DNA of 64,000 nucleotides from Rhodovulum visakhapatnamense (lineage in GTDB: Bacteria; Pseudomonadota; Alphaproteobacteria; Rhodobacterales; Rhodobacteraceae): NCBI RefSeq assembly GCF_004365965.1, contig NZ_SOEB01000007.1, positions 1 to 64,000 on the forward strand, read 5' to 3'. Under the pieces are notes generated by a model. The model did not search any database. It was not told the DNA's origin and saw only the letters and a list, made by a program, of their open reading frames with translations. Numbering within the stretch: the first letter of the stretch is position 1; each line of letters begins with the position of its first letter. The translations under genes and the position numbers were made by a program. Of this stretch, positions 1 through 64,000 are shown one piece after another.

Positions 1-223
1 TTGCGAACATTGCGAAACGCACTCCTTTTCTTTGGATGCGTATCAACTCGCAATGGCTGATCCCGTCGGCAATGTGGGGTGGCGACACCGTTTACACTTG
101 TATTGATCGCGTCCGCAACTAACTTTGGTCTTCGCGCTCACTCGAAATAATTTGAAAGTACCCAGGGTCTGCTTTTCGGATGTCGCGTTGCAGAGACTCC
201 GGCTATGGCCAATGTCCGCGATG
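1..223. other. Left flank of the IS element, no gene seen
   Basis: This stretch looks lower in G+C than most of the window. No open reading frame with recognisable protein content was found on either strand. It borders the left inverted repeat of the insertion sequence that begins at about 224. Any gene that the element interrupted cannot be identified from this fragment. Confidence 0.4.
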
Positions 224-243
224 GGCCTAGGCTGTGTGGAAAC
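224..243 (+). repeat. Left inverted repeat of the IS1182-family element
   Basis: Bases 224-243 match the reverse complement of 1868-1887 at 19 of 20 positions; the mismatch is at the fifth base. Confidence 0.75.
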
Positions 244-385
244 TCCTGCGGCCAGACCCGCGCGCGACGTCATCGGTTCACAGAGGGGGTGTTTCGCTTG
301 ACCGGTTGTCTCCCGCCCGCCTGCGGGCCGCGGAGAGGGTGCTGGATGCCTTCTCGCTGCGTTTTCGGGGTAGCCTCTTGCCTGT

Positions 386-1825
386 TCAGCCGGGAATAGC
401 CGCCATCAGCCTGCGGATGCCGATCAGGGCGACCATGCGCTTGATGTTGTAGGCCAGCACGTTCAACGCCATTTCGGTCCTGACGCCTCGAAGGCGGCGC
501 GTCAGGAAATGGGTGGCCCCCATCCAGGCCTTGATCGTGCCGAAGGGATGCTCGACAGTGCTTCGGCGCAGGGTCATGGGATCGGCATCGCTGCGCAGGC
601 GGTCGCGCATCTCGTCCACCAGATGCTCGTATTCCCAGCGGGCGATGCGGCGCTCCTTGCCCGTGGTGCAGCGCGACTGCACAGGGCAGTGCTGGCATTC
701 ATTGGTCCAGTATCGCCGGACCTTGAGCCCGTCTTCCTCGCGCGTGTAGCGATACGTCAGTTCATCCCCTGTCGGGCAGATATAGACGTCGCGCGCGGCG
801 TCATATTTGAAGTCGGCCTTCACATACATGCCCTTGCTTCGGTTCCCGGATGTTTCAGGGCGCGGCAGGGTCGCAGTGATGCCGGCTTTGTCGCAGGCGA
901 CGATCTCGGCGCCGCTGAAATAGCCCTTGTCGGCGAGGGCGTGCAGGTCATCGCGCCCAAGCGCCTCCTTGGCTGCAATCGCCATCGGGCTGAGCTGGTC
1001 CCGGTCGAACCCTTTGTTCGTGACGTCATGGGTGACGATGATATGGGTCTCGGTATCCACGGCACATTGCGCATTGTAGCCCACCAGCCCGCTGTTGCGC
1101 GCGCTGGTGGCCATGGCGCGGGCATCCGGGTCGGTCAGGGATATCTGACCATCAGGGGCATCGGCCAGCGCCTTGTCCATCGCCCTGAGTTTCCCGATCT
1201 CCTGCTTCAGGCGCCCGTATCGCTGCGCCAGATGCGCAACCCTCTCGGTCCGAGCTTCGCCTTCTTCCTGCCGGTCGATGCGGACCATCTCGGTGATATA
1301 GCGTTCGACATCCGCTTCCAGATGCGCGAGGCGGCTGGCGATCTTGCCCTTGGTGAAGTTGCGGTCGCGGTTATTGACCGCCTTGAACTTGCTGCCGTCG
1401 ATGGCCACGCAATCGCCCTTCAGCGTGCCGATCCGGCGGCACAGCTCGACGAATTGCGCGCAGGTCTTGCGGATGGCCGCACTGTTCTCACGCCGGAAAT
1501 CCGCGATGGTCTTGTGATCCGGCACCAGCCTGCTGGTCAGCCACATCACCTCGACATTCCGCCCCGCCTCGCGCTCCAGCCTGCGACTGGAGGGGATACG
1601 ATTGAGATAGCCGTAGATGAACAGCTTGAGCAGAACCGCAGGGTGATATCCGGGCCGCCCGGTGCGTGCATGTGCTGAACGCGCGAACCCAAGGCCGGGC
1701 AGATCGAGTTCATCCACGAAGAGATCGACGACGCGCACGAGGTTGTCCTCGTCGATCCAGTCCTCCAGGCGATCCGGAAAAAGCGTGATCTGACCGCGAT
1801 CAACCCCTTCAATGAAACCTGACAT
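386..1825 (-). CDS. IS1182-family transposase
   Basis: The 479-residue product begins MSGFIEGVDRGQ. It has the N-terminal DUF772-type helical domain (about residues 15-105) followed by an RNase H-like DDE domain. The first catalytic aspartate is probably D143 in AIDGSKF. A late motif around STVEHPFGTIK and the C-terminal LNVLAYNIKRM segment are typical of IS1182/IS5-type transposases. A longer frame extends upstream to 1942, but that extension would run through the right inverted repeat, so the start at 1825 is preferred. No frameshift or internal stop is present. Its function is cut-and-paste movement of the element. Confidence 0.9.
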   Translation of the reverse strand: MSGFIEGVDRGQITLFPDRLEDWIDEDNLVRVVDLFVDELDLPGLGFARSAHARTGRPGYHPAVLLKLFIYGYLNRIPSSRRLEREAGRNVEVMWLTSRLVPDHKTIADFRRENSAAIRKTCAQFVELCRRIGTLKGDCVAIDGSKFKAVNNRDRNFTKGKIASRLAHLEADVERYITEMVRIDRQEEGEARTERVAHLAQRYGRLKQEIGKLRAMDKALADAPDGQISLTDPDARAMATSARNSGLVGYNAQCAVDTETHIIVTHDVTNKGFDRDQLSPMAIAAKEALGRDDLHALADKGYFSGAEIVACDKAGITATLPRPETSGNRSKGMYVKADFKYDAARDVYICPTGDELTYRYTREEDGLKVRRYWTNECQHCPVQSRCTTGKERRIARWEYEHLVDEMRDRLRSDADPMTLRRSTVEHPFGTIKAWMGATHFLTRRLRGVRTEMALNVLAYNIKRMVALIGIRRLMAAIPG

Positions 1826-1867
1826 AAATGCACCCCCTGTATCGCAGGAAGCATACCACATCTTGGG

Positions 1868-1887
1868 GTTTCCACACAGCCTCGGCC
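1868..1887 (-). repeat. Right inverted repeat of the IS1182-family element
   Basis: This is the inverted partner of 224-243. Just beyond it, at 1935-1943 and 1970-1978, are two direct copies of GTTCCCACC. Their meaning is unknown; they may be the remains of another insertion. Confidence 0.75.
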
Positions 1888-2047
1888 GGAGGCGTAGATA
1901 TTCAAGCGTGCAGAATCCTTCTTGCCCTGAATAAGTTCCCACCGGGTTTCATACGGATTTTGGCAGTCCGTTCCCACCCTGAACGGGGCAGGTCGGGTCA
2001 CTCTATGTGCAGGCCTGATCAGGCGAAGATGTCCGCGTCACCCGGCC

Positions 2048-2896
2048 TCAGCCGGACCCAAGCGAAAGCAGCGCGCGACGAAATTCCGGCTCGCTTAGCA
2101 CCACCTCGCCCGCACCAAGCGCCTCGGCGTGGCTGAGGGCGCGGGCGGTTAGGGTCTGGGCGGTCTCGATGGCGCGGGGCAGGGCAAGGCCCCGCCCGAT
2201 GCCCGCGACCACAAGCCCAGCGAAGAGATCGCCGGTGCCGGGCAGGGCGATCGGCAGGCGCTTGGTCGGGTGGCGGCTGAGGTCTTCGGGACCCAAGAGC
2301 ACCGTCTCTAGTTGCCCGGGGCCGGTGTCGTCGAGCACGCAGCCGGTGGCGATCAGATGCGCTTCGGGCGCGATGTGCAGCGCCTCGCGCGCGGCCTGAA
2401 GATCCGCCAGAGTGCGGATCTGCTGCCCGGTGAGCCAGGCGAGTTCGAAGGGGTTCGGCGTGGCGATGTCGGCCATCGGCAGCAACCGGTCGCGCATTAC
2501 GCCAGCGATGGCTTCGGGGACATAGAGGCCGGGACCGGTGTCGCCCATCACCGGGTCGCAGATGTACCGCAGGCTCGGGTTCGCCGCCTTCGCCTCGGCC
2601 ACGAAATCCGCCACCATCTCGGCCACATCGAGCGAGCCGATGTATCCGGTGAGGATGTAATCCGCCCGCTCGGGCAGGCCGCGTTCGCGCGCGCCTTGCA
2701 GGAGGTCGGAAAAGAACTCGGGCGGCAGGGCGCGGCCGCGCAGGGTCGGGTAATCTGGCGTGTTCGAGAAGACCACCGTCGGGATCGCCGCGACCTCAAG
2801 CCCGGCCGCCTGCATCGGGAAGAGCGCCGCGGAATTGCTGACATGGCCTAAGACGACCTGGCTCTGGATCGAGATCACGAAAGGTGGGCGTTTCAT
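2048..2896 (-). CDS. pdxY: Pyridoxal kinase (PdxY type)
   Basis: The 282-residue protein belongs to the ribokinase-like PdxK/PdxY family, which phosphorylates pyridoxal to PLP. The family landmarks are visible: an N-terminal GHVSNSAA segment that holds the pyridoxal ring, the central ICDPVMGD motif, and the C-terminal PGTGDLFAG anion-hole motif containing the catalytic aspartate. Length is normal for PdxY. The start ATG overlaps the stop of the upstream MOSC gene by four bases (ATGA), which indicates translational coupling in a three-gene operon. A divergent MocR-type regulator lies at the head of this operon and fits a PLP-salvage role. Confidence 0.9.
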   Translation of the reverse strand: MKRPPFVISIQSQVVLGHVSNSAALFPMQAAGLEVAAIPTVVFSNTPDYPTLRGRALPPEFFSDLLQGARERGLPERADYILTGYIGSLDVAEMVADFVAEAKAANPSLRYICDPVMGDTGPGLYVPEAIAGVMRDRLLPMADIATPNPFELAWLTGQQIRTLADLQAAREALHIAPEAHLIATGCVLDDTGPGQLETVLLGPEDLSRHPTKRLPIALPGTGDLFAGLVVAGIGRGLALPRAIETAQTLTARALSHAEALGAGEVVLSEPEFRRALLSLGSG

Positions 2897-3573
2897 GCGG
2901 TGCCGTCCAGCCTCTTGCTCCAGTCCTCGACCCGGCGGCTTTCCAACCTCCGGACCGCGTATTTGCGCCAGCCCTCGGCCAGGACATCGAGCGCGGCGAT
3001 GCCTTCTAGTTCGACCAGGTTCATCCGGTCCACATAGAGCGCATGCCAGAGCCGCCGCAAGGTCCAGTCCGGCGCCAGACGGTCGATCAGCTCCAGCCGG
3101 TCGCCGGGGGCGACGGTGCCGGGTTCGAGCACGCGGTAATACCATCCCGTGCGCCCAGTCTGCTGCACGCGCCGCGCCATGTCGGCCACGCCGAAGCGGT
3201 GGTTGAGCTTCCAGCAGGGCTGGCGCCCCTGCGATACCTGGATCAGCGCACCGCCCAGCCGGAATGTATCGCCGACGGAGACCTCCGCTTCGGTGAGCCC
3301 GGCGGTCGAGATATTCTCGCCGAACCCGCCGGGAGCGGTCAGCGCCGGAAGGTCACCGAGTTCCGCGCGCCAGTCGCTGTAATGATCGAGCGGATAGTGA
3401 TGCACGGCCTTCTCGACGCCGCCATGTACGCGCCGGTCGGCCTGTTCGTCGCCTCCGAAGCCCTCGGGGCCAAGCGTCAGCGGGTGGGTGACCGGCGTCT
3501 TCCCGATCCCGCTCAGCGTGTCGCATCCGGGCAGGGGAGCGGCGCGACCTGTCAGGAGTGTGACGGGCCTCAT
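2893..3573 (-). CDS. MOSC domain protein (YiiM type)
   Basis: The 226-residue protein carries a MOSC (molybdenum cofactor sulfurase C-terminal) domain over most of its length. The GGDEQADRRVHGG segment and the later VSQGRQPCWKLNHR stretch with its conserved cysteine are typical of YiiM-like proteins. The related E. coli YiiM takes part in Moco-dependent reduction of N-hydroxylated compounds, but the substrate here is unknown. The gene overlaps both neighbours by four bases, so it is translated with the upstream amidotransferase and downstream pdxY. A YcbX-like role is an alternative. Confidence 0.85.
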   Translation of the reverse strand: MRPVTLLTGRAAPLPGCDTLSGIGKTPVTHPLTLGPEGFGGDEQADRRVHGGVEKAVHHYPLDHYSDWRAELGDLPALTAPGGFGENISTAGLTEAEVSVGDTFRLGGALIQVSQGRQPCWKLNHRFGVADMARRVQQTGRTGWYYRVLEPGTVAPGDRLELIDRLAPDWTLRRLWHALYVDRMNLVELEGIAALDVLAEGWRKYAVRRLESRRVEDWSKRLDGTA

Positions 3574-4265
3574 TCATCCAAGCCCCGCAGCCATTGTTTC
3601 AGCATGGCCTGACCGGTGGTTCGCAGGGCCGGGCCATGTACCCCTGCATCCTGCCGCAGAGCCTCGGGGGCAATCCCCGCCTGTGCCAGCTCGGCGCTAT
3701 GGCCGATCAGCCAGCGTTCGAAATCCGGCAGCATCCCGGCCTCGGGGTGGAATTGCAGGCCGAGAATATTGCGGCCCCGGGCGAAGCCCTGTGTTTCGCA
3801 GCCGGGGGTCGCGGCTAGGCGCTCGGCTCCTGCTGGCAGGTCGAAGCCCTCGCCATGCCAGTGCAGTACCGGGATGTCCGAGAGGTGGGCAAGCGGGCCG
3901 GCCCAGCCAGGCGGGGTTAGGGTCAGGGGCGCGAAGCCGATCTCCTTCTCGGCGATGGGCGCGACACGGGCTCCGAGGGCCGCGGCCATGAGCTGTGCGC
4001 CGAGGCAAATGCCGAGGGTTGGGCGATCCGCGGCCAGCCTCATGGCCAGCCATTTCCGCTCCTCTGTCATACAAGGAAAGGCGGCGCCATCGTTCACGCC
4101 AATCGGCCCGCCCAGAACCACGACCAGATCCGGTTCCAGCGCGTCGGGCAGTGGGTCCACAGCCGCCTCGATGTCTTTGAGCTGGTAGCCGACGTTCCTC
4201 AGAACCGGGGCAAAGGTCCCGAGGTCTTCAAAGGCCAGGTGGCCTAGGATCAGGGCTGATTTCAT
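3570..4265 (-). CDS. Class I glutamine amidotransferase domain protein
   Basis: The 231-residue protein is a stand-alone GATase-1 domain of the GuaA-like type. The nucleophile elbow is GICLGAQL, with the catalytic cysteine, and the partner histidine and glutamate are in LQFHPEA. The start at MKSALILGHLAFED was chosen because it matches the beginning of the fold; an in-frame ATG at 4301 would add twelve unlikely residues. Such lone amidotransferases are often annotated as gamma-glutamyl hydrolases or GMP-synthase-like proteins, and the real ammonia acceptor is unknown. It is the first gene of the operon with the MOSC gene and pdxY. Confidence 0.8.
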   Translation of the reverse strand: MKSALILGHLAFEDLGTFAPVLRNVGYQLKDIEAAVDPLPDALEPDLVVVLGGPIGVNDGAAFPCMTEERKWLAMRLAADRPTLGICLGAQLMAAALGARVAPIAEKEIGFAPLTLTPPGWAGPLAHLSDIPVLHWHGEGFDLPAGAERLAATPGCETQGFARGRNILGLQFHPEAGMLPDFERWLIGHSAELAQAGIAPEALRQDAGVHGPALRTTGQAMLKQWLRGLDE

Positions 4266-4358
4266 GGTCGAAGCCTCTTGCGGTTTTCGCCTCTGTGGCA
4301 AAACACTGGCCTATGCAAAAGTGCCAGTATGAATGATTGAGATAGGCCGGTTTTCGAC
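4266..4358. promoter_or_regulatory. Divergent promoter region with candidate MocR binding sites
   Basis: This 93-base gap separates the amidotransferase-MOSC-pdxY operon from the MocR gene. It contains two similar segments in the same orientation, TGGCAAAA (4296-4303) and ATGCAAAA (4313-4320), and an inverted pair ACTGGC (4305-4310) / GCCAGT (4323-4328). Regulators of the MocR/PdxR type commonly bind repeated sites in such divergent gaps. Assigning these repeats to the neighbouring regulator is inference. Confidence 0.4.
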
Positions 4359-5771
4359 ATGCGCGAGCCTCTTGCCCTCGAGATGGAGCCGAGCCACGAC
4401 GGCCCGCTTTTCCTCGCCATTGCCGAGGCGATCACCCGTGACATCACCCGCGGACGCCTGAAGCCCGGAGCGCGGCTGCCCGGCACTCGGGCGCTGGCGC
4501 GCGAGCTGGGGGTCCATCGCAATACGGTGGATGCCGCCTATCAGGAGCTACTGACGCAAGGCTGGTTGCAGGCGGAACCGGCGCGGGGCACCTTCGTGGC
4601 GCAGGATCTGCCGCAGGGGATGCTGGTCCGCAGACCCGCGCCCACGCCGATGGACCCGGTGGCGCCACGCGCGGGGCTCGCGTTTACCGACGGCGCGCCG
4701 GACCCCAAGCTGGTGCCCGACAAAGCGCTGGCCCGGGCCTTTCGCCGGGCGCTGCTGTCGTCGGCCTTCCGCGCCGGGGCGGATTACGGCGATGCACGCG
4801 GCACATCCTCACTGCGCGAGGCACTGGCGGGCTATCTCGCCACGGACCGGGGCGTAGTGGCGGAGCCGTCGCGGCTCTTGATCACGCGGGGCAGCCAGAT
4901 GGCGCTGTTCCTGGCCGTGCGGGCGGTGCTGTCTCCGGGCGAGGTCATCGCGGTGGAGGAACCGGGCTATCCGCTGGCCTGGGAAGCGTTCCGCGCAGCG
5001 GGGGCAGAGGTGCGGGGCGTGCCGGTGGATGGCGGCGGCCTCAGGATCGACGCGCTGGAGGCTGCGCTTGCCCGCGATCCGCGCATCCGGGCGGTCTATG
5101 TCACGCCGCATCACCAATACCCGACCACGGTGACCATGGGCGCGGCGCGGCGGCTGCAGCTGCTGGAGTTGGCGCAGCGCCATGGGCTCACATTGATCGA
5201 GGACGATTACGACCACGAGTACCGGTTCGAGGGCCGCCCCGTGCTGCCGCTGGCCGCCCGTGCGCCCGAGGGCTTACCGCTGATCTATGTGGGCTCGCTG
5301 TCAAAGCTGCTCTCGCCGGGCATCCGGTTGGGCTATGCGCTGGCGCCCGAGCCGCTGCTACGGCGGATGGCCGAGGCGCGCGCCGCCATCGACCGGCAGG
5401 GCGACGCGCCGCTGGAGGCGGCACTGGCGGAACTGATCCGCGATGGCGATCTCGGCCGTCACGCCCGCAAGGCGCGGCGGGTCTACCGGGCGCGGCGGGA
5501 TCTGCTGGCGGGGCTGCTGGGGGAGCATCTGGCCGGGCGGGCGACATTCGATCTGCCCGCCGGGGGCCTTGCGCTGTGGCTGCGTTGCGAGGGGAGGTCC
5601 GCCGAGGCCTGGGCCAAAGCCGCGGGGCAGGTGGGTCTGGCGCTGCTGCCGGGTACGCGCTTTGCGCTGGAGGGTCCGGCGCCGCAAGCCTTCCGGCTGG
5701 GCTATGCGGCGCTGGACGAAGGGCAGATCGCCCGGGCGGTTGAGATCCTCGCCCGAAGTGTTCCGGGCTGA
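4359..5771 (+). CDS. pdxR: MocR-family (PdxR-like) transcriptional regulator with aminotransferase domain
   Basis: The 470-residue protein is a GntR winged-helix DNA-binding domain (about residues 15-85, with GARLPGTRALARELGVHRNT) joined to a fold-type I aminotransferase domain. The PLP-binding lysine is in GSLSKLLSPGIRLGY, and IEDDYDHEYR is the usual MocR signature. PdxR-type MocR proteins sense PLP and control PLP synthesis or salvage. The divergent placement beside pdxY supports that role, although MocR proteins also regulate GABA, taurine or ectoine genes. Its stop lies only two bases from the convergent bioB stop. Confidence 0.8.
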   Translation: MREPLALEMEPSHDGPLFLAIAEAITRDITRGRLKPGARLPGTRALARELGVHRNTVDAAYQELLTQGWLQAEPARGTFVAQDLPQGMLVRRPAPTPMDPVAPRAGLAFTDGAPDPKLVPDKALARAFRRALLSSAFRAGADYGDARGTSSLREALAGYLATDRGVVAEPSRLLITRGSQMALFLAVRAVLSPGEVIAVEEPGYPLAWEAFRAAGAEVRGVPVDGGGLRIDALEAALARDPRIRAVYVTPHHQYPTTVTMGAARRLQLLELAQRHGLTLIEDDYDHEYRFEGRPVLPLAARAPEGLPLIYVGSLSKLLSPGIRLGYALAPEPLLRRMAEARAAIDRQGDAPLEAALAELIRDGDLGRHARKARRVYRARRDLLAGLLGEHLAGRATFDLPAGGLALWLRCEGRSAEAWAKAAGQVGLALLPGTRFALEGPAPQAFRLGYAALDEGQIARAVEILARSVPG

Positions 5772-5773
5772 GC

Positions 5774-6754
5774 CTATTCCGCCGCGACCCGGGCCCGGAC
5801 CTGCGCGGGGGCGACATGCATCCCCAGCCGGGTCAGCAGGTCCTGATCCTTCCACGCTGCCGGGTTGCCGGTGGTCAGCAACTGGTCGCCCACGAAGATC
5901 GAGTTCGCTCCGGCAAGAAAGCACAGCGCCTGCAGCTCGTCGCTCATCCCCGTGCGCCCGGCCGAAAGCCGCACGACCGAAGCCGGCATCAGGATGCGCG
6001 CCAGCGCCACGATGCGCACCAGAGCGAAGGGGTCGACGGCCTGGGCCCGCGCCTGCACCGGCACCGGCACGCCTTCGATCTCGTTCCACAGGTTCACCGG
6101 CACGCTGTCGGGATGCGCAGGGAGCGTGGCCAGCGTCACCAGCATGGCGATGCGATCCTCCTCGGCCTCACCCATCCCGAGGATGCCGCCGCAGCAGACC
6201 TTGATACCACCCTTGCGCACCTGTTCGACCGTGTCGAGGCGGTCTTCGATCGTCCGGGTGGTGGCGATCTGCGCGTAATACTCGGGCGAGGTGTCGATAT
6301 TGTGGTTGTAGAAATCCAGGCCCGCCGCCTTCAGCCGCGCGACCTGTTCGGGCGACAGCATCCCCAGCGTCATGCAGGTTTCCAGCCCCAACTCGGACAC
6401 GCCCCGCACCATGTCGCAGAGCTTGTCCATGTCGCGGTCCTTGGGGCTGCGCCAGGCGGCCCCCATGCAGAACCTTTGCGCGCCCGAGGCCTTGGCGCGC
6501 CGCGCGGCGGCCAGAACCTCGTCGGTTCCGATCAGCTTGGTGGCCTTCACCCCGGTCTCGTGATGGGCCGATTGCGAGCAATAGCTGCAATCCTCGGGGC
6601 AACCGCCGGTCTTGATGCTGAGCAGGCTCGCGGTTTCGATCGCGTTGGGGTCGAAATGCGCGCGGTGCAGGGTCTGGGCGCGATGCATGAGGTCGGCGAA
6701 GGGCAGGGCGTGGATCGCCCTGGCCTCCGCCATGGTCCAGTCGCTGCGGATCAT
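5774..6754 (-). CDS. bioB: Biotin synthase
   Basis: The 326-residue radical SAM enzyme inserts sulfur into dethiobiotin, the last step of biotin synthesis. The 4Fe-4S motif is visible in [10 protein letters not shown]. The further BioB signatures [26 protein letters not shown] and [10 protein letters not shown] are all present. Its ATG overlaps the bioY stop by four bases (ATGA), so import and synthesis are coupled. No other bio biosynthetic genes (bioA, bioD, bioF) occur in the window. BioR operators upstream of bioY should control both genes. Confidence 0.96.
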
Positions 6755-7308
6755 GCCGCGCGGGTCCGGAGGCGGGCGATGGCCGCGATGAGGCCCGAGG
6801 CCAAAGCCAGCTTGACCAGATCGCCGAGAAGGAAGGGCGTGAGACCCGCGGCCAGCAGCCCCTGCGTCGGGACATAGAGCGCCAGCCAGGCGAGGCCGAG
6901 GGCATAGACCACGGCGAGGCCCGCCAGCATCGCCAGGGAGCGCCCGATCAACCCGCGCCCCTGCGCCAGCCAGCCGATCAGGCCCGCGCCCAGCAGGTAG
7001 CCCGCAAGATAACCGCCGGTCGGTCCGGCCATATACGCCAGCCCGATTCCGCGTTCCGGCGTGCCCGAGAAGACCGGAATTCCCAGGGCGCCCGCCGCCA
7101 GATAGGCCGCCATTGCCGCAAAGCCGAGCCTCGGCCCGAGCGTGGCGGCGAGGAAGAAGACCGCCAGCGTGTGCAGTGTCATCGGCACCGGCCAGAACGG
7201 GATCTGGATTTTGGCGCCGAGCGTGATCAGCGCCGCGCCGCCGAGCGCCAGCGCAAGGCCGCGCCCGAGCGCGGCGGGGCGGGCCAGCGAGGGGGTGAAA
7301 AATGCCAT
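6751..7308 (-). CDS. bioY: Biotin transporter, BioY S-component
   Basis: The 185-residue integral membrane protein has about six hydrophobic segments and the BioY signature [15 protein letters not shown]. BioY is the substrate-binding S-component of ECF biotin transporters and can work with a shared energising module or alone at high biotin. No bioM or bioN energising genes are beside it here. It is the first gene of the bioY-bioB operon, with two BioR boxes in the 84 bases upstream. Confidence 0.93.
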
Positions 7309-7338
7309 GGGTCAGTCCTCCGAAGATAGGCATCGAAT

Positions 7339-7348
7339 CTATCTATAA
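7339..7348 (+). promoter_or_regulatory. BioR operator upstream of bioY (proximal)
   Basis: CTATCTATAA matches the alphaproteobacterial BioR consensus TTATCTATAA at nine of ten positions. It lies about 30 bases upstream of the bioY start. Confidence 0.75.
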
Positions 7349-7382
7349 TTACGAAGGCTGTGTGCGATCCCTGCAATTCAGT

Positions 7383-7392
7383 TTATAGATAA
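7383..7392 (-). promoter_or_regulatory. BioR operator upstream of bioY (distal)
   Basis: TTATAGATAA is a perfect BioR consensus (TTATCTATAA on the minus strand). It abuts the bioR stop codon and lies 44 bases, centre to centre, from the proximal box, so the pair could bind BioR cooperatively. Confidence 0.85.
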
Positions 7393-8061
7393 TTATCCGG
7401 GAATCTCGTAAGTCTCTCTTGCGTCGGCATTTTTCACGGCAGTCTTGCGCTTGCCGATCCAGCCGACATGGCGCGCGAGCGTGGCGCGGGCGAGGTCGGT
7501 CTGCCCCTTGCGCAGAGCGTCGAGAATGGCGCGGTGGTCGTGATCTGTGCGCGCCTCCCAGTCGCGCCGCCATGCGGCAAAGAGGAACCGGGCGCTGGCT
7601 GCCTGCAGGTCGTCGATCGTCCGCAGCAGACGCGGCATCCGGCAGGGGGACAGGATGAGCCGGTGAAAATGGCGGTTTGCTGCCTCCCAGTCACGGACGT
7701 TACTGGCACTGTCGCCGTGGCGCGTAACCTCTTCTGCTTCCTGAAGAATAGCGCGTGTCATATTGGGCGCGGCATGGCGCAGGGCGAGGCTTTCGAGGCT
7801 GGAACGCATCTCGGCCACCTCGCGCAGTTCGGCCACGTCGAATTCGGTGACGCGAAAGCCACGCCTTGGTTCGCTCTCTGCCAGACCCTGGGTTTGCAAC
7901 TCGCGGAAGGCCTCGCGCACTGGGACATGGCTCGCGCCGAACTCGGCAGCGACATGGTCCTGCCGGAGTCGCGCGCCGGGCGGAATCTCGCCCGAGATGA
8001 TACGGTCGGCAAGGACGCGGGCGATGCGGGCGGACTGGGTCTCTTCAGGGGCGTGTTTCAT
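7393..8061 (-). CDS. bioR: BioR, GntR-family biotin repressor
   Basis: The 222-residue regulator has an N-terminal GntR winged helix (about residues 8-75, with GARLRQDHVAAEFGASHVPVREAF) and a C-terminal FCD-type helical domain (about 85-205). BioR is the known GntR repressor of biotin genes in alphaproteobacteria that lack a DNA-binding BirA. Identification rests on its place next to bioY-bioB and on three BioR boxes around it. One box sits directly against its own start codon, so autoregulation is likely. No ribosome-binding site is visible between the box and the ATG. Confidence 0.9.
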   Translation of the reverse strand: MKHAPEETQSARIARVLADRIISGEIPPGARLRQDHVAAEFGASHVPVREAFRELQTQGLAESEPRRGFRVTEFDVAELREVAEMRSSLESLALRHAAPNMTRAILQEAEEVTRHGDSASNVRDWEAANRHFHRLILSPCRMPRLLRTIDDLQAASARFLFAAWRRDWEARTDHDHRAILDALRKGQTDLARATLARHVGWIGKRKTAVKNADARETYEIPG

Positions 8062-8078
8062 GAATTATAGATAATTCA
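8061..8078. promoter_or_regulatory. BioR operator at the bioR start codon
   Basis: The perfect BioR box TTATAGATAA at 8065-8074 lies inside a larger palindrome, TGAATTAT-AG-ATAATTCA. The palindrome overlaps the bioR ATG (8059-8061). A repressor bound here would cover the translation start and the expected Shine-Dalgarno position. Confidence 0.85.
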
Positions 8079-8099
8079 TGCCGCGCCGCCCGTCGACAG

Positions 8100-8600
8100 T
8101 TAAGATTTGGTCCGCTGCTCATCTGACATCGTCGCCTTCTTGTAGGACCTGGCAAGCCTCTGCAGGCTCAGGCAGCCCTTGGTTGCAATGTTGGGAAGTC
8201 GCAATTCGTAGAGATCAGCGGCTCCGACACGTCTTCCCTCTTTCGGAGGTCGGCCGACACATCGGAACGTCAGGATCGTCCGCCAGCCCCCGAGAACGTG
8301 CCAACTTGCTCTGACGTCGATATCTCTCCATGGGATGTTCGCCTCGGGATCTATGGCGTTCATGAGGATGCCCTGCGCCGTGAATGTCAGTATCGGGCCT
8401 TTCCGTCGTCCGTACTTCCAATGCAAGAGGACCGGCACAAACCCAAGTGGCGCGGCCAATGCCAGAAATGCCACCTGAGATGCCCTGCCTTCGAAGCCGG
8501 GCTCCTGCATAAGAGACATCGCCACCGCGAGAGCTGGAACGAGGAGGAGCCCAGCCATTAGCCAGAACCCGGCAAGCCGAAAATACGACAGCCAGATCAC
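8100..8600 (-). CDS. Two-TM protein with PH-like C-terminus (resembles STM3941-type hypotheticals)
   Basis: Two hydrophobic segments (about residues 8-28 and 45-62) are followed by a soluble domain of about 80 residues containing TFTAQGILMN and IPWRDIDV. This layout resembles the small STM3941-type hypothetical membrane proteins, whose function is unknown. The open frame continues upstream to 8876 through the downstream half of the LysE gene, so the start is uncertain. GTG at 8600 is the choice here because it gives a membrane segment at the N-terminus; TTG at 8612 and ATG at 8558 are alternatives, none with a good Shine-Dalgarno sequence. It follows the LysE gene on the same strand and looks lower in G+C than the core genes. 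Confidence 0.5.
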   Translation of the reverse strand: MIWLSYFRLAGFWLMAGLLLVPALAVAMSLMQEPGFEGRASQVAFLALAAPLGFVPVLLHWKYGRRKGPILTFTAQGILMNAIDPEANIPWRDIDVRASWHVLGGWRTILTFRCVGRPPKEGRRVGAADLYELRLPNIATKGCLSLQRLARSYKKATMSDEQRTKS

Positions 8601-8641
8601 CAGATCAGGCAACGAATGCGCGTGGCGTGCCTTGTCCCCCC

Positions 8642-9235
8642 TCAGAGCCAGAACATGAGGCTCGTTGCCGATGCGAGCGCCGCGAGGGTTCGGTTTGCGC
8701 GCCTGAGGCCGGTCGGACTCGAGAGGTGGCGCCGCAGGGCGGATCCCATGGCAGACCAGACGGCCATGCACGGGGTGCCGATCAATGCGAAGGCCAAGCA
8801 AATGATCAGCAATTGAGGAAGAACCGCCTTCTCGGGCTGCAGAAATGCCGAGACGGCTGTGAGAGCGATCAGCCACGATTTCGGATTGATGAACTGGAAC
8901 AACAGCGCCTGAGAAAACGAGATCGGGGTGGCATTAGGTGATTGCGCCAGCGCATCGGCTTTCCAAAGCTTCAGGGCGAGCCAGAGCAGATAGAACGTCC
9001 CAGCCACCTTGAGTGCCAACTGGATACTGGGAAACTGTGCGAAAAGGCTGCTGAGACCGGCGGCCACGAGCAGGATCTGGGAGATCACACCGGTCGGAAT
9101 GCCAACGATCTGCGGTATGGTGCTCCGAAAGCCAAACACCAGCCCCGCGTTGGCGAGAAGCATGTTGTTTGGCCCCGGGGTGATCGACATGACAAAGGCG
9201 TAGAGCGCCAGGGCTCCTATTGTGGTAAACTCCAT
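8642..9235 (-). CDS. LysE/RhtB-family exporter
   Basis: The 197-residue membrane protein has the LysE signature near the N-terminus (SITPGPNNMLLANAGLVFG), the later FQFINPKSWLIAL motif and about six hydrophobic segments. Family members export amino acids such as lysine, threonine or homoserine lactone through the inner membrane; the substrate here cannot be told. The start at MEFTTIGAL was preferred over an in-frame ATG 93 bases upstream because it matches the family N-terminus. It belongs to the less G+C-rich block between bioR and chpT and may be horizontally acquired. Confidence 0.85.
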   Translation of the reverse strand: MEFTTIGALALYAFVMSITPGPNNMLLANAGLVFGFRSTIPQIVGIPTGVISQILLVAAGLSSLFAQFPSIQLALKVAGTFYLLWLALKLWKADALAQSPNATPISFSQALLFQFINPKSWLIALTAVSAFLQPEKAVLPQLLIICLAFALIGTPCMAVWSAMGSALRRHLSSPTGLRRANRTLAALASATSLMFWL

Positions 9236-9462
9236 TTGCGACCTTCCCAGTTCACACGAATACATGCTCCGCGTTCTGGACGGGCAGGGCGATTGAGAGC
9301 TTCTCAACTCGGCATGAGCAGAATCCACGCTTGTCGCGTGCCGCCACGCAAGGGACGAGGTCTCTTGGAGTGGCGCTACGGCGATTCATTCGCTTAGAAG
9401 GAGCCGAAAGGACTGAATGCGAGGTGCGGGCTGAGCTCGCGCCCGCCCGGAAGCGAACTAAA

Positions 9463-10782
9463 ATGACCAGCAAGCCGCCCCCGTTGAGCAGAGCAGAAGG
9501 CCGATTTGAGGTTTCTCGGGAACAGCTCTTCGAAGAGGTTTGGGAAACGCCGATCCTTCATTTGGCCGAGAAGTATGCCGTCTCAGGGTCGTACCTGGCT
9601 CGAGTGTGCACGGTGCTGCGCGTTCCCAGGCCCCCGGTTGGATACTGGCAGAAGAAGGCTGTTGGCAGGGCTCCCCGCCGACCGGAACTACCCGAGGCCC
9701 AGCCCGGAGATCAACAGATCTGGAGCAAGGACAGGCCTCTCGCACGTCCCGCGAGAGAAGAGCGCGGTGAAGAGTGGCAGAAAGCTGGCCGGGGTGCGGC
9801 AAGGCCCGCAGTGAATGCCCTGCTGCGTGGGACGAGGAGCCAGTTTCTCAAGACCCGCAAGATTGATGCCAACGAATTCTTGCGCCCATACAAGCAACTC
9901 CTTTCTGACATCGTTACATCCGCCGCGTCTCTGGAACGAGCGCTCGACCTCGCCGATGGTCTCTATCTGGCGTTTGGAAAGAAGGGGTATCCCGTGCGGT
10001 TCGCCCCTCCGGATCAGAAGTTGCAGCGCGCAAAGATCGAAGAGCGGGAGACCGTCCGCCATGACCGGAAGTACGGTCAGTATGGGCATGGCACCATCTG
10101 GTCGCCGCTCCGACCCACAATTGCGTACCTGGGCGCCATCCCGATCGGGCTGGTTCTGACGGAGATGACCGAGCGAGCGACTATGCGCTACCAAAATGGG
10201 AAGTACGTTCGTGAAAGCACGCTCAATCGACGACAGGGGCGGTCGATGTTGCCATCACACAGTTGGACGACAGAACAGGACCTGCCTTGCGGACGCTTTC
10301 GCTTGGTCGCCTATTCTCCGCACCCCGGAGTAGAGTGGCAGCTTACATGGCAGGAGACCAGTAAGCGCTCGTTCAATCGGGAGTTCGGCGAAGTGATCCG
10401 CAAGCTTGAAGGCTCGGCCGAAGAGTTGAAGGCTCTCATGGACGCGGCCGATGACGAGGCTGCCCGGAAGAAAAGGGAACAGGAGCTTCAATGGGAGCGC
10501 TGGCGGAGGGAAGAGGATAAGCGCAGTGAGGCGAAGGCCCGCACCGAGAGCCTTCAACAGCTTTCGGATATCATGGCGGATTGGACCAAGGCGCTCTCCG
10601 TCGAGATGTTCTTCGTCGAGGCCGAAAAGCGTATGCAGATGGTGGACGGAGAGCGGCGCGTGCATCTGGAGTCCCGGCTGCGTTTGGCGCGTTCGATGCT
10701 GGGCGATCTCGATCCGCTATCATTCATCGAGCAGTGGGTTTCGCCGGAGGAGCGCTACCAGCGAAAGTTCAAGGATGAATAG
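9463..10782 (+). CDS. Orphan 439-residue protein with N-terminal HTH-like motif
   Basis: Function is not recognised. Residues about 15-65 read SREQLFEEVWETPILHL, a tyrosine- and alanine-containing linker, then LARVCTVLRVPRPPVGYW. This is a repeated-fold pattern I know from uncharacterised proteins scattered in proteobacterial accessory regions, and it looks like a helix-turn-helix. The middle (about 180-320) is a mixed alpha/beta domain, and residues about 345-405 are a charged, probably coiled-coil helix rich in E, K and R. The start MTSKPPPLSRAEG follows a clearly non-coding-like lead-in; an in-frame ATG at 9331 would overlap the region before lysE. It sits alone between divergent lysE and the MFS gene. 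Confidence 0.7.
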   Translation: MTSKPPPLSRAEGRFEVSREQLFEEVWETPILHLAEKYAVSGSYLARVCTVLRVPRPPVGYWQKKAVGRAPRRPELPEAQPGDQQIWSKDRPLARPAREERGEEWQKAGRGAARPAVNALLRGTRSQFLKTRKIDANEFLRPYKQLLSDIVTSAASLERALDLADGLYLAFGKKGYPVRFAPPDQKLQRAKIEERETVRHDRKYGQYGHGTIWSPLRPTIAYLGAIPIGLVLTEMTERATMRYQNGKYVRESTLNRRQGRSMLPSHSWTTEQDLPCGRFRLVAYSPHPGVEWQLTWQETSKRSFNREFGEVIRKLEGSAEELKALMDAADDEAARKKREQELQWERWRREEDKRSEAKARTESLQQLSDIMADWTKALSVEMFFVEAEKRMQMVDGERRVHLESRLRLARSMLGDLDPLSFIEQWVSPEERYQRKFKDE

Positions 10783-11008
10783 GGCATCAATCGTGGGGGG
10801 CATAGCGCCGACTTCCATCCATCGCGCCGCTCTTCGAAATGGAAGCGCACCGCGCCTGGCGCCAAGCTCAGTCCTCTGCAGAAGGCTTGATGTTTCCGTC
10901 CCGACCGACCTCAGCAAAGGTGCGTTGCGTCCCGCAGGAAACGGGCAGGATTAGAAAATCTCATTCTCTCGGCAAGAGACGTCAGTTGTGCGAACAAGGC
11001 CGTAGTGC

Positions 11009-12190
11009 ATGTCTGATGCTATGCAAACAGGCCGTGTCCGTTCCGAACATCTATCCGCCGCTCTGCTCCGCCTTCTGGCAGTCGGTGCCGGTGCGGCCGT
11101 CGCTAGCAGCTACTATAATCAGGCTTTCCTCGGCCATCTGACAACGGATTTCGAGCTGACGGCTGGTACCGCCGCCATCGTGCCCGTGCTGACGCAGGCA
11201 GGCAACGCGCTTGGGGTACTCTTCCTCGCGCCACTCGGGGACCGGCTCGAGCGTAAGTCACTTATCCTCGTGAGCATTGTCGCCCTCGTGGCGGCGCTGA
11301 TCGGTGCGGCTGTCTCGCCCGGCTTCGTGTGGCTCGCTGTTGCTAGTTTCGCGGTCGGCCTGTTCGCCACGGTCGCCCAGCAGATCGTGCCGCTCGCCGT
11401 GCATCTGGCTCCTCCCGACAGTCAAGGTCGTGCACTTGGCACGGTAACAGGCGGCATCCTGATCGGAATTCTGCTTGCCCGAGCGGCAAGCGGCATAATC
11501 TCGGACCTTTGGGGATGGCCTTACGTGTTCTGGCTGGCCGCGGTGGTGATGAGCATTGTCGGCGCGGCGCTGGCGCGTTGGCTTCCGCGTGCGATGCCGA
11601 CGACCAACGTGGGTTATCTGCGCCTGCTTGGCTCTCTTTGGACGTTGGTACGCAAGCATGGCGTTCTCCGGCGCGTGGTCGCGGTGCAATTCCTGATCTT
11701 TGCGACCTTCATCAGTTTTTGGTCGAACCTCGCGCTTCTAATGGCTGAGCCGCAGCATGAACTCGGAGGAACAGCTGTAGGTCTTCTGGCGCTTGTCGGT
11801 GTCGTCGGTGCAATTGCCGCGCCTATCGCAGGCGGGTTATCAGACAGGCGCGGGCCTGCCGTGGTAGTGTCGATGGGCGCGGGGCTCGTGATTCTGGCCT
11901 TCCTCATTTTCGGGCTCTGGCAAGGTTCCATTATTGGGTTGGTCACCGGCATTGTGATCATGGATCTTGCTGTGCAATCCTCCCAGGTTGCCAACCAGTC
12001 GCGCGTCTATGCACTCGATCCGAACGCACGCAGCCGGCTTAACACCATATTCATGGCAACCATGCTCGCTGGTGGCGCGGTCGGGGCCGGCATTGGTGGA
12101 GCTGCCTACGCCGAGTGGGGCTGGAGCGGCACATGCGCTTTGGGCGTCATCTCGGCTACCTTGGCGCTGCTGTTGTCGTGGAAGCCCTAA
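11009..12190 (+). CDS. MFS drug/metabolite exporter
   Basis: The 393-residue protein has the twelve hydrophobic segments of a major facilitator. After the second segment it has the motif-A-like GDRLERKSLI, and the repeated form GGLSDRRGPAVVV is between segments seven and eight. It resembles the DHA1-type exporters related to YdeA/AraJ; the substrate is unknown. The island location, next to an integrase and with G+C below that of flanking core genes, suggests acquisition by transfer. It is convergent with the integrase gene, with 71 bases between them. Confidence 0.88.
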   Translation: MSDAMQTGRVRSEHLSAALLRLLAVGAGAAVASSYYNQAFLGHLTTDFELTAGTAAIVPVLTQAGNALGVLFLAPLGDRLERKSLILVSIVALVAALIGAAVSPGFVWLAVASFAVGLFATVAQQIVPLAVHLAPPDSQGRALGTVTGGILIGILLARAASGIISDLWGWPYVFWLAAVVMSIVGAALARWLPRAMPTTNVGYLRLLGSLWTLVRKHGVLRRVVAVQFLIFATFISFWSNLALLMAEPQHELGGTAVGLLALVGVVGAIAAPIAGGLSDRRGPAVVVSMGAGLVILAFLIFGLWQGSIIGLVTGIVIMDLAVQSSQVANQSRVYALDPNARSRLNTIFMATMLAGGAVGAGIGGAAYAEWGWSGTCALGVISATLALLLSWKP

Positions 12191-12261
12191 TTCGAGGCGA
12201 TGCGAAAAATGTCCGCCTTGATCAACGCGGCGGTCGGGCGTTTACCCAGACGGCCCAAGCG

Positions 12262-13602
12262 TCATGTCCCCAACTCGTCGCGCGCCATTGCCACCCCGTC
12301 GAGGAACTGGTCAAGGGAACGCTTTCTGGCAGACCGATCAAAAGCGTAAGCTGGTTGTTTGAATTGGTTGCCAGTCAGAAGTCCTGAGATGTAGCCCGCG
12401 ACGGTATCGGCGGCCATGACGAGGCTGCTATCGAGGGTATGCACATACTTGCTCGTTACAGAACCCTTCGAGTGCCCGAGGAGGGCCGCGATGGTGATTT
12501 CGCTGAAGCCGAGTTCGTGCGCTATGCTCGCGAAGCTGTGGCGCAAGACATGCGCGGTGATATCGGAGAGTTCGGTGTTCTCGAAAAGCTGGCTCCATTG
12601 CTTCGGAAAATTGCCGAATGCGTTGTTGCCGCGCACACCCGGGAACACGAACGGCCCTTCCTTTCTCAAGCTCCGCGTTTCCAAGAACTCGACAACTGCC
12701 AGTCCTATCGGTCGTGTGGACGCTCCTTCCTTTGTCTCTGACAGCCTCAGACAGCTGTTGGGAAGATCGACATCGGACCAGCGGAGTTCGATAATCTCGC
12801 TGCGCCGGCAGCCCGTGAGGGCGATCTGGCGGACGATGCTGACCATGGTGGCGAGGTTTTCATCCCGCTCGGCCTTGTCCAGAATCTTACCCATCAACTG
12901 ATACTCGCTGTGTGTCAGACGCCGGTCGCGAACGCGATCTTTGGGCTTCCTGATGCCATGCGCGACGTTCGTATCGACGATGCCCGCCTCCGAAGCATAG
13001 GTGAGGATACCGCCCAGCAACCCGACCGCCCGGGTTGCTGTCCCCTGGCCACCCCGCAAGATCGTCTTGCCCCTTAGCTTTTTGGTCTTTCGCGTAGCGC
13101 GGGTTTTGCCGAGGATAATGTCATTCATCATCTTCGTAACATCCACTTTGGTCAGATCACGCACCCTCTTCTTGCCGATCAGTGGGATGATATGCCCATT
13201 GATCCGCCCGATATCGGTGGAGACCGTTGATGGTCTCTTGGGCTGCCCACGTTTCCCGAGGATGAGGCCGGCGTGCAGGTCTTCGATGTAGCGCTCACAG
13301 AGCTGTTGCATGGTCATGGCCTGTCGGTCTTCGTGGCGCTCTTCGGCCGGATCATCGCCCTGAGCGACGCGCCCTAGCTGGACCTTGGCCTCTCGTCTGG
13401 CTGTTTCGGCAGTCCAGATACCGTGGAGGCCAATCGTATAGCGGCGCGACCGTCCGTCACGGCGATACTGGATCACGTAGCTGCGCTTCCCAGAAGCGAA
13501 AACACGCAACCCGAAGCCAGGCAGGTCGCTGTCCCAGACAACGTAGTCCTTCTTCTGGCTCTTGACGCTTTCAACCAGCCGTTTTGTGATCTTTGGCATC
13601 AT
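12262..13602 (-). CDS. Tyrosine recombinase (phage/ICE-type integrase)
   Basis: The 446-residue protein has an N-terminal DUF4102-type arm-binding domain (DSDLPGFGLRVFASGKRSYV), a SAM-like core-binding domain and a C-terminal catalytic domain. Catalytic residues are visible: arginine in LTGCRRSEI, HxxR in HVLRHSFAS, histidine in LLGHSKGS, and the tyrosine in SKYVHTLD. The start at the MMPKI pair was chosen because GACGAGG lies just upstream; ATG at 13614 is also possible. It is intact. Upstream, CGTAAGCA occurs twice (13631-13638 and 13642-13649) and could be an arm site. No tRNA or att duplication was found next to it. Confidence 0.92.
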   Translation of the reverse strand: MMPKITKRLVESVKSQKKDYVVWDSDLPGFGLRVFASGKRSYVIQYRRDGRSRRYTIGLHGIWTAETARREAKVQLGRVAQGDDPAEERHEDRQAMTMQQLCERYIEDLHAGLILGKRGQPKRPSTVSTDIGRINGHIIPLIGKKRVRDLTKVDVTKMMNDIILGKTRATRKTKKLRGKTILRGGQGTATRAVGLLGGILTYASEAGIVDTNVAHGIRKPKDRVRDRRLTHSEYQLMGKILDKAERDENLATMVSIVRQIALTGCRRSEIIELRWSDVDLPNSCLRLSETKEGASTRPIGLAVVEFLETRSLRKEGPFVFPGVRGNNAFGNFPKQWSQLFENTELSDITAHVLRHSFASIAHELGFSEITIAALLGHSKGSVTSKYVHTLDSSLVMAADTVAGYISGLLTGNQFKQPAYAFDRSARKRSLDQFLDGVAMARDELGT

Positions 13603-13782
13603 CAACCTCGTCATCAGAGCAACTGAGCCGCGTAAGCACCACGTAAGCAGTCGGGCGAAAGCTACGGAGTAGTTGCGGCTACTGGTTTCGACGACGAGCG
13701 AACTTAAACACAAGCGATTTTAAGATGTTAGCGTGCCGTGGCGTGCTGCGTCCCGCATTTCGGATAGGCCACGATTAATTGC

Positions 13783-14388
13783 TCAGAAGGCAAGCGTCAG
13801 GTGGGTTTCGTCATGATCGAAGGTCAGCCGCCGTCCCGCCTCGGCCAGCGCGATGGGCAGAAGCGCGAACTGTACCTCGGCTGGGCGGAGGTCCTCATGG
13901 CAGAGCGCCCCTTCGGTCAGCGGCGTCCAGAGCCGCGGATCGAGGCTCATCCGCTCGGCCTCGGCCTGCATGACAACGCGCCCCTCCGACCAGGACAGCG
14001 CGATGCGCCCGCCCCGGGGCAGGGCCGTTTCGGCGCAAAGCACCGCCAGCAGCGCGACCTTGGCCATCGCACGGCTGAGCGCTGCGGGCGGTTCGGCCGT
14101 CACGTTATGGCGGCTGCCGCCGTAATAGTCGGCAAGGATCTCGCAGACTTCGCGTCCGGCGACCTCGGCGCCGTCGCCTGCCGCGCCGAAGGCCAGGCGG
14201 AACATGCGGATCCGGGCATTGGCGCGGGCCACGCTGTCCGAGATCAGCGCCAGTTCTTCGCCCGGCGCGTCATCGGGCGTCTCGGCGGCGGCCATGGCCA
14301 AAAGCTCCATCCCGTTGCCGATGGCGCCGAGCGGGCTGATAAGATCGTGGCAGATACGCGATCCCACAAGCGCTGTCAGATCAGTCAT
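13783..14388 (-). CDS. chpT: ChpT histidine phosphotransferase
   Basis: The 201-residue protein begins with the H-box SRICHDLISPLGAIGNG, whose histidine accepts the phosphoryl group, followed by a long helical hairpin and a degenerate ATPase-like C-terminal domain without nucleotide motifs. ChpT shuttles phosphate from CckA to CtrA and CpdR in alphaproteobacteria. A good GGGAGG ribosome-binding site lies eight bases before the ATG. The integrase-bearing island ends just past its stop codon, and the CDS itself appears complete. A CtrA-type box lies 250 bases away in the next intergenic region. Confidence 0.88.
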   Translation of the reverse strand: MTDLTALVGSRICHDLISPLGAIGNGMELLAMAAAETPDDAPGEELALISDSVARANARIRMFRLAFGAAGDGAEVAGREVCEILADYYGGSRHNVTAEPPAALSRAMAKVALLAVLCAETALPRGGRIALSWSEGRVVMQAEAERMSLDPRLWTPLTEGALCHEDLRPAEVQFALLPIALAEAGRRLTFDHDETHLTLAF

Positions 14389-14423
14389 GGCAGCCTCCCG
14401 GTCCCGCGGAAAGGACAGAGCCG

Positions 14424-14606
14424 ATGCACCCGATGAACGCGATCCTCGAACCCGGAATGCTGGTCCGCCATCCGGGGCAGCCGGACTGGGGCCTTGGCCA
14501 GGTGCAATCGGTCATCGGGGCGCGGATCACGGTGAATTTCACCGAGGCCGGAAAAGTCGTCATCGACGGAACGCGGGTCGAGCTCATACCTGTCTTCGAG
14601 TCCTGA
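14424..14606 (+). CDS. DUF3553 small protein
   Basis: This 60-residue protein contains the compact DUF3553 motif series GMLVRHPGQPDWGLGQVQS and ITVNFTEAGK. The fold is predicted to be a small SH3-like/CarD-like barrel, and similar modules occur beside UvrD helicases. No function is known for the stand-alone form. AAAGGA lies nine bases before the ATG. It is divergent from chpT with only 35 bases between them, so the two probably share a promoter region. Confidence 0.8.
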   Translation: MHPMNAILEPGMLVRHPGQPDWGLGQVQSVIGARITVNFTEAGKVVIDGTRVELIPVFES

Positions 14607-14638
14607 TATACGTGTACGGCGCAAAGCTGCCCCATCAT

Positions 14639-14657
14639 CGTTAATGGGACATTAACG
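14639..14657. promoter_or_regulatory. CtrA-type box upstream of olsBA
   Basis: TTAATGGGACATTAA (14641-14655) is exactly TTAA-N7-TTAA, the full CtrA recognition motif. It lies inside a 19-base palindrome, CGTTAATG-GGA-CATTAACG. It is 118 bases before the olsB start and directly follows the DUF3553 gene, close to chpT. Binding by CtrA is inferred from sequence only. Confidence 0.55.
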
Positions 14658-14772
14658 CGGCCGGAACACCCGCGCTGCCGCGATCTGCCGGTCCGGCCGC
14701 GTCAGGCCGCGCGGTTGCACTTGCGCCGGTGCCGCCCTAGAAGCGGGCGTCAATGTGGTGTGGGGTCAAGAG

Positions 14773-15549
14773 ATGCAGCCGCCCGAGGAGTTCTTTCAGC
14801 TTCGTCTGGCCCGAGGCGAGGCCGACCTGATGGCCGCTCAGCGCCTGCGCTACGAGGTTTTCGTGGCCGAGCTGGGGGCGGACGGGCCGCTGGTGGACCA
14901 TGAGGCGCGGCTGGAACGCGACGATCTGGACCCGCATTTCGACCATCTGATCCTGATCGACACAAGGCGCGACGCGGCGGCGCTTGACCATGTGGTGGGG
15001 GTCTACCGGTTGCTGACCTCGGACCGGGCGGCTGCCATCGGGCGGTTCTACAGCGAGGACGAATACGACCTGTCGGCGCTGAAGGCCTCGGGGCGGCGGC
15101 TGCTGGAGCTGGGCCGGTCCTGCGTGCATCCCGACTATCGCGGCGGCACCGCGCTGTATCACCTGTGGAACGGGCTGGCCGATTACGTGCTCGACCAGGG
15201 GATCGAGGTGCTGTTCGGGGTGGCAAGCTTTCATGGCACCGATGCCCGGGCGCTGGCCGAGCCGCTGTCCTATCTGCATCACCGCCATCTGGCGCCTTCG
15301 GACCTGCGGGTCCGGGTCCTGCCCGAGCATTTCCAGCGGATGGACCTGATGCCCGAGTCCGAGATCGACCGCAAACGCGCGATGCTGGCAATGCCCGCGC
15401 TGATCAAGGCCTATCTGCGGCTTGGCGGCTTCGTGGGCGAGGGCGCCTTCATCGACCGGGCCTTCAACACCACCGATGTGTGCCTTCTGATGGACACCGC
15501 CAAGATGAACGAGAAAAGCCGGTCGCGCTACGGGCGGGGTCAGGGGTGA
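14773..15549 (+). CDS. olsB: L-ornithine N(alpha)-acyltransferase
   Basis: This GNAT-fold protein of 258 residues matches OlsB, which moves a 3-hydroxyacyl chain from ACP to ornithine to make lyso-ornithine lipid. Visible motifs include AAQRLRYEVFVAELG near the N-terminus and ELGRSCVHPDYRGG, which ends the acyl-donor-binding core. The downstream olsA overlaps it by four bases, which confirms the pathway. A GTG start at 14755 would add six residues and neither start has a strong ribosome-binding site. A CtrA-type box lies upstream. Confidence 0.88.
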   Translation: MQPPEEFFQLRLARGEADLMAAQRLRYEVFVAELGADGPLVDHEARLERDDLDPHFDHLILIDTRRDAAALDHVVGVYRLLTSDRAAAIGRFYSEDEYDLSALKASGRRLLELGRSCVHPDYRGGTALYHLWNGLADYVLDQGIEVLFGVASFHGTDARALAEPLSYLHHRHLAPSDLRVRVLPEHFQRMDLMPESEIDRKRAMLAMPALIKAYLRLGGFVGEGAFIDRAFNTTDVCLLMDTAKMNEKSRSRYGRGQG

Positions 15550-16361
15550 GCACCTGGCGCGGCGCCGCGCCGCCCGAGGCGCCCCCGATCGACGCGGCGG
15601 GCTGGCTGCGGGTCGCGCTGCGCGGCGGGGCGCTGATCGCGGTGCTTTGTGTTGGCATGATGCTGAAACTGACGCTTCGGCTGGTCGAACGGCCGCTTTT
15701 CGGGCTGAGGCGGCCGGTGACGCCCTGGATCACCCAAGGGGTCAGCCGGGCCGCGCTGGCGATCCTCGGGATGCGCTACCGGCGACGGGGGCGGCCGATG
15801 CGCGAACGCGGCGCGCTGGTCGCGAACCATGCCTCCTGGCTTGACATCTTTGCGCTGAACGCGGGCGGACGGGTCTATTTCGTCTCGAAGGCCGAGGTCG
15901 CGGACTGGCCCGGGATCGGCTGGCTGGCGCGGGCGGCCGGAACCGTTTTCATTGCCCGCGAAAAGCGCGAGGCAAAGGCCCAGGCTGACCTCTTCGAGAC
16001 GCGGTTGAAGGCCGGGCACCGGCTGGTTTTCTTCCCCGAAGGCACCTCGACCGACGGGCGCCGGGTGCTGCCCTTCAAGTCGACGCTGTTCGCGGCCTTC
16101 TTCGGCGCCGACCTGCGCGACATTCTCTGGGTGCAGCCGGTGACGGTCGTCTACACCGCGCCCGAGGGCGAGGACCCGGCCTTCTATGGCTGGTGGGGCG
16201 ACATGGGCTTTGGCCCGCATGCGCTGAAGCTTCTGGCGACGGCACGCCCCGGCGGGGTCGAGCTGGTCTATCACCCGCCGCTCCGGGTGGCGGAGGCCGA
16301 AAACCGCAAGGCGCTGGCGCTGGCCTGCGAGACGGCGGTGCGGAGCGCCGCCGCAGGCTAG
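15546..16361 (+). CDS. olsA: Lyso-ornithine lipid O-acyltransferase
   Basis: The 271-residue PlsC-like acyltransferase has an N-terminal membrane segment (about residues 18-40), the HxxxxD-type motif in NHASWLDIF and the FFPEGTSTDGR phosphate-binding motif. It adds the second acyl chain to lyso-ornithine lipid at the inner membrane. The GTG start overlaps the olsB stop (GTGA). A 1-acylglycerol-3-phosphate acyltransferase role is the main alternative, but coupling to olsB argues for OlsA. Confidence 0.88.
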   Translation: MSTWRGAAPPEAPPIDAAGWLRVALRGGALIAVLCVGMMLKLTLRLVERPLFGLRRPVTPWITQGVSRAALAILGMRYRRRGRPMRERGALVANHASWLDIFALNAGGRVYFVSKAEVADWPGIGWLARAAGTVFIAREKREAKAQADLFETRLKAGHRLVFFPEGTSTDGRRVLPFKSTLFAAFFGADLRDILWVQPVTVVYTAPEGEDPAFYGWWGDMGFGPHALKLLATARPGGVELVYHPPLRVAEAENRKALALACETAVRSAAAG

Positions 16362-16383
16362 GCCGCGCGCCTCTGCCGGGGCC

Positions 16384-17004
16384 TCAGCCCATGGCCGCGA
16401 TCAGTTTCCCGAGCGCAGCCGAGGCGTCCTCTTCGCGCCAGATTTCCTCGCCGATGGCGAAGAAATCGGTGATCGGGGTCAGGGCCGCGACCGTGGCGGG
16501 ATCGAGCGCGCCTTCGGCCACCACGGGAATCTCGATCATCTCGGACCACCAGGCGAACAGATCGGCCTCGGCGCGGCTGCCATCGCCCAGCCCGCTTTCG
16601 CCGACCGGCCCGAAGGCGATGTAATCGGCCCCGCCCTCGCCCGCGCCAATGCCGTCATGGCGCGAGGCCCCGCAGAAGGCGCCGACGATCGGATCTGCCC
16701 CCAGAAGCGTACGCACCTTGCGGACGCTGCGCCCGCCATCGGTCAGGTGCACCCCATCCAGTCCCAGCCGCTCGACCAGGCCGACATGGGTCTCGATGAC
16801 CAGCGGCACGTCGCGCTCATGGGCGATCTCGCGCAGGCCGTCGGCGGCGCGGGCCACGAGATCCTCGTCGCGGCTGGCCATCGACAGGCGCAGGCAGGCG
16901 ATGTCATGGCTGTCCAGCACCCCGGCCAGGCGCGGGCCGAAGCTCTCGGGATCGAAGGCGGGCGGGGTGATCAGGTAGATCTGCGGGCGCTCGGGTTCGG
17001 CCAT
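16384..17004 (-). CDS. Thiamine-phosphate synthase-like protein (ThiE/TenI fold)
   Basis: The 206-residue TIM-barrel protein resembles ThiE: DGVHLTDGGRSVRKVR near the middle and YIAFGPVGESG near the C-terminal phosphate site. ThiE joins HMP-PP and the thiazole phosphate. The usual HVGQ(E/D)D metal-binding motif is changed to HLTDGG, and the expected C-terminal GVA motif reads FAIGEEI. It may therefore be a TenI-like or otherwise divergent member rather than the housekeeping enzyme. No other thi gene is nearby. The stop lies 22 bases from the convergent olsA stop. Confidence 0.75.
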   Translation of the reverse strand: MAEPERPQIYLITPPAFDPESFGPRLAGVLDSHDIACLRLSMASRDEDLVARAADGLREIAHERDVPLVIETHVGLVERLGLDGVHLTDGGRSVRKVRTLLGADPIVGAFCGASRHDGIGAGEGGADYIAFGPVGESGLGDGSRAEADLFAWWSEMIEIPVVAEGALDPATVAALTPITDFFAIGEEIWREEDASAALGKLIAAMG

Positions 17005-17032
17005 TTGCGGGCTCCTCTTATCCGTGGCGCCG

Positions 17033-17407
17033 CTATAGCGGGGTTTTTTCCGGTTGGCTACGGCCCGCCTGCCGAACCTGTTTGGGCGGAAGGCTCCGGA
17101 CGAAGGCCAGCGCCAGCGCCAGCATCTGCCCGCGCCGCGCGTCGTCGGCCATCAGATCGGCATCGACAGAGATGACCCCCGTCATTCGCCGCCCCGAGGA
17201 CGCAAAGGGCCGCGTACCGGGCAGCGCCAGCGCCTCGGCCGCGCGGTCGGGACAGACCCGGAAGAACCCCGCCTCGCCGAAGGCGCCGCAGACCTTATGG
17301 CTTTCCAGCAGAAAGCAAAGCCCGCCGAACATCCGCCGTTCGGTGACAAACCCGGCCTCATTCAGATCGCCCCGCAACTCTGCGGCCAATCCTTCGTCGA
17401 ATGCCAT
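17033..17407 (-). CDS. TfoX N-terminal domain protein
   Basis: The 124-residue protein matches the TfoX/Sxy N-terminal domain through ERRMFGGLCFLLESHKVCG and the later GRRMTGVISVDAD segment. The domain occurs in the competence regulator Sxy of gammaproteobacteria. In alphaproteobacteria the isolated domain is widespread and of unknown function. The start MAFDEGLAAELR matches the family beginning; the longer frame to 17611 would overlap the divergent trmJ. It lies 28 bases upstream of the ThiE-like gene on the same strand. Confidence 0.85.
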   Translation of the reverse strand: MAFDEGLAAELRGDLNEAGFVTERRMFGGLCFLLESHKVCGAFGEAGFFRVCPDRAAEALALPGTRPFASSGRRMTGVISVDADLMADDARRGQMLALALAFVRSLPPKQVRQAGRSQPEKTPL

Positions 17408-17477
17408 GCGCCCCTCTGGCTTGCCCTTTCGCCGGTCAAAGCGTATCACCCCGCAGTTTTTGAAGGAAGCGAGCCCC

Positions 17478-18218
17478 ATGACAGCAGCCCAGCCCGTCTT
17501 TGTCCTCGTGCGCCCGCAGATGGGCGAGAATATCGGGGCGGCGGCGCGCGCGATGTGGAATTTCGGGCTCGACCGGATGCGTCTGGTCGATCCGCGCGAC
17601 GGCTGGCCCAATCCGCGCGCGGTGGCGCTGGCCAGTGGCGCGGGGCGGCTTCTGGATCATGCGGGCATCTTTCCCTCGACCGCCGAGGCGGTGGCCGATT
17701 GCGACTATGTCTTCGCCACAACGGCCCGGCCGCGCGGTCTGACGAAACCCGTCGTGACCCCCGAGCAGGCGATGACAGAGACCCGTGCGCTGCTGGCCGA
17801 CGGGCGCCGCGTCGCGGTTTTGTTCGGGCCGGAACGGGCAGGGCTGGAAAACGACGACATCGCCCGGGCCAATGCCATCGTCTCGGTGCCGGTGAACCCC
17901 GACTTTGCTTCGTTGAACCTCGGGCAATGCGTCCTGCTGAGTGCCTATGAATGGCGCCGCCAGACCGCCGAGGTCCTGCCCGAGCGACTGGAAATGGCGG
18001 GGGCCGAGCCTGCGAGCCTTCTGGAGGTCGAGAAGCTCGCCGAGCATTACGAAGAGCGTCTGTCCGAGGCGGGCTTCTTCTTTCCCGAGACCAAGGCGCC
18101 CGGGATGAAGCTGGCGCTGCGCAACATGTGGAGCCGGATGCCGCTGACCCGGCCCGATGTGCAGATCCTGCACGGGATGCTGCGGCAATTGACGCGCGTC
18201 AGGGGGCGCGGCGAGTGA
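17478..18218 (+). CDS. trmJ: tRNA (cytidine/uridine-2'-O-)-methyltransferase TrmJ
   Basis: The 246-residue SPOUT (SpoU-family) methyltransferase has the three knot motifs: RPQMGENIGAAARAM at the N-terminus, LFGPERAGLENDD in the middle and SLNLGQCVLLSAYEW near the end of the knot. TrmJ methylates the ribose of position 32 in tRNA. The C-terminal helical extension, about 80 residues, is typical for TrmJ. GAAGGAAG precedes the ATG. The next gene, a Cox15 homologue, follows on the same strand. Confidence 0.9.
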   Translation: MTAAQPVFVLVRPQMGENIGAAARAMWNFGLDRMRLVDPRDGWPNPRAVALASGAGRLLDHAGIFPSTAEAVADCDYVFATTARPRGLTKPVVTPEQAMTETRALLADGRRVAVLFGPERAGLENDDIARANAIVSVPVNPDFASLNLGQCVLLSAYEWRRQTAEVLPERLEMAGAEPASLLEVEKLAEHYEERLSEAGFFFPETKAPGMKLALRNMWSRMPLTRPDVQILHGMLRQLTRVRGRGE

Positions 18219-18273
18219 CTTGCAGCGCCGCGCCCGCCCGCCTAGTCTCGCGGCGCAAGACGGAGGGGGGCCG

Positions 18274-19419
18274 ATGAGCAAGACCCGCAGCAAGGCAAAG
18301 ACCCGCAGCATCTTCGAGGAGGTCGGCACCGAGGCGCCGCTGGAACGCCCGGTCGTCCAGCCCGGCGCCATCGACCGCGCCGCCCGGCGCGGCGCGCGCG
18401 GGGCCGTGGCCTGGTGGCTGATCTCGGTCTTCGTGCTGATCGCCGCCATGCTGATCGCGGCGGGCGTCGCCCGGCTGACCGGCCATCCGGCGGCCCTTCC
18501 GGGGTTCGGTCCGCTTTACGGGCAGCTGCCGCCCCTGGACCCGGCCGGATGGACGGCCGCCTTTGACCGTTTCACGGCGGCGGGCGGTGCGACCGACCTT
18601 GCGGGCTTCCAGCGGCTTTACTGGTGGGACTGGGGCATCCGCCAGGCAGGGACGCTTGCGGCCCTGGTCTGGGCGCTGGGCTATCTGGGCTTCCTGGTTT
18701 TCGGCAAGCTCCCCAAGGGCTGGGCGCTGCGGCTGTTGCCGCTGGGCGGCACGATCCTCGGGATCGGCGCGGCCGACTGGGCGATGGGGCCCGCGGGACT
18801 TTTGCCCGCGCCCTTCGACGCGGCCTCGCTGCGGCTGGCGGCGATGACGGGCTTCGGCTTTGCCGGGATGGGGCTGTCGGCCTGGGGCGCGATGCTGCTG
18901 CGCCGCCCCGAGGCGCAACTGATGCAGGCGCGGCGTGCCCGCGACGGACGCGCCTTCGGCATGGCGACCGGGGTCATGCATCTGGCCTTCCTGCAGATCC
19001 TGTTCGGAGCGATGCTGGGCGCGCTCGATCAGGGGCGGGGCTTTCCCGACTGGCCGCTGATGGCGGGTGGCATCCTGCCGCCCGAGCCGCTGTCGCTGGA
19101 GCCGGTCTGGCGCAACATCTGGGACAATCCGGGTCTCGTGCAATTCATCCATCGCGGGCTTGGCTATCTGGTCGTGCTGCTGGGGCTTGCGTCCTGGCTG
19201 CGCGGCCGCAAAAGCCCCCATGCCCGCACCCGCCGCGCCTTCGACTGGCTGGGGGTGATGGTCTTCGGGCAGGGGGTGCTGGGTGTCGGGTCCGTGCTTT
19301 ACGCGGGCCAGTGGCATATGGCGCTGACCCATCTGGTGGGCGCCGTCCTTCTGTGGGTTCTGGTGCTGCGCGCCCGGTTCTTGGCGCAATATCCTGTTCA
19401 GCAATCCATTCGGGGGTGA
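18274..19419 (+). CDS. Cox15/CtaA homologue with degenerate catalytic half
   Basis: The 381-residue protein has the eight-helix layout of heme A synthase and starts with the SIFEEVG stretch seen in Rhodobacteraceae Cox15. Cox15/CtaA oxidises heme O to heme A and is two repeated four-helix bundles, each with a histidine pair. The C-terminal half keeps H293 (VQFIHRG) and H353 (ALTHLVG). The N-terminal half is altered: the usual EWGHRQLGR motif reads DWGIRQAGT, with isoleucine at residue 122 and aspartate at 119, and the second histidine region reads LRLAAMTGFGF, with methionine at 191. The frame is intact, so it is not a simple pseudogene. It may be inactive as a heme A synthase or have another heme-related role. 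Confidence 0.8.
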   Translation: MSKTRSKAKTRSIFEEVGTEAPLERPVVQPGAIDRAARRGARGAVAWWLISVFVLIAAMLIAAGVARLTGHPAALPGFGPLYGQLPPLDPAGWTAAFDRFTAAGGATDLAGFQRLYWWDWGIRQAGTLAALVWALGYLGFLVFGKLPKGWALRLLPLGGTILGIGAADWAMGPAGLLPAPFDAASLRLAAMTGFGFAGMGLSAWGAMLLRRPEAQLMQARRARDGRAFGMATGVMHLAFLQILFGAMLGALDQGRGFPDWPLMAGGILPPEPLSLEPVWRNIWDNPGLVQFIHRGLGYLVVLLGLASWLRGRKSPHARTRRAFDWLGVMVFGQGVLGVGSVLYAGQWHMALTHLVGAVLLWVLVLRARFLAQYPVQQSIRG

Positions 19420-19425
19420 CGCGCG

Positions 19426-20904
19426 ATGACCGCCTTTGACGATCTGATGGCCTTCCAGCACGAGACCGAGGCACTGTCGCAGGTCTCGATGCGGCTGGGC
19501 TGGGACCAGGAGACGATGATGCCGCGCGGTGCCGCGCAGCAGCGGGCCGAAGAGATGGCGGCGCTGGAATCGGTGCTGCACCGCCGTCGCACCGACCCGC
19601 GTCTGGGCGACTGGCTGGGGGCCATCGACGACGACCTGCTCGACGAGACCGGACGGGCGCAGATGCGCCATATCCGCCGCAGCTATACCCGCGCGACGCG
19701 CCTGCCCGAGACCTTGTTGGCCGAGATCGCCCGCGTCACAAGCCGCGCCCAGGGGATCTGGGCCGAGGCCCGCGCCGCCGACGATGTCGCGCATTTCCTG
19801 CCCACGCTGCGCGAGGTGGTGCGGCTGAAACGCGAAGAGGCGGCGGCGCTGGCCATGGGCGGCGATCTTTACGACGCGCTTCTCGACGATTACGAGCCCG
19901 GCGCGACGGCGGGGGCGCTGGCCGCGATGTTCGACCGGATGCGCCCGCGTCTGGTGAGCCTGCGCGAACGGATCATGGGCTCGGGCCGGGCGCCCGCACC
20001 GCTTTCGGGCCATTTCCCCGAAGCCGGGCAGATGGCGCTGTCGCGCGAGGTCGCCACGCATTTCGGCTATGACTGGCGGCATGGGCGGCTCGATTTCTCG
20101 GTTCATCCCTTCACCTCGGGGTCGGGCACCGATGTCCGGATCACCACCCGGGTCGACGAGACCGAGCCGCTGGGTTCGCTTTATTCCACACTGCACGAGA
20201 CCGGACATGGCGCCTATGAACAGGGGATCGACCCGGCCTATGGGCTGACGCCCTTGGGGGCCGGCGTCTCGATGGGGGTGCATGAAAGCCAGAGCCGGAT
20301 CTTCGAGAACCAGCTTGGCCGCAGTCGCGCCTTTTGCTCCTGGCTTTTCGGGCGGATGGCCGAGGTCTTCGGCACGGCGGGGGCGGCCGACGCGGATGCC
20401 TTCTATGCGGCGGTCAACCGGGTCCATTCGGGCCATATCCGCACCGAGTCGGACGAGGTGCATTACAACCTGCACATCATGCTGCGCTTCGATCTGGAAC
20501 GCGACCTGATCGCCGGGCGGCTCGAGGTCGAGGATCTGGAAGAGGCCTGGAACACCCGCTTCGAGGCCGATTTCGGGGGTGCGGTCGACCGGCCGCGCAA
20601 TGGGCTCTTGCAGGATGTGCACTGGTCGGTGGGGCTTTTCGGCTATTTCCCGACCTATACGCTGGGCAATGTCTATGCGGGCTGCCTGTATCAGGCGCTG
20701 CGCGCCGCGGTGCCCACGCTCGATGCCGATCTGGCGCGGGGCCATGCCGAACCCGCGACCGCCTGGCTGAAATCCGAGGTGCAGCGGTCCGGCGGGCTTT
20801 ACGAACCGGCCGAGACGATCCGCCGGGCCTGCGGGTTCGCCCCCGGCGAAGGCCCGCTTCTCGATTATCTCGACGCCAAGTTCGGCGAGATCTACGGGCT
20901 TTGA
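19426..20904 (+). CDS. M32-family carboxypeptidase (Taq type)
   Basis: The 492-residue, mostly helical zinc peptidase has the active-site HETGHG and the downstream glutamate in MGVHESQSR. Other M32 signatures are SVHPFTSG, DVRITTR and TESDEVHYNLHI. M32 enzymes remove C-terminal residues from peptides in the cytoplasm. The length is typical. The start is seven bases after the Cox15 homologue's stop, so both are probably in one transcript; the functional link is unclear. Confidence 0.93.
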   Translation: MTAFDDLMAFQHETEALSQVSMRLGWDQETMMPRGAAQQRAEEMAALESVLHRRRTDPRLGDWLGAIDDDLLDETGRAQMRHIRRSYTRATRLPETLLAEIARVTSRAQGIWAEARAADDVAHFLPTLREVVRLKREEAAALAMGGDLYDALLDDYEPGATAGALAAMFDRMRPRLVSLRERIMGSGRAPAPLSGHFPEAGQMALSREVATHFGYDWRHGRLDFSVHPFTSGSGTDVRITTRVDETEPLGSLYSTLHETGHGAYEQGIDPAYGLTPLGAGVSMGVHESQSRIFENQLGRSRAFCSWLFGRMAEVFGTAGAADADAFYAAVNRVHSGHIRTESDEVHYNLHIMLRFDLERDLIAGRLEVEDLEEAWNTRFEADFGGAVDRPRNGLLQDVHWSVGLFGYFPTYTLGNVYAGCLYQALRAAVPTLDADLARGHAEPATAWLKSEVQRSGGLYEPAETIRRACGFAPGEGPLLDYLDAKFGEIYGL

Positions 20905-20956
20905 CCGCCGGTGCCGAGGCTCGCCCCGGGAGGGCGGTGCTGCTAGGAAGGATGGC

Positions 20957-21214
20957 ATGACCTCGCATGACCGGCTCTGGCAAGCTATCTGGCTCCCCGC
21001 CCGCCGGGTGGCCTTTGCCATTGTCGCCCGCCTCTGGTGGCGCCGCCCGCCCGAAGAGATCTCCGCGCGGCTGGAGGCCCGGTCGCTTCGCGACCAGGCG
21101 ACCATCGTGGCTGCGGTCCTGACAGGGCTTTTCCTCACGAGCCTGGTTTTCGCCCATGCCGGCATCCTCGGGATGCTGGTCTTCCTGCTTCTGGTGATCC
21201 TGCTGATCCGCTAG
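20957..21214 (+). CDS. Small membrane protein, unknown
   Basis: The 85-residue protein has a positively charged amphipathic N-terminus, one short hydrophobic stretch (about residues 13-28) and a strongly hydrophobic C-terminal part that could form one or two membrane segments (about 48-84). No family is recognised. GGAAGG lies just upstream of the ATG. It follows the M32 gene by 52 bases on the same strand and may be its last operon partner. Confidence 0.6.
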   Translation: MTSHDRLWQAIWLPARRVAFAIVARLWWRRPPEEISARLEARSLRDQATIVAAVLTGLFLTSLVFAHAGILGMLVFLLLVILLIR

Positions 21215-21437
21215 GCGCGCCCCGGCGCCGGGGGCCTGATAGGTCCCGGATGCGGCGCTCACATTCGTTTGATTGCGGCGAGATCGCGCCATTTTTTTGT
21301 CCTATTTCAAAGGCTTGCGCTTCGGCTTTCGCCGCATGTCCTTGGATTTGCAGATTCTTCCGCCCATGCGGTGATCCGGTCCCGAGGGCGCCACGTATCC
21401 CTTGTACATTGCAACTTGCACAGAGAGGACACGACCA

Positions 21438-21602
21438 ATGGATATCGATGCGATCAACGCCGTTCTGGGTCTTGGCACCCTCGGCTTCGTTCTCGCCTTC
21501 GCCTATATCAACCTGCGCCAGACCGAAGAGCAGTTGAAAGCCTCGCGCGAGCGCCGCGAGAAGCGCGCCGCCGCCGCTGGCCGCGTTGTGCCGGCCGAAT
21601 GA
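21438..21602 (+). CDS. Small single-TM protein, unknown
   Basis: This 54-residue protein has one predicted membrane segment (about residues 6-24), then a basic and acidic helix containing ASRERREKRAAAAGR. The arrangement resembles small membrane anchors, but no family is recognised. GAGAGGA precedes the start by about ten bases. It has its own leader of about 220 bases, so it is probably transcribed alone. A GC hairpin follows its stop. Confidence 0.6.
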   Translation: MDIDAINAVLGLGTLGFVLAFAYINLRQTEEQLKASRERREKRAAAAGRVVPAE

Positions 21603-21616
21603 CAGGATCAGGATCA

Positions 21617-21641
21617 GGGCCGGGCGGACGTCGCCCGGCCC
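21617..21641. terminator. Bidirectional hairpin between convergent genes
   Basis: GGGCCGGGCG (21617-21626) and CGCCCGGCCC (21632-21641) form a ten-base perfect stem with a five-base loop. It lies between the small membrane gene and the convergent enoyl-CoA hydratase gene. No uridine run follows on either strand, so termination efficiency is uncertain. Confidence 0.55.
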
Positions 21642-21652
21642 CGATCATGATC

Positions 21653-22441
21653 TCAGGCCTGCCAGGCTGGCGGCCGTTTCTCGAGAAAGGCGCCGATGCC
21701 TTCCTCCGTTTCCGACAGCATCATGTTCTCGACCATCGCGGCGCCTGCCATGGAATAGGCCTCGTCGATGCCTCGCTCCAGTTGGTCGTAGAAAAGACCC
21801 TTTCCCACCCGCAGCGCAGGCGACAACTTGCCCGCCAGCGTTTCGGCCAGACGCCAAGCCGCATCGTCCAGCATGTCCGCTGGAACTGCGCGGTTGATGA
21901 GCCCCAGAGCCTCGGCCCGGCCGGTGTCAACGAACTGGCCCGTGGTCAGCATCTCGAAGGCATGCTTGCGCGGGATGGTGCGGGTCAGGGCGACCATCGG
22001 CGTCGAACAGAAAAGCCCGATATTGACCCCGTTCACCCCAAATCGCGTGCCCTCTGCCGCGACCGCCAGATCGCAGGACGCCACCAGCTGGCACCCTGCG
22101 GCGGTGGCGATGCCATGCGGCGCCGCGATTACCGGTTGAGGCAGGCGCATGAGCCCCGTCATCACCCGCGCGCAGCGTGCGAAGAGGTCGGCGAAATAGG
22201 CCCTGCCGCCATCAAGCGCCTGACGCCCGGCCTGCATCTCCTTCAGGTCATGACCCGCGCAGAACGCCTTGCCCGCGCCCTTCAGGATCACCACCCGGGT
22301 CTCGCGGTCCTTGGCCAGCGCGTCGATCTGGTCCTGCAGCGCGGCCAGCATCGCGTCGGACAGCGCGTTCAGCCGCTCGGGCGCGTTCATCGTCAGGATG
22401 GCCACGCCGCGGGTGTCGTCGCGTAACAGGATCTCGGTCAT
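21653..22441 (-). CDS. Enoyl-CoA hydratase/isomerase family protein (ECHDC3-like)
   Basis: The 262-residue crotonase-fold protein has the oxyanion-hole segment FCAGHDLKEM and the second one in HGIATAAGCQLVASCDLA. Classical enoyl-CoA hydratases have two catalytic glutamates near GGG(C)E and PE(V/I); here the first region reads AAGCQL and the second reads GLFCSTPMVAL, so the catalytic acids are missing. That is a feature of the ECHDC3-like group, whose reaction is unsettled. It is divergent from a thioesterase gene, and both may act on acyl-CoA. Confidence 0.85.
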   Translation of the reverse strand: MTEILLRDDTRGVAILTMNAPERLNALSDAMLAALQDQIDALAKDRETRVVILKGAGKAFCAGHDLKEMQAGRQALDGGRAYFADLFARCARVMTGLMRLPQPVIAAPHGIATAAGCQLVASCDLAVAAEGTRFGVNGVNIGLFCSTPMVALTRTIPRKHAFEMLTTGQFVDTGRAEALGLINRAVPADMLDDAAWRLAETLAGKLSPALRVGKGLFYDQLERGIDEAYSMAGAAMVENMMLSETEEGIGAFLEKRPPAWQA

Positions 22442-22500
22442 CTTGTGTCTCCTCCCTCAGGCGGCGAAGACTAGGGCGGAACGGGAGGAGGGAAAAGCCC

Positions 22501-22920
22501 ATGCAGCCAGTGATGGACGTGGCGGCGCTGACCGCCTTTCTGCTGAGCGCGTTTCCGCAGGTGGGCGAAGAGTTCGTCGTCGAGGAGGTCGCGCCGATGC
22601 GGGTGCGGGTGCGGCTTGCCGTGACGGACCGGCACTTGCGGCCGGGGGGCACGGTGTCGGGACCGTCGATGTTCGCGCTGGCCGATGTGGGGATCTATCT
22701 GGCGGTGCTGGCTATGATCGGGCCGAAGGCGCTGGCCGTCACCACCAATTGTTCGATCGACTTCATGCGCAAGCCCGCCGCCGGGCGCGACCTGATCTGC
22801 GAGGCGCGGCTTTTGAAGCTGGGCCGGGTGCTGGCGGTGGGCGATGCGATGATCCGCTCTGACGGCAGCGACGAGATCGTGGCCCGGGCCAGCCTGACCT
22901 ATTCGATCCCGCCGAAATAG
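22501..22920 (+). CDS. PaaI-type hotdog-fold thioesterase
   Basis: The 139-residue protein has a single hotdog domain with the helix motif RPGGTVSGPSMFALADVGIYLAV and the strand VTTNCSIDFMRKPAAGR. PaaI-like enzymes hydrolyse acyl-CoA thioesters, especially aryl-acyl-CoA, in the cytoplasm. The motif has SGPSMFALADV where canonical PaaI has the catalytic aspartate in a (H)GG..(A)LAD arrangement, so D is kept. It lies divergent to the enoyl-CoA hydratase homologue with 59 bases between. Confidence 0.83.
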   Translation: MQPVMDVAALTAFLLSAFPQVGEEFVVEEVAPMRVRVRLAVTDRHLRPGGTVSGPSMFALADVGIYLAVLAMIGPKALAVTTNCSIDFMRKPAAGRDLICEARLLKLGRVLAVGDAMIRSDGSDEIVARASLTYSIPPK

Positions 22921-22926
22921 CCCGGC

Positions 22927-23565
22927 TCAGCCGCGCCCGGCCAGGAACGCCGCCAGATCGCCATAGCCCGTGGGCCGCCGCTCGTAGGCAAGCCCGAGGC
23001 GCGCGGCGCAGGCCGCTGCCTGCCGGTCGAGCGCGGCATCCTCGGTCTGGGCCAGATAGACGAGGCTTCGGTAATTACCAAAGTAAAGCGGCGCGAGTTC
23101 GGGGTGGCGATCAAGCCCGAGCGGGCGCCAGACGAAGGCGTCGAACTGCCGGGTCAGGAAATCGGTGAGGTAGAAGGCGTCGATTTCCCCGCTTGCGCGG
23201 GCGGCGAAAGCGGCCTGGCCTTCGAAGAAGGCATAGCAATGCGGGCCCTCCATCATTTCGACCCCAAGCTCGGCACAGGTGCGGGCCAGACCGCCGCCAG
23301 TGCCGCAATCGGCATAGGCGACAAGGATCGTGGGATAGGCGGCGCGGTGCCGCTCGACCAGCGTGCGGAGCCCGGGGGCAATGCGGTCGGGGTGGTTGTG
23401 CCAGATCGCGGGCAGGCAGGTCAGGTCCAGATGGTCCCAGCCATTCAGCCGCTTCAGTGCCAGGATCTCGTGGGCGAGCGCGCCGCAGCCGATCACCAGA
23501 ACCCGTCCCATGCCGTTGGGCGGCAGGCCGGTCTCGGTCAGGCTGCGGTCGTCGGGCGCGCTCAC
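22927..23565 (-). CDS. DUF1638 protein, accessory to the split methionine synthase
   Basis: The 212-residue protein matches DUF1638: LVIGCGALAHEILAL at the N-terminus, YADCGTGGGLARTC in the centre and GPHCYAFFEGQ after it. The conserved cysteines and histidine could bind metal or a corrinoid, but this is unproven. In Rhodobacteraceae, DUF1638 genes accompany the corrinoid and homocysteine-methyltransferase modules of a split MetH, as they do here, 1-4 kb away. The GTG start overlaps the stop of the small membrane gene upstream (GTGA), which settles the start. Confidence 0.82.
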   Translation of the reverse strand: MSAPDDRSLTETGLPPNGMGRVLVIGCGALAHEILALKRLNGWDHLDLTCLPAIWHNHPDRIAPGLRTLVERHRAAYPTILVAYADCGTGGGLARTCAELGVEMMEGPHCYAFFEGQAAFAARASGEIDAFYLTDFLTRQFDAFVWRPLGLDRHPELAPLYFGNYRSLVYLAQTEDAALDRQAAACAARLGLAYERRPTGYGDLAAFLAGRG

Positions 23566-23723
23566 CGCCGCCTCTGCAGCAGGCGCAGTCCCACAGCGGC
23601 GGCCAGCGCCAGCGGCAGAAGCCATGCGACCCCGCTGACGGGCAGAAGCGCGGCCAGCCATACGGTCAGGCCAGCGGCCCCGATCACAGCAGTCAGAAGC
23701 AGGGCAAGACGACGGACAGGCAT
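23562..23723 (-). CDS. Small two-TM protein co-translated with DUF1638
   Basis: The 53-residue protein has two hydrophobic stretches (about residues 6-22 and 28-46) and a basic C-terminus (LLQRRR). No family is recognised. Its stop overlaps the DUF1638 start by four bases. AGGAGAC precedes the ATG. The gene is the first of a two-gene operon with its promoter probably in the AT-rich stretch around 23790-23820. Confidence 0.6.
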   Translation of the reverse strand: MPVRRLALLLTAVIGAAGLTVWLAALLPVSGVAWLLPLALAAAVGLRLLQRRR

Positions 23724-24112
23724 GACGTCTCCTTTCGTTACCGATGTGGGGCAGAGCCGAGAGCTCGGCAAGGCGTGTTGGGGAGTTGGCTTTAAGGATT
23801 TGGAATAATTAAATAAAGTCAGTCAGTTCTGGTCTTTTGCTCGCTCTCGTGTTACGTTGCGTTACGGCATCTTGACCGGGCCGCATCCGCTCGGGGCCGA
23901 GGTCGGAACGCCGCCATGTGTCAGTAATCGGTGCGGAGCGACCTTCAGGGGGCATGCCCGGAGAACGGCCATGAACGCGGTGCATGGTTTCGATCTGGCG
24001 GTGTCCGATCGGGTTCTTCGCGACGATTGGCCTTGCGGCCGGCGAATGGCCCGTTCCGAAAAGCGTGGCTCCGACAAGCCTCGCCAGGACAGGGTCAGCG
24101 CAAAAGACCTGT

Positions 24113-24131
24113 GCCCCTGCCCAGCAGGGGC
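24113..24131. repeat. Short perfect hairpin
   Basis: GCCCCTGC (24113-24120) and GCAGGGGC (24124-24131) form an eight-base stem with a three-base loop. No uridine run follows. Confidence 0.5.
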
Positions 24132-24259
24132 GGGGCTGCGGGGCAGATAGAGACGACAGGCAGCGGCCGACCCGGGGGAGGATCGGGCGCTGCAGCGATT
24201 GCCGGCACGGGGGCGCTCCAGGCGTTTCCGGGGGGTAGGCGCACCGGCTTTCGCGCGGC

Positions 24260-24283
24260 GGGCGGGTTTGGGAGAACCCGCCC
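24260..24283 (+). terminator. Terminator-like hairpin
   Basis: GGGCGGGTT (24260-24268) pairs perfectly with AACCCGCCC (24275-24283) around a six-base loop, and GTTCGTTT follows on the plus strand. This could terminate a plus-strand transcript from within the gap. Confidence 0.5.
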
Positions 24284-24340
24284 GTTCGTTTCGAGACCTC
24301 CGTTCGGATCGTACACCCAGCTGAAACGGTACGGCCGGTT

Positions 24341-24391
24341 CGCCGGGTGCCGAGCGACGCCATCGCCCGGCGCCGATGGCGTCGCCCGGCG
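24341..24391. repeat. Nested stem-loop downstream of the corrinoid gene
   Basis: An inner 12-base perfect pair, GCGACGCCATCG (24354-24365) with CGATGGCGTCGC (24374-24385), sits inside an outer pair CGCCGGG (24341-24347) / CCCGGCG (24385-24391). It lies about 110 bases beyond the corrinoid gene stop and could end or stabilise that transcript. Confidence 0.55.
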
Positions 24392-24502
24392 GTCGTACAT
24401 CCCCTGCCCTGGGACCTGGGCCCGGTCTGGGGCGGGACGGTTTCGGCGTCCTCCGGGGCCTGGCCATCTGGACCGACGCGCTGCGTGTTTCGACCGCGCG
24501 GC

Positions 24503-25207
24503 TCAGCCCGCCGCGGCGCTGTTGTGCTTGCGGGCGACGAAGGTCTTTGCGGTCTCGACCGCCACGGCCGCATCGCGGCAATAGGCGTCGGCGCCGATGG
24601 CGCGGCCGAATTCCTCGTTCAGCGGCGCCCCGCCCACCAGCACGATGTAATCGTCGCGGATGCCCTTTTCGGCCATCGTGTCGATGACGATCTTCATGTA
24701 GGGCATGGTGGTGGTCAGCAGCGCCGACATGCCCAGAATGTCGGGCTGTTCGGTTTCGAGAGCGACCAGATAGCGGTCGATATCGGTGTTGATGCCCAGA
24801 TCGACCACCTCGAACCCGGCGCCTTCCATCATCATCGCGACGAGGTTCTTGCCGATGTCGTGGATGTCGCCCTTGACGGTGCCGATCACCATCTTGCCCA
24901 TGCGCGGCGCGCCGGTTTCCGCCAGAAGCGGCTTGAGGAGCTGCATTCCGCCCTTCATGGCATTGGCCGCCAGCAGCACCTCGGGCACGAAGAGGATGCC
25001 ATCGCGGAAATCATGGCCGACGACGGTCATGCCCGAGACCAGCGCCTCGGTCAGCACCCGGTAGGGCGCCCAGCCGCGCGACAGCAGGATCTCGACCCCT
25101 TCGACGACCTCGTCCCGGAGCCCGTCGTAAAGGTCGTCCTGCATCTGCGGGACCAGTTCGTCATCCGGCAGCTCCGCCAGGACGATGTCGTCGTCTTCCT
25201 CGGCCAT
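24503..25207 (-). CDS. Corrinoid-binding protein (MetH B12 module)
   Basis: The 234-residue protein has a helical cap domain (about residues 25-90) and a B12-binding Rossmann domain (about 95-225). The cobalt-ligand motif is VKGDIHDIGKN, where the histidine replaces the lower axial base, and the later SALLTTTMPYM and VGGAPLNEEF segments complete the B12 fold. It carries the methyl group in cobalamin methyl transfer. With the homocysteine methyltransferase gene at 26.6 kb and DUF1638 at 22.9 kb it forms most of a split MetH. An MtbC-like partner in methylamine or betaine use is the alternative. GGGAG precedes the ATG. Confidence 0.9.
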   Translation of the reverse strand: MAEEDDDIVLAELPDDELVPQMQDDLYDGLRDEVVEGVEILLSRGWAPYRVLTEALVSGMTVVGHDFRDGILFVPEVLLAANAMKGGMQLLKPLLAETGAPRMGKMVIGTVKGDIHDIGKNLVAMMMEGAGFEVVDLGINTDIDRYLVALETEQPDILGMSALLTTTMPYMKIVIDTMAEKGIRDDYIVLVGGAPLNEEFGRAIGADAYCRDAAVAVETAKTFVARKHNSAAAG

Positions 25208-25365
25208 CTCATGCTCCCAATGGGGCCCGGCGCCCTGCCGGACCCTCTTGTCCCTTCATCGGGAGTTTGCACATCCAAGGCTTACCGAATTGCGACCAGC
25301 CGGCTTCCCGAAGCGACCTGACCGCGAAAATACGGCGCTCCCGACACCGCCTGGCGCTTGTATAT

Positions 25366-25380
25366 GTTCGCTTTATGTTC
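25366..25380. promoter_or_regulatory. LexA (SOS) box upstream of the radical SAM gene
   Basis: GTTCGCTTTATGTTC is exactly GTTC-N7-GTTC, the LexA recognition motif of alphaproteobacteria. It ends 12 bases before the ATG at 25393, so LexA bound here would block the promoter or early transcription. LexA control is inferred from the motif. Confidence 0.7.
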
Positions 25381-25392
25381 CAGTCTCGCGGC

Positions 25393-26517
25393 ATGACACG
25401 CGCGCGGATGTCTTCGGCCGGTTCCGGCCCCAGGATCGACCCGGTGCCAGGGCCGGGGCAGGGGCCGACGCCCGGGCGCGGGGCGAGCGGCAACCCCGCG
25501 AACCGCTTCGACCGACTGGCGGTCACGCCCGAGGATGACGGCTGGGACCCGGGCGAGGCGCCGCCGCCGCTGCGGACTGAGACGCGGGTCGAGCGGCCGC
25601 GTTCGGCGATCACCCGCAACAGCTCGCCCGATGTGCCCTTCGACCGGTCGGTGAATCCCTATCGCGGCTGCGAACATGGCTGCATCTACTGCTTTGCCCG
25701 GCCGAGCCATGCCTGGCTGGGTCTGTCGCCGGGGCTCGATTTCGAATCCCGGCTGATCGCCCGGCCCGAGGCGCCAAGGGTGCTGGCAGAAGAGCTGTCG
25801 CGCCGAGGCTACCGGCCCGCGACGCTGGCCATCGGCACCAATACCGACCCCTATCAGCCCATCGAGCGCAGCTATCGCGTGATGCGCGGGCTTCTGGAGG
25901 TGTTGCGCGATTTCCGCCATCCGGTGGCGGTGGTCACCAAGGGCGCGCTGATCGAGCGCGTTCTCGACCTGCTGGCGGAACTGGCCGAGCTGGAGCTGGT
26001 GCGGGTCGGCATTTCGGTGACGACGCTCGACCGGGATCTTTCGCGCAGGTTGGAGCCGCGCGCGCCCGCGCCCGAGCGGCGGTTGCAGACCATCGAGAGC
26101 CTGGCCGCGGCGGGGGTGCCGGTAAGGGTGATGGTGGCGCCGGTGATCCCGGCGCTGACCGATCCCGAGCTCGAGGCGATTCTGGCGCGGGCGGCGGCGG
26201 CCGGGGCGGGGGCTGCCAGCTGGATCATGCTGCGCCTTCCGCGCGAGGTCGGGCCGCTTTTCTCCGACTGGCTGGCCCGGCACTGTTCCGACCGGGCGGC
26301 GCGGGTGCTGGCACGGCTGCGCGAGATGCATGGCGGCGAGATCTACAGCCCCGACTGGGGGCGCCGGATGCGGGGCGAGGGGCCCTATGCCGAGATCGTG
26401 GCGCAGCGGTTCCGGCTGGCCGTGGCCCGGCTGGGCCTGGCAACCGCGCAGCCCGAGCTTTCAACCGCGCTTTTCCGGGTGCCGCCCCGGGCGGGAGATC
26501 AGCTTTCTCTGTTCTGA
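25393..26517 (+). CDS. PA0069-family radical SAM protein (SplB-like)
   Basis: The 374-residue protein has a radical SAM cluster motif in YRGCEHGCIYCFARPSH (CxxxCxxC) and later IGTNTDPYQPIER. It resembles spore photoproduct lyase relatives of the PA0069/Rv2578c group, whose substrate is unknown; a DNA-repair role is often suggested. The first 75 residues are a low-complexity proline and glycine-rich tail. ATG at 25393 was chosen because the alternative at 25375 overlaps the LexA box. The SOS box directly upstream supports a DNA-damage function. Confidence 0.85.
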   Translation: MTRARMSSAGSGPRIDPVPGPGQGPTPGRGASGNPANRFDRLAVTPEDDGWDPGEAPPPLRTETRVERPRSAITRNSSPDVPFDRSVNPYRGCEHGCIYCFARPSHAWLGLSPGLDFESRLIARPEAPRVLAEELSRRGYRPATLAIGTNTDPYQPIERSYRVMRGLLEVLRDFRHPVAVVTKGALIERVLDLLAELAELELVRVGISVTTLDRDLSRRLEPRAPAPERRLQTIESLAAAGVPVRVMVAPVIPALTDPELEAILARAAAAGAGAASWIMLRLPREVGPLFSDWLARHCSDRAARVLARLREMHGGEIYSPDWGRRMRGEGPYAEIVAQRFRLAVARLGLATAQPELSTALFRVPPRAGDQLSLF

Positions 26518-26594
26518 TCGCGGAAGAAATTCCCGTCGCAACCGTCTGGAGGGGCATGGGGAGCCGGGCATTGCGGCAATGCCCGGGGTTTGTC

Positions 26595-27608
26595 TCAGCC
26601 GCGGCGGCGCCGGCGCGGGGCGCGGGCCGGGCCTTCACCGTCGCCGGTGCCGTCCGAGGCCGACGAGAACCCGCCCAGCCGGTCGGTGATTTCGTCAAGG
26701 CTGGGGCGCGGGCCGCGCGGGCGGGTTTCGAGCGCTGCACGCATCGCCTGCAGATGTTCGGGCGTGGTGCCGCAGCAGCCGCCGATGATGGTGGCGCCGC
26801 AATCGCGGGCCAGCACGGCGTAATCGGCCATCAGCTCGGGCGTGCCGTCATAATGGATATGCCCGTCCACATATTTCGGGATGCCCGCATTGCCCTTGGC
26901 GATGATCGGCCATTCGGTCCCGGCGGCGGCAAAGCCCAGCACGGTGCGCAAAAGGTCCGACGCGCCGACGCCGCAATTGGCCCCGAAAGCAAGCGGCTTG
27001 TGGGGCAGTTTCTCGACCAGCTCGGCCAGCCCCGCCGAGGTCATGCCCATCATCGTGCGCCCGGCAGTGTCGAAGCTCATCGTGCCGCACCAGGGCATGC
27101 CGGCAAGTTTGGAGGCCTCGGCGGCAGCGCGGTATTCGTCGGGAGCGCTGATCGTCTCGACCCAAAGCAGATCGACGCCTCCCTCTTTCAGCCCCTCGGC
27201 CTGCTCATGGAAGATCTCGACCGCGCGCGTATAGGAGAGCGGCCCCATCGGTTCCATGATTTCGCCGGTCGGCCCGACCGAGCCCGCCACGACAACCGGC
27301 CGTCCGGCGGCATCGGCCACCTCGCGCGCCAGCGCACCCGCCAGCCGGTTCAGCTCGTGCACCCGGTCCTGGGCCTCGTGCAGACGCAGCCGCGAGGCAT
27401 TGCCGCCGAAGCTGTTGGTCAGGAAGATGTCCGACCCGGCCTCGACAGAGCCCCGGTAAAGCGCGCGGATCTTGTCGGGCTCGTCGGCATTCCAGAATTC
27501 GGGTGCCTCGCCCGAGCTCAGCCCCATGTTGAACAAGGTGGTCCCCGTCGCGCCATCGGCCATCAGCCAGTCGCGCTCGGCGAGCAAACGGGAAAGGGCG
27601 TCAGTCAT
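26595..27608 (-). CDS. bmt: Homocysteine S-methyltransferase (betaine-homocysteine methyltransferase-like, MetH module)
   Basis: The 337-residue (beta/alpha)8-barrel protein has the zinc-binding residues in GANCGVGASD and the C-terminal GGCCGTTPEH, plus DGATGTTLF at the N-terminus. It transfers a methyl group to homocysteine to give methionine. Single-domain proteins like this act either with betaine or, with a corrinoid protein, as the homocysteine module of a split MetH. The corrinoid gene 1.4 kb away favours the second. The C-terminal tail ending in PRRRRRG is low-complexity. GAGGA precedes the start at 27608. Confidence 0.88.
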   Translation of the reverse strand: MTDALSRLLAERDWLMADGATGTTLFNMGLSSGEAPEFWNADEPDKIRALYRGSVEAGSDIFLTNSFGGNASRLRLHEAQDRVHELNRLAGALAREVADAAGRPVVVAGSVGPTGEIMEPMGPLSYTRAVEIFHEQAEGLKEGGVDLLWVETISAPDEYRAAAEASKLAGMPWCGTMSFDTAGRTMMGMTSAGLAELVEKLPHKPLAFGANCGVGASDLLRTVLGFAAAGTEWPIIAKGNAGIPKYVDGHIHYDGTPELMADYAVLARDCGATIIGGCCGTTPEHLQAMRAALETRPRGPRPSLDEITDRLGGFSSASDGTGDGEGPARAPRRRRRG

Positions 27609-27719
27609 CTTGGGGGTCCTCATGCATTTGAAGCGGCCCGGCTGGGCAGTCATCCCACCGGGACCGGCGGCGGATCGAGGGTCCGGGGCGCGCGCCTGCC
27701 GGGGCAGGCGCCTCCGGGC

Positions 27720-28034
27720 TCAGGATTCGCTCATGATCTGTTCCTTGGCCAGAACCATCAGCTCGGCCATCTTGGCGCGCAGCGTGGGTTCGTCGACCCG
27801 GCTGCCGAGATCGGACGACACCTTGCGGTAAACGTCTTCGTCGCCCGCCTCTTCGAAATCGGCCTTAACGACCTGCTTCGCATAGTCGAGCGACGCTTCC
27901 TCGCTCAGACCCATCAGTTCGGCGGCCCAGAGGCCCAGCAGCTTGTTGCGCCGTGCCTCGGCCTTGAACTGAAGTTCGGAATCGTGGGCGAACTTGTTTT
28001 CGAAAGCAAGTTCGCGGTCGTCGAACGTGGTCAT
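27720..28034 (-). CDS. ATP synthase inhibitor zeta subunit (DUF1476)
   Basis: The 104-residue helical protein matches DUF1476: FDDRELAFENKFAHDSEL at the N-terminus, RRNKLLGLWAAELMGL in the middle, and KADFEEAGDEDV. In Paracoccus denitrificans this family is the zeta subunit, which binds F1 and blocks ATP hydrolysis by its N-terminal inhibitory segment. The N-terminus here has the expected MTTFDDRE start. The gene stands alone, 17 kb from atpHAGDC, and is divergent from purC. Confidence 0.88.
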   Translation of the reverse strand: MTTFDDRELAFENKFAHDSELQFKAEARRNKLLGLWAAELMGLSEEASLDYAKQVVKADFEEAGDEDVYRKVSSDLGSRVDEPTLRAKMAELMVLAKEQIMSES

Positions 28035-28288
28035 TTCTCTTCCCCCCGTCGTGGAATTCCTGCGGTGCATGCCATTTAAGGGAACTTCCTCCGTCTGCCT
28101 AGAGACACGTTGGCAGGGGCGGGGCCTCGCGGCAAGACCGCGCGGCGCCTTCGGACCCTCGCAACCGCAAGGCGGCAGGCTGCCGCGACCGCGCAGCCGC
28201 CTTGCGGCAGGGCGCGGCTTGGACTACAAGCGCGTCAAATCGCGCGGGCGCACCTCTGCCACCCGCGCCAATCGCATTCGGAGTTTCC

Positions 28289-29050
28289 ATGGCACGTCGG
28301 AAGAAGATCTACGAAGGCAAGGCGAAGATTCTCTACGAAGGACCCGAGCCGGGAACGCTGGTGCAGTATTTCAAGGACGACGCCACCGCGTTCAACGCCG
28401 AGAAGCATGACGTGATCGAGGGCAAGGGCGTGTTGAACAACCGCCTGTCCGAATTCTTCATGACCGGGCTGAACGCGATCGGGGTGCCGACGCACTTCAT
28501 CAAGCGCATCAACATGCGCGAACAGCTGATCCGCCAGGTCGAGATCATCCCGCTGGAAGTGGTCGTGCGCAACATCGCTGCGGGCTCGATGTCCAAGCGG
28601 CTCGGGATCGAGGAAGGCACCCAGCTGCCGCGCCCGATCATCGAATTCTACTACAAGGATGACGGGCTGGGCGACCCGCTGGTCACCGAGGAACACATCA
28701 TCGCCTTCGGCTGGGCCGGTCAGCAGGATCTGGACGACATCGTGGCGCTGGCGCTGCGGGTCAATGACTTCCTCTCGGGGATCATGGTCGCGGTCGGCAT
28801 CAAGCTGGTCGATTTCAAGATCGAGATCGGCCGGATCTGGGAAGGCGATTTCATGCGCCTGGTGGTGGCCGACGAGATCAGCCCCGACAGCTGTCGGCTC
28901 TGGGATGTCAAGACCGGCCAGCATCTGGACAAGGACGTGTTCCGCCGCGATCTGGGCTCGCTGACCGATGCCTATACCGAGGTGGCCAAGCGTCTGGGGG
29001 TGCTGCCCACCAATGTCGCGCATCCCAGCAAGCCGACCCTGATCAATTGA
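28289..29050 (+). CDS. purC: Phosphoribosylaminoimidazole-succinocarboxamide synthase
   Basis: The 253-residue SAICAR synthetase begins [18 protein letters not shown], with the ATP-binding segment. Family motifs [26 protein letters not shown] and [12 protein letters not shown] are present. It catalyses the eighth step of purine synthesis, joining aspartate to CAIR. The ATG at 28289 matches the family start; the longer frame upstream is ignored. purS and purQ follow on the same strand. Confidence 0.96.
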
Positions 29051-29248
29051 AAGGGTAAGCGTGTTCGGCTTGTGTCATCACAGGGTTCCACCGAACACGA
29101 TCCCAGACGCAGCGTGCGGGGCGCGCGGCCCCGGCGCGACTGACGGCGGGCCGCGCGCCCGCCGCGACAGACGGCCCCCAAAGACCGCGCCCGGTGCCCG
29201 CGCCGGGCGCGGGGACAGCACCAGGACAATCCAAGGAAGGACCACCCG

Positions 29249-29488
29249 ATGAAGGCCCGCGTTCATGTCATGCTGAAGGACGGCGTGCTCGACCCGCAGG
29301 GCGAGGCCGTGCGCCACGCGCTGGGGACGCTTGGTTTCGAGGGCGTCGGCGGGGTCCGGCAGGGCAAGGTGATCGACCTCGATCTGGACGCGACCGACCG
29401 GACGGCGGCCGAGGCGCGGGTGCGCGAGATGTGCGAGAAGCTGCTCGCGAATACGGTGATCGAACGCTACGACATCGAGATCGTCTGA
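29249..29488 (+). CDS. purS: FGAM synthetase subunit PurS
   Basis: This 79-residue protein is the small PurS subunit, which dimerises and links PurL and PurQ in the FGAM synthetase complex. The motif series KARVHVMLKDGVLDPQGEAV and GVGGVRQGK is typical. AAGGAAGG precedes the ATG. The gap to purC is 198 bases, GC-rich, and no riboswitch pattern was recognised there. purQ does not follow directly: an alcohol dehydrogenase gene lies between. Confidence 0.95.
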   Translation: MKARVHVMLKDGVLDPQGEAVRHALGTLGFEGVGGVRQGKVIDLDLDATDRTAAEARVREMCEKLLANTVIERYDIEIV

Positions 29489-29491
29489 GCG

Positions 29492-30535
29492 ATGCGGGCC
29501 GCGGTCCTCACCGGCTGGCGCAAGCCGCTGGAGGTCTCGAAGGTCGACGACCCGGACTGTCCCAAGGATGGGGTGGTCCTGAAGGTCCTGGCCTGCGGCA
29601 TCTGCCGGTCCGACTGGCATTCCTGGACAGGTGCCGACCCGGACGTGTCGCTGCCGCTGATCCCGGGTCACGAATATTGCGGCGTGGTCGAAGAGGTCGG
29701 GCCCGGGGTGACCCGCTGGCAGGTCGGCGACCGGGTCATCGCGCCCTTCATCCTGGCCTGCGGACATTGCGCCGACTGCGCCTCGGGGCATCAGACGATC
29801 TGTGCGCATCAGGTGCTGCCGGGCTTCACCCAGGCCGGCGCCTTCGCGGAACTGATCGCGGTGCCCTTTGCCGATACCAACCTGACGCCGCTGCCCGAAA
29901 CCATGGACCCGGCGCTGGCTGCTGCGCTGGGCTGTCGGGTGACGACGGCCTGGCAGGCGCTGACCGGGCGCGCCGCGCTGCGGCCGGGCGAATGGCTGGC
30001 GATCTTCGGCGGCGGCGGGGTCGGGATCTCGGCGCTGCTGCTGGGCCGGGCGCTGGGTGCGCGGGTCGCGGTCGTCGACGTCGTGCCCGACAAGCTGAAT
30101 TACGCGGTCGCGCTGGGCGCCGATGCGGCGATCGACGCGCGCGCCGGGGACCCGGCCGAGGCCGTGCGCGACATTACCGGCGGCGGCGCCCATGTGGCGA
30201 TCGAGGCGCTGGGCATCCCCGAGACCACCATCGGCGCCATGAAATCGCTGCGCAAGCTGGGGCGGATGGTTCAGGTCGGCATGCCGACCGGCAAGAACAC
30301 CACCATGGCGCTGCCGATGGATGCGGTCTATTCCGGCCAGCTGGCCGTTTACGGCACCCGCGGCATGGCGGCCTGGAAGTATCCCTCGCTGCTGTCGCTG
30401 ATCGACGGCGGGCACGTGGACCTGACGCCGCTGATCGGGCGGCGTGTGAAGCTGACCGAGGCCAGTGGCGAACTGGCCGCCTTCGATGCCCCCGCACCGC
30501 CCGGCGTTGCCGTGATCACCAATTTTCTCGCCTGA
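29492..30535 (+). CDS. Zinc-dependent alcohol dehydrogenase
   Basis: The 347-residue medium-chain dehydrogenase has the catalytic zinc residues (CGICRSDWHSW, then PGHEYCG) and the structural zinc knuckle CGHCADCASGHQTIC. The Rossmann motif is FGGGGVGISAL. The substrate is not clear; it resembles threonine/sorbitol or broad alcohol dehydrogenases. It begins three bases after the purS stop and ends 24 bases before purQ, so it is inside the purine transcript. A role in purine synthesis is not known. Confidence 0.9.
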   Translation: MRAAVLTGWRKPLEVSKVDDPDCPKDGVVLKVLACGICRSDWHSWTGADPDVSLPLIPGHEYCGVVEEVGPGVTRWQVGDRVIAPFILACGHCADCASGHQTICAHQVLPGFTQAGAFAELIAVPFADTNLTPLPETMDPALAAALGCRVTTAWQALTGRAALRPGEWLAIFGGGGVGISALLLGRALGARVAVVDVVPDKLNYAVALGADAAIDARAGDPAEAVRDITGGGAHVAIEALGIPETTIGAMKSLRKLGRMVQVGMPTGKNTTMALPMDAVYSGQLAVYGTRGMAAWKYPSLLSLIDGGHVDLTPLIGRRVKLTEASGELAAFDAPAPPGVAVITNFLA

Positions 30536-30559
30536 GAGCCGCCAGAGAGGAATCCGCCC

Positions 30560-31228
30560 ATGAAAGCCGCCGTTCTCGTCTTCCCCGGGTCGAACTGCGA
30601 CCGCGACCTTGCCATGGCCTTCCGCAACGCGGGCGCCGAGGTCACCATGGTCTGGCACAAGGACAGCGCGCTGCCCGAGGGCGTCGATGTGGTGGGCATT
30701 CCGGGCGGGTTTTCCTTTGGCGACTATCTGCGCTGCGGCGCCATCGCAGCGCGCTCGCCGATTACCCGCGCGGTGATCGAGCATACCGCGCGCGGCGGCT
30801 ATGCGCTGGGGGTCTGCAACGGCTTTCAGGTGCTGACCGAAACCGGCGTGCTGCCGGGCGCACTGATGCGCAATGCCGGTCTCAAGTTCGTCTGCAGGCC
30901 GGTTCCGCTGACGGTCGAGACCGCCGACAGCGCCTTTACCGCGGGCTATGCCAAGGGACAGCAGATCGCCATTCCGGTCGCGCATCACGACGGAAACTAT
31001 GTGGCCGATGCCGATCTGGTGGCGCGTCTGAGGGCCGAGGACCGCATCGCCTTCACCTATGCCGAACCGATCAACGGCGCGACCGCCGACATCGCCGGCA
31101 TCCTGTCGGAAAACCGCCGGGTTCTGGGCCTGATGCCGCATCCCGAACGGGCGGCGGAACCCGCCCATGGCAATACCGACGGGGCGGCGCTTTTCCGCTC
31201 GCTTCTGGGCGCACTCGTCCCGGCGTGA
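30560..31228 (+). CDS. purQ: FGAM synthetase subunit PurQ
   Basis: The 222-residue class I amidotransferase supplies ammonia to PurL. The nucleophile motif GVCNGFQVL, the N-terminal FPGSNCDRD and the C-terminal PHPERAAEP with its catalytic histidine and glutamate are all present. GAGAGGA precedes the ATG. purL is not in the window after it; dctB follows. Confidence 0.96.
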
Positions 31229-31274
31229 CCCCGCGCCGCTTGAGCGTTCCTTCGCGCAAGCGTAATTTGCCGGC

Positions 31275-33038
31275 ATGTCCGGTCCCTCGCGCAGCCCCTA
31301 TCGGTCCGCATATCCCCTGCGGGGGGTGTGGATCGTGCGCCTTGCGGTCTGCGTTCTGATCCTGATTGCGGTCGCGACGGTCTGGACCACAAATACATGG
31401 CTGACCGACCGTTTCACCGAAAGCACGCGCAGCCGGGCGCAGGTGCGGATGGCGCTCTATTCCGGGAACGTGGTCAGCGAGTTGCAGCGCGCCTCGGTGG
31501 TGCCGCTGCTGCTGTCCCGCGACCCCACGTTGATTCGCGCGCTGGAGAATGTCGACTTCTCGCAAAGCTCGCAGTTGCTGATTTCCTATGTCGATGAAAT
31601 CGGTGCCGCCTCGCTGCAGCTTCTGGACGATACCGGGCGGGTGGTGGCCGCCACCGACCGCTCGACCATCGGCACCAATCTGCGGTCTGCCCCTTTCTAT
31701 GTCGAGGCGCTCAGGTCGAACGATACCGTCTTCATCACCTCGCGGGCCGAGGCGGGGAATTTCACCTTCACCTATTCGCGCGCCATCACGGTCGACCGCA
31801 AGAAGGCGGGGGTAATCGTCGTGGGCGTCGATCTGGCGAAGTTCGAACAAAGCTGGGCGGGCATCTCGGATGCGGTGATCGTGACCGACAGCGAGGGACA
31901 GATCATCCTCGCCACCGAACCGCGCTGGCGCGGGCGGCTGGTCAATGAGGCGCTCGACGCGCGCTCGGCGCCCTCGGCCGTGGCGCGTGCCATCCAGGCG
32001 ACCGCCGACTGGGGCGCGCTGCCGCCCGATGCCTATGTGATGGGCGAGGCGGTGATGCGCAACGAGGCGCGGATTCCGTTCCGCGGCTGGCGCATCATCT
32101 CGTTCACCCCCTATGTCTCGATCCGCGACAAGGTGAATGCCGTGCTCGCGCTCGAGATCATGGGCTTTGCCATGCTGCTGGCGCTGTCCTTCTACCTGCT
32201 GTCGCGCCGGGCGCAGATGAAATCGCTGGGCTATCAGCGCGAAACCGTCGAGTTGCGCGAGCTGAACGCGCGCCTTCAGCGCGAGATCGCCGAACGCGAG
32301 CGCGCCGAGAAGAACCTCGAGGTGGCCGAGCAGACCCTGGAGCAAAGCTCGAAGCTGGCTGCGCTGGGCGAGATGTCGGCCGCAATCAGCCACGAGCTGA
32401 ACCAGCCGCTCGCTGCGATGAAGACCTATCTGGCGGGCGCGCGCCTGCTGTTGCAGCGCAAGCGCCCCGACGAGGCGCTGTCCTCGTTCCAGCGGATCGA
32501 CGATCTGATCGAGCGGATGGGCGCCATTACCCGCCAGCTTAAAAGCTATGCCCGGAAGGGCGGCGACGCCTTCGAGCCGCTCGACATGCGGTCTTGCGTC
32601 TCTGGCGCGCTGTCGATGATGGAGCCGCAGCTCAAGCGGCGGAAGGTGACGATCACCCGGTCGCTGCCGCGCGAGCCGGTGATGGTGATGGCCGACCGCA
32701 TCCGGCTGGAACAGGTCATCATCAACCTTTTGCGCAACGCGCTCGATGCGACCCGCGAAAGCCCGGTGCCGCAGATCGACCTGATCCTGTCGTCGGGCGA
32801 GACCGCGACGCTGACCGTGCGCGACAACGGTCACGGGATCGAGGACATCGACAGGCTGTTCGAACCCTTCTACACCACCAAGCAACCCGGGGACGGCGTC
32901 GGGCTGGGGCTCGCCATTTCGTCGGGGATCGTTGCCGACCTTGGCGGCCGCCTGACCGCCCGCAATGCGCGCGAAGAGGGGGCTGTCTTCGAGGTGCAGC
33001 TTCCCATATTGAACCAGGACAAAGAAGCCGCGGAGTGA
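31275..33038 (+). CDS. dctB: DctB-like sensor histidine kinase
   Basis: The 587-residue membrane kinase has one N-terminal membrane segment (about residues 17-38), a periplasmic double-Cache-type sensor (about 40-285), a second membrane segment (about 295-313), a coiled coil, and HisKA and HATPase domains. The phospho-accepting histidine is H373 in ISHELNQPLAAMKTYL; later motifs are IINLLRNALDA, VRDNGHGI and GVGLGLAIS. This is the DctB layout for sensing C4-dicarboxylates. dctD follows after seven bases. No dctPQM transporter genes are in the window, so the ligand is unproven. Confidence 0.85.
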   Translation: MSGPSRSPYRSAYPLRGVWIVRLAVCVLILIAVATVWTTNTWLTDRFTESTRSRAQVRMALYSGNVVSELQRASVVPLLLSRDPTLIRALENVDFSQSSQLLISYVDEIGAASLQLLDDTGRVVAATDRSTIGTNLRSAPFYVEALRSNDTVFITSRAEAGNFTFTYSRAITVDRKKAGVIVVGVDLAKFEQSWAGISDAVIVTDSEGQIILATEPRWRGRLVNEALDARSAPSAVARAIQATADWGALPPDAYVMGEAVMRNEARIPFRGWRIISFTPYVSIRDKVNAVLALEIMGFAMLLALSFYLLSRRAQMKSLGYQRETVELRELNARLQREIAERERAEKNLEVAEQTLEQSSKLAALGEMSAAISHELNQPLAAMKTYLAGARLLLQRKRPDEALSSFQRIDDLIERMGAITRQLKSYARKGGDAFEPLDMRSCVSGALSMMEPQLKRRKVTITRSLPREPVMVMADRIRLEQVIINLLRNALDATRESPVPQIDLILSSGETATLTVRDNGHGIEDIDRLFEPFYTTKQPGDGVGLGLAISSGIVADLGGRLTARNAREEGAVFEVQLPILNQDKEAAE

Positions 33039-33045
33039 GCAGCAC

Positions 33046-34380
33046 ATGCCTCAGGCCATGAAGATCGCCATCGTCGATGACGAACAGGACATGCGTCAGT
33101 CGATCAGCCAGTGGCTGGCCCTGAGCGGATTCGAAACCGCCACCTATGCCCGGGCCGAGGATGCGCTGAAAGAGATCGGGCCTGACTATCCGGGCGTCGT
33201 CGTGACCGACATCAAGATGCCGGGAATGGACGGTATCACCTTCCTGAAACGGCTGATGAGCCAGGATTCGACGCTGCCGGTCATCATGATAACCGGCCAT
33301 GGCGATGTGCCGATGGCGGTCGAGGCGATGCGGATCGGTGCCTTCGACTTCATGGAAAAGCCGTTTAATCCCGACCGCATGACCGAACTGGCCAAGCGGG
33401 CCAGCCAGACCCGGCGGCTGGCGCTCGACAACCGGGCGCTGCGGCGCGAACTGGGCGACGGCACCGTGCTGGTCAAGAAGCTGATCGGGTCCTCGGCGGT
33501 GATGGAGCGGCTGCGCGAGGACATTCTCGATCTGGGTCAGGCCGACGGCCATGTGCTGATCGACGGCGAGACCGGCACCGGCAAGACGCTGGTTGCCCAC
33601 GCGCTCCATGCGGTGGGGCCGCGTGCCGGGCGCAAATTCGTCCAGATCGCCTGTGCCGCCTTCGATCCCGAGGCGCTGACCGCGCGGCTTTTCGGGCCGA
33701 TCGAAGATGGCTCGACCACGCTTCCGGCGGTCGAGGAAGCCCGAGGCGGAACGCTGTGCCTCGAGGATATCGAGGCGCTGTCGCCGACGCTGCAGGCCCG
33801 CCTGCTGACGTTCATCAACGAGCAGGGGAGCCCCGCCGAAACCCGGATCATCGCCGTCTCGAACCTGCAGGAGCAGGACAAGACCGTCGAGGACATGCTG
33901 CGGCCGGATCTGTTCTACCGGCTGGCGGCGATGAAGATCACCCTGCCGCCGCTTCGCAATCGCGGCGAGGATATCCTGACGCTGTTCAACCGGCTGAGCG
34001 ACCAGTTCGCCGAGGAATACGGCTGCGACGCGCCCGAGGTGACCGCGCAGGAAGCCGCCCAGCTGATGCAGGCGCCCTGGCCGGGCAATGTGCGCCAGCT
34101 GATCAACATCGCCGAACGCGCGGTGCTGCAGAACCGGCGCGGCTCGGGCACCATCGCGAGCCTTCTGATGGCCGATAACGAGGCCAGCCAGCCGGTGATG
34201 ACGACCGAAGGCAAGCCGCTGAAAGAATATGTTGAGGCTTTCGAGCGCATGCTGATCGACAACACGATGCGGCGGCACAAGGGCTCGATTGCGGCGGTGA
34301 TGGAAGAGCTTTGCCTTCCGCGGCGTACCTTGAACGAGAAGATGGCCAAATATGGCCTCAGTCGCGCGGACTATCTTTGA
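33046..34380 (+). CDS. dctD: DctD-like response regulator lacking the GAFTGA loop
   Basis: The 444-residue protein has a receiver domain with phospho-acceptor D55 in VVTDIKMP, an AAA+ domain with Walker A GETGTGKT (174-181) and a Fis-type HTH (GSIAAVMEELCLPRRTLN). Loop 1 of sigma54 activators normally carries GAFTGA after LFG; here LFGPIEDGSTTL (215-226) replaces it. The Walker B region reads LCLEDIE rather than LFLDEIG. The arginine-finger region around RPDLFYRL is kept. Without GAFTGA it cannot remodel sigma54 by the known mechanism and may act with sigma70, as does R. capsulatus NtrC. Confidence 0.85.
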   Translation: MPQAMKIAIVDDEQDMRQSISQWLALSGFETATYARAEDALKEIGPDYPGVVVTDIKMPGMDGITFLKRLMSQDSTLPVIMITGHGDVPMAVEAMRIGAFDFMEKPFNPDRMTELAKRASQTRRLALDNRALRRELGDGTVLVKKLIGSSAVMERLREDILDLGQADGHVLIDGETGTGKTLVAHALHAVGPRAGRKFVQIACAAFDPEALTARLFGPIEDGSTTLPAVEEARGGTLCLEDIEALSPTLQARLLTFINEQGSPAETRIIAVSNLQEQDKTVEDMLRPDLFYRLAAMKITLPPLRNRGEDILTLFNRLSDQFAEEYGCDAPEVTAQEAAQLMQAPWPGNVRQLINIAERAVLQNRRGSGTIASLLMADNEASQPVMTTEGKPLKEYVEAFERMLIDNTMRRHKGSIAAVMEELCLPRRTLNEKMAKYGLSRADYL

Positions 34381-34797
34381 TCCGCAACTGCGGCGTGTGG
34401 AAAAAGGCATTGTCTTTGACCGTCTCCACCCGCTAATGTCAACTGACGGAGGACCGTGCCGCCTGTCGGCCGCTCTGGAAGATTTTGAGTTTCGCTGTTT
34501 TTTCGCGCGGCGCAGGGCCCGGAGGCCCGTTGCCCGCAAGGAACAGATCGATCTGGCCGGTTTCGGCCAACCGCATTCCGGCGCGGAAATGACGCCGGGA
34601 CAACCGAATGGATGCCGCTTGACGCGGCATCGGAGACGAACCGCGATGGAGCGTGCAGAGATGACGAGGCAGGGACGCAGACGGCTCGACGCCGCCGCCC
34701 GCGCCTCGCATGCACGCCTTGACGCCCCAACAAGACACCCACCAGGCCGTTCTGCCCCCCCGGGGCCGAGCGATCTGCCGTGGTGCAAAGAGATCCA
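34381..34797. other. 417-base leader region of rne
   Basis: No gene is recognised. The sequence is long and GC-rich for a simple promoter gap, consistent with a 5' untranslated leader through which RNase E could control its own message, as in enteric bacteria. Only a short hairpin, GGCCGGTTTCGGCC at 34556-34569, stood out. Autoregulation is inference. Confidence 0.4.
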
Positions 34798-37713
34798 ATG
34801 GCAAAGAAGATGCTCATCGACGCCACCCACGCGGAAGAAACCCGCGTTGTCGTGGTGGACGGAAACAAGGTTGACGAGTTCGATTTCGAGTCGGTCAACA
34901 AGCGCCAGCTCGCAGGCAATATCTATCTAGCGAAAGTCACCCGGGTCGAGCCGTCGCTCCAGGCGGCCTTCGTCGATTACGGCGGAAACCGTCACGGCTT
35001 CCTGGCCTTCTCGGAAATCCATCCCGATTATTACCAGATCCCGGTCGCCGACCGCGAGGCCCTGCTGGCCGAGGAACGCGCGCTGGCCGAGGACCTCGAG
35101 GATGAGGATGGCGACGGCGACAAGCCCAAGCGTCGCGGCCGGTCGCGCCGCAAGCCGCGCTCGGGCAGCGGGGCGTCGGGCACCTCCCCGTCTTCCGTGG
35201 ATCAGGCCGATGAGGGTGCGCTCGACACTGAAGACGGGGACGACGATCCCGTTGACGAAATCGAGGAGCTTTCTGCGTCCGCCGAGGATGCGGACGACGA
35301 AAGCGCGTCCGAACCCGACGCCGAAGAGGCCAAGGGGACTTCCGATGCGGATTCCGACGACGACGCGGACAGCCCTGAGACGGATGCCGCCGAAGAGGAG
35401 GAAGGCGACGAGGAGGAGGACGACGATACCCCGCCCACCGTCATGGCGATGACGGCCCATAGCGACGACCCGGTCGAGACCCGCGAGCCGGGCGCCGGTA
35501 TTCCCGGCATGGACGTGGTCGATCTGGGCGAGGACGACGAAACCGCAGGCGACCTGGCCGACGAGCCGTCTTCGGAAAGCGCGTCCGAGGGCCGCAAGTC
35601 CTCGTCGCGCCGCCGCCGTCGCGGATCGCGCAAGAAGACCGACGAGACTGAGGATGAGGCGCCCGCCGTGCCCGCCGCCGAAGCCGACGAGGACGGCCCC
35701 GAAGAGGTGCATCACGACGACCAGATCGAGTCGGTCGCCGAAGAGGACGTCACCGAAGAGATCCGTCCGCGCAAGCCGCGCGCCCGGCGCTACAAGATCC
35801 AGGAAGTGGTCAAGGTCCGGCAGATCATGCTGGTCCAGGTCGTCAAGGAAGAGCGCGGCAACAAGGGCGCGGCGCTGACCACCTATCTGTCGCTGGCGGG
35901 CCGCTACTGCGTGCTGATGCCGAACACGGCGCGGGGCGGCGGCATCAGCCGCAAGATCACCAATGTCGTCGACCGCAAGAAGCTGAAGGAAATCGCCTCG
36001 GAAATGGACGTTCCGGAAGGCGCGGGCCTGATCATCCGGACCGCAGGCGCCAAGCGCACCAAGTCCGAGGTCAAGCGCGACTATGAATACCTGCAGCGGC
36101 TTTGGGAACAGATCCGCGAACTGACGCTGAAATCCATCGCGCCCGCCCCGATCTACGAGGAAGGCGACCTGATCAAGCGCTCGATCCGCGACCTCTATAG
36201 CCGCGAGATCGACGAGGTTCTGGTGGAAGGCGAGGGGGGCTACCGTCTGGCCAAGGACTTCATGAAGATGATCATGCCGTCCCACGCCAAGAACGTGAAG
36301 CACTACACCGACCCGATGCCGCTTTTCGCGCGCTATCAGGTCGAAAGCTACCTCAGCTCGATGTTCAACCCGGTGGTGCAGCTACGGTCTGGCGGCTACA
36401 TCGTGATCGGCGTGACCGAGGCGCTGGTGGCCATCGACGTCAACTCGGGCCGGGCCACCAAGGAAGGCTCGATCGAGGAAACCGCGCTCAAGACCAACCT
36501 CGAGGCCGCCGAGGAAGTGGCCCGCCAGCTGCGTCTGCGCGACTTGGCCGGGCTGATCGTCATCGACTTCATCGACATGGAAGAGCGCAAGAACAACGCC
36601 TCGGTCGAGAAGCGCCTGAAAGACAAGCTGAAAACCGACCGCGCGCGGATTCAGGTGGGCCGTATCTCGGGCTTCGGTCTGCTTGAGATGTCGCGCCAGC
36701 GTCTGCGCCCGGGCATGATCGAGGCCACGACGCAGCCCTGTCCGCATTGCCACGGCACCGGGCTGATCCGGTCTGACGACAACCTGGCGCTGTCGATCCT
36801 GCGCCAGATCGAGGAAGAGGGCGTGCGCGGCCGGTCGCGCGAGGTGCTGCTGAAGGCGCCGATCGGCATCATCAACTTCCTGATGAACCAGAAGCGCGAG
36901 CATGTCGCCCAGATCGAGGCCCGCTACGGGCTGTCGGTACGGATCGAGGCCGATCCCTTCCTGATCTCGCCCGACTTCTCCATCGAACGGTTCAAGACCG
37001 CGACCCGGTCGGTGCCCGAGGTGGTGACGCCGGTGGTGTCGCTGGACATGTCCGACATGCCCGACCCGGTCGAGGAGGAGGAAGAGGACGAGGCGCCGGT
37101 CGTCGAGACCGTCGCCCAGCCCGAAGCCGACGAAAAGAACGAGGACAAGCCGGGCAAGAAGCGCCGCCGCCGCCGCCGCCGCAAGAAACCCTCGCAGGGC
37201 GGGGACGATCAGGGCTTCGAGGCCGGTTCGGCCGAGGACGATGCCGAGGGCGAAGACGACGGCGACATCGCGGATCAGGCCGAGCCCGAACCGGAAGAGG
37301 CTGCCGATCCCGAGAACGAGTCCGCTCAGGCTGAGGAAAAGTCCGACGACAAGCCGCGCCGGACGCGGCGGAGCCGCTCGCGCGGCCGCAAGTCTGACCG
37401 GACCGAGCAAGAGACCGGGAAAGAGGCTGAGGCAGAGGCAGAGGTCACCGCACCGGTGTCGGAGGATGTGTCGGCACCGGCGCCCGAGGCGACGCCCGAG
37501 CCGTCGGTTGACCCCGAGCCGGTTGTCGAAACGTCCCTCGCGGAGGAGGAGCGCGGCACCGAGGCTGCTGCCGATCCTGCGGACGCGCCGGAGCCGGACG
37601 CCGAAGGGTCCTCGGATGCACACCCGGTCTCGGACCCCGAGCCCGAAACGCAGGCCGAAGAGCCTCAAAGCGACGAGCCCAAGCGGCGCGGTTGGTGGTC
37701 GCTCGGCCGCTGA
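34798..37713 (+). CDS. rne: Ribonuclease E
   Basis: The 971-residue endoribonuclease starts MAKKMLIDATHAEETRV. Its S1 RNA-binding domain is interrupted after about residue 95 by a roughly 220-residue acidic and basic low-complexity insertion, and resumes at RRYKIQEVVKVRQ. The DNase I-like catalytic domain has aspartates in VAIDVNSGR and IVIDFIDM, and the zinc link is CPHCHGTG. The C-terminal third is a disordered acidic tail with an RRRRRRKK patch for RNA or degradosome partners. RNase E initiates mRNA decay and processes rRNA and tRNA. The insertion is a feature of alphaproteobacterial, especially Rhodobacterales, RNase E. Confidence 0.95.
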   Translation: MAKKMLIDATHAEETRVVVVDGNKVDEFDFESVNKRQLAGNIYLAKVTRVEPSLQAAFVDYGGNRHGFLAFSEIHPDYYQIPVADREALLAEERALAEDLEDEDGDGDKPKRRGRSRRKPRSGSGASGTSPSSVDQADEGALDTEDGDDDPVDEIEELSASAEDADDESASEPDAEEAKGTSDADSDDDADSPETDAAEEEEGDEEEDDDTPPTVMAMTAHSDDPVETREPGAGIPGMDVVDLGEDDETAGDLADEPSSESASEGRKSSSRRRRRGSRKKTDETEDEAPAVPAAEADEDGPEEVHHDDQIESVAEEDVTEEIRPRKPRARRYKIQEVVKVRQIMLVQVVKEERGNKGAALTTYLSLAGRYCVLMPNTARGGGISRKITNVVDRKKLKEIASEMDVPEGAGLIIRTAGAKRTKSEVKRDYEYLQRLWEQIRELTLKSIAPAPIYEEGDLIKRSIRDLYSREIDEVLVEGEGGYRLAKDFMKMIMPSHAKNVKHYTDPMPLFARYQVESYLSSMFNPVVQLRSGGYIVIGVTEALVAIDVNSGRATKEGSIEETALKTNLEAAEEVARQLRLRDLAGLIVIDFIDMEERKNNASVEKRLKDKLKTDRARIQVGRISGFGLLEMSRQRLRPGMIEATTQPCPHCHGTGLIRSDDNLALSILRQIEEEGVRGRSREVLLKAPIGIINFLMNQKREHVAQIEARYGLSVRIEADPFLISPDFSIERFKTATRSVPEVVTPVVSLDMSDMPDPVEEEEEDEAPVVETVAQPEADEKNEDKPGKKRRRRRRRKKPSQGGDDQGFEAGSAEDDAEGEDDGDIADQAEPEPEEAADPENESAQAEEKSDDKPRRTRRSRSRGRKSDRTEQETGKEAEAEAEVTAPVSEDVSAPAPEATPEPSVDPEPVVETSLAEEERGTEAAADPADAPEPDAEGSSDAHPVSDPEPETQAEEPQSDEPKRRGWWSLGR

Positions 37714-37749
37714 CGGGCGGCTCGAGGCACAGTCGGTCAGAACGGTATT

Positions 37750-37777
37750 GGCCCGGCGCCCTTCGGGGGGCCGGGCC
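37750..37777. terminator. Inverted repeat between convergent rne and tusA
   Basis: GGCCCGG (37750-37756) pairs with CCGGGCC (37771-37777), with extra pairing toward the loop. It is followed by few uridines, so it is a weak bidirectional terminator candidate. Confidence 0.4.
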
Positions 37778-38004
37778 TATCCTTTCCGGATCAGGTAAAG
37801 CGTGGCGTCTGCCTCGTCTTCGGCCGAGACCAGCACGTGCCCGGCCTCGCGGCAGAAATGCGGAATGTCGATCACCGCGACCGGGTCGTCCGCCCGAAGC
37901 CGCAGCAGACCACCGGGTGCAAGGCCGGCCAGCGCCTTGCGCGCCCGCAGCACCGGCAGCGGGCATTTCAGCCCCCGTAGGTCGATTTCGATCCCGTCCT
38001 CCAT
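37777..38004 (-). CDS. tusA: TusA-family sulfurtransferase
   Basis: The 75-residue protein has the TusA/SirA signature: DLRGLKCPLPVLRARKAL with the active cysteine, then ADDPVAVIDIPHFCREAGH. TusA-type proteins relay sulfur as a persulfide for tRNA thiolation and cofactor synthesis. It is divergent from ccdA, with 129 bases between. No other tus genes are present, so a role in another sulfur pathway is possible. Confidence 0.9.
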   Translation of the reverse strand: MEDGIEIDLRGLKCPLPVLRARKALAGLAPGGLLRLRADDPVAVIDIPHFCREAGHVLVSAEDEADATLYLIRKG

Positions 38005-38133
38005 GGCGCCGCGCTTAGGCCCGATGCGCCGACATGTCCACGGCTTTGTGAGACCGTCGCCCGTGACGAATGGACCGGCTTCGGCTAGGACCGGAACGAG
38101 GTCGAGAGACCTGGACCGGGCGACGGAGGGGCC

Positions 38134-38886
38134 ATGTTCGGAATCGAGCTGATCGACGCGGGGCTTCTGCCCGCCATGCTGGTGGCGCTGGCGGCGGGCC
38201 TGCTGAGTTTTCTCAGCCCCTGCGTGCTGCCGATCGTGCCGCCCTACCTGGCCTATATGGGCGGGATCACGATGGGCGAGCTGACCGGGGCGGTTGCGGG
38301 ACGGCGGCGCGCGACAGTGGCCGCGCTTTTCTTCGTGCTGGGGCTGTCGACCGTGTTCCTGCTGCTTGGGTTCACCGCCTCGGCCTTCGGGGCGTTCTTC
38401 CTGCAGAACCAGACCCTTTTCGCCCGGGTATCGGGCGCGGTGGTGATCGTCTTCGGTCTGCATTTCCTGCATGTCTTTCGGATTCCGCTGCTGGATCGCG
38501 AGATGCGGGTCGATGCGGGCGATCGCGGCGGGTCGGCGCTGGGGGCCTATCTGCTGGGGCTGGCCTTTGCCTTCGGCTGGACGCCCTGTATCGGTCCGCA
38601 GCTTGGCGCGATCCTGTCGCTTGCGGCCTCCGAGGCCAGCGTCTCGCGGGGGACCGTTCTGCTTGCGGTCTATGCGGCGGGACTTGGCATTCCCTTCCTG
38701 CTGGCCGCGCTTTTCATTCAGCGGGCGATGGGGGTGATGAACCGCCTCAAGCGCCACATGGCCCTGATCGAACGCGCCATGGGCGTGTTGCTGATTGCGG
38801 TCGGGCTGGCCCTGTTGACCGGCGCGTTCAGCGCGTTCAGCTACTGGCTGCTGGAGACCTTCCCCTCGCTTGCACGCCTCGGCTGA
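38134..38886 (+). CDS. ccdA: CcdA-type cytochrome c biogenesis protein
   Basis: The 250-residue membrane protein has six hydrophobic segments and the redox-active cysteines in SFLSPCVLPIVPPYLAY and FGWTPCIGPQLGAI. CcdA/DsbD-type proteins carry reducing power across the inner membrane to apocytochrome c and periplasmic thioredoxins. GGAGGGG lies just upstream of the ATG. The decayed IS3 fragment starts about 25 bases after the stop. Confidence 0.92.
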   Translation: MFGIELIDAGLLPAMLVALAAGLLSFLSPCVLPIVPPYLAYMGGITMGELTGAVAGRRRATVAALFFVLGLSTVFLLLGFTASAFGAFFLQNQTLFARVSGAVVIVFGLHFLHVFRIPLLDREMRVDAGDRGGSALGAYLLGLAFAFGWTPCIGPQLGAILSLAASEASVSRGTVLLAVYAAGLGIPFLLAALFIQRAMGVMNRLKRHMALIERAMGVLLIAVGLALLTGAFSAFSYWLLETFPSLARLG

Positions 38887-38912
38887 CTTCGGTCTGCTGC
38901 TGCCTTCGGGGC

Positions 38913-39529
38913 CGTTGTCGAGAACGATCTCTTCGGGCAGACCGACGCGCTGCGCCAAGTCTTCGAGAAACCGCTCAGTCGCCATTTGGAGCGTCATTGG
39001 TCCGAGCGACACTGGCGACGCGCCGCAGATCGAGATATCGATGATCTGGCCGGGACAGATGCGGCTGTGATCATCGACGAAGTGCCTCGCCAGGAACCGT
39101 CGGCAATCGGCCAGCTGATCGTTCGCATTCGGCGGGCAAACGCCCCACCGGGGCCTTTCCTGATCCGCCTCATTCCATCGGCCAGCGCTGCATCGGCCGT
39201 TTCGGCACCTGAGGAGCAACGCGATCCCGGCGGGGTAGCTTTCGTCGCTTCTTCTTGCGCACTTGCAGGCCCTCGGCCGTGGAGAGGCGATCGGTGCGCT
39301 TGGTGTTCGGGATGAGCCCTTCGCGGCGCAGCATGGCGGGCAGGCGCAGATAGCCGTAGCGCCGGTTTTCGTCCGCTGGCGCCTTCATCCGCGCAACCAG
39401 CGCCACGTCGGTCTTCGGCTTCGGCCAGTATTTCTGCACCGACCGGGCGAGCCCGGCGATCCGGCAGGCCCGCCGTGCGCTGAAGCCTTTCTCCGTCATC
39501 AGAAAGCCCACGGCTTTGCGCTTCGCCAT
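38913..39529 (-). pseudogene. Decayed IS3-family (IS407-like) transposase OrfB
   Basis: The minus strand encodes MAKRKAVGFLMTEKGFSARR and YGYLRLPAMLRREGLIPNTKR, the HTH_21 start of an IS3 OrfB, from 39529 down to about 39175. The frame then shifts, and after an insertion of about 40 bases the DDE core continues as HFVDDHSRICPG and LPEEIVLDNGPE to about 38913. The C-terminal third with the catalytic glutamate is gone and OrfA is missing. It cannot make an active transposase. Confidence 0.8.
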
Positions 39530-39630
39530 GGGCCTGCGTGTTCCATCCCGGATGATCACATAGCCCCGCGCCGGTCTGCCCTGTTCATGGCAAGGTCGAT
39601 CCTGCGCGAGGTTCGGGAAGGGATGGGAGC

Positions 39631-40673
39631 ATGCTGGTCTCTCTGCACAGGCAGGCCACCACGACGCCGAAGATCCGGGGAGCGATCCAGGCAAGCAGCG
39701 AACCGGCGTGGTTGGTTGCCGAGCGCTCCGGGATCTCCGAGCGGACGGTCTGGACGTGGCGGGGTCGCGACGATGTCCACGCCCGGAGCCACACGCCGCA
39801 CCGCTTGCAGACGACGCTGACGCCGACGCAGGGTTCGAGCGTGAAACGATCGATCCGGTGGACCGATCGCAGCGAAGAAGGTTGCCGTTGCGCTGCGCAA
39901 GGCGCTTCTCCTGCGGCTCGACGATCTGCTCGCCGTGGTGCGTGAATTCCTCAACCCGCATGTCTCGCGCTCGGGCCTCGACCGCTGCCTCCGGCGCCAC
40001 GGCCTGGGCAACCTGCGGGCGCCGAAGCCGAAGGAACCCAAGCCTGCGCATGGCAGCTTCAAGGCCGACGAGCCCGGCGATCTGCACATCGACATCACGT
40101 ATCTGCCCCGGATGGCCGACGAGGACCGCCGCCGCTATCTCTTCGTTGCCATTGACCGAGCGACGCGGTGGGTCGCCGCCGCGCATCTATCCCGCACAGA
40201 TCGCGGCCAACGCCCGCCGTTTCCTTCGCGATCCGGAGCGCGCGGCCCCGATGAGGATCGCCCGCGTGCTGACCGATAACGGCAGGGCTTTCACCGACCG
40301 CCTCTTCGGCCTGCGCAAACGCGCGGCAACCGGACAACACGAGTTCGACCTCCTCCGCGCGGAACTCGGCATCGAGCATCGTCTCGCGCCGCCGATGCGG
40401 CCGCAGACGAACGGCATGGTCGAGCGGTTCAACGGCAGGATCGGGGATGTCCTGCAGAGCCATCGTTTCCAGAGTGGCGAGGACCTGGAGCAGACCCTCC
40501 TGCGCTACGTCGACCTCTACAGCACCCAGTTCCCGCAATCAGCCCTGAAGCGGCAAACCCCCGTCGCAACCCTCAAGGACCGGCAACGTCAAAGGCCCGA
40601 GCTGTTCAGGAAGCGCGTCTACAATCTCGCGGGATGTGACAGCTATACTGACCGGAAAGACAGCTTTGCTTGA
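39631..40673 (+). pseudogene. Frameshifted IS481-family transposase
   Basis: The reading starts MLVSLHRQATTTPKIRGAI with an HTH (AERSGISERTVWTWRGRDD). At about 39840 an insertion of some 45 bases with a frameshift interrupts it; the core resumes with REFLNPHVSRSGLDRCLRR and DIDITYLPRM-like DDE sequence. A second frameshift lies at about 40185, and the end reads IEHRLAPPMRPQTNGMVERFNGR, normal for IS481. The right terminal repeat is at 40654-40674; no left repeat was seen. The gene is nonfunctional as read. Confidence 0.85.
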
Positions 40674-40674
40674 C
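40654..40674 (-). repeat. Right terminal repeat of the IS481-type element
   Basis: Read on the minus strand, the sequence begins TGTCAAGCAAAGCTGTC, the TG-starting end typical of this IS481 group. No matching left end was found near 39550-39630. Confidence 0.55.
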
Positions 40675-40720
40675 ATCCCACATAACAAATTTGCCATCGT
40701 TTCTCGCCTGACCGACAACG

Positions 40721-40749
40721 AAAAAGCGCGGCGGAGACCCGCCGCGCTT
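40721..40749 (-). terminator. Rho-independent terminator of clpA
   Basis: AAGCGCGGCGG (40724-40734) pairs perfectly with CCGCCGCGCTT (40739-40749) around a four-base loop. On the minus strand the stem is followed by five uridines. It lies 29 bases beyond the clpA stop. Confidence 0.9.
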
Positions 40750-40777
40750 CTTGTTCCCGAAGGGGATAGTCCGCCGT

Positions 40778-43114
40778 CTATTCCGCCGTCAGAAGGGGCG
40801 GCTTTTTCGAAGAGTCGAGGCGGCGTTTTTCCGGCTCCTCGATCCGAAGGTCGATCTCGCCCTCCCGGACGCCGACCTTGACGACACCGCCCTTGGCGAG
40901 CTTTCCGAACAGCAGTTCTTCGGCCAGCGGTTTCTTGATCGTCTCTTGAATGACGCGGCCCAGTGGCCGGGCGCCCATCTTGTCGTCATAGCCCTTGTCG
41001 GCCAGCCATTCTGCGGCGGGTCGGGTCAACTCGATAGTGACGTTCCGGTCCATCAGCTGGGCCTCGAGCTGCAGCACGAACTTCTCGACGACCTGCAGGA
41101 TGGTCTCTTTCGGCAGTGGCGCGAAGGAGATCACCGCATCGAGCCGGTTGCGGAACTCGGGCGTGAAGGTCCGCTCGATGGCGGCGGTGTCCTCGCCCTC
41201 GCGCCGGTCGCGGCCGAAGCCGATCGCCGCCTTGGCCTGTTCGGCGGCCCCGGCATTCGAGGTCATGATCAGGATCACGTTGCGGAAATCGACCTGCCGA
41301 CCGTTATGGTCGGTCAGCTTGCCGTGATCCATCACCTGCAGCAGGATGTTGAACACGTCCGGATGCGCCTTCTCGATCTCGTCGAGCAGCAGCACGCAAT
41401 GCGGGTTCTGATCGACCCCGTCGGTCAGCATGCCGCCCTGATCGAAGCCGACATAGCCCGGAGGCGCGCCGATCAGACGGCTGACCGCGTGTTTCTCCAT
41501 GTATTCGGACATGTCGAAGCGCAGCAGTTCGACCCCGAGGCTGGAGGCGAGTTGCTTGGCGACCTCGGTCTTGCCGACACCCGTGGGCCCGGCAAAGAGG
41601 TAGTTGCCGATGGGCTTTTCGGGTTCGCGCAAACCGGCCCGGGCCAGCTTGATCGAGGCAGACAGCGCCTCGATGGCCTTGTCCTGGCCGAAGACCACGC
41701 GCTTGAGCGTCGTTTCCAGGTCCTTCAGCAGCTTGGCATCGTCCTTCGAGACGTTCTTCGGCGGGATCCGGGCGATCTTGGCCACGACGGCCTCGATCTC
41801 CCTGGTGCCGATGGTCTTGCGGCGCTTGCTTTCGGCCAGCAGGTGCTGGGCGGCGCCCGCCTCGTCGATGACGTCGATGGCCTTGTCGGGCAGCTTGCGG
41901 TCATGGATGTAGCGCGCGGCCAGTTCCACCGCCGACTTGATGGCATCAGAGGTGTACTTGACCTCGTGATGTTCCTCGAAATAGGGCTTGAGCCCCTTGA
42001 GGATCTTGACCGCATCCTCGACCGAGGGCTCGTTCACGTCGATCTTCTGGAACCGGCGGCTCAGCGCGCGGTCCTTCTCGAAATGCTGGCGGAACTCCTT
42101 GTAGGTGGTCGAGCCCATGCAGCGCAGCTTGCCGCCCTGCAGCGCGGGCTTCAGCAGGTTCGAGGCGTCCATGGCCCCGCCCGAGGTCGCGCCCGCGCCG
42201 ATCACGGTGTGGATCTCGTCGATGAAGAGGATCGCGTCCGGATGATCCTCAAGCTCGGTGACCACCGCCTTCAGCCGTTCCTCGAAATCGCCGCGATAGC
42301 GGGTCCCGGCCAGAAGCGCGCCCATGTCGAGCGCGAAGATGGTGGCCTTCGACAGCACCTCGGGCGTCTCGCCGCTGACGATCTTGCGGGCGAGCCCTTC
42401 GGCGATGGCGGTCTTGCCCACGCCCGGATCGCCGACCAGCAGCGGGTTGTTCTTGCGGCGGCGGCACAGCACCTGGATGCAGCGCTCGACCTCCTGGTCG
42501 CGGCCGATCAGCGGGTCGATATCGCCCTTGCGCGACTTGGCGTTGAGGTTGACGCAGTATTTGGACAGCGCGGATTCCCGGGATTCCCCGCCGTCGGTCT
42601 GCGTGGCGCCGGCCTGCGGTTCTTCCTCGAATTCCGAGGCGCCGGTCACCGGGCGGTGTTCGCCGAAGGACGGGTCCTTGGCCACGCCATGGGCGATGAA
42701 GTTCACCGCATCGTAGCGCGTCATTTCCTGTTCCTGCAGGAAATAGGCGGCGTTCGATTCCCGTTCGGCGAAGATCGCGACCAGCACGTTCGCGCCGGTC
42801 ACTTCGGTCCGGCCCGAGCTTTGGACATGGATCGCGGCGCGCTGGATCACACGCTGGAACGCCGCTGTCGGCACTGCCTCCGAGCCCTCGATATCGGTCA
42901 CGAGCGTCGCCAGCTCATCCTCGATGAATTCGGTGAGCGTCTTGCGCAGATCCTCGAGATCGACCGAGCAGGCCTTCATCACCTTGGCCGCGTCGGGCTC
43001 GTCGATCAGTGCCAGGAGAAGGTGTTCGAGAGTGGCGAGCTCGTGGCGGCGCGCATTGGCCTGGGCCAGCGCAGCGTGAATGGCTTGCTCGAGAGTGTTT
43101 GAGAATGAAGGCAC
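40778..43114 (-). CDS. clpA: ATP-dependent Clp protease ATP-binding subunit ClpA
   Basis: The 778-residue AAA+ unfoldase has a Clp-N domain beginning PSFSNTLEQAIHAALAQAN, a first ATPase module (Walker A GDPGVGKT, Walker B ILFIDEIH) and a second (Walker A GPTGVGKT, Walker B VLLLDEIEKAHPD). The ClpP-binding IGF/IGL loop appears as AKAAIGFGRDR. It unfolds substrates for ClpP. GTG at 43114 was chosen because AAGGAG lies nine bases upstream and the protein then starts like other ClpA. The usual upstream clpS adaptor gene is not here. Confidence 0.96.
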   Translation of the reverse strand: MPSFSNTLEQAIHAALAQANARRHELATLEHLLLALIDEPDAAKVMKACSVDLEDLRKTLTEFIEDELATLVTDIEGSEAVPTAAFQRVIQRAAIHVQSSGRTEVTGANVLVAIFAERESNAAYFLQEQEMTRYDAVNFIAHGVAKDPSFGEHRPVTGASEFEEEPQAGATQTDGGESRESALSKYCVNLNAKSRKGDIDPLIGRDQEVERCIQVLCRRRKNNPLLVGDPGVGKTAIAEGLARKIVSGETPEVLSKATIFALDMGALLAGTRYRGDFEERLKAVVTELEDHPDAILFIDEIHTVIGAGATSGGAMDASNLLKPALQGGKLRCMGSTTYKEFRQHFEKDRALSRRFQKIDVNEPSVEDAVKILKGLKPYFEEHHEVKYTSDAIKSAVELAARYIHDRKLPDKAIDVIDEAGAAQHLLAESKRRKTIGTREIEAVVAKIARIPPKNVSKDDAKLLKDLETTLKRVVFGQDKAIEALSASIKLARAGLREPEKPIGNYLFAGPTGVGKTEVAKQLASSLGVELLRFDMSEYMEKHAVSRLIGAPPGYVGFDQGGMLTDGVDQNPHCVLLLDEIEKAHPDVFNILLQVMDHGKLTDHNGRQVDFRNVILIMTSNAGAAEQAKAAIGFGRDRREGEDTAAIERTFTPEFRNRLDAVISFAPLPKETILQVVEKFVLQLEAQLMDRNVTIELTRPAAEWLADKGYDDKMGARPLGRVIQETIKKPLAEELLFGKLAKGGVVKVGVREGEIDLRIEEPEKRRLDSSKKPPLLTAE

Positions 43115-43289
43115 GGGACGTGCTCCTTTCCTTCTGTGGCAGAGGCGGGCATTGCCGTTCCTCCACCTTGGCCCCTTAGGATTAAGTTTTGGTGTTTGTT
43201 GGCCTGCTTCAAGTTTTTTCTGTTCAAAACTTGGACGCCGTTTCCGGTTCGCCCGGTTTTTCGGCACGACCGCCGGTGCGGCGCGGGCC

Positions 43290-44051
43290 TCAGAACCTGT
43301 CCTTGCGCGCGCGGATCTCGGCGAAGACCTCGACATCGCTGGCATCCCCCAGCCCCAGCGCCGTCTTCAGCTCGGGCCTGCCCGCGCGCAGGAAGGGATT
43401 GGTTGCGCTTTCGACGGAAAGCGGCACCGGTACAGTCGGACGGCCCTCATCGCGGAGCCGGTCGATTTCGGCGGACCGGGCGCGCAGCGCATCGTTGCCG
43501 GGCTCGACGGTCAGGGCGAAGCGGGCATTGGCGGATGTATATTCATGGCCCGAGAATACAAGGGTTTCGGGCGGCAGCGCAGCCAGTTTCATCAGGCTGT
43601 CCCACATCATCGCGGGCGTACCCTCGAACAGCCGGCCGCAGCCTAAAGCCATCAGGCTGTCGGCGGTGAAGACCGCGTTTCCGCCGGCAAAGCGGTAGGC
43701 GACATGACCAAGCGTGTGACCGGGCACCGCGATCACTTCGGCTTCGGCCGGGCCGTCGCCAACCCGGTCGCCCTCGGCCAGCGCCCGGTCGAGCGGCGGC
43801 AGCCGGGCCGCCTCGGCCGCCGGACCCATCACCTGCGCGCCGTACCGTGTCCGCAGTTCGGCGACGCCGCCGACATGGTCGTGATGGTGATGGGTGATCA
43901 GAATCGCGTCGAGCCCCCAGCCGCGCGACTCCAGCGCCTCGACAATCGGGCCCGCCTCGGGGGCGTCGATCAGAAGGGCCCCGCCGGGTCCTTTCACCAG
44001 ATAGGCGTAGTTGTCGCTGAGGCAGGGGACGGTGACGATCTCTAGGGGCAT
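43290..44051 (-). CDS. gloB: Hydroxyacylglutathione hydrolase (glyoxalase II)
   Basis: The 253-residue metallo-beta-lactamase-fold enzyme has the binuclear zinc motif [12 protein letters not shown], a second ligand group in [11 protein letters not shown] and [17 protein letters not shown], and [14 protein letters not shown] with its histidine. The C-terminal helical substrate domain is present. It hydrolyses S-lactoylglutathione to lactate and glutathione in methylglyoxal detoxification. The divergent methyltransferase gene begins 66 bases away. Confidence 0.95.
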
Positions 44052-44117
44052 GGCATTCTCGTTCGTCTTGGTTATCTTGGGACCCGAGACCCAAAGCCCA
44101 GAGGCAGCCGCGCGGCA

Positions 44118-44864
44118 ATGCATCTCGACGTTCTGGACCTGAGGAACTTCTACTACCGCACCAATCTGGGGCGCGTGGCGCAGAGGGCAATCCGCGAGCA
44201 GGTGCGCGAGATCTGGCCCGAGGCCAAGGGCCAGACGGTCGCGGGCTTCGGTTTCGCTGTGCCACTGCTGCGGCCGCTGAGGGCCAGCGCGCGCCGGGTG
44301 GTGGCGCTGATGCCCGGCCAGCAGGGGGTGATGCCCTGGCCCGCGGGCGAGGAAAACGTCTCGGTCCTGTGCGAAGAGACCGCCTGGCCGCTGCCTGACG
44401 GGTTCGTCGACAAGCTGGTTTTGCTGCACGGTCTTGAAACCAGCGAGCATCCGGGCGCGGTGCTTGAGGAATCGCTTCGGGTTCTCAGACCCGGGGGCAG
44501 GGCGCTTTTCATTGTGCCGAACCGGTCGGGTCTTTGGGCGCGACGTGACGGAACGCCGTTCGGTTTTGGCCGTCCCTACAGTTCCGGCCAGCTGGAGGCG
44601 CAATTGCGTCAGCACGGTTTCGAACCCGAGGCGCATCGCGCCGCCTTGTTTTCGCCGCCGACCGCCAGGCGATTCTGGCTTAAAACCGCCGGGATCTGGG
44701 AAAACGCGGGTCAACGCATGTCTGCCTATTATGCGGGCGGCGTGCTGATGGTTGAGGCGACCAAAAGGGTCTACCGTCCGACGGGGCTTGCGACGAAGGA
44801 CCCGTTGCCCCGGCCGCTGCGCATTCTTGACGGTCTGCCCCGGCCCGGGGCCGAACCCGCCTGA
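44118..44864 (+). CDS. SAM-dependent methyltransferase, unknown substrate
   Basis: The 248-residue class I methyltransferase has a weak SAM motif I in [14 protein letters not shown], an acidic loop, and the Methyltransf_11-like segment [32 protein letters not shown]. The C-terminus (about 175-248) is an extra proline- and arginine-rich region. This type, next to gloB, is common in Rhodobacterales genomes; the substrate is unknown. No ribosome-binding site stands out before ATG 44118. Confidence 0.82.
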
Positions 44865-45152
44865 GACCCCAGCGGGCATGGGCTTTCCGGCGCCGCGCCG
44901 CAGTCGGACGGCCGCCCCGCACCGCCGCATGGGGCGCGGTTGCCCAAGCGGCACCCGAGGGTTCTGCGGCCCGTTGTGGCGGGACCGCTACCCCCTGCAA
45001 CATTCTGCCGTTCTAGGCGGTTGCGAGGTCAATCCTCCTCTGCTACACCCACGCCGATTTCGGAGCGTGCCCGACCGGGCGCGCCGCTTGATCTGCCCCG
45101 TCCGGGAGTTTAACGGGCATGCGAGGGGCCTTAAGACATCGGAAGGGTTGAC

Positions 45153-45713
45153 GTGTCCGAACCAGCTTCGATTTCGTCCGGCATTGCCAAGCGCTATGCC
45201 ACAGCGCTGTTTGACCTCACCAGGGAAGCCAATGGCATTTCCGCACTCGAAGCCGATGTCGACGCGCTCGACGCGGCCTTGACCGAAAGCGGGGAATTTC
45301 GAGACCTGATTTCGTCGCCTGTCTATTCGCGGGACGATCAGGCCCGGGCCATCGATGCCATTGCGTCGAAAATGGGGCTGGGCCGGATGATGGCGAACAC
45401 GCTGCAATTGATGGCCTCGAAACGGCGGCTGTTCGTGCTGCCGCAAATGGTCGCCGAACTGCGCGGCCTGATCGCCGAGGCCAAGGGCGAGGTCAGCGCC
45501 GATGTGGTGTCGGCCCGGCCGCTGAGCGACGCGCAACGCGCCGCCCTGGCTGCCGCGCTGAAGCAAAACGCCGGCAAGGACGTCAAGATCAATGCTTCCG
45601 TCGATGAAAGCCTCATCGGCGGCCTTATCGTAAAACTGGGCTCGAAGATGATCGACACCTCGATCCGCGCGCGGCTCAGTGCACTCCAGAACACCATGAA
45701 AGAGGTCGGATAA
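45153..45713 (+). CDS. atpH: ATP synthase F1 subunit delta
   Basis: The 186-residue delta subunit (OSCP type) begins [22 protein letters not shown] and ends with [21 protein letters not shown], both family signatures. It joins the F1 head to the peripheral stalk. The start is GTG, with GGAAGGG seven bases upstream. It is first in an atpHAGDC operon; F0 genes are elsewhere, as usual for Rhodobacterales. atpA begins directly after its stop. Confidence 0.95.
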
Positions 45714-47252
45714 ATGGGTATCCAAGCAGCTGAGATCTCTGCGATCCTCAAGGAGCAGATCAAGAATTTCGGCCAGGAGGCCGAAGTTGCAGAGGTAGGC
45801 CGCGTGCTGTCGGTGGGTGACGGCATTGCCCGTGTCCATGGCCTCGACAACGTCCAGGCGGGCGAGATGGTCGAGTTTCCGGGCGGCATCCGCGGGATGG
45901 CCCTGAACCTCGAGATCGACAACGTCGGGATCGTGATCTTCGGGTCGGACCGTGCCATCAAGGAAGGCGACGTCGTCAAGCGGACCAACGCGATCGTGGA
46001 CGTGCCCTGCGGCGATGCGCTGCTGGGTCGCGTGGTCGACGCGCTGGGCAACCCGATCGACGGCAAGGGACCGATCGCGACGACCGAGCGTCGCATCGCC
46101 GACGTCAAGGCGCCGGGCATCATTCCGCGTAAGTCGGTGCACGAGCCGATGGCCACCGGCCTGAAATCGGTCGACGCCATGATCCCGATCGGCCGTGGCC
46201 AGCGGGAACTGATCATCGGCGACCGTCAGACCGGCAAGACCGCCGTGGCGCTCGACACCATCCTGAACCAGAAATCCTACAACGAAGCCGCGGGCGACGA
46301 CGAGAGCAAGAAGCTCTACTGCGTCTACGTCGCGATCGGCCAGAAGCGCTCGACCGTGGCGCAGCTGGTGAAGAAGCTCGAGGAAACCGGCGCGATGGAC
46401 TATTCCATCATCGTGGCCGCGACCGCCTCGGACCCGGCGCCGATGCAATACCTCGCCCCCTACACCGCCACCGCGATGGGCGAATTCTTCCGCGACAACG
46501 GCCGCCACGCCCTGATGATCTATGACGATCTGTCGAAACAGGCCGTCGCCTACCGTCAGATGTCGCTGCTGCTGCGCCGTCCGCCGGGGCGTGAAGCCTA
46601 TCCGGGCGACGTGTTCTACCTCCATTCCCGCCTGCTGGAACGGTCGGCCAAGATGAACGAGGATCACGGCGCGGGCTCGCTGACCGCCCTGCCGATCATC
46701 GAGACCCAGGCGGGCGACGTGTCGGCCTATATCCCGACCAACGTGATCTCGATCACCGACGGCCAGATCTTCTTGGAAACCGACCTGTTCTACCAGGGCA
46801 TCCGTCCGGCCGTGAACACCGGTCTGTCGGTGTCGCGGGTTGGCTCTGCGGCCCAGACCAACGCGATGAAATCGGTCGCGGGTCCGGTCAAGCTGGAACT
46901 GGCGCAGTATCGCGAGATGGCGGCCTTTGCGCAGTTCGGCTCGGACCTCGATGCCGCGACCCAGAAGCTGCTGAACCGCGGCGCGCGTCTGACCGAGCTG
47001 ATGAAGCAGCCGCAATATTCGCCGCTGACCAACGCCGAAATCGTCTGCGTGATCTTCGCGGGGACGCAGGGCTATCTCGACAAGGTCGCCGTCAAGGACG
47101 TGACCCGCTACGAGGCGGACCTGCTGAGCTTCCTGCGCACCAAGCACCAGGCGCTGCTGGACGACATCACCAACAACGACCGCAAGGTGAAGGGCGAGCT
47201 CGAGGACAAGATCCGCGCCGCGCTGGACGAATTCGCCAAGAACTTCGCCTGA
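45714..47252 (+). CDS. atpA: ATP synthase F1 subunit alpha
   Basis: The 512-residue alpha subunit has Walker A GDRQTGKT, the DELSEED-equivalent region and the arginine-finger segment VSRVGSAAQ. It forms the non-catalytic nucleotide sites of F1. The ATG follows the atpH stop without spacing. The adjacent [19 protein letters not shown] start matches alphaproteobacterial AtpA. Confidence 0.97.
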
Positions 47253-47273
47253 GCGGGGATGGGATCAGGATAG

Positions 47274-49587
<2,314 letters not shown>

Positions 49588-49644
49588 TAGGGCTTACGGC
49601 GCCGGACGGACCGTCCGCCCGGCGCCCGCTTGCAAGGAGGCAAC

Positions 49645-50055
49645 ATGGCCGACACGATGCAATTCGATCTGGTGGCGCCGGAACGCCGGGTGGCCTCGGA
49701 AAAGGCGACCTCTGTCGTCATCCCGGGGTTCGAGGGCGACCTCACCGCGATGCCCCAGCACGCGCCGCTGATCACCACCCTGCGCCCTGGCCTGCTTGAG
49801 GTCTTCACCGAGAGCGGATCGCAGAAATACATCGTCACCGGCGGGTTCGCCGAAATCACCGCTGATGCGGCGACGGTTCTGGCCGAACGCTCGCACCCGG
49901 TCGAGGAGGTGACGCAGGACATGATCGACGAGATGGTCGCCGAGGCCCGCGCGGCCGCGCGCGACGCGCATCCCGACGTGGTCGACGCCGCGGCGCGGAT
50001 GCTGGCCGACATGGTGGCGATGGGCACCCATATTGGCTTCGAGCCGCAGACCTGA
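49645..50055 (+). CDS. atpC: ATP synthase F1 subunit epsilon
   Basis: The 136-residue epsilon subunit begins [15 protein letters not shown] and contains the N-terminal beta sandwich motif [21 protein letters not shown]. Epsilon couples the gamma shaft to the c-ring and regulates hydrolysis; this alphaproteobacterial form has a short C-terminal helical part. AAGGAGG lies four bases before ATG 49645, which decides that start over an in-frame TTG at 49630. It is the last gene before a strong terminator. Confidence 0.95.
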
Positions 50056-50077
50056 GGCCCGCCGTTTGTACGCTTTG

Positions 50078-50109
50078 AAAAGGGTCCGCCTCGGCGGGCC
50101 CTTTTTTTG
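50078..50109 (+). terminator. Rho-independent terminator of the atp operon
   Basis: AAAGGGTCCGCC and GGCGGGCCCTTT flank a short loop, followed by seven uridines. It lies about 25 bases past the atpC stop. Confidence 0.93.
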
Positions 50110-50339
50110 TTGTGCCGGGACGGGAACGGCCCCCGGAAGGCGAGGTCCTCGCCGGGAGCAACAGGGACCAGCCCGTGAGTGGTCCGGGCGGTTGCAAGGG
50201 GCCGGGGCGCGCCGGCTGTGATGGCCTTGCAATAGGGCGATGGAGGACGGAGGCGCGGACGCAGCACACCGCCCCTGCAGGCAGAGAGGGTGCGCCGGGG
50301 AGTGGATCTGTGCAAGAGGCGGCGCTTACAGAGTGGGCG

Positions 50340-51524
50340 TCAGCGCCCCAGCGTCTTCATGCCCCGTTCGATCCCGTCGAGGGTCATCGGCACCATGCGG
50401 TCCTCGAAGATCTCGCGGATCATGCCGATCGACTGGGTGTAGTGCCAGTGCCGTTCGGGCACCGGGTTGATCCAGAGATGGTCGGGCCACTGCGCCCGGG
50501 CGCGCTCCAGCCAGACCCGGCCGGGTTCGGCGTTCCAGTGTTCGTTCGCGCCGCCCGCGAAGGCGATCTCGTAGGGCGACATGCTGGCATCGCCGACGAA
50601 GATGCACTTGTAGTCGGACCCGTAGGTGCGCAGCACCTCGGCGGTCGGCGTGACCCGATCCCAGCGGCGCCGGTTGTCGCGCCAGACGCCTTCGTAAAGG
50701 CAGTTGTGAAAGTAGTAGTGTTCGAGATGCTTGAACTCGGACCGCGCGGCCGAGAACAGTTCCTCTACGACGCGGATATGGTCGTCCATCGACCCGCCCA
50801 CGTCGAGAAACAGCAGCACCTTGACCGCGTTGTGCCGTTCGGGCCGGGTCTTGACGTCGAGATAGCCGTGATCGGCCGTGGCCCGGATCGTGCCGTCGAG
50901 GTCAAGCTCGTGGCGGGCGCCGTCGCGGGCCCAGCGGCGCAGCCGTTTCAGCGCCACCTTGATGTTGCGGGTGCCAAGCTCGACCGAATCGTCGAGATTG
51001 CGGAATTCGCGCTTGTCCCAGACCTTGACCGCGCGGCGGTGGCGGCTTTCGTCCTGACCGATGCGCACGCCCTCGGGATTGTAGCCATAGGCGCCGAAGG
51101 GCGAGGTCCCGGCGGTGCCGATCCACTTGTTGCCGCCCTGATGGCGCTCTTTCTGCTCTTTCAGGCGCTCCTTCAGCGCCTCCATCAGCTTGTCGAAGCC
51201 GCCCATGGCCTCGATCTCGGCGCGCTCGGCCTCGGACAGGTGGCGTTCGGCCAGCTTGCGCAGCCAGTCCTCGGGCAGGTCGAGCGCCTCGAGCACCTCG
51301 CCCGGGCCGGTTTCCTCGAGCCCGCCGAAGCTTTGCGCGAAGGCCCGGTCGAACCGGTCGAGCAGGCGCTCGTCTTTCACCAGCGCGGTGCGCGCCAGAT
51401 AGTAGAAGCCCTCGGCGTCATAGGTGACGAGGCCCAGCTTTACCCCTTCGAGAAAGCTCAGATACTCCCGCAGCGAGACGGGAATGCCAGTGGCGCGAAG
51501 CGTCTGGAAGAAGGGCAGGAACAT
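50340..51524 (-). CDS. CoxE-like von Willebrand factor A domain protein
   Basis: The 394-residue protein has a helical N-terminal half, a basic central region, and a C-terminal VWA/CoxE domain with the metal-ion site DVGGSMDDH and a later threonine/aspartate region. Such proteins usually work with MoxR-type AAA+ ATPases to load metals or remodel complexes; CoxE itself helps mature CO dehydrogenase. No MoxR gene lies beside it in this window, so it may act with an unlinked partner. The start lies close to the end of a highly GC gap after atpC. Confidence 0.85.
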   Translation of the reverse strand: MFLPFFQTLRATGIPVSLREYLSFLEGVKLGLVTYDAEGFYYLARTALVKDERLLDRFDRAFAQSFGGLEETGPGEVLEALDLPEDWLRKLAERHLSEAERAEIEAMGGFDKLMEALKERLKEQKERHQGGNKWIGTAGTSPFGAYGYNPEGVRIGQDESRHRRAVKVWDKREFRNLDDSVELGTRNIKVALKRLRRWARDGARHELDLDGTIRATADHGYLDVKTRPERHNAVKVLLFLDVGGSMDDHIRVVEELFSAARSEFKHLEHYYFHNCLYEGVWRDNRRRWDRVTPTAEVLRTYGSDYKCIFVGDASMSPYEIAFAGGANEHWNAEPGRVWLERARAQWPDHLWINPVPERHWHYTQSIGMIREIFEDRMVPMTLDGIERGMKTLGR

Positions 51525-51586
51525 GGGCCAAGCATAGGGCCGGGCACGGCCGCCGGAAAGGGGAAAGCCCGGCTCAGTCGGCCGGA

Positions 51587-53011
51587 TCAGTCAGTCCGGG
51601 CCGGGTTCAGCCAGGCGATCTCGGCCATGCGTTCGCGCACCTCGTTCTCGGAGCCGAATCCGTAGCGCGCCCAGCCCAGCGCGTCGCGCCGGATCGCGGC
51701 GGCCTCCTTGGTCCAGCCCAGCATGTCGAGAGCCTCGGCCTTCATCAGCAGCATCGAGGCCAGAAGCGCGGCATTCTCGCCGTTCTGCACGTCGTCGAGA
51801 TGATCGTCGATGATCAGGACGGCGGTGTCCGGTTGCCCGGCGGACAGCGCGAAGGCCGCGATATGCATGGCCACATGGGCGGATTGCACGCGGGTCACCG
51901 GATGGGCGGCATAGATCTGGCCTGCCTCGAGGAACGCGGCCAGCGAGGTCTCGCCATTGTTCTGGCCAAGCGCCAGACGGCCGAAGGCAAAGAGGCTGAA
52001 GGCCAGGCGGGTGTCGCGCCAGCCCTGGGTGCGGGCGATCTCGACCGCGCTCCGGGCCGCCGCGACCCGCTGCGACGGGGCGGTGCCGGGGCCGAGCGCG
52101 GCCTCGATGGCGTCGATCCAGGCGCGCGGGGTCGGCGACATCAGATCGCTGCCGCCGATCCGTTCGCCGCGCGGGTTGAGCCGGGCCAGAAGCTGCGGCA
52201 GCACCCGGGTGGCCTCGTCGCGGGTGGTGCCGTTATGCAGTTCGGGCGCGTAATAGGCGCGCAGGATCAGCATGTCGAACCCGGTCAGGACGGTGTGGAA
52301 ATTGTCGTCGTTGAAGACCGAATCCGGCAGCCGGTAGAGGTCGTTCAGGGGGCCGATGGCCTGGGCCAGTTCCTCATGCAGGCAGTCGCGCACCTCCTGC
52401 GGGCTCACGTCGCCGGGAATGAAGATCGCGACCCATTGGCGGACCGGCAGCGTGGTCCAGTCGACCTCGCCCGAGCGGCGGCTTTGCCGGAAGTCCTCCC
52501 AGGAGGAGACGCGCGGCGCGACGAAGCAGGCGGCCTGCGGCACCAGCCGCTGCAACTGGCTGCGCGGCAAGAATTCGATCGTGACGCTGGCCGGGGCGTC
52601 GGCGGCGACCCGGTGGATGCCGATCCCGGCCTCGCGGCGGAGCCGGGCCAGCAGCGCAGCCAGATCGGGTTCGAGGCTGGCCGGGGCAGGGCCGGTGACA
52701 CGGACGGTGATCGGCCCTTCGAAGCGCGTCATGTAAGGCAGGCTGCGGCCGCTCTCCATCTGGAAGGCGAGGTCGAGAAAGTCCTGGGCGATGGCGGCGT
52801 TCGAGCGTTGGGGCGGCGTCACGCGATGGGTGACGAAGGTCTTCATCGGCGGCAGATCGGCAAGGGCTGGGGGGCGGCGGCCCGGCATTTCCGGGCCGGG
52901 ACCGGCGCAGGCCGCGAGCGTGATGAGCAGGGCCATTGGCCGCGCCAGCGCCGCCGCGCGGCCAATGGTCCGCACCGCAGGGCCGCGGCGGCCGATCTCA
53001 GCCGCGGACAT
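51587..53011 (-). CDS. DUF2927 lipoprotein, putative metal-binding
   Basis: The 474-residue protein has a probable lipoprotein signal ending in LITLAAC (cysteine about residue 34) and a DUF2927 domain (about 75-240) with DCLHEELAQAIG, which resembles a zinc-peptidase HExxx motif. The C-terminal 200 residues are helical, TPR-like repeats (MHIAAFALSAGQPDTAVL and neighbours). The likely site is the periplasm or membrane surface. It could start at 52936 (MALLITLAAC). Its function is unknown. Confidence 0.75.
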   Translation of the reverse strand: MSAAEIGRRGPAVRTIGRAAALARPMALLITLAACAGPGPEMPGRRPPALADLPPMKTFVTHRVTPPQRSNAAIAQDFLDLAFQMESGRSLPYMTRFEGPITVRVTGPAPASLEPDLAALLARLRREAGIGIHRVAADAPASVTIEFLPRSQLQRLVPQAACFVAPRVSSWEDFRQSRRSGEVDWTTLPVRQWVAIFIPGDVSPQEVRDCLHEELAQAIGPLNDLYRLPDSVFNDDNFHTVLTGFDMLILRAYYAPELHNGTTRDEATRVLPQLLARLNPRGERIGGSDLMSPTPRAWIDAIEAALGPGTAPSQRVAAARSAVEIARTQGWRDTRLAFSLFAFGRLALGQNNGETSLAAFLEAGQIYAAHPVTRVQSAHVAMHIAAFALSAGQPDTAVLIIDDHLDDVQNGENAALLASMLLMKAEALDMLGWTKEAAAIRRDALGWARYGFGSENEVRERMAEIAWLNPARTD

Positions 53012-53444
53012 ATTTCACGAAGGGGGTGGGCTGGCCGATCCGGTCGTAAAGCTGTCGCGCGGTTTCGTTCGAGTCCTGGGTGAGCCAGTAGACCGAGGGC
53101 GTGCCCCGGGAATCGGCCACCGCATAGACCGCCTCGATCAGCGCCCGGCCGACGCCGCGTCCGCGCATGGCGGGATCGGCATAGAGATCCTGCAGATAGC
53201 AGACATTCTCGGGCCTCCAGCAATGCCGGTGGAAGATGAAATGCACGAGCCCCACAACCTTGCCGCCGCTGAGCGCGAGGCGACAGCCCATGTTCGGATC
53301 GCCACCATGCAGGAGCCGCGCGAAGGTGATGTCATAGGTCTCGGCCGGGACCGAGGTTTCATAGAAGTCGAGATAGGCCGCCCAGAGCCTGCGCCAGGAG
53401 GCGGCGTCCTCTGGGCGAAGCGGACGGACGAGGAGGTCGGTCAC
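52998..53444 (-). CDS. GNAT-family N-acetyltransferase
   Basis: The 148-residue protein has the acetyl-CoA motif A, LQDLYADPAMRGRGVGRALIEAV, and the N-terminal RPLRPEDAASWRRLW. The acceptor is unknown. GTG 53444 gives a family-like start; a longer in-frame ATG at 53543 would add 33 residues with poor similarity. The stop overlaps the DUF2927 start by 14 bases, so the two are coupled. Confidence 0.82.
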   Translation of the reverse strand: MTDLLVRPLRPEDAASWRRLWAAYLDFYETSVPAETYDITFARLLHGGDPNMGCRLALSGGKVVGLVHFIFHRHCWRPENVCYLQDLYADPAMRGRGVGRALIEAVYAVADSRGTPSVYWLTQDSNETARQLYDRIGQPTPFVKYVRG

Positions 53445-53705
53445 GGAGGGGGGCCTTTCGCGGGAAAGCAGGGGGAATCCGGCAACCGCATCTTGCGAGA
53501 GCGGCGCGGTCTTCACAAGGGTCGGCCGCGGATCGGGGGCCATTGCGGGGCGGGGCGTGGCCTTCCGGCCCGGCTTTTTGCGGGCTGCGGCAGGATGGGC
53601 GAAAAAACCGGCGCGGCGGGGGCAAGATTTGCGGTCGGAGGCGCTTGACGGGGGCTTTGGGCGTCAATAAAAGGCACGTCACGCCGGGCGAGCCCGGAAG
53701 GCGCT

Positions 53706-53782
53706 GCGGTTGTAGCTCAGTTGGTTAGAGTACCGGCCTGTCACGCCGGGGGTCGCGGGTTCGAGCCCCGTCAACCGCGCCA
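53706..53782 (+). tRNA. tRNA-Asp (GTC), first copy
   Basis: The 77-base sequence starts GCGGTTGTAGCTCAG and folds as a cloverleaf: acceptor GCGGTTG/CAACCGC, anticodon GTC in the loop after CCGGC, T-arm GGGTTCGAGCCC, discriminator G and encoded CCA at 53780-53782. Anticodon GTC reads aspartate codons. Confidence 0.97.
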
Positions 53783-53810
53783 CCGCCTTCCAGTTTGTCC
53801 CGCGCGATGC

Positions 53811-53887
53811 GCGGTTGTAGCTCAGTTGGTTAGAGTACCGGCCTGTCACGCCGGGGGTCGCGGGTTCGAGCCCCGTCAACCGCGCCA
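53811..53887 (+). tRNA. tRNA-Asp (GTC), second copy
   Basis: This copy is identical to the first over all 77 bases, with the same GTC anticodon and encoded CCA. The two genes are separated by only 28 bases, so they are probably cotranscribed and the result of a recent tandem duplication. Confidence 0.97.
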
Positions 53888-54168
53888 CTTCTTCAAATCC
53901 TGATTGCCTCGTTCACCCGGACGATTGAGACCGGGCGCTCCCGCCCGTCTTTGGCGGCCTCTCGGCCGCCGCATCCCGTTGGGCCGGGCGCCGCGCTGGC
54001 GCGCGGCGCGGTCGGGGCTTTGCGGAAGGGGGTATTTCGCCCGGCTGGTCGCGGTCGCGGGCCTGGGGCTCGCATCGGTTCCGCAGTCCGCGCCGCCGCG
54101 GTGGTCAGCCCCGCGGACTGCCCCGGACCGGACACACGCCCGGCCGGGGGTCTGTCTCGGTGGGCCGT

Positions 54169-55542
54169 TCAGGCGGCGAGGGCGGCCAGGATCCGGGCCC
54201 AGCTGCGGATGCCCTTGTGGAAGCTTTCGAGGTCGTATTTCTCATTCGGCGAGTGGATTGCGTCGTCATCCTTGCCGAAGCCGATCAGCATCGATTCCAT
54301 CCCCAGAAGCGTCTTGAAGTAGCCCGCGACCGGGATCGACCCGCCCGAGCCGACGAAGGCCGCCGGGTTGGGCCATTCCTGGGACAGCGCCAGGCGGGCC
54401 TTTTCGAAGGCCGGATCGGCGATGTCCATCACCGAGGCAGGCGAGGCGCCGTGCGGGGCGAACTCGGCGGTGCAGTCGGGCGGCAGCATGTCCTGCACCA
54501 TCTTCCGGAACGATTCGCGGATCTTCAGCGGGTCCTGGGTGCCGACCAGCCGGAAGCTGACCTTGGCAGAGGCATTGGACGGCAGCACCGTCTTGAAGCC
54601 CGTGCCCTCGTAGCCGCCCGAGATACCGTTCACCTCGCAGGTCGGGCGGGCCCAGAGCATTTCCAGCACCGACCGGCCGTCTTCGCCCGCCGGTGTCGAA
54701 AGCCCGACCTCGCCCAGGAACCGGTCCGCGTCGAAGCCGGTCCCGGCCCATTGCCGGAGGATCTCTTCGGGCATTTCGGGCACGCCATCGTAGAAACCGG
54801 GCACGGTCACGCGGCCGGTGTCGTCATGCAGTGCCGCGATGATCCGGGCCAGCACCCGGATCGGGTTCATCGCGGGGCCGCCATACATGCCCGAATGCAG
54901 GTCCTTGGACGGGCCGGTGACGGTGATCTCTTCGCCCACGAGGCCGCGCAGCATGGTGACGATGGTGGGGGTCGCGTCGCCCAGCATGCCGGTGTCGCAG
55001 ATCAGCGCGAGATCGGCTTTCAGCCGGTCCGCGTTCTCCTTGAGGAAGGGCACCATCGAGGGCGACCCCGATTCCTCTTCGCCCTCGAGAAAGACGGTGA
55101 TGCGGGCGGGCAGGGAGCCATGCACCGCCTTCCAGGCGCGGCATGCCTCGAGAAAGGTCATCAGCTGGCCCTTGTCGTCGCCCGCGCCGCGGGCACGGAT
55201 CACCTTGCCCTTGGGCGTCTCCTCGATGGCCGGATCGAACGGATCGCGCGCCCAGAGCGACAGCGGGTCAACCGGCTGAACGTCGTAGTGACCGTAAAAG
55301 AGCAGGCTCGGCCCGGCCGTGCCGCCCTTGGCGACGACCATCGGATGTTTGGGCGTGGGGCAGATCTCGGCGTCGAAGCCGATCGAGGCCAGATCGCGGA
55401 CCATCCACTCGGCCGCGTCGCGGCAGGCGGCGGCATGGGCCGGATCGGTCGATATCGACGGGATGCGGAGCAGCGCCATCAGCCGGTCGAGGGCCTGCGG
55501 CAGATCGGCGTCGATACGGGAAAGAACAGGGTCAAGGCTCAT
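54169..55542 (-). CDS. M20-family dipeptidase/amidohydrolase
   Basis: The 457-residue zinc peptidase has the M20 metal ligands in FYGHYDVQPVDP, RGAGDDKGQ, FLEGEEESGSP and LICDTGML, and the C-terminal histidine in DAIHSPNEKY. The inserted dimerisation domain runs roughly from residue 195 to 350, with LHSGMYGGPAMNP. Members cleave dipeptides or acylated amino acids. The length suits the dipeptidase branch; the substrate is unknown. AGGAGT precedes the ATG. Confidence 0.92.
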   Translation of the reverse strand: MSLDPVLSRIDADLPQALDRLMALLRIPSISTDPAHAAACRDAAEWMVRDLASIGFDAEICPTPKHPMVVAKGGTAGPSLLFYGHYDVQPVDPLSLWARDPFDPAIEETPKGKVIRARGAGDDKGQLMTFLEACRAWKAVHGSLPARITVFLEGEEESGSPSMVPFLKENADRLKADLALICDTGMLGDATPTIVTMLRGLVGEEITVTGPSKDLHSGMYGGPAMNPIRVLARIIAALHDDTGRVTVPGFYDGVPEMPEEILRQWAGTGFDADRFLGEVGLSTPAGEDGRSVLEMLWARPTCEVNGISGGYEGTGFKTVLPSNASAKVSFRLVGTQDPLKIRESFRKMVQDMLPPDCTAEFAPHGASPASVMDIADPAFEKARLALSQEWPNPAAFVGSGGSIPVAGYFKTLLGMESMLIGFGKDDDAIHSPNEKYDLESFHKGIRSWARILAALAA

Positions 55543-55695
55543 CGCGGACTCCTTCGGATGCGTGGGTTGCGCGGACCCTAGCAGGCCGATGGGGGGTGTC
55601 CAGAGGGCGCCCGGTACAGGGGGGAGCCGAGGGCTGGCAGGCCGTCGCCGGGAAGACTAGAGTTACCGGGCGGTCGTCTTAACAGGAGGTCGGAC

Positions 55696-56337
55696 ATGGA
55701 TTGCAGGACGGAAAGCGCGGGGCCGCGCGAAGGGGGGGCTCTTCGTTCCGCCCGGGGTTTCGGGATTTCGCTTGGGATTGCCCTCTGTCTGGGGGCCGCC
55801 GTCGCGGCCTCGGCCGAGCCGGTGGACGGCAAGGCCGCGCGCAAGCTGGTGTTCAAGCCGAAAGGCGCCGAGGTCACCGTGATCGACCTGCCCTTCCTGT
55901 CGGAAGCCGACCGCAAGGGGCTGGTCTTCGCGGGCGAGCAGCAGCCCTATTACGGGGCCATCGCCGTCGCTCCGAGCGAGGGGCTCATTTCCGAGGCGAC
56001 GCTGGCCGCGGCCAACTATCACGATGTCGAGGCGGCCCGGGCTGCGGCGCTTGCGGGCTGCGATGCCGCCCGCAAGCCCGACGGGAACCCTTGCGTAATT
56101 GCGGCCGAGATCCGGCCGAAGGGCTGGGAACCACGGGCGCTGCAGCTTTCGGCCGATGCGACCGAAGGGCTGCGCAGCGATTACGGACGGCGGGGCGGTC
56201 CGCGCGCCATGGCGATTTCGGAATCGACCGGCCGCTGGGTGGTCCGCAAGGGGCCCGACGCTGCGGCTCAGGCGCTCGACGCCTGTGCCAGCGCTTCGGG
56301 CGCGTCCGATTGCCGGTTGGCCGTCGAGGATCGCTGA
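55696..56337 (+). CDS. Secreted protein upstream of hemA, unknown
   Basis: The 213-residue protein has a basic N-terminus and a hydrophobic signal segment (about residues 22-40) with an ASA-EP cleavage site, so it is probably periplasmic. Two cysteine pairs, CDAARKPDGNPC and CASASGASDC, could form disulfides. The family is often mislabelled 5-aminolevulinate synthase in Rhodobacterales because it neighbours hemA; it shows no ALAS motifs. AGGAGGT precedes the ATG. The 525-base gap after it holds the hemA control sites. Confidence 0.7.
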   Translation: MDCRTESAGPREGGALRSARGFGISLGIALCLGAAVAASAEPVDGKAARKLVFKPKGAEVTVIDLPFLSEADRKGLVFAGEQQPYYGAIAVAPSEGLISEATLAAANYHDVEAARAAALAGCDAARKPDGNPCVIAAEIRPKGWEPRALQLSADATEGLRSDYGRRGGPRAMAISESTGRWVVRKGPDAAAQALDACASASGASDCRLAVEDR

Positions 56338-56422
56338 GACGACGGATGCGTGGCCCTGCGGGGCATGATCTCTCCGGGCCCGCTGCGCAAGGGCGGGTCC
56401 CGGACGCCGCCGGATGGAAGGC

Positions 56423-56440
56423 TGTCTAGCCAAGCTTACA
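56423..56440. promoter_or_regulatory. PpsR/CrtJ-type site 1 upstream of hemA
   Basis: TGTCTAGCCAAGCTTACA is TGT-N12-ACA, the PpsR/CrtJ core. It ends seven bases before the next such site. Confidence 0.6.
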
Positions 56441-56447
56441 GCCGCTC

Positions 56448-56465
56448 TGTCCACCTGAATTGACA
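56448..56465. promoter_or_regulatory. PpsR/CrtJ-type site 2 upstream of hemA
   Basis: TGTCCACCTGAATTGACA is an exact TGTC-N10-GACA palindrome, the full PpsR consensus. Site 1 is 25 bases upstream, centre to centre, the spacing class at which PpsR/CrtJ binds two sites cooperatively. It overlaps the FnrL-type site. Confidence 0.72.
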
Positions 56466-56473
56466 GAAATCAA
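56460..56473. promoter_or_regulatory. FnrL/FNR-type site upstream of hemA
   Basis: TTGACAGAAATCAA matches TTGAT-N4-ATCAA at nine of ten conserved positions. Its first six bases overlap PpsR site 2. It lies about 390 bases before the hemA start, so a long leader or more than one promoter is expected. Confidence 0.7.
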
Positions 56474-56862
56474 TGTTCAAACGGCAAAACTGTCGCTAAG
56501 CTGACGGACGGGTGGTGCGCGCGAACGCTCCTTCAGACCGAATCGTGCCATATTGCCCGGGTATCGGTGGACCTCAGAAACCCTGTTTCCGATCGGAACG
56601 CCTGGCCCGGGAAGGCTGACGCAAAAGCGAGGATCGGCTGAAAATTTGTGCAGCATCACGCTTCGATATCCGCCGTTTTTCGCATAAGAGAAACGGACGG
56701 GAAACGGAAACGGCAATTCGGACGCTCCCGGCCGGGACGGACGGAACGCCAGAGGGGTCGGTCGGTGACCCCTGAACGCAGAAGGACCCGGAAGGTTCCG
56801 CAGGGCGGGGCGTGACGGAAATCCTCGATGGCCTTGCGGGGCCTAGAAAAAGGAGAGACCCG

Positions 56863-58086
56863 GTGGATTATACCGCTGCTTTGGACGCATCCATCAACCG
56901 GCTGCATGAAGAGGGACGCTACCGCACCTTCATCGACATCGAACGGCGCAAGGGCGCGTTCCCGGAGGCGGTCTGGAGCCGTCCGGACGGTGAGAACCAG
57001 GACATCGTCGTGTGGTGCGGCAACGACTATCTCGGCATGGGGCAGCATCCGACGGTGATCGCCGCCATGCAGGATGCGATCTCGGCCACCGGCGCCGGGT
57101 CGGGGGGCACCCGCAACATTTCGGGAACCACGGTCTATCACCGCCGCCTCGAGGCCGAACTGGCCGACTTGCACCAGAAAGAGGCCGCGCTGGTCTTCAA
57201 CTCGGCCTACATGGCCAACGACGCGACGCTCTCGACCCTGCCGATGCTGTTCAAGGATCTGGTCATCGTCTCGGACGAGCTGAACCACGCCTCGATGATC
57301 CAGGGCATTCGCCGCGGCCGCTGCGACAAGCACATTTTCCGCCACAACGACATGGCGCATCTGCGTCAGGTGCTGGAAGGCATCGAGAAGGGCCGCCCGA
57401 TCCTGATCGCCTTCGAGTCGGTCTATTCGATGGATGGCGATTTCGGCCCGATCGAGGAAATCTGCGATCTGGCTGACGAATTCGGCGCGCTGACCTATAT
57501 CGACGAGGTCCATGCGGTCGGCATGTACGGCCCGCGCGGCGCCGGTGTCGCCGAGCGTGACAATCTGATGCACCGCATCGACATCATCAACGGCACGCTG
57601 GCCAAGGCCTTTGGCGTCTTCGGTGGCTATATCGCGGCCTCGGCCAAGATGTGCGATGCCGTCCGCTCCTATGCGCCGGGCTACATCTTCACCACCTCGC
57701 TGCCGCCGACCATCGCGGCCGGCGCCTGCGCGTCGGTGCGTCACCTGAAGACCGACACCGCGCTTCGGGAAAAACACCAGGATCGTGCCCGCGTTCTGAA
57801 GGCCCGCTTCAAGGGCCTGGGTATGCCGGTGATCGACCATGGCAGCCATATCGTGCCGCTGATCATCGGCGACCCGGTCCACACCAAGCGGATCTCGGAC
57901 ATGCTGATCGAGGGATACGGCATCTACGTGCAGCCGGTGAACTTCCCCACCGTGCCGCGCGGCACCGAACGGCTGCGGTTCACGCCGTCGCCGGTTCATA
58001 CGCCGGAACAAATGGATGCCCTGATCCGCGCGATGGACGAGCTTTGGGCCCAATGTGCGCTGAATCGCGCCGAACTCACCGCTTAA
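56863..58086 (+). CDS. hemA: 5-aminolevulinate synthase
   Basis: The 407-residue PLP enzyme condenses glycine and succinyl-CoA to aminolevulinate, the first tetrapyrrole step in the C4 pathway. Signatures are [36 protein letters not shown], the PLP-aspartate region YIDEVHAVG and the PLP-lysine in [17 protein letters not shown] 56863 was chosen because AAGGAGAGA lies seven bases upstream and the length then equals that of R. sphaeroides HemA. Control is likely by PpsR and FnrL through the upstream sites. Confidence 0.97.
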
Positions 58087-58136
58087 ATCCAACTGCGGGT
58101 GTACCGCTCCCGCGCTTGTGATAATGTTTCGTCAAC

Positions 58137-58165
58137 GAGGCGGCGATTCCACGGATCGCCGCCTC
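58137..58165 (+). terminator. Hairpin after hemA
   Basis: GAGGCGGCGAT (58137-58147) pairs perfectly with ATCGCCGCCTC (58155-58165) across a seven-base loop. No uridine run follows. It lies 50 bases past hemA and 35 before the next gene, so it may end or partly attenuate the transcript. Confidence 0.5.
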
Positions 58166-58199
58166 ACCGGGGACACGAAGGCAGGCACAGGGCGGTTCC

Positions 58200-59456
58200 A
58201 TGATCAGGCGCAGGCAGCCGCGCGCGGCTGAGGGCTCGCAAGACGCACCCAAAGGTTTCGATGCGTTCGAATTGCGTCTTGGGGATGTCATGCGGGGAGA
58301 GCGGGCGACGCTCGGCAAATCCCTGCTGGACGTCCAGCGCGAACTGAAGATCCGCGCAACTTATATCGCCGCCATCGAGAACGCCGATCCCACGGCCTTC
58401 GAGACGCCCGGTTTCATCGCCGGTTATGTGCGGTCCTATGCCCGCTATCTGGGGCTCGACCCGGAATGGGCCTATCGCCGCTTCTGCGAAGAGGGCAATT
58501 TCGCGACCGTCAACGCCATGGACGCGGCTGCCTCGCCCCGTCCGCAGGCCTCGCGCCGCAAGTCGGTCTCCGAACCGCGCGATCCGCTGGCCGATCCGAA
58601 TGCGATCTTCGTGCCACGCGGTCCGGCGATGTTTTCCCAGGTTCAGCCCGGCGCCATCGGCTCGATGCTGGTGTTGCTGTCGCTGATCGCGGTGCTGGGC
58701 TATGGCGGCTGGTCGGTGCTGAAGGAAATCCAGCAGGTGCGGCTTGCGCCGCTGGACGATCAGCCGGGTCTGATCGCCGATGTCGATCCGCTGCAGGTGG
58801 CCGGGGCCGATCCGCTGTCGGACGAAGCGCCCGCCACGCCCCCTTCGGTCGAGGCGCTCGACCGCCTCTATCGCCCTCAGGCGCTCGACCGGCCGGTCAT
58901 GGTCGCCCGCGACGGGCCGATTGCCACCATCGACCCCGGCGAGATCGGGGTTCTGTCCAGCGACCGCCGTCCCGACCGGGCCTTCGACCGTGCCGTCGCC
59001 AGCGCGCTGGCCGAGGCCGGTGCGGGCACACCGGGCATGACCGTTACCCAGGTCGGCACGGCTGTTTCCGGCGCAACCCCGGTTCAGGTCGTGGCCGCCG
59101 ATGCAACGCCCGAACTGGCGCTTCTGGCCGTGCGACCCGCCTGGGTCCGCGTTTCGGCGGCGGACGGCACCGTGCTGCTTGAGAAGATCCTCAATGCCGG
59201 CGAAAGCTATGTGCTGCCCCGGACCGACGAGCCGCCGACGCTGCGCGCCGGCAATTCGGGCTCGGTCTATTTCTCGGTGAATGGCCGGACCTACGGACCG
59301 TCGGCGCCGGGCGCGAACGTGGCCAAGAACATCGAGCTTTCGCCGAAAGCGCTGACCGAGCGTTATCAACTGGCCGATATAAAGGCAGATCCGGATCTTG
59401 CGGTGGCGCTTGCCCAGAACGAGGTTCCGGTTACCGTGTCGGGGCCGTCCCGCTAG
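58200..59456 (+). CDS. RodZ-like HTH/DUF4115 membrane protein
   Basis: The 418-residue protein has a cytoplasmic Xre-type HTH (about residues 27-100, with GKSLLDVQRELKIRATYIAAIENAD and GFIAGYVRSYARYLGLDPE), one membrane segment (about 155-178), a long linker, and a DUF4115 beta domain (WVRVSAADGTVLLEK, GNSGSVYFSVNG). This is the RodZ layout, which ties MreB to the elongasome at the inner membrane. In Rhodobacterales ispG usually follows; here a chemoreceptor follows instead. Confidence 0.88.
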   Translation: MIRRRQPRAAEGSQDAPKGFDAFELRLGDVMRGERATLGKSLLDVQRELKIRATYIAAIENADPTAFETPGFIAGYVRSYARYLGLDPEWAYRRFCEEGNFATVNAMDAAASPRPQASRRKSVSEPRDPLADPNAIFVPRGPAMFSQVQPGAIGSMLVLLSLIAVLGYGGWSVLKEIQQVRLAPLDDQPGLIADVDPLQVAGADPLSDEAPATPPSVEALDRLYRPQALDRPVMVARDGPIATIDPGEIGVLSSDRRPDRAFDRAVASALAEAGAGTPGMTVTQVGTAVSGATPVQVVAADATPELALLAVRPAWVRVSAADGTVLLEKILNAGESYVLPRTDEPPTLRAGNSGSVYFSVNGRTYGPSAPGANVAKNIELSPKALTERYQLADIKADPDLAVALAQNEVPVTVSGPSR

Positions 59457-59907
59457 GGCGGGGCCGCCGCAGCGCCGGTTTCATCTTTCATTCGCGAAGG
59501 ACCGGGCCGCCTCGAAGGCGGCCCTTGTCGTGTCGTCAGTTTTCCACGCGTGGGCGCCCGGGCGCGTCCGTCCGATGGCGTGTCTGATCGGCAAAGGGGT
59601 CAACTGTGACAGCGCGATGGGTCCGGGGGGGCGAAAGAATGGAAGTCCGGGGGTAATTTCGGGCTAGGTTTTGTCAGTTTAGTATGGTTGTCGAAGCGTT
59701 GCACACCATCGACCCGGTGCCTGACTGAGTGAGAAATCCGTTCGCGTGTCGATAAGCTCATAAAAATAAACGATAAAAGGGTCTCGAGGCGGGCTCGCCC
59801 GATCTGTTGGAAAAGTCATCCAGCATTTACCTAGAATTGAACTTTAAGAGAGTTTCTAAACGCTTTGCGGTATACCGCCCCGCAATGCACAATTCGAGGT
59901 AGCCCGC
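59457..59907. other. 451-base gap between rodZ-like gene and chemoreceptor
   Basis: No gene is recognised. A hairpin GGGCCGCC/GGCGGCCC at 59504-59524 probably ends the rodZ transcript. The second half is less G+C-rich (59740-59870) and holds the likely promoter. A perfect 12-base palindrome, GCGGTATACCGC, lies at 59867-59878, about 30 bases before the chemoreceptor ATG. Confidence 0.5.
59504..59524 (+). terminator. Hairpin downstream of the rodZ-like gene
   Basis: GGGCCGCC (59504-59511) pairs with GGCGGCCC (59517-59524) around a five-base loop, 48 bases past the stop. The following sequence is TTGTCGTG, only a weak uridine run. Confidence 0.55.
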
Positions 59908-61767
59908 ATGCCCGCCTTCCTGTACCGGATTCCTTTCCGCATTTATCTGATCGTGATCGTCGCGCTTGCGCTGTCGATCGTGCTGTCGGTCCTTCTTCTC
60001 ACGCGCGCGGTCAGCAACGCCTACCAGATGCGCGAGACCGAGCTTCGCGGCATGACCGATGCTGCGATATCGCTGCTCGACGATCTGCAGGCGAAGGTGG
60101 AGGCCGGTGAGATGGACCGTCCGGCGGCCGAGGCGACGGGGCGTCGGCTTCTCGAGACGCTGCGCTTCGGAGAGTCGGGGTACCTGTTCGCGCTCGACAA
60201 CAACCTCGTTGTGACGGCGCATGCCACTTTGCCGGAATGGGTCGGAACCGACAAATCCGACTATGCCGACGTCAAGGGGCTGAAACTCTTTCAGGAAATG
60301 CGCGAGGTTGCGCTGCGCGACGGGGCGGGCACGGTCGAATACTGGTTCCAGAAACCCGGAGAGACGGAGCCCGAGAAAAAGCTTGGCTCGGTGCAGCAGT
60401 TCAAACCCTGGGGCTGGTTCGTCGGAACCGGCGCCTATGTGTCGGACATCAACGCCGAACTGGCAAGCATGCGGATGGCGTCGATTATCACGCTGATTGT
60501 CGGTATGTTGCTGCTGATCGCCGTGTCGGCCGTGCTGGTGCGCAGTGTCACCCGGCCGCTGGCGGCGTTCGTGGAGTCGATGCGCGATGTCGCGAATGGC
60601 CGTTACGATACCGAGATCCCGGCGTCCAAGCGCCATGACGAAATTGGAGATCTCGGCCGCAACCTGTCCGAGTTCCGCGACAAGCTGGCCGAGTCCGAAC
60701 GGCTTGCCGCCGCCCGCGAGGAAGACCGGCGCGAACAGGAACGCGTGGTGACCGATCTGGGCGTCGGGCTGCGGGCGCTGTCCGAGGGCGACCTGACCCG
60801 GACGATCGACACGACCTTCGCCCCTGCCTATGAACAGCTGCGTCAGGATTTCAACGCCACTGTCGACACGCTGAACGCGCTGATGGGCGAAATCGTCGAG
60901 AATTCGACCGAGATCACCACCCGGGCCGAGGAAATCAGCGGCGCCTCCGACGACCTGTCGCGGCGGACCGAGAATCAGGCCGCCACGCTGGAAGAGACCG
61001 CCGCCGCCATGGACGAGATGACCGCCAGCGTGCGCGCCGCGGCCGATGGCGCGGCCCAGGTCGAGAATGTGGTGCGCGAGGCGCGGGGCAATGCCGAACA
61101 ATCGGGTCTGGTGGTCAAGGAAGCCATCGGCGCGATGTCCGAGATCAAGAAATCCTCCGACGGCATCAACCAGATCATCGGCGTGATCGACGACATCGCC
61201 TTCCAGACCAACCTTCTGGCGCTGAACGCGGGCGTCGAGGCGGCGCGGGCGGGCGAGGCCGGCCGGGGCTTTGCCGTTGTGGCGTCAGAGGTACGGGCAC
61301 TGGCGCAGCGGTCCTCCGAGGCCGCGAAAGAGATCAAGACGCTGATTTCGTCCAGTTCCGATCAGGTCGAATCCGGTGTCGCGCTGGTGAACCGGACCGG
61401 CGAGGCGCTGACCGACATCGTCGAGCGCGTCAGCAACATTGCCGAACTGATCGGCGAGATCGCGACCGGCGCTCAGGAACAGTCGGTGGGCTTGGGCGAG
61501 ATCAATGTCGGCATCAACGAGCTGGACAAGGTCACCCAGCAGAACGCCGCCATGGTCGAGGAGGCGAACGCCGCCGCGGTGACGATGAAGCAGGAGGCGG
61601 GCAATCTGCAAAGCCTCGTCGCCCGGTTCCGTCTGAAGGGCAGCGCCCCCGCCGTCGCCCGCCCGCGGAGCCCGTCGGCGCCCTCCTACAAGCCCGATCG
61701 CCCGCCGTTCGCCGCGATGGATGCGCCCAAACGGGCTGTGAACGACAGCGGCTGGCAGGATTTCTGA
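59908..61767 (+). CDS. Methyl-accepting chemotaxis protein
   Basis: The 619-residue receptor has two membrane segments (about residues 11-32 and 190-212), a single-Cache periplasmic domain between them ([29 protein letters not shown]), a HAMP domain and a signalling domain with the hairpin tip [23 protein letters not shown]. It ends in GWQDF, an xWxxF pentapeptide that in other receptors docks CheR and CheB. The Cache domain suggests a small carboxylate or similar ligand, which cannot be named. No che genes are adjacent. Confidence 0.93.
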
Positions 61768-62070
61768 GCCTGCACACCGGTAGTCGGCCTCGGACCGTTC
61801 GCAGAGCGTCAGCGCTCGGAAGGAGCGGTCCGAGATGCCCGAACCTTCACGCAGATCGGTGCGGGCTCGGGAAAGGTATCGACTGGCTGCCACCGCAGTT
61901 CGGCAATTCGGTGAGGAGCCGTGTTTGCGACTGCTCGGGATGACCCGTACGAAGAAGAGCGCGACACGCGCCGCTGGCATCGAGCAAGTTCGCCCCCGGC
62001 CACCCAGACCCCGGCCACCCGGACGAAGATCCCGAGGCCTCGAGCGACCTCGGGGGATCCCAGACCGGGT
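61768..62070. other. 303-base convergent gap with a structured repeat
   Basis: No gene is recognised. CTCGGACCG (61789-61797) pairs with CGGTCCGAG (61826-61834), with an inner GAGCG/CGCTC stem; it may terminate the chemoreceptor transcript. Near the hydrolase stop a GATCCCGAG...CTCGGGGGATC repeat (about 62025-62053) could do the same for the opposite strand. Confidence 0.45.
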
Positions 62071-63177
62071 TCAGGCCGCGTCGCCCGAAAGATAGACCTT
62101 GACCGGGCGTACGGGGCGGCCGTCGGACCAATGTCCCAGGTCGAACTCTAGACGGTCGGCCTCGGCGCCCTCGCGGATCACCTGATCGAGCGCGAACCAA
62201 AGATAGCGCCAGTCCAGCGTGTCCTCGGCGCCAACGCCGTCGAGCAGCAACAGAGACAGAAGCGGGCGGAAAAAGCTGGTATCGTCGGTTGCCTGTTCGT
62301 GATTGGCGAAATGCCCGGGGCAACCATGGGTATCGGTCTGCGACAGGTACATGCGCTTGCGATCTGTGGCGATGCTGCCGAACGGGATGTCCCATTCGGA
62401 TTTCGGCACGATCCAGTCGGCATCGCCATGCAGGATTGCGACCGGCATGGTCAGTGCCTTTCCCGTGACGCTCAGGTTCACATCGTCCTGCAACCGGTCG
62501 AGGGCCAGGCCGATCTGGCCCGGCGCCGACGCGGCTGAACTGCTGGGGATCGGGTCGGCAGTCACGACCTGCAGCGGCATGAGGTTGGCGGGCAGGCCGT
62601 CCCGGGTCACGTACCAGGGCCAGCTCAGCGCGAAGAGGCCGCCCAGCGAATGACCATAGACATAGGTATCGACCGCGACATCGGGCCCGAAGCCGACCCG
62701 GGCATAGGCATCGGTGACGCTGGCCAGCGCGTTTTGCATCCATTTTTCCTGAGACGGACGCAGCCCGTCGCCGAAGACCTCGTCCAGCAACTCTGCCACG
62801 GTCATCAGCCCTCTTTCGGGAAAGCTGCAAAACCCGGTCTGAAAGTTCGGAAAGAAGACGGTATAGCCCTGACGGGCCAGGTGTTCGAGATGGGCGCGGT
62901 AGATCTGCGAGGCCCCCAGCACGAATCCGTGCAGGAAGATCACCGCCTTGGGGCGTCCGTTCTGCCCGAGCCAGGGCGTCTTCGGCCGGTAGACCTCGAT
63001 ATAGCTGCCCTTCTGGCATTTCCCGAACCGCTCGACGGTGAACTCCGGCGAGGTATAGACCGCGCTGTAATCGGGACGTGGCGGCGCCTTGGGGCACAAT
63101 GGTCCGAACGCCCGGCAAAGGGCAGCCTGAAGCAGATAGCCGAAGGTGGTGCGCAGATCGCTCAGAAGCATAGACAT
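62071..63177 (-). CDS. Alpha/beta hydrolase family protein
   Basis: The 368-residue hydrolase has an HG oxyanion motif in VIFLHGFVLG, the nucleophile elbow YGHSLGGLFAL, an acid in ILHGDADWIVP and the catalytic histidine probably in PGHFANHEQ. No signal peptide is clear. The substrate is unknown; it resembles lipase- or polyester-hydrolase-like proteins. GGGAGG lies eight bases before ATG 63177. It lies next to the acetone carboxylase genes on the same strand, with 167 bases between, and may or may not belong to that pathway. Confidence 0.8.
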   Translation of the reverse strand: MSMLLSDLRTTFGYLLQAALCRAFGPLCPKAPPRPDYSAVYTSPEFTVERFGKCQKGSYIEVYRPKTPWLGQNGRPKAVIFLHGFVLGASQIYRAHLEHLARQGYTVFFPNFQTGFCSFPERGLMTVAELLDEVFGDGLRPSQEKWMQNALASVTDAYARVGFGPDVAVDTYVYGHSLGGLFALSWPWYVTRDGLPANLMPLQVVTADPIPSSSAASAPGQIGLALDRLQDDVNLSVTGKALTMPVAILHGDADWIVPKSEWDIPFGSIATDRKRMYLSQTDTHGCPGHFANHEQATDDTSFFRPLLSLLLLDGVGAEDTLDWRYLWFALDQVIREGAEADRLEFDLGHWSDGRPVRPVKVYLSGDAA

Positions 63178-63344
63178 GGCCCAAGCCTCCCTTGATGGGG
63201 CGGGACAATGAAAAGGCGGGGAGGGCGACGGGTCAAGCTGTTTGCACAACCTTGCGGCGACTTTCTTTCGCCTTGCGGCAAGGTTCGGCGAGGGCCTATG
63301 CGGCCCCCTTCGGAAAGGGGGCCGCGGCGCGGCCGGGGCCTCGG

Positions 63345-63845
63345 TCAGGCGCGCTCGGGCACCTCAAGACCCAGCCAGTCGCGGTAGAAGGTGTCGATAT
63401 CCGGCTCGAAGTCGTGGATCACCGGATACCAGGGTGTCGGCGCCTCGACATCGAGCAGATCGCCCGAGAGCGGGCAGAAGTATTCGCGGATCACCTGCCA
63501 GCCGGTCGAGGGGGCCATCAGCTTCGGATAGAGCTTTTCCATCGCCTCCGGCGTGTCGCGGACCCGGACCTTGGCATGCAGCTTCCAGTTCTCGGTCCAG
63601 TCGCAGAAATCGTGCCCGGCCCAGCTGCGGATCACCCATTTCTTGTCCTCGGCCCGCTGAACGATGAAAAGCTTCGGGCCCAGCGGCAGGATGATGCGGT
63701 CGTCCCAGGGGACCTGCTCCTGCAGGATCTCGAGGTAGATTTCGAACCGTTCCTGATCCTTGGGCATGGACAGCATCTGATGCAGCGTGTCCTGGTCGAT
63801 GGTGCCGTCCACGAGATCGCGGATCTTGGCTTCGGTATAGGCCAT
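63345..63845 (-). CDS. acxC: Acetone carboxylase gamma subunit
   Basis: The 166-residue protein matches the small subunit of acetone carboxylase, including WVIRSWAGHDFCDWTENWK, the IREYFCPLSGDLLDVEAP segment with conserved cysteine, and WYPVIHDFEPD. The enzyme carboxylates acetone to acetoacetate with ATP. GGGAGGA precedes the ATG. The neighbouring upstream gene at the window edge ends 55 bases before it, in the acxABC order. Confidence 0.9.
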   Translation of the reverse strand: MAYTEAKIRDLVDGTIDQDTLHQMLSMPKDQERFEIYLEILQEQVPWDDRIILPLGPKLFIVQRAEDKKWVIRSWAGHDFCDWTENWKLHAKVRVRDTPEAMEKLYPKLMAPSTGWQVIREYFCPLSGDLLDVEAPTPWYPVIHDFEPDIDTFYRDWLGLEVPERA

Positions 63846-63900
63846 GTCTGTTCCTCCCTTTCTGAAAAGGGCGCCGGGGTCGGCCGGCGCCCCGGTTGGG

Positions 63901-64000
63901 TCATTCCTCGACCAGCTTGACGATGGTCACATCGGGCAGTTCCGACAGGTCCATCGAATAGTCCTTGCCGTAGGACGGGATCGGCAGGTCGGCCTCCTTC
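63901..64000 (-). CDS. acxB: C-terminus of the acetone carboxylase alpha subunit (partial)
   Basis: Only the last 32 residues are inside the window; they read ...LPIPSYGKDYSMDLSELPD...LVEE. Position directly before acxC matches acxB of acetone carboxylase operons. The short fragment alone cannot confirm the family. Confidence 0.65.
   Translation of the reverse strand, partial: KEADLPIPSYGKDYSMDLSELPDVTIVKLVEE

Follow-up and report, generated by a model that had tools for sequence, protein, structure and literature searches.

A Cox15/CtaA-derived membrane protein, probably a maintained pseudoenzyme, in Rhodovulum genomes without an aa3 oxidase

Which role is left for a protein of the heme A synthase family in a bacterium in which no aa3-type oxidase is recognized? 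This question is raised by a gene of Rhodovulum visakhapatnamense located within a stretch of 64,000 nucleotides, the window of this analysis. The frame 18274..19419 of the plus strand is open for 381 codons without interruption; based on PF02628, NF045570, and alignment, it is predicted to encode a Cox15/CtaA-derived membrane protein of 381 aa that would have lost the catalytic site of its N-terminal half. The Pfam profile PF02628 (COX15-CtaA) is matched with 149.7 bits, the curated cut-off being 29.9, over positions 1-321 of 322; superfamily membership is thus evident nearly from end to end of the profile, and the full-length Cox15/CtaA homologue described in the initial annotation is confirmed. 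NF045570, the NCBIfam equivalog profile of the alphaproteobacterial heme A synthase, is covered from position 2 to 380 of 380, with a score of 393.8 bits that lies below the curated cut-off of 550 and leaves the protein outside the equivalog. In a PDB sequence search, only 8aw5 was found, which is named heme O oxygenase. The frame 18274-19419 is the sole PF02628 match of the whole window genome (80 contigs, completeness 99.98%), by which a second, intact ctaA, for which a search had been proposed, is ruled out.

The gene is embedded in a conserved neighbourhood. Upstream, at 17478..18218 of the plus strand, lies the gene of a SpoU-family RNA methyltransferase (PF00588), to which we have given the presumed name TrmJ. 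Downstream, at 19426..20904 of the same strand, an M32 (Taq-type) carboxypeptidase is encoded (PF02074, 535.8 bits), the start of which is found 6 bases past the ctaA stop (19419-19426); ctaA and the M32 gene probably share one transcript. The order trmJ-ctaA-M32 is present in 16 of 16 Rhodovulum genomes. For the family, loci were retrieved by three short patterns and the best 80 of 591 confirmed loci were used, a set that leans to canonical proteins because one of the patterns spans part of the EWGHR region. Among these best 80 of 591, M32 is located downstream of ctaA in 79, and trmJ is present in 71, some loci being ended early by contig ends. From the conserved gene order, the inactive and the canonical ctaA genes are concluded to be orthologues.

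For yeast Cox15, it is proposed in the relevant parts of PMC13213658 that a conserved N-half Glu carries out catalysis, that the substrate heme o is bound by two N-half His, and that the heme b cofactor is bound by two C-half His; our columns were matched to the yeast residues by motif. The alignment comprises 96 rows, namely, 15 copies from Rhodovulum genomes devoid of the aa3 oxidase, the copy of genome G136 from another genus, and 80 canonical rows, the latter being made up of the remaining Rhodovulum genome, G010, and 79 of the 80 family loci; L037 was omitted, since it is a contig of G002. E119, H122, R123, and H191 are invariant throughout all 80 canonical rows (G010 and the best 80 of 591 loci less L037), and so are H293, R294, and H353. 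The window protein reads DWGIR in place of EWGHR, with Asp119 (18628..18630) for the catalytic Glu and Ile122 (18637..18639) for the first N-half His, and Met191 (18844..18846) replaces the second; His293 (19150..19152) and His353 (19330..19332), the putative C-half heme B ligands, are both retained (all on the plus strand). The ECL1 motif TDSGLSITEW is changed to TGHPAALPGF. As far as its residues go, the protein is thus devoid of the Glu and the His of EWGHR as well as of the second N-half His of a working enzyme, while it possesses the two histidines that would hold a heme B cofactor.

These losses, which had been noticed in the initial annotation together with the retention of H293 and H353 in the C-terminal repeat, are upheld by the 96-row alignment. 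A shift of the ligand histidines, named there as a finding that would overturn the reading, is ruled out, as the substituted residues occupy the very columns in which Glu, His, and His are found in 80 of 80 canonical rows (from the best 80 of 591 loci); an alignment with the CtaA of Paracoccus denitrificans agrees with the residue assignments and the ligand losses. Among the 15 aa3-less Rhodovulum rows, the Glu119 column contains D in four, E in two, G in eight, and N in one; the His122 column, from which His is lost in 15 of 15, contains I (three), V (two), R (two), S (seven), and Q (one); and the His191 column contains M (five), E (one), Q (two), and H (seven). The combination at 119/122/191 varies by lineage, being D/I or V/M, E/V/M, E/R/E, G/S/H, N/Q/Q, or G/R/Q, and in G003 most of ECL1 is gone as well. 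His293, Arg294, and His353 are retained in 15 of 15 of these rows, and all three are also present in G136.

The initial annotation had surmised a lineage that lost the aa3 oxidase and had recommended searching the genome for ctaB and cox genes; the surmise is supported by the outcome of that search. The window genome contains a single PF00115 protein, which is assigned as CcoN of a cbb3 oxidase on account of the neighbouring CcoO (named by eye) and of its PDB relatives, which are cbb3-type oxidases. In the same genome, no protein is over the cut-off for CtaB (TIGR01473) or for the aa3-type CtaD (TIGR02891), and CtaG/Cox11 and SURF1 give no match. Neither a CtaB that would supply heme O in the same cell nor a heme A-containing oxidase as recipient is therefore recognized, the one heme-copper oxidase being of the cbb3 type. 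The same picture is obtained across the genus. CtaD passes its cut-off of 670.75 in a single one of the 16 Rhodovulum genomes, with the other 15 giving only CcoN-like matches of 33-43 bits; CtaB (cut-off 210.3) is over in 1 of 16, with at most 90 bits in the others; and CtaG/Cox11 and SURF1 are each over the cut-off in 1 of 16 and without match in the other 15. G010 is the sole genome with CtaD, CtaB, CtaG, and SURF1, and it alone has an intact CtaA. In all 15 aa3-less genomes, among them Rhodovulum sulfidophilum DSM 1374 (G001), a ctaA homologue of 360-387 aa without internal stop is found at the same locus. That the oxidase was missed through incomplete assembly is unlikely, given a completeness of 99.98% and the agreement of G001, G003, G013, and G015, which consist of 2-5 contigs. 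The altered CtaA, present and changed in 15 of 16 Rhodovulum genomes, is no accident of one strain. Because the N-half residues are altered and no heme A pathway is recognized in 15 genomes, it is very unlikely that the protein encoded at 18274-19419 makes heme A.

How often the aa3 oxidase was lost within Rhodovulum is uncertain, since the CtaA tree and the trees of the flanking genes are in conflict. In the CtaA tree, the 15 inactive copies fall together (100/99), whereas in the flank trees G009 falls outside G010 plus the other 14 inactive genomes; the 15 as one clade are rejected by the flanks with an AU p of 0.03 (3 genes, 942 columns) and, in an 8-gene flank tree of 2293 columns including 8 outside loci and G136, of 0.00016. 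Gly195, which is shared by 15 of 15 inactive proteins, is compatible with a single loss in the genus, and the conflict could arise from convergence in the fast N-halves or from recombination at the locus. Vertical inheritance of the aa3 system in G010 would imply two or more losses of aa3 within Rhodovulum. A separate observation concerns G012 (L012/L137), the ctaA of which groups with the window subgroup (98/91), while its flanks group with G011 (100/100); in the CtaA tree, G011 and G012 together are rejected with an AU p of 1e-6. Inactive ctaA was possibly exchanged between Rhodovulum lineages by recombination via the conserved flanks.

A draw of 199 family genomes, one per genus, yielded a PF02628 match in 196. 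A CtaG match is absent in 5 of the 199 (G000, G102, G136, G164, and G178), and the CtaD check in this draw covered these 5 and 7 CtaG-bearing genomes. G102, G164, and G178 were not counted as aa3-less, as their CtaD matches of 571-665 bits are below 670.75 yet far above CcoN. Among the 5, only the window genome and G136 are without a CtaD-like match of more than 50 bits (40 and 28 bits in G136, which was judged by CtaG and CtaD). G136 groups with L098 and L111 (100/100), the latter being Rhodobacter amnigenus, and both of these loci pass all motif checks. In the CtaA of G136, PWSHV stands for EWGHR and SGLSITEW is lost, while His122, His191, His293, and His353 as well as the neighbouring genes are kept. 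By its sequence, G136 is a second aa3-less genus, in which the CtaA motif appears to have been broken independently. In both aa3-less genera recognized in the draw, CtaA is retained at full length while its catalytic motif is broken.

Is the protein then merely a leftover? To judge this, dN/dS values were calculated according to Nei-Gojobori (NG86), the pairs sharing sequences and not being independent. For inactive ctaA, dN/dS is 0.07-0.15 (12 pairs); the same pairs give 0.04-0.25 for four genes of the neighbourhood. The median for inactive ctaA is 0.118 (13 pairs; N-half 0.119, C-half 0.100), and that for canonical ctaA is 0.120 (N-half 0.104, C-half 0.137) in 14 pairs from the best 80 of 591 loci, these being the ones that passed the dS filter out of the 25 most similar tried. 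In a pseudogene or relic, a broken frame or a dN/dS near 1 would be expected; stops are found in 0 of 15 copies, and the median is 0.118. The relic considered in the initial annotation is consequently not supported, both halves being under purifying selection (dN/dS of about 0.12), which speaks in favour of its other suggestion, a new role, or else of a retained second role.

The amount of change that preceded this constraint is considerable and unevenly distributed. Seven inactive copies, picked to represent lineages, have a mean identity of 44.1% over the N-half and 61.1% over the C-half, the latter being higher in 20 of 21 pairs, versus 72.6% and 63.2%, with the C-half higher in 190 of 3081 pairs, for 79 canonical enzymes (from the best 80 of 591 loci), two sets that differ in depth, the former lying within one genus and the latter spanning the family. 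At a matched flank distance of 0.25-0.45, inactive lineages (77 pairs) share 43.5-45.0% of the N-half and 58.1-58.7% of the C-half; the only 2 canonical pairs in this range (best 80 of 591 loci) share 74.7-84.5% and 66.0-82.1%, and 9 canonical pairs from the same set at a flank distance of 0.45-0.6 share 74.2% and 72.9%. That the C-half is as conserved as in working enzymes is thereby ruled out, inactive C-halves being more changed at matched flank distance. Within the larger close inactive group, at a flank distance of 0.25-0.35 (14 pairs), the values are 83.5% (N) and 81.3% (C), similar to 84.5% and 82.1% of the sole canonical pair at that distance (best 80 of 591 loci). Of the 41 C-half columns conserved in at least 95% of canonical rows (best 80 of 591 loci), 30 have survived in 14 or all 15 of the inactive copies and 2 in no more than 3 of them; the respective numbers for the N-half, by the same definition and from the same loci, are 28 of 86 and 28. 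The ratio of CtaA to flank distance has a median of 3.13 between inactive lineages (78 pairs, range 2.1-6.3), of 0.88 (6 pairs) and 0.77 (21 pairs) within two close inactive groups, and of 0.83 for canonical rows (91 pairs; 14 of the best 80 of 591 loci used). Judged from these comparisons, the history appears to be one of a burst of change in both halves after the loss of heme A, far stronger in the N-half, followed by constraint at a normal level.

An AlphaFold2 model of the protein (mean pLDDT 84.9) contains two sets of long helices and some shorter ones. The predicted N-terminal bundle, residues 42-211 (18397..18906, plus strand), comprises helices 42-68, 109-142, 155-171, and 184-209, and the predicted C-terminal bundle, residues 225-372 (18946..19389, plus strand), comprises helices 225-250, 286-311, 317-342, and 347-372. 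In working enzymes, according to the structural parts of PMC13213658, these correspond to the substrate or catalytic half and to the heme B half, respectively. The portions of PMC7327177 on quaternary structure describe a trimer core formed by the C bundles, which hold heme, the role of the heme there being not fully clear; from those of PMC5249081, P. denitrificans CtaA migrates at a size suggesting an oligomer, and neither the oxidase nor its assembly factors were clearly seen to associate with it.

Taken together, we lean towards a maintained CtaA pseudoenzyme that would still bind heme B and would serve a function without need of heme A. After loss of the aa3 oxidase and of the heme A pathway, the N-half active site would have disappeared while the protein was kept by selection. 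The C-terminal bundle would still hold a single heme B, liganded by His293 and His353, as is suggested by the conservation of these two histidines, and would still form the core of an oligomer; the N-terminal bundle, devoid of its heme O site, would now provide a structural or partner-binding surface. His293 and His353 could instead be kept for packing. As to the actual job, membrane heme B handling for, or assembly aid to, cbb3 or another membrane b-type cytochrome is the foremost candidate, if a rather doubtful one; it would represent a second CtaA activity that is normally hidden behind heme A synthesis. Speaking against the cbb3 link, a weak CcoN-like match is also given by 8 of 10 CtaD-bearing genomes checked. 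We put forward somewhat less hesitantly, though still tentatively, that the heme B bundle has an old, heme A-independent second function, that Rhodovulum and G136 are natural separation-of-function mutants for it, and that this function may consist in delivering or buffering heme B for cbb3 or another membrane cytochrome. Once aa3 was lost, the synthase half would have decayed, while the gene would have been kept for this second function. Such a function would normally be masked, and the roles of CtaA are hard to separate, because deletion of ctaA also removes heme A. A point against the pseudoenzyme reading is that the C-half has changed too, since the 77 inactive pairs at a flank distance of 0.25-0.45 share 58-59% of it.

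Other explanations have to be weighed against a maintained heme B-binding pseudoenzyme. The strongest among them, although unlikely, is a new catalytic role, by which the N-terminal bundle would have turned into another heme- or porphyrin-related enzyme, or into a redox protein, while heme B in the C-half continued to serve as cofactor. The burst of change with renewed constraint would be in line with it, and so would new N-half states that are shared among the inactive proteins, namely, Gly195 (18856-18858), present in 15 of 15 inactive Rhodovulum proteins, and Asp168 (18775-18777), present in 12 of the 15, the corresponding residues being Ala195 and Gly168 in both G010 and G136; these two new states could point to a new activity. 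However, G009, G002, and G003 do not have Asp168, the old active site at 119/122/191 differs among lineages, and G003 is without most of ECL1. An idle protein is quite improbable, i.e., a ctaA kept only as an open frame that carries transcription or translational coupling for M32. Coupling would suit the 6 bases between the ctaA stop and the M32 start and the presence of M32 downstream in 16 of 16 Rhodovulum genomes and in 79 of the best 80 of 591 family loci, but it demands an open frame and not given amino acids, whereas both halves have a dN/dS of about 0.12 and none of the 15 copies has lost H293, R294, or H353.

Slow decay, with a heme A synthase relic on its way out and seen soon after the loss of aa3, is very improbable. 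It would account for an N-half that has diverged and is altered differently in each lineage, for CtaA distances between inactive lineages that are 2.1-6.3 times the flank distances, and for a C-half in which change likewise exceeds that of canonical C-halves at comparable distance. Yet no frame is broken in 15 genomes, rates within the recent groups are canonical (median ratios 0.77 and 0.88) with dN/dS again about 0.12, and in the same genomes CtaG and SURF1 have left no match. Hardly credible at all is continued heme A synthesis by a protein whose ligands have been replaced, with heme O coming from an unrecognized synthase and the product going to an unrecognized oxidase. For the window subgroup, Asp119 would indeed be a mild change from Glu, but in other members Glu is replaced by Gly and His by Ser, Arg, or Gln, and the 99.98% complete genome contains one PF00115 protein, CcoN, and no CtaB over the cut-off.

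Compared with known systems, the window protein resembles Rhodobacteraceae CtaA/Cox15 in length, in the two predicted helix bundles, in the C-half His pair, in the N-terminal tail, and in the M32-adjoining locus, but differs from it by the absence of the catalytic Glu, of both N-half His, and of the ECL1 motif, in a genome without CtaG, SURF1, an aa3-type CtaD, or a CtaB over the cut-off. The Rhodobacteraceae heme A synthase is of type 2, without Cys pairs, according to the classification part of PMC8239418. A parallel is provided by the "deranged" proteins of Acetobacteraceae, described in sections of PMC10715153 as COX1-like and bc1 proteins without ligands for which a structural role is proposed; there, too, cofactor ligands are gone and the gene is kept. 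Those cases, as presented in these sections, are oxidase-like or bc1 proteins, whereas the window protein derives from a biosynthetic enzyme, keeps the ligands of one of two heme sites, and has been measured to be under purifying selection; CtaA as a term does not occur in the main text of that source. With a yeast Cox15 variant in which the catalytic Glu166 is replaced, and which gives 12-22% heme o with heme a not detected according to the mutant section of PMC13213658, the window protein has the replaced catalytic Glu in common, but that variant was made in the laboratory, and its host cell possesses the oxidase and continues to produce heme o. The half-length, four-helix archaeal heme A synthase, as treated in parts of PMC7327177 and PMC9145763, also departs from the two-bundle standard; it is an oligomer of single bundles, whereas the window protein has both bundles with one altered site. 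In the accessible portions of the open-licence literature on Rhodovulum, R. capsulatus, and CtaA/Cox15, no account of a maintained inactive CtaA was found, and in those of PMC10654088 Rhodovulum is mentioned only for iron-oxidation operons.

That an intact protein persists after loss of site and pathway suggests that proteins of the CtaA family can serve a further purpose that has yet to be described. Evolution has apparently removed heme A along with its donor and its acceptor, while the protein and its putative heme B ligands were kept, and with R. sulfidophilum DSM 1374, one of the 15, a natural setting for a possible heme A-independent function is at hand. For genome annotation, it follows that a match to the COX15/CtaA family does not imply heme A or an aa3 oxidase.

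Several minor observations were made along the way. In the family draw, G110, G169, and G239 contain CtaG and give no PF02628 match, which is possibly due to assembly gaps or to heme A being made by a different route. In G067, G102, G172, and G188, the weak PF02628 scores come from partial matches; in G035 and G162 the match is split in two within an open frame of 459 aa, and these CtaA proteins may carry an insertion. In P. denitrificans (L167), M32 follows ctaA too, as judged by the start of the M32 sequence, and here again a peptidase gene travels with a heme A synthase gene. Elsewhere in the window, at 14755-16361, a GNAT acetyltransferase (PF13444) is followed by a PlsC-type acyltransferase (PF01553), and this arrangement presumably resembles a pair of the ornithine-lipid type.
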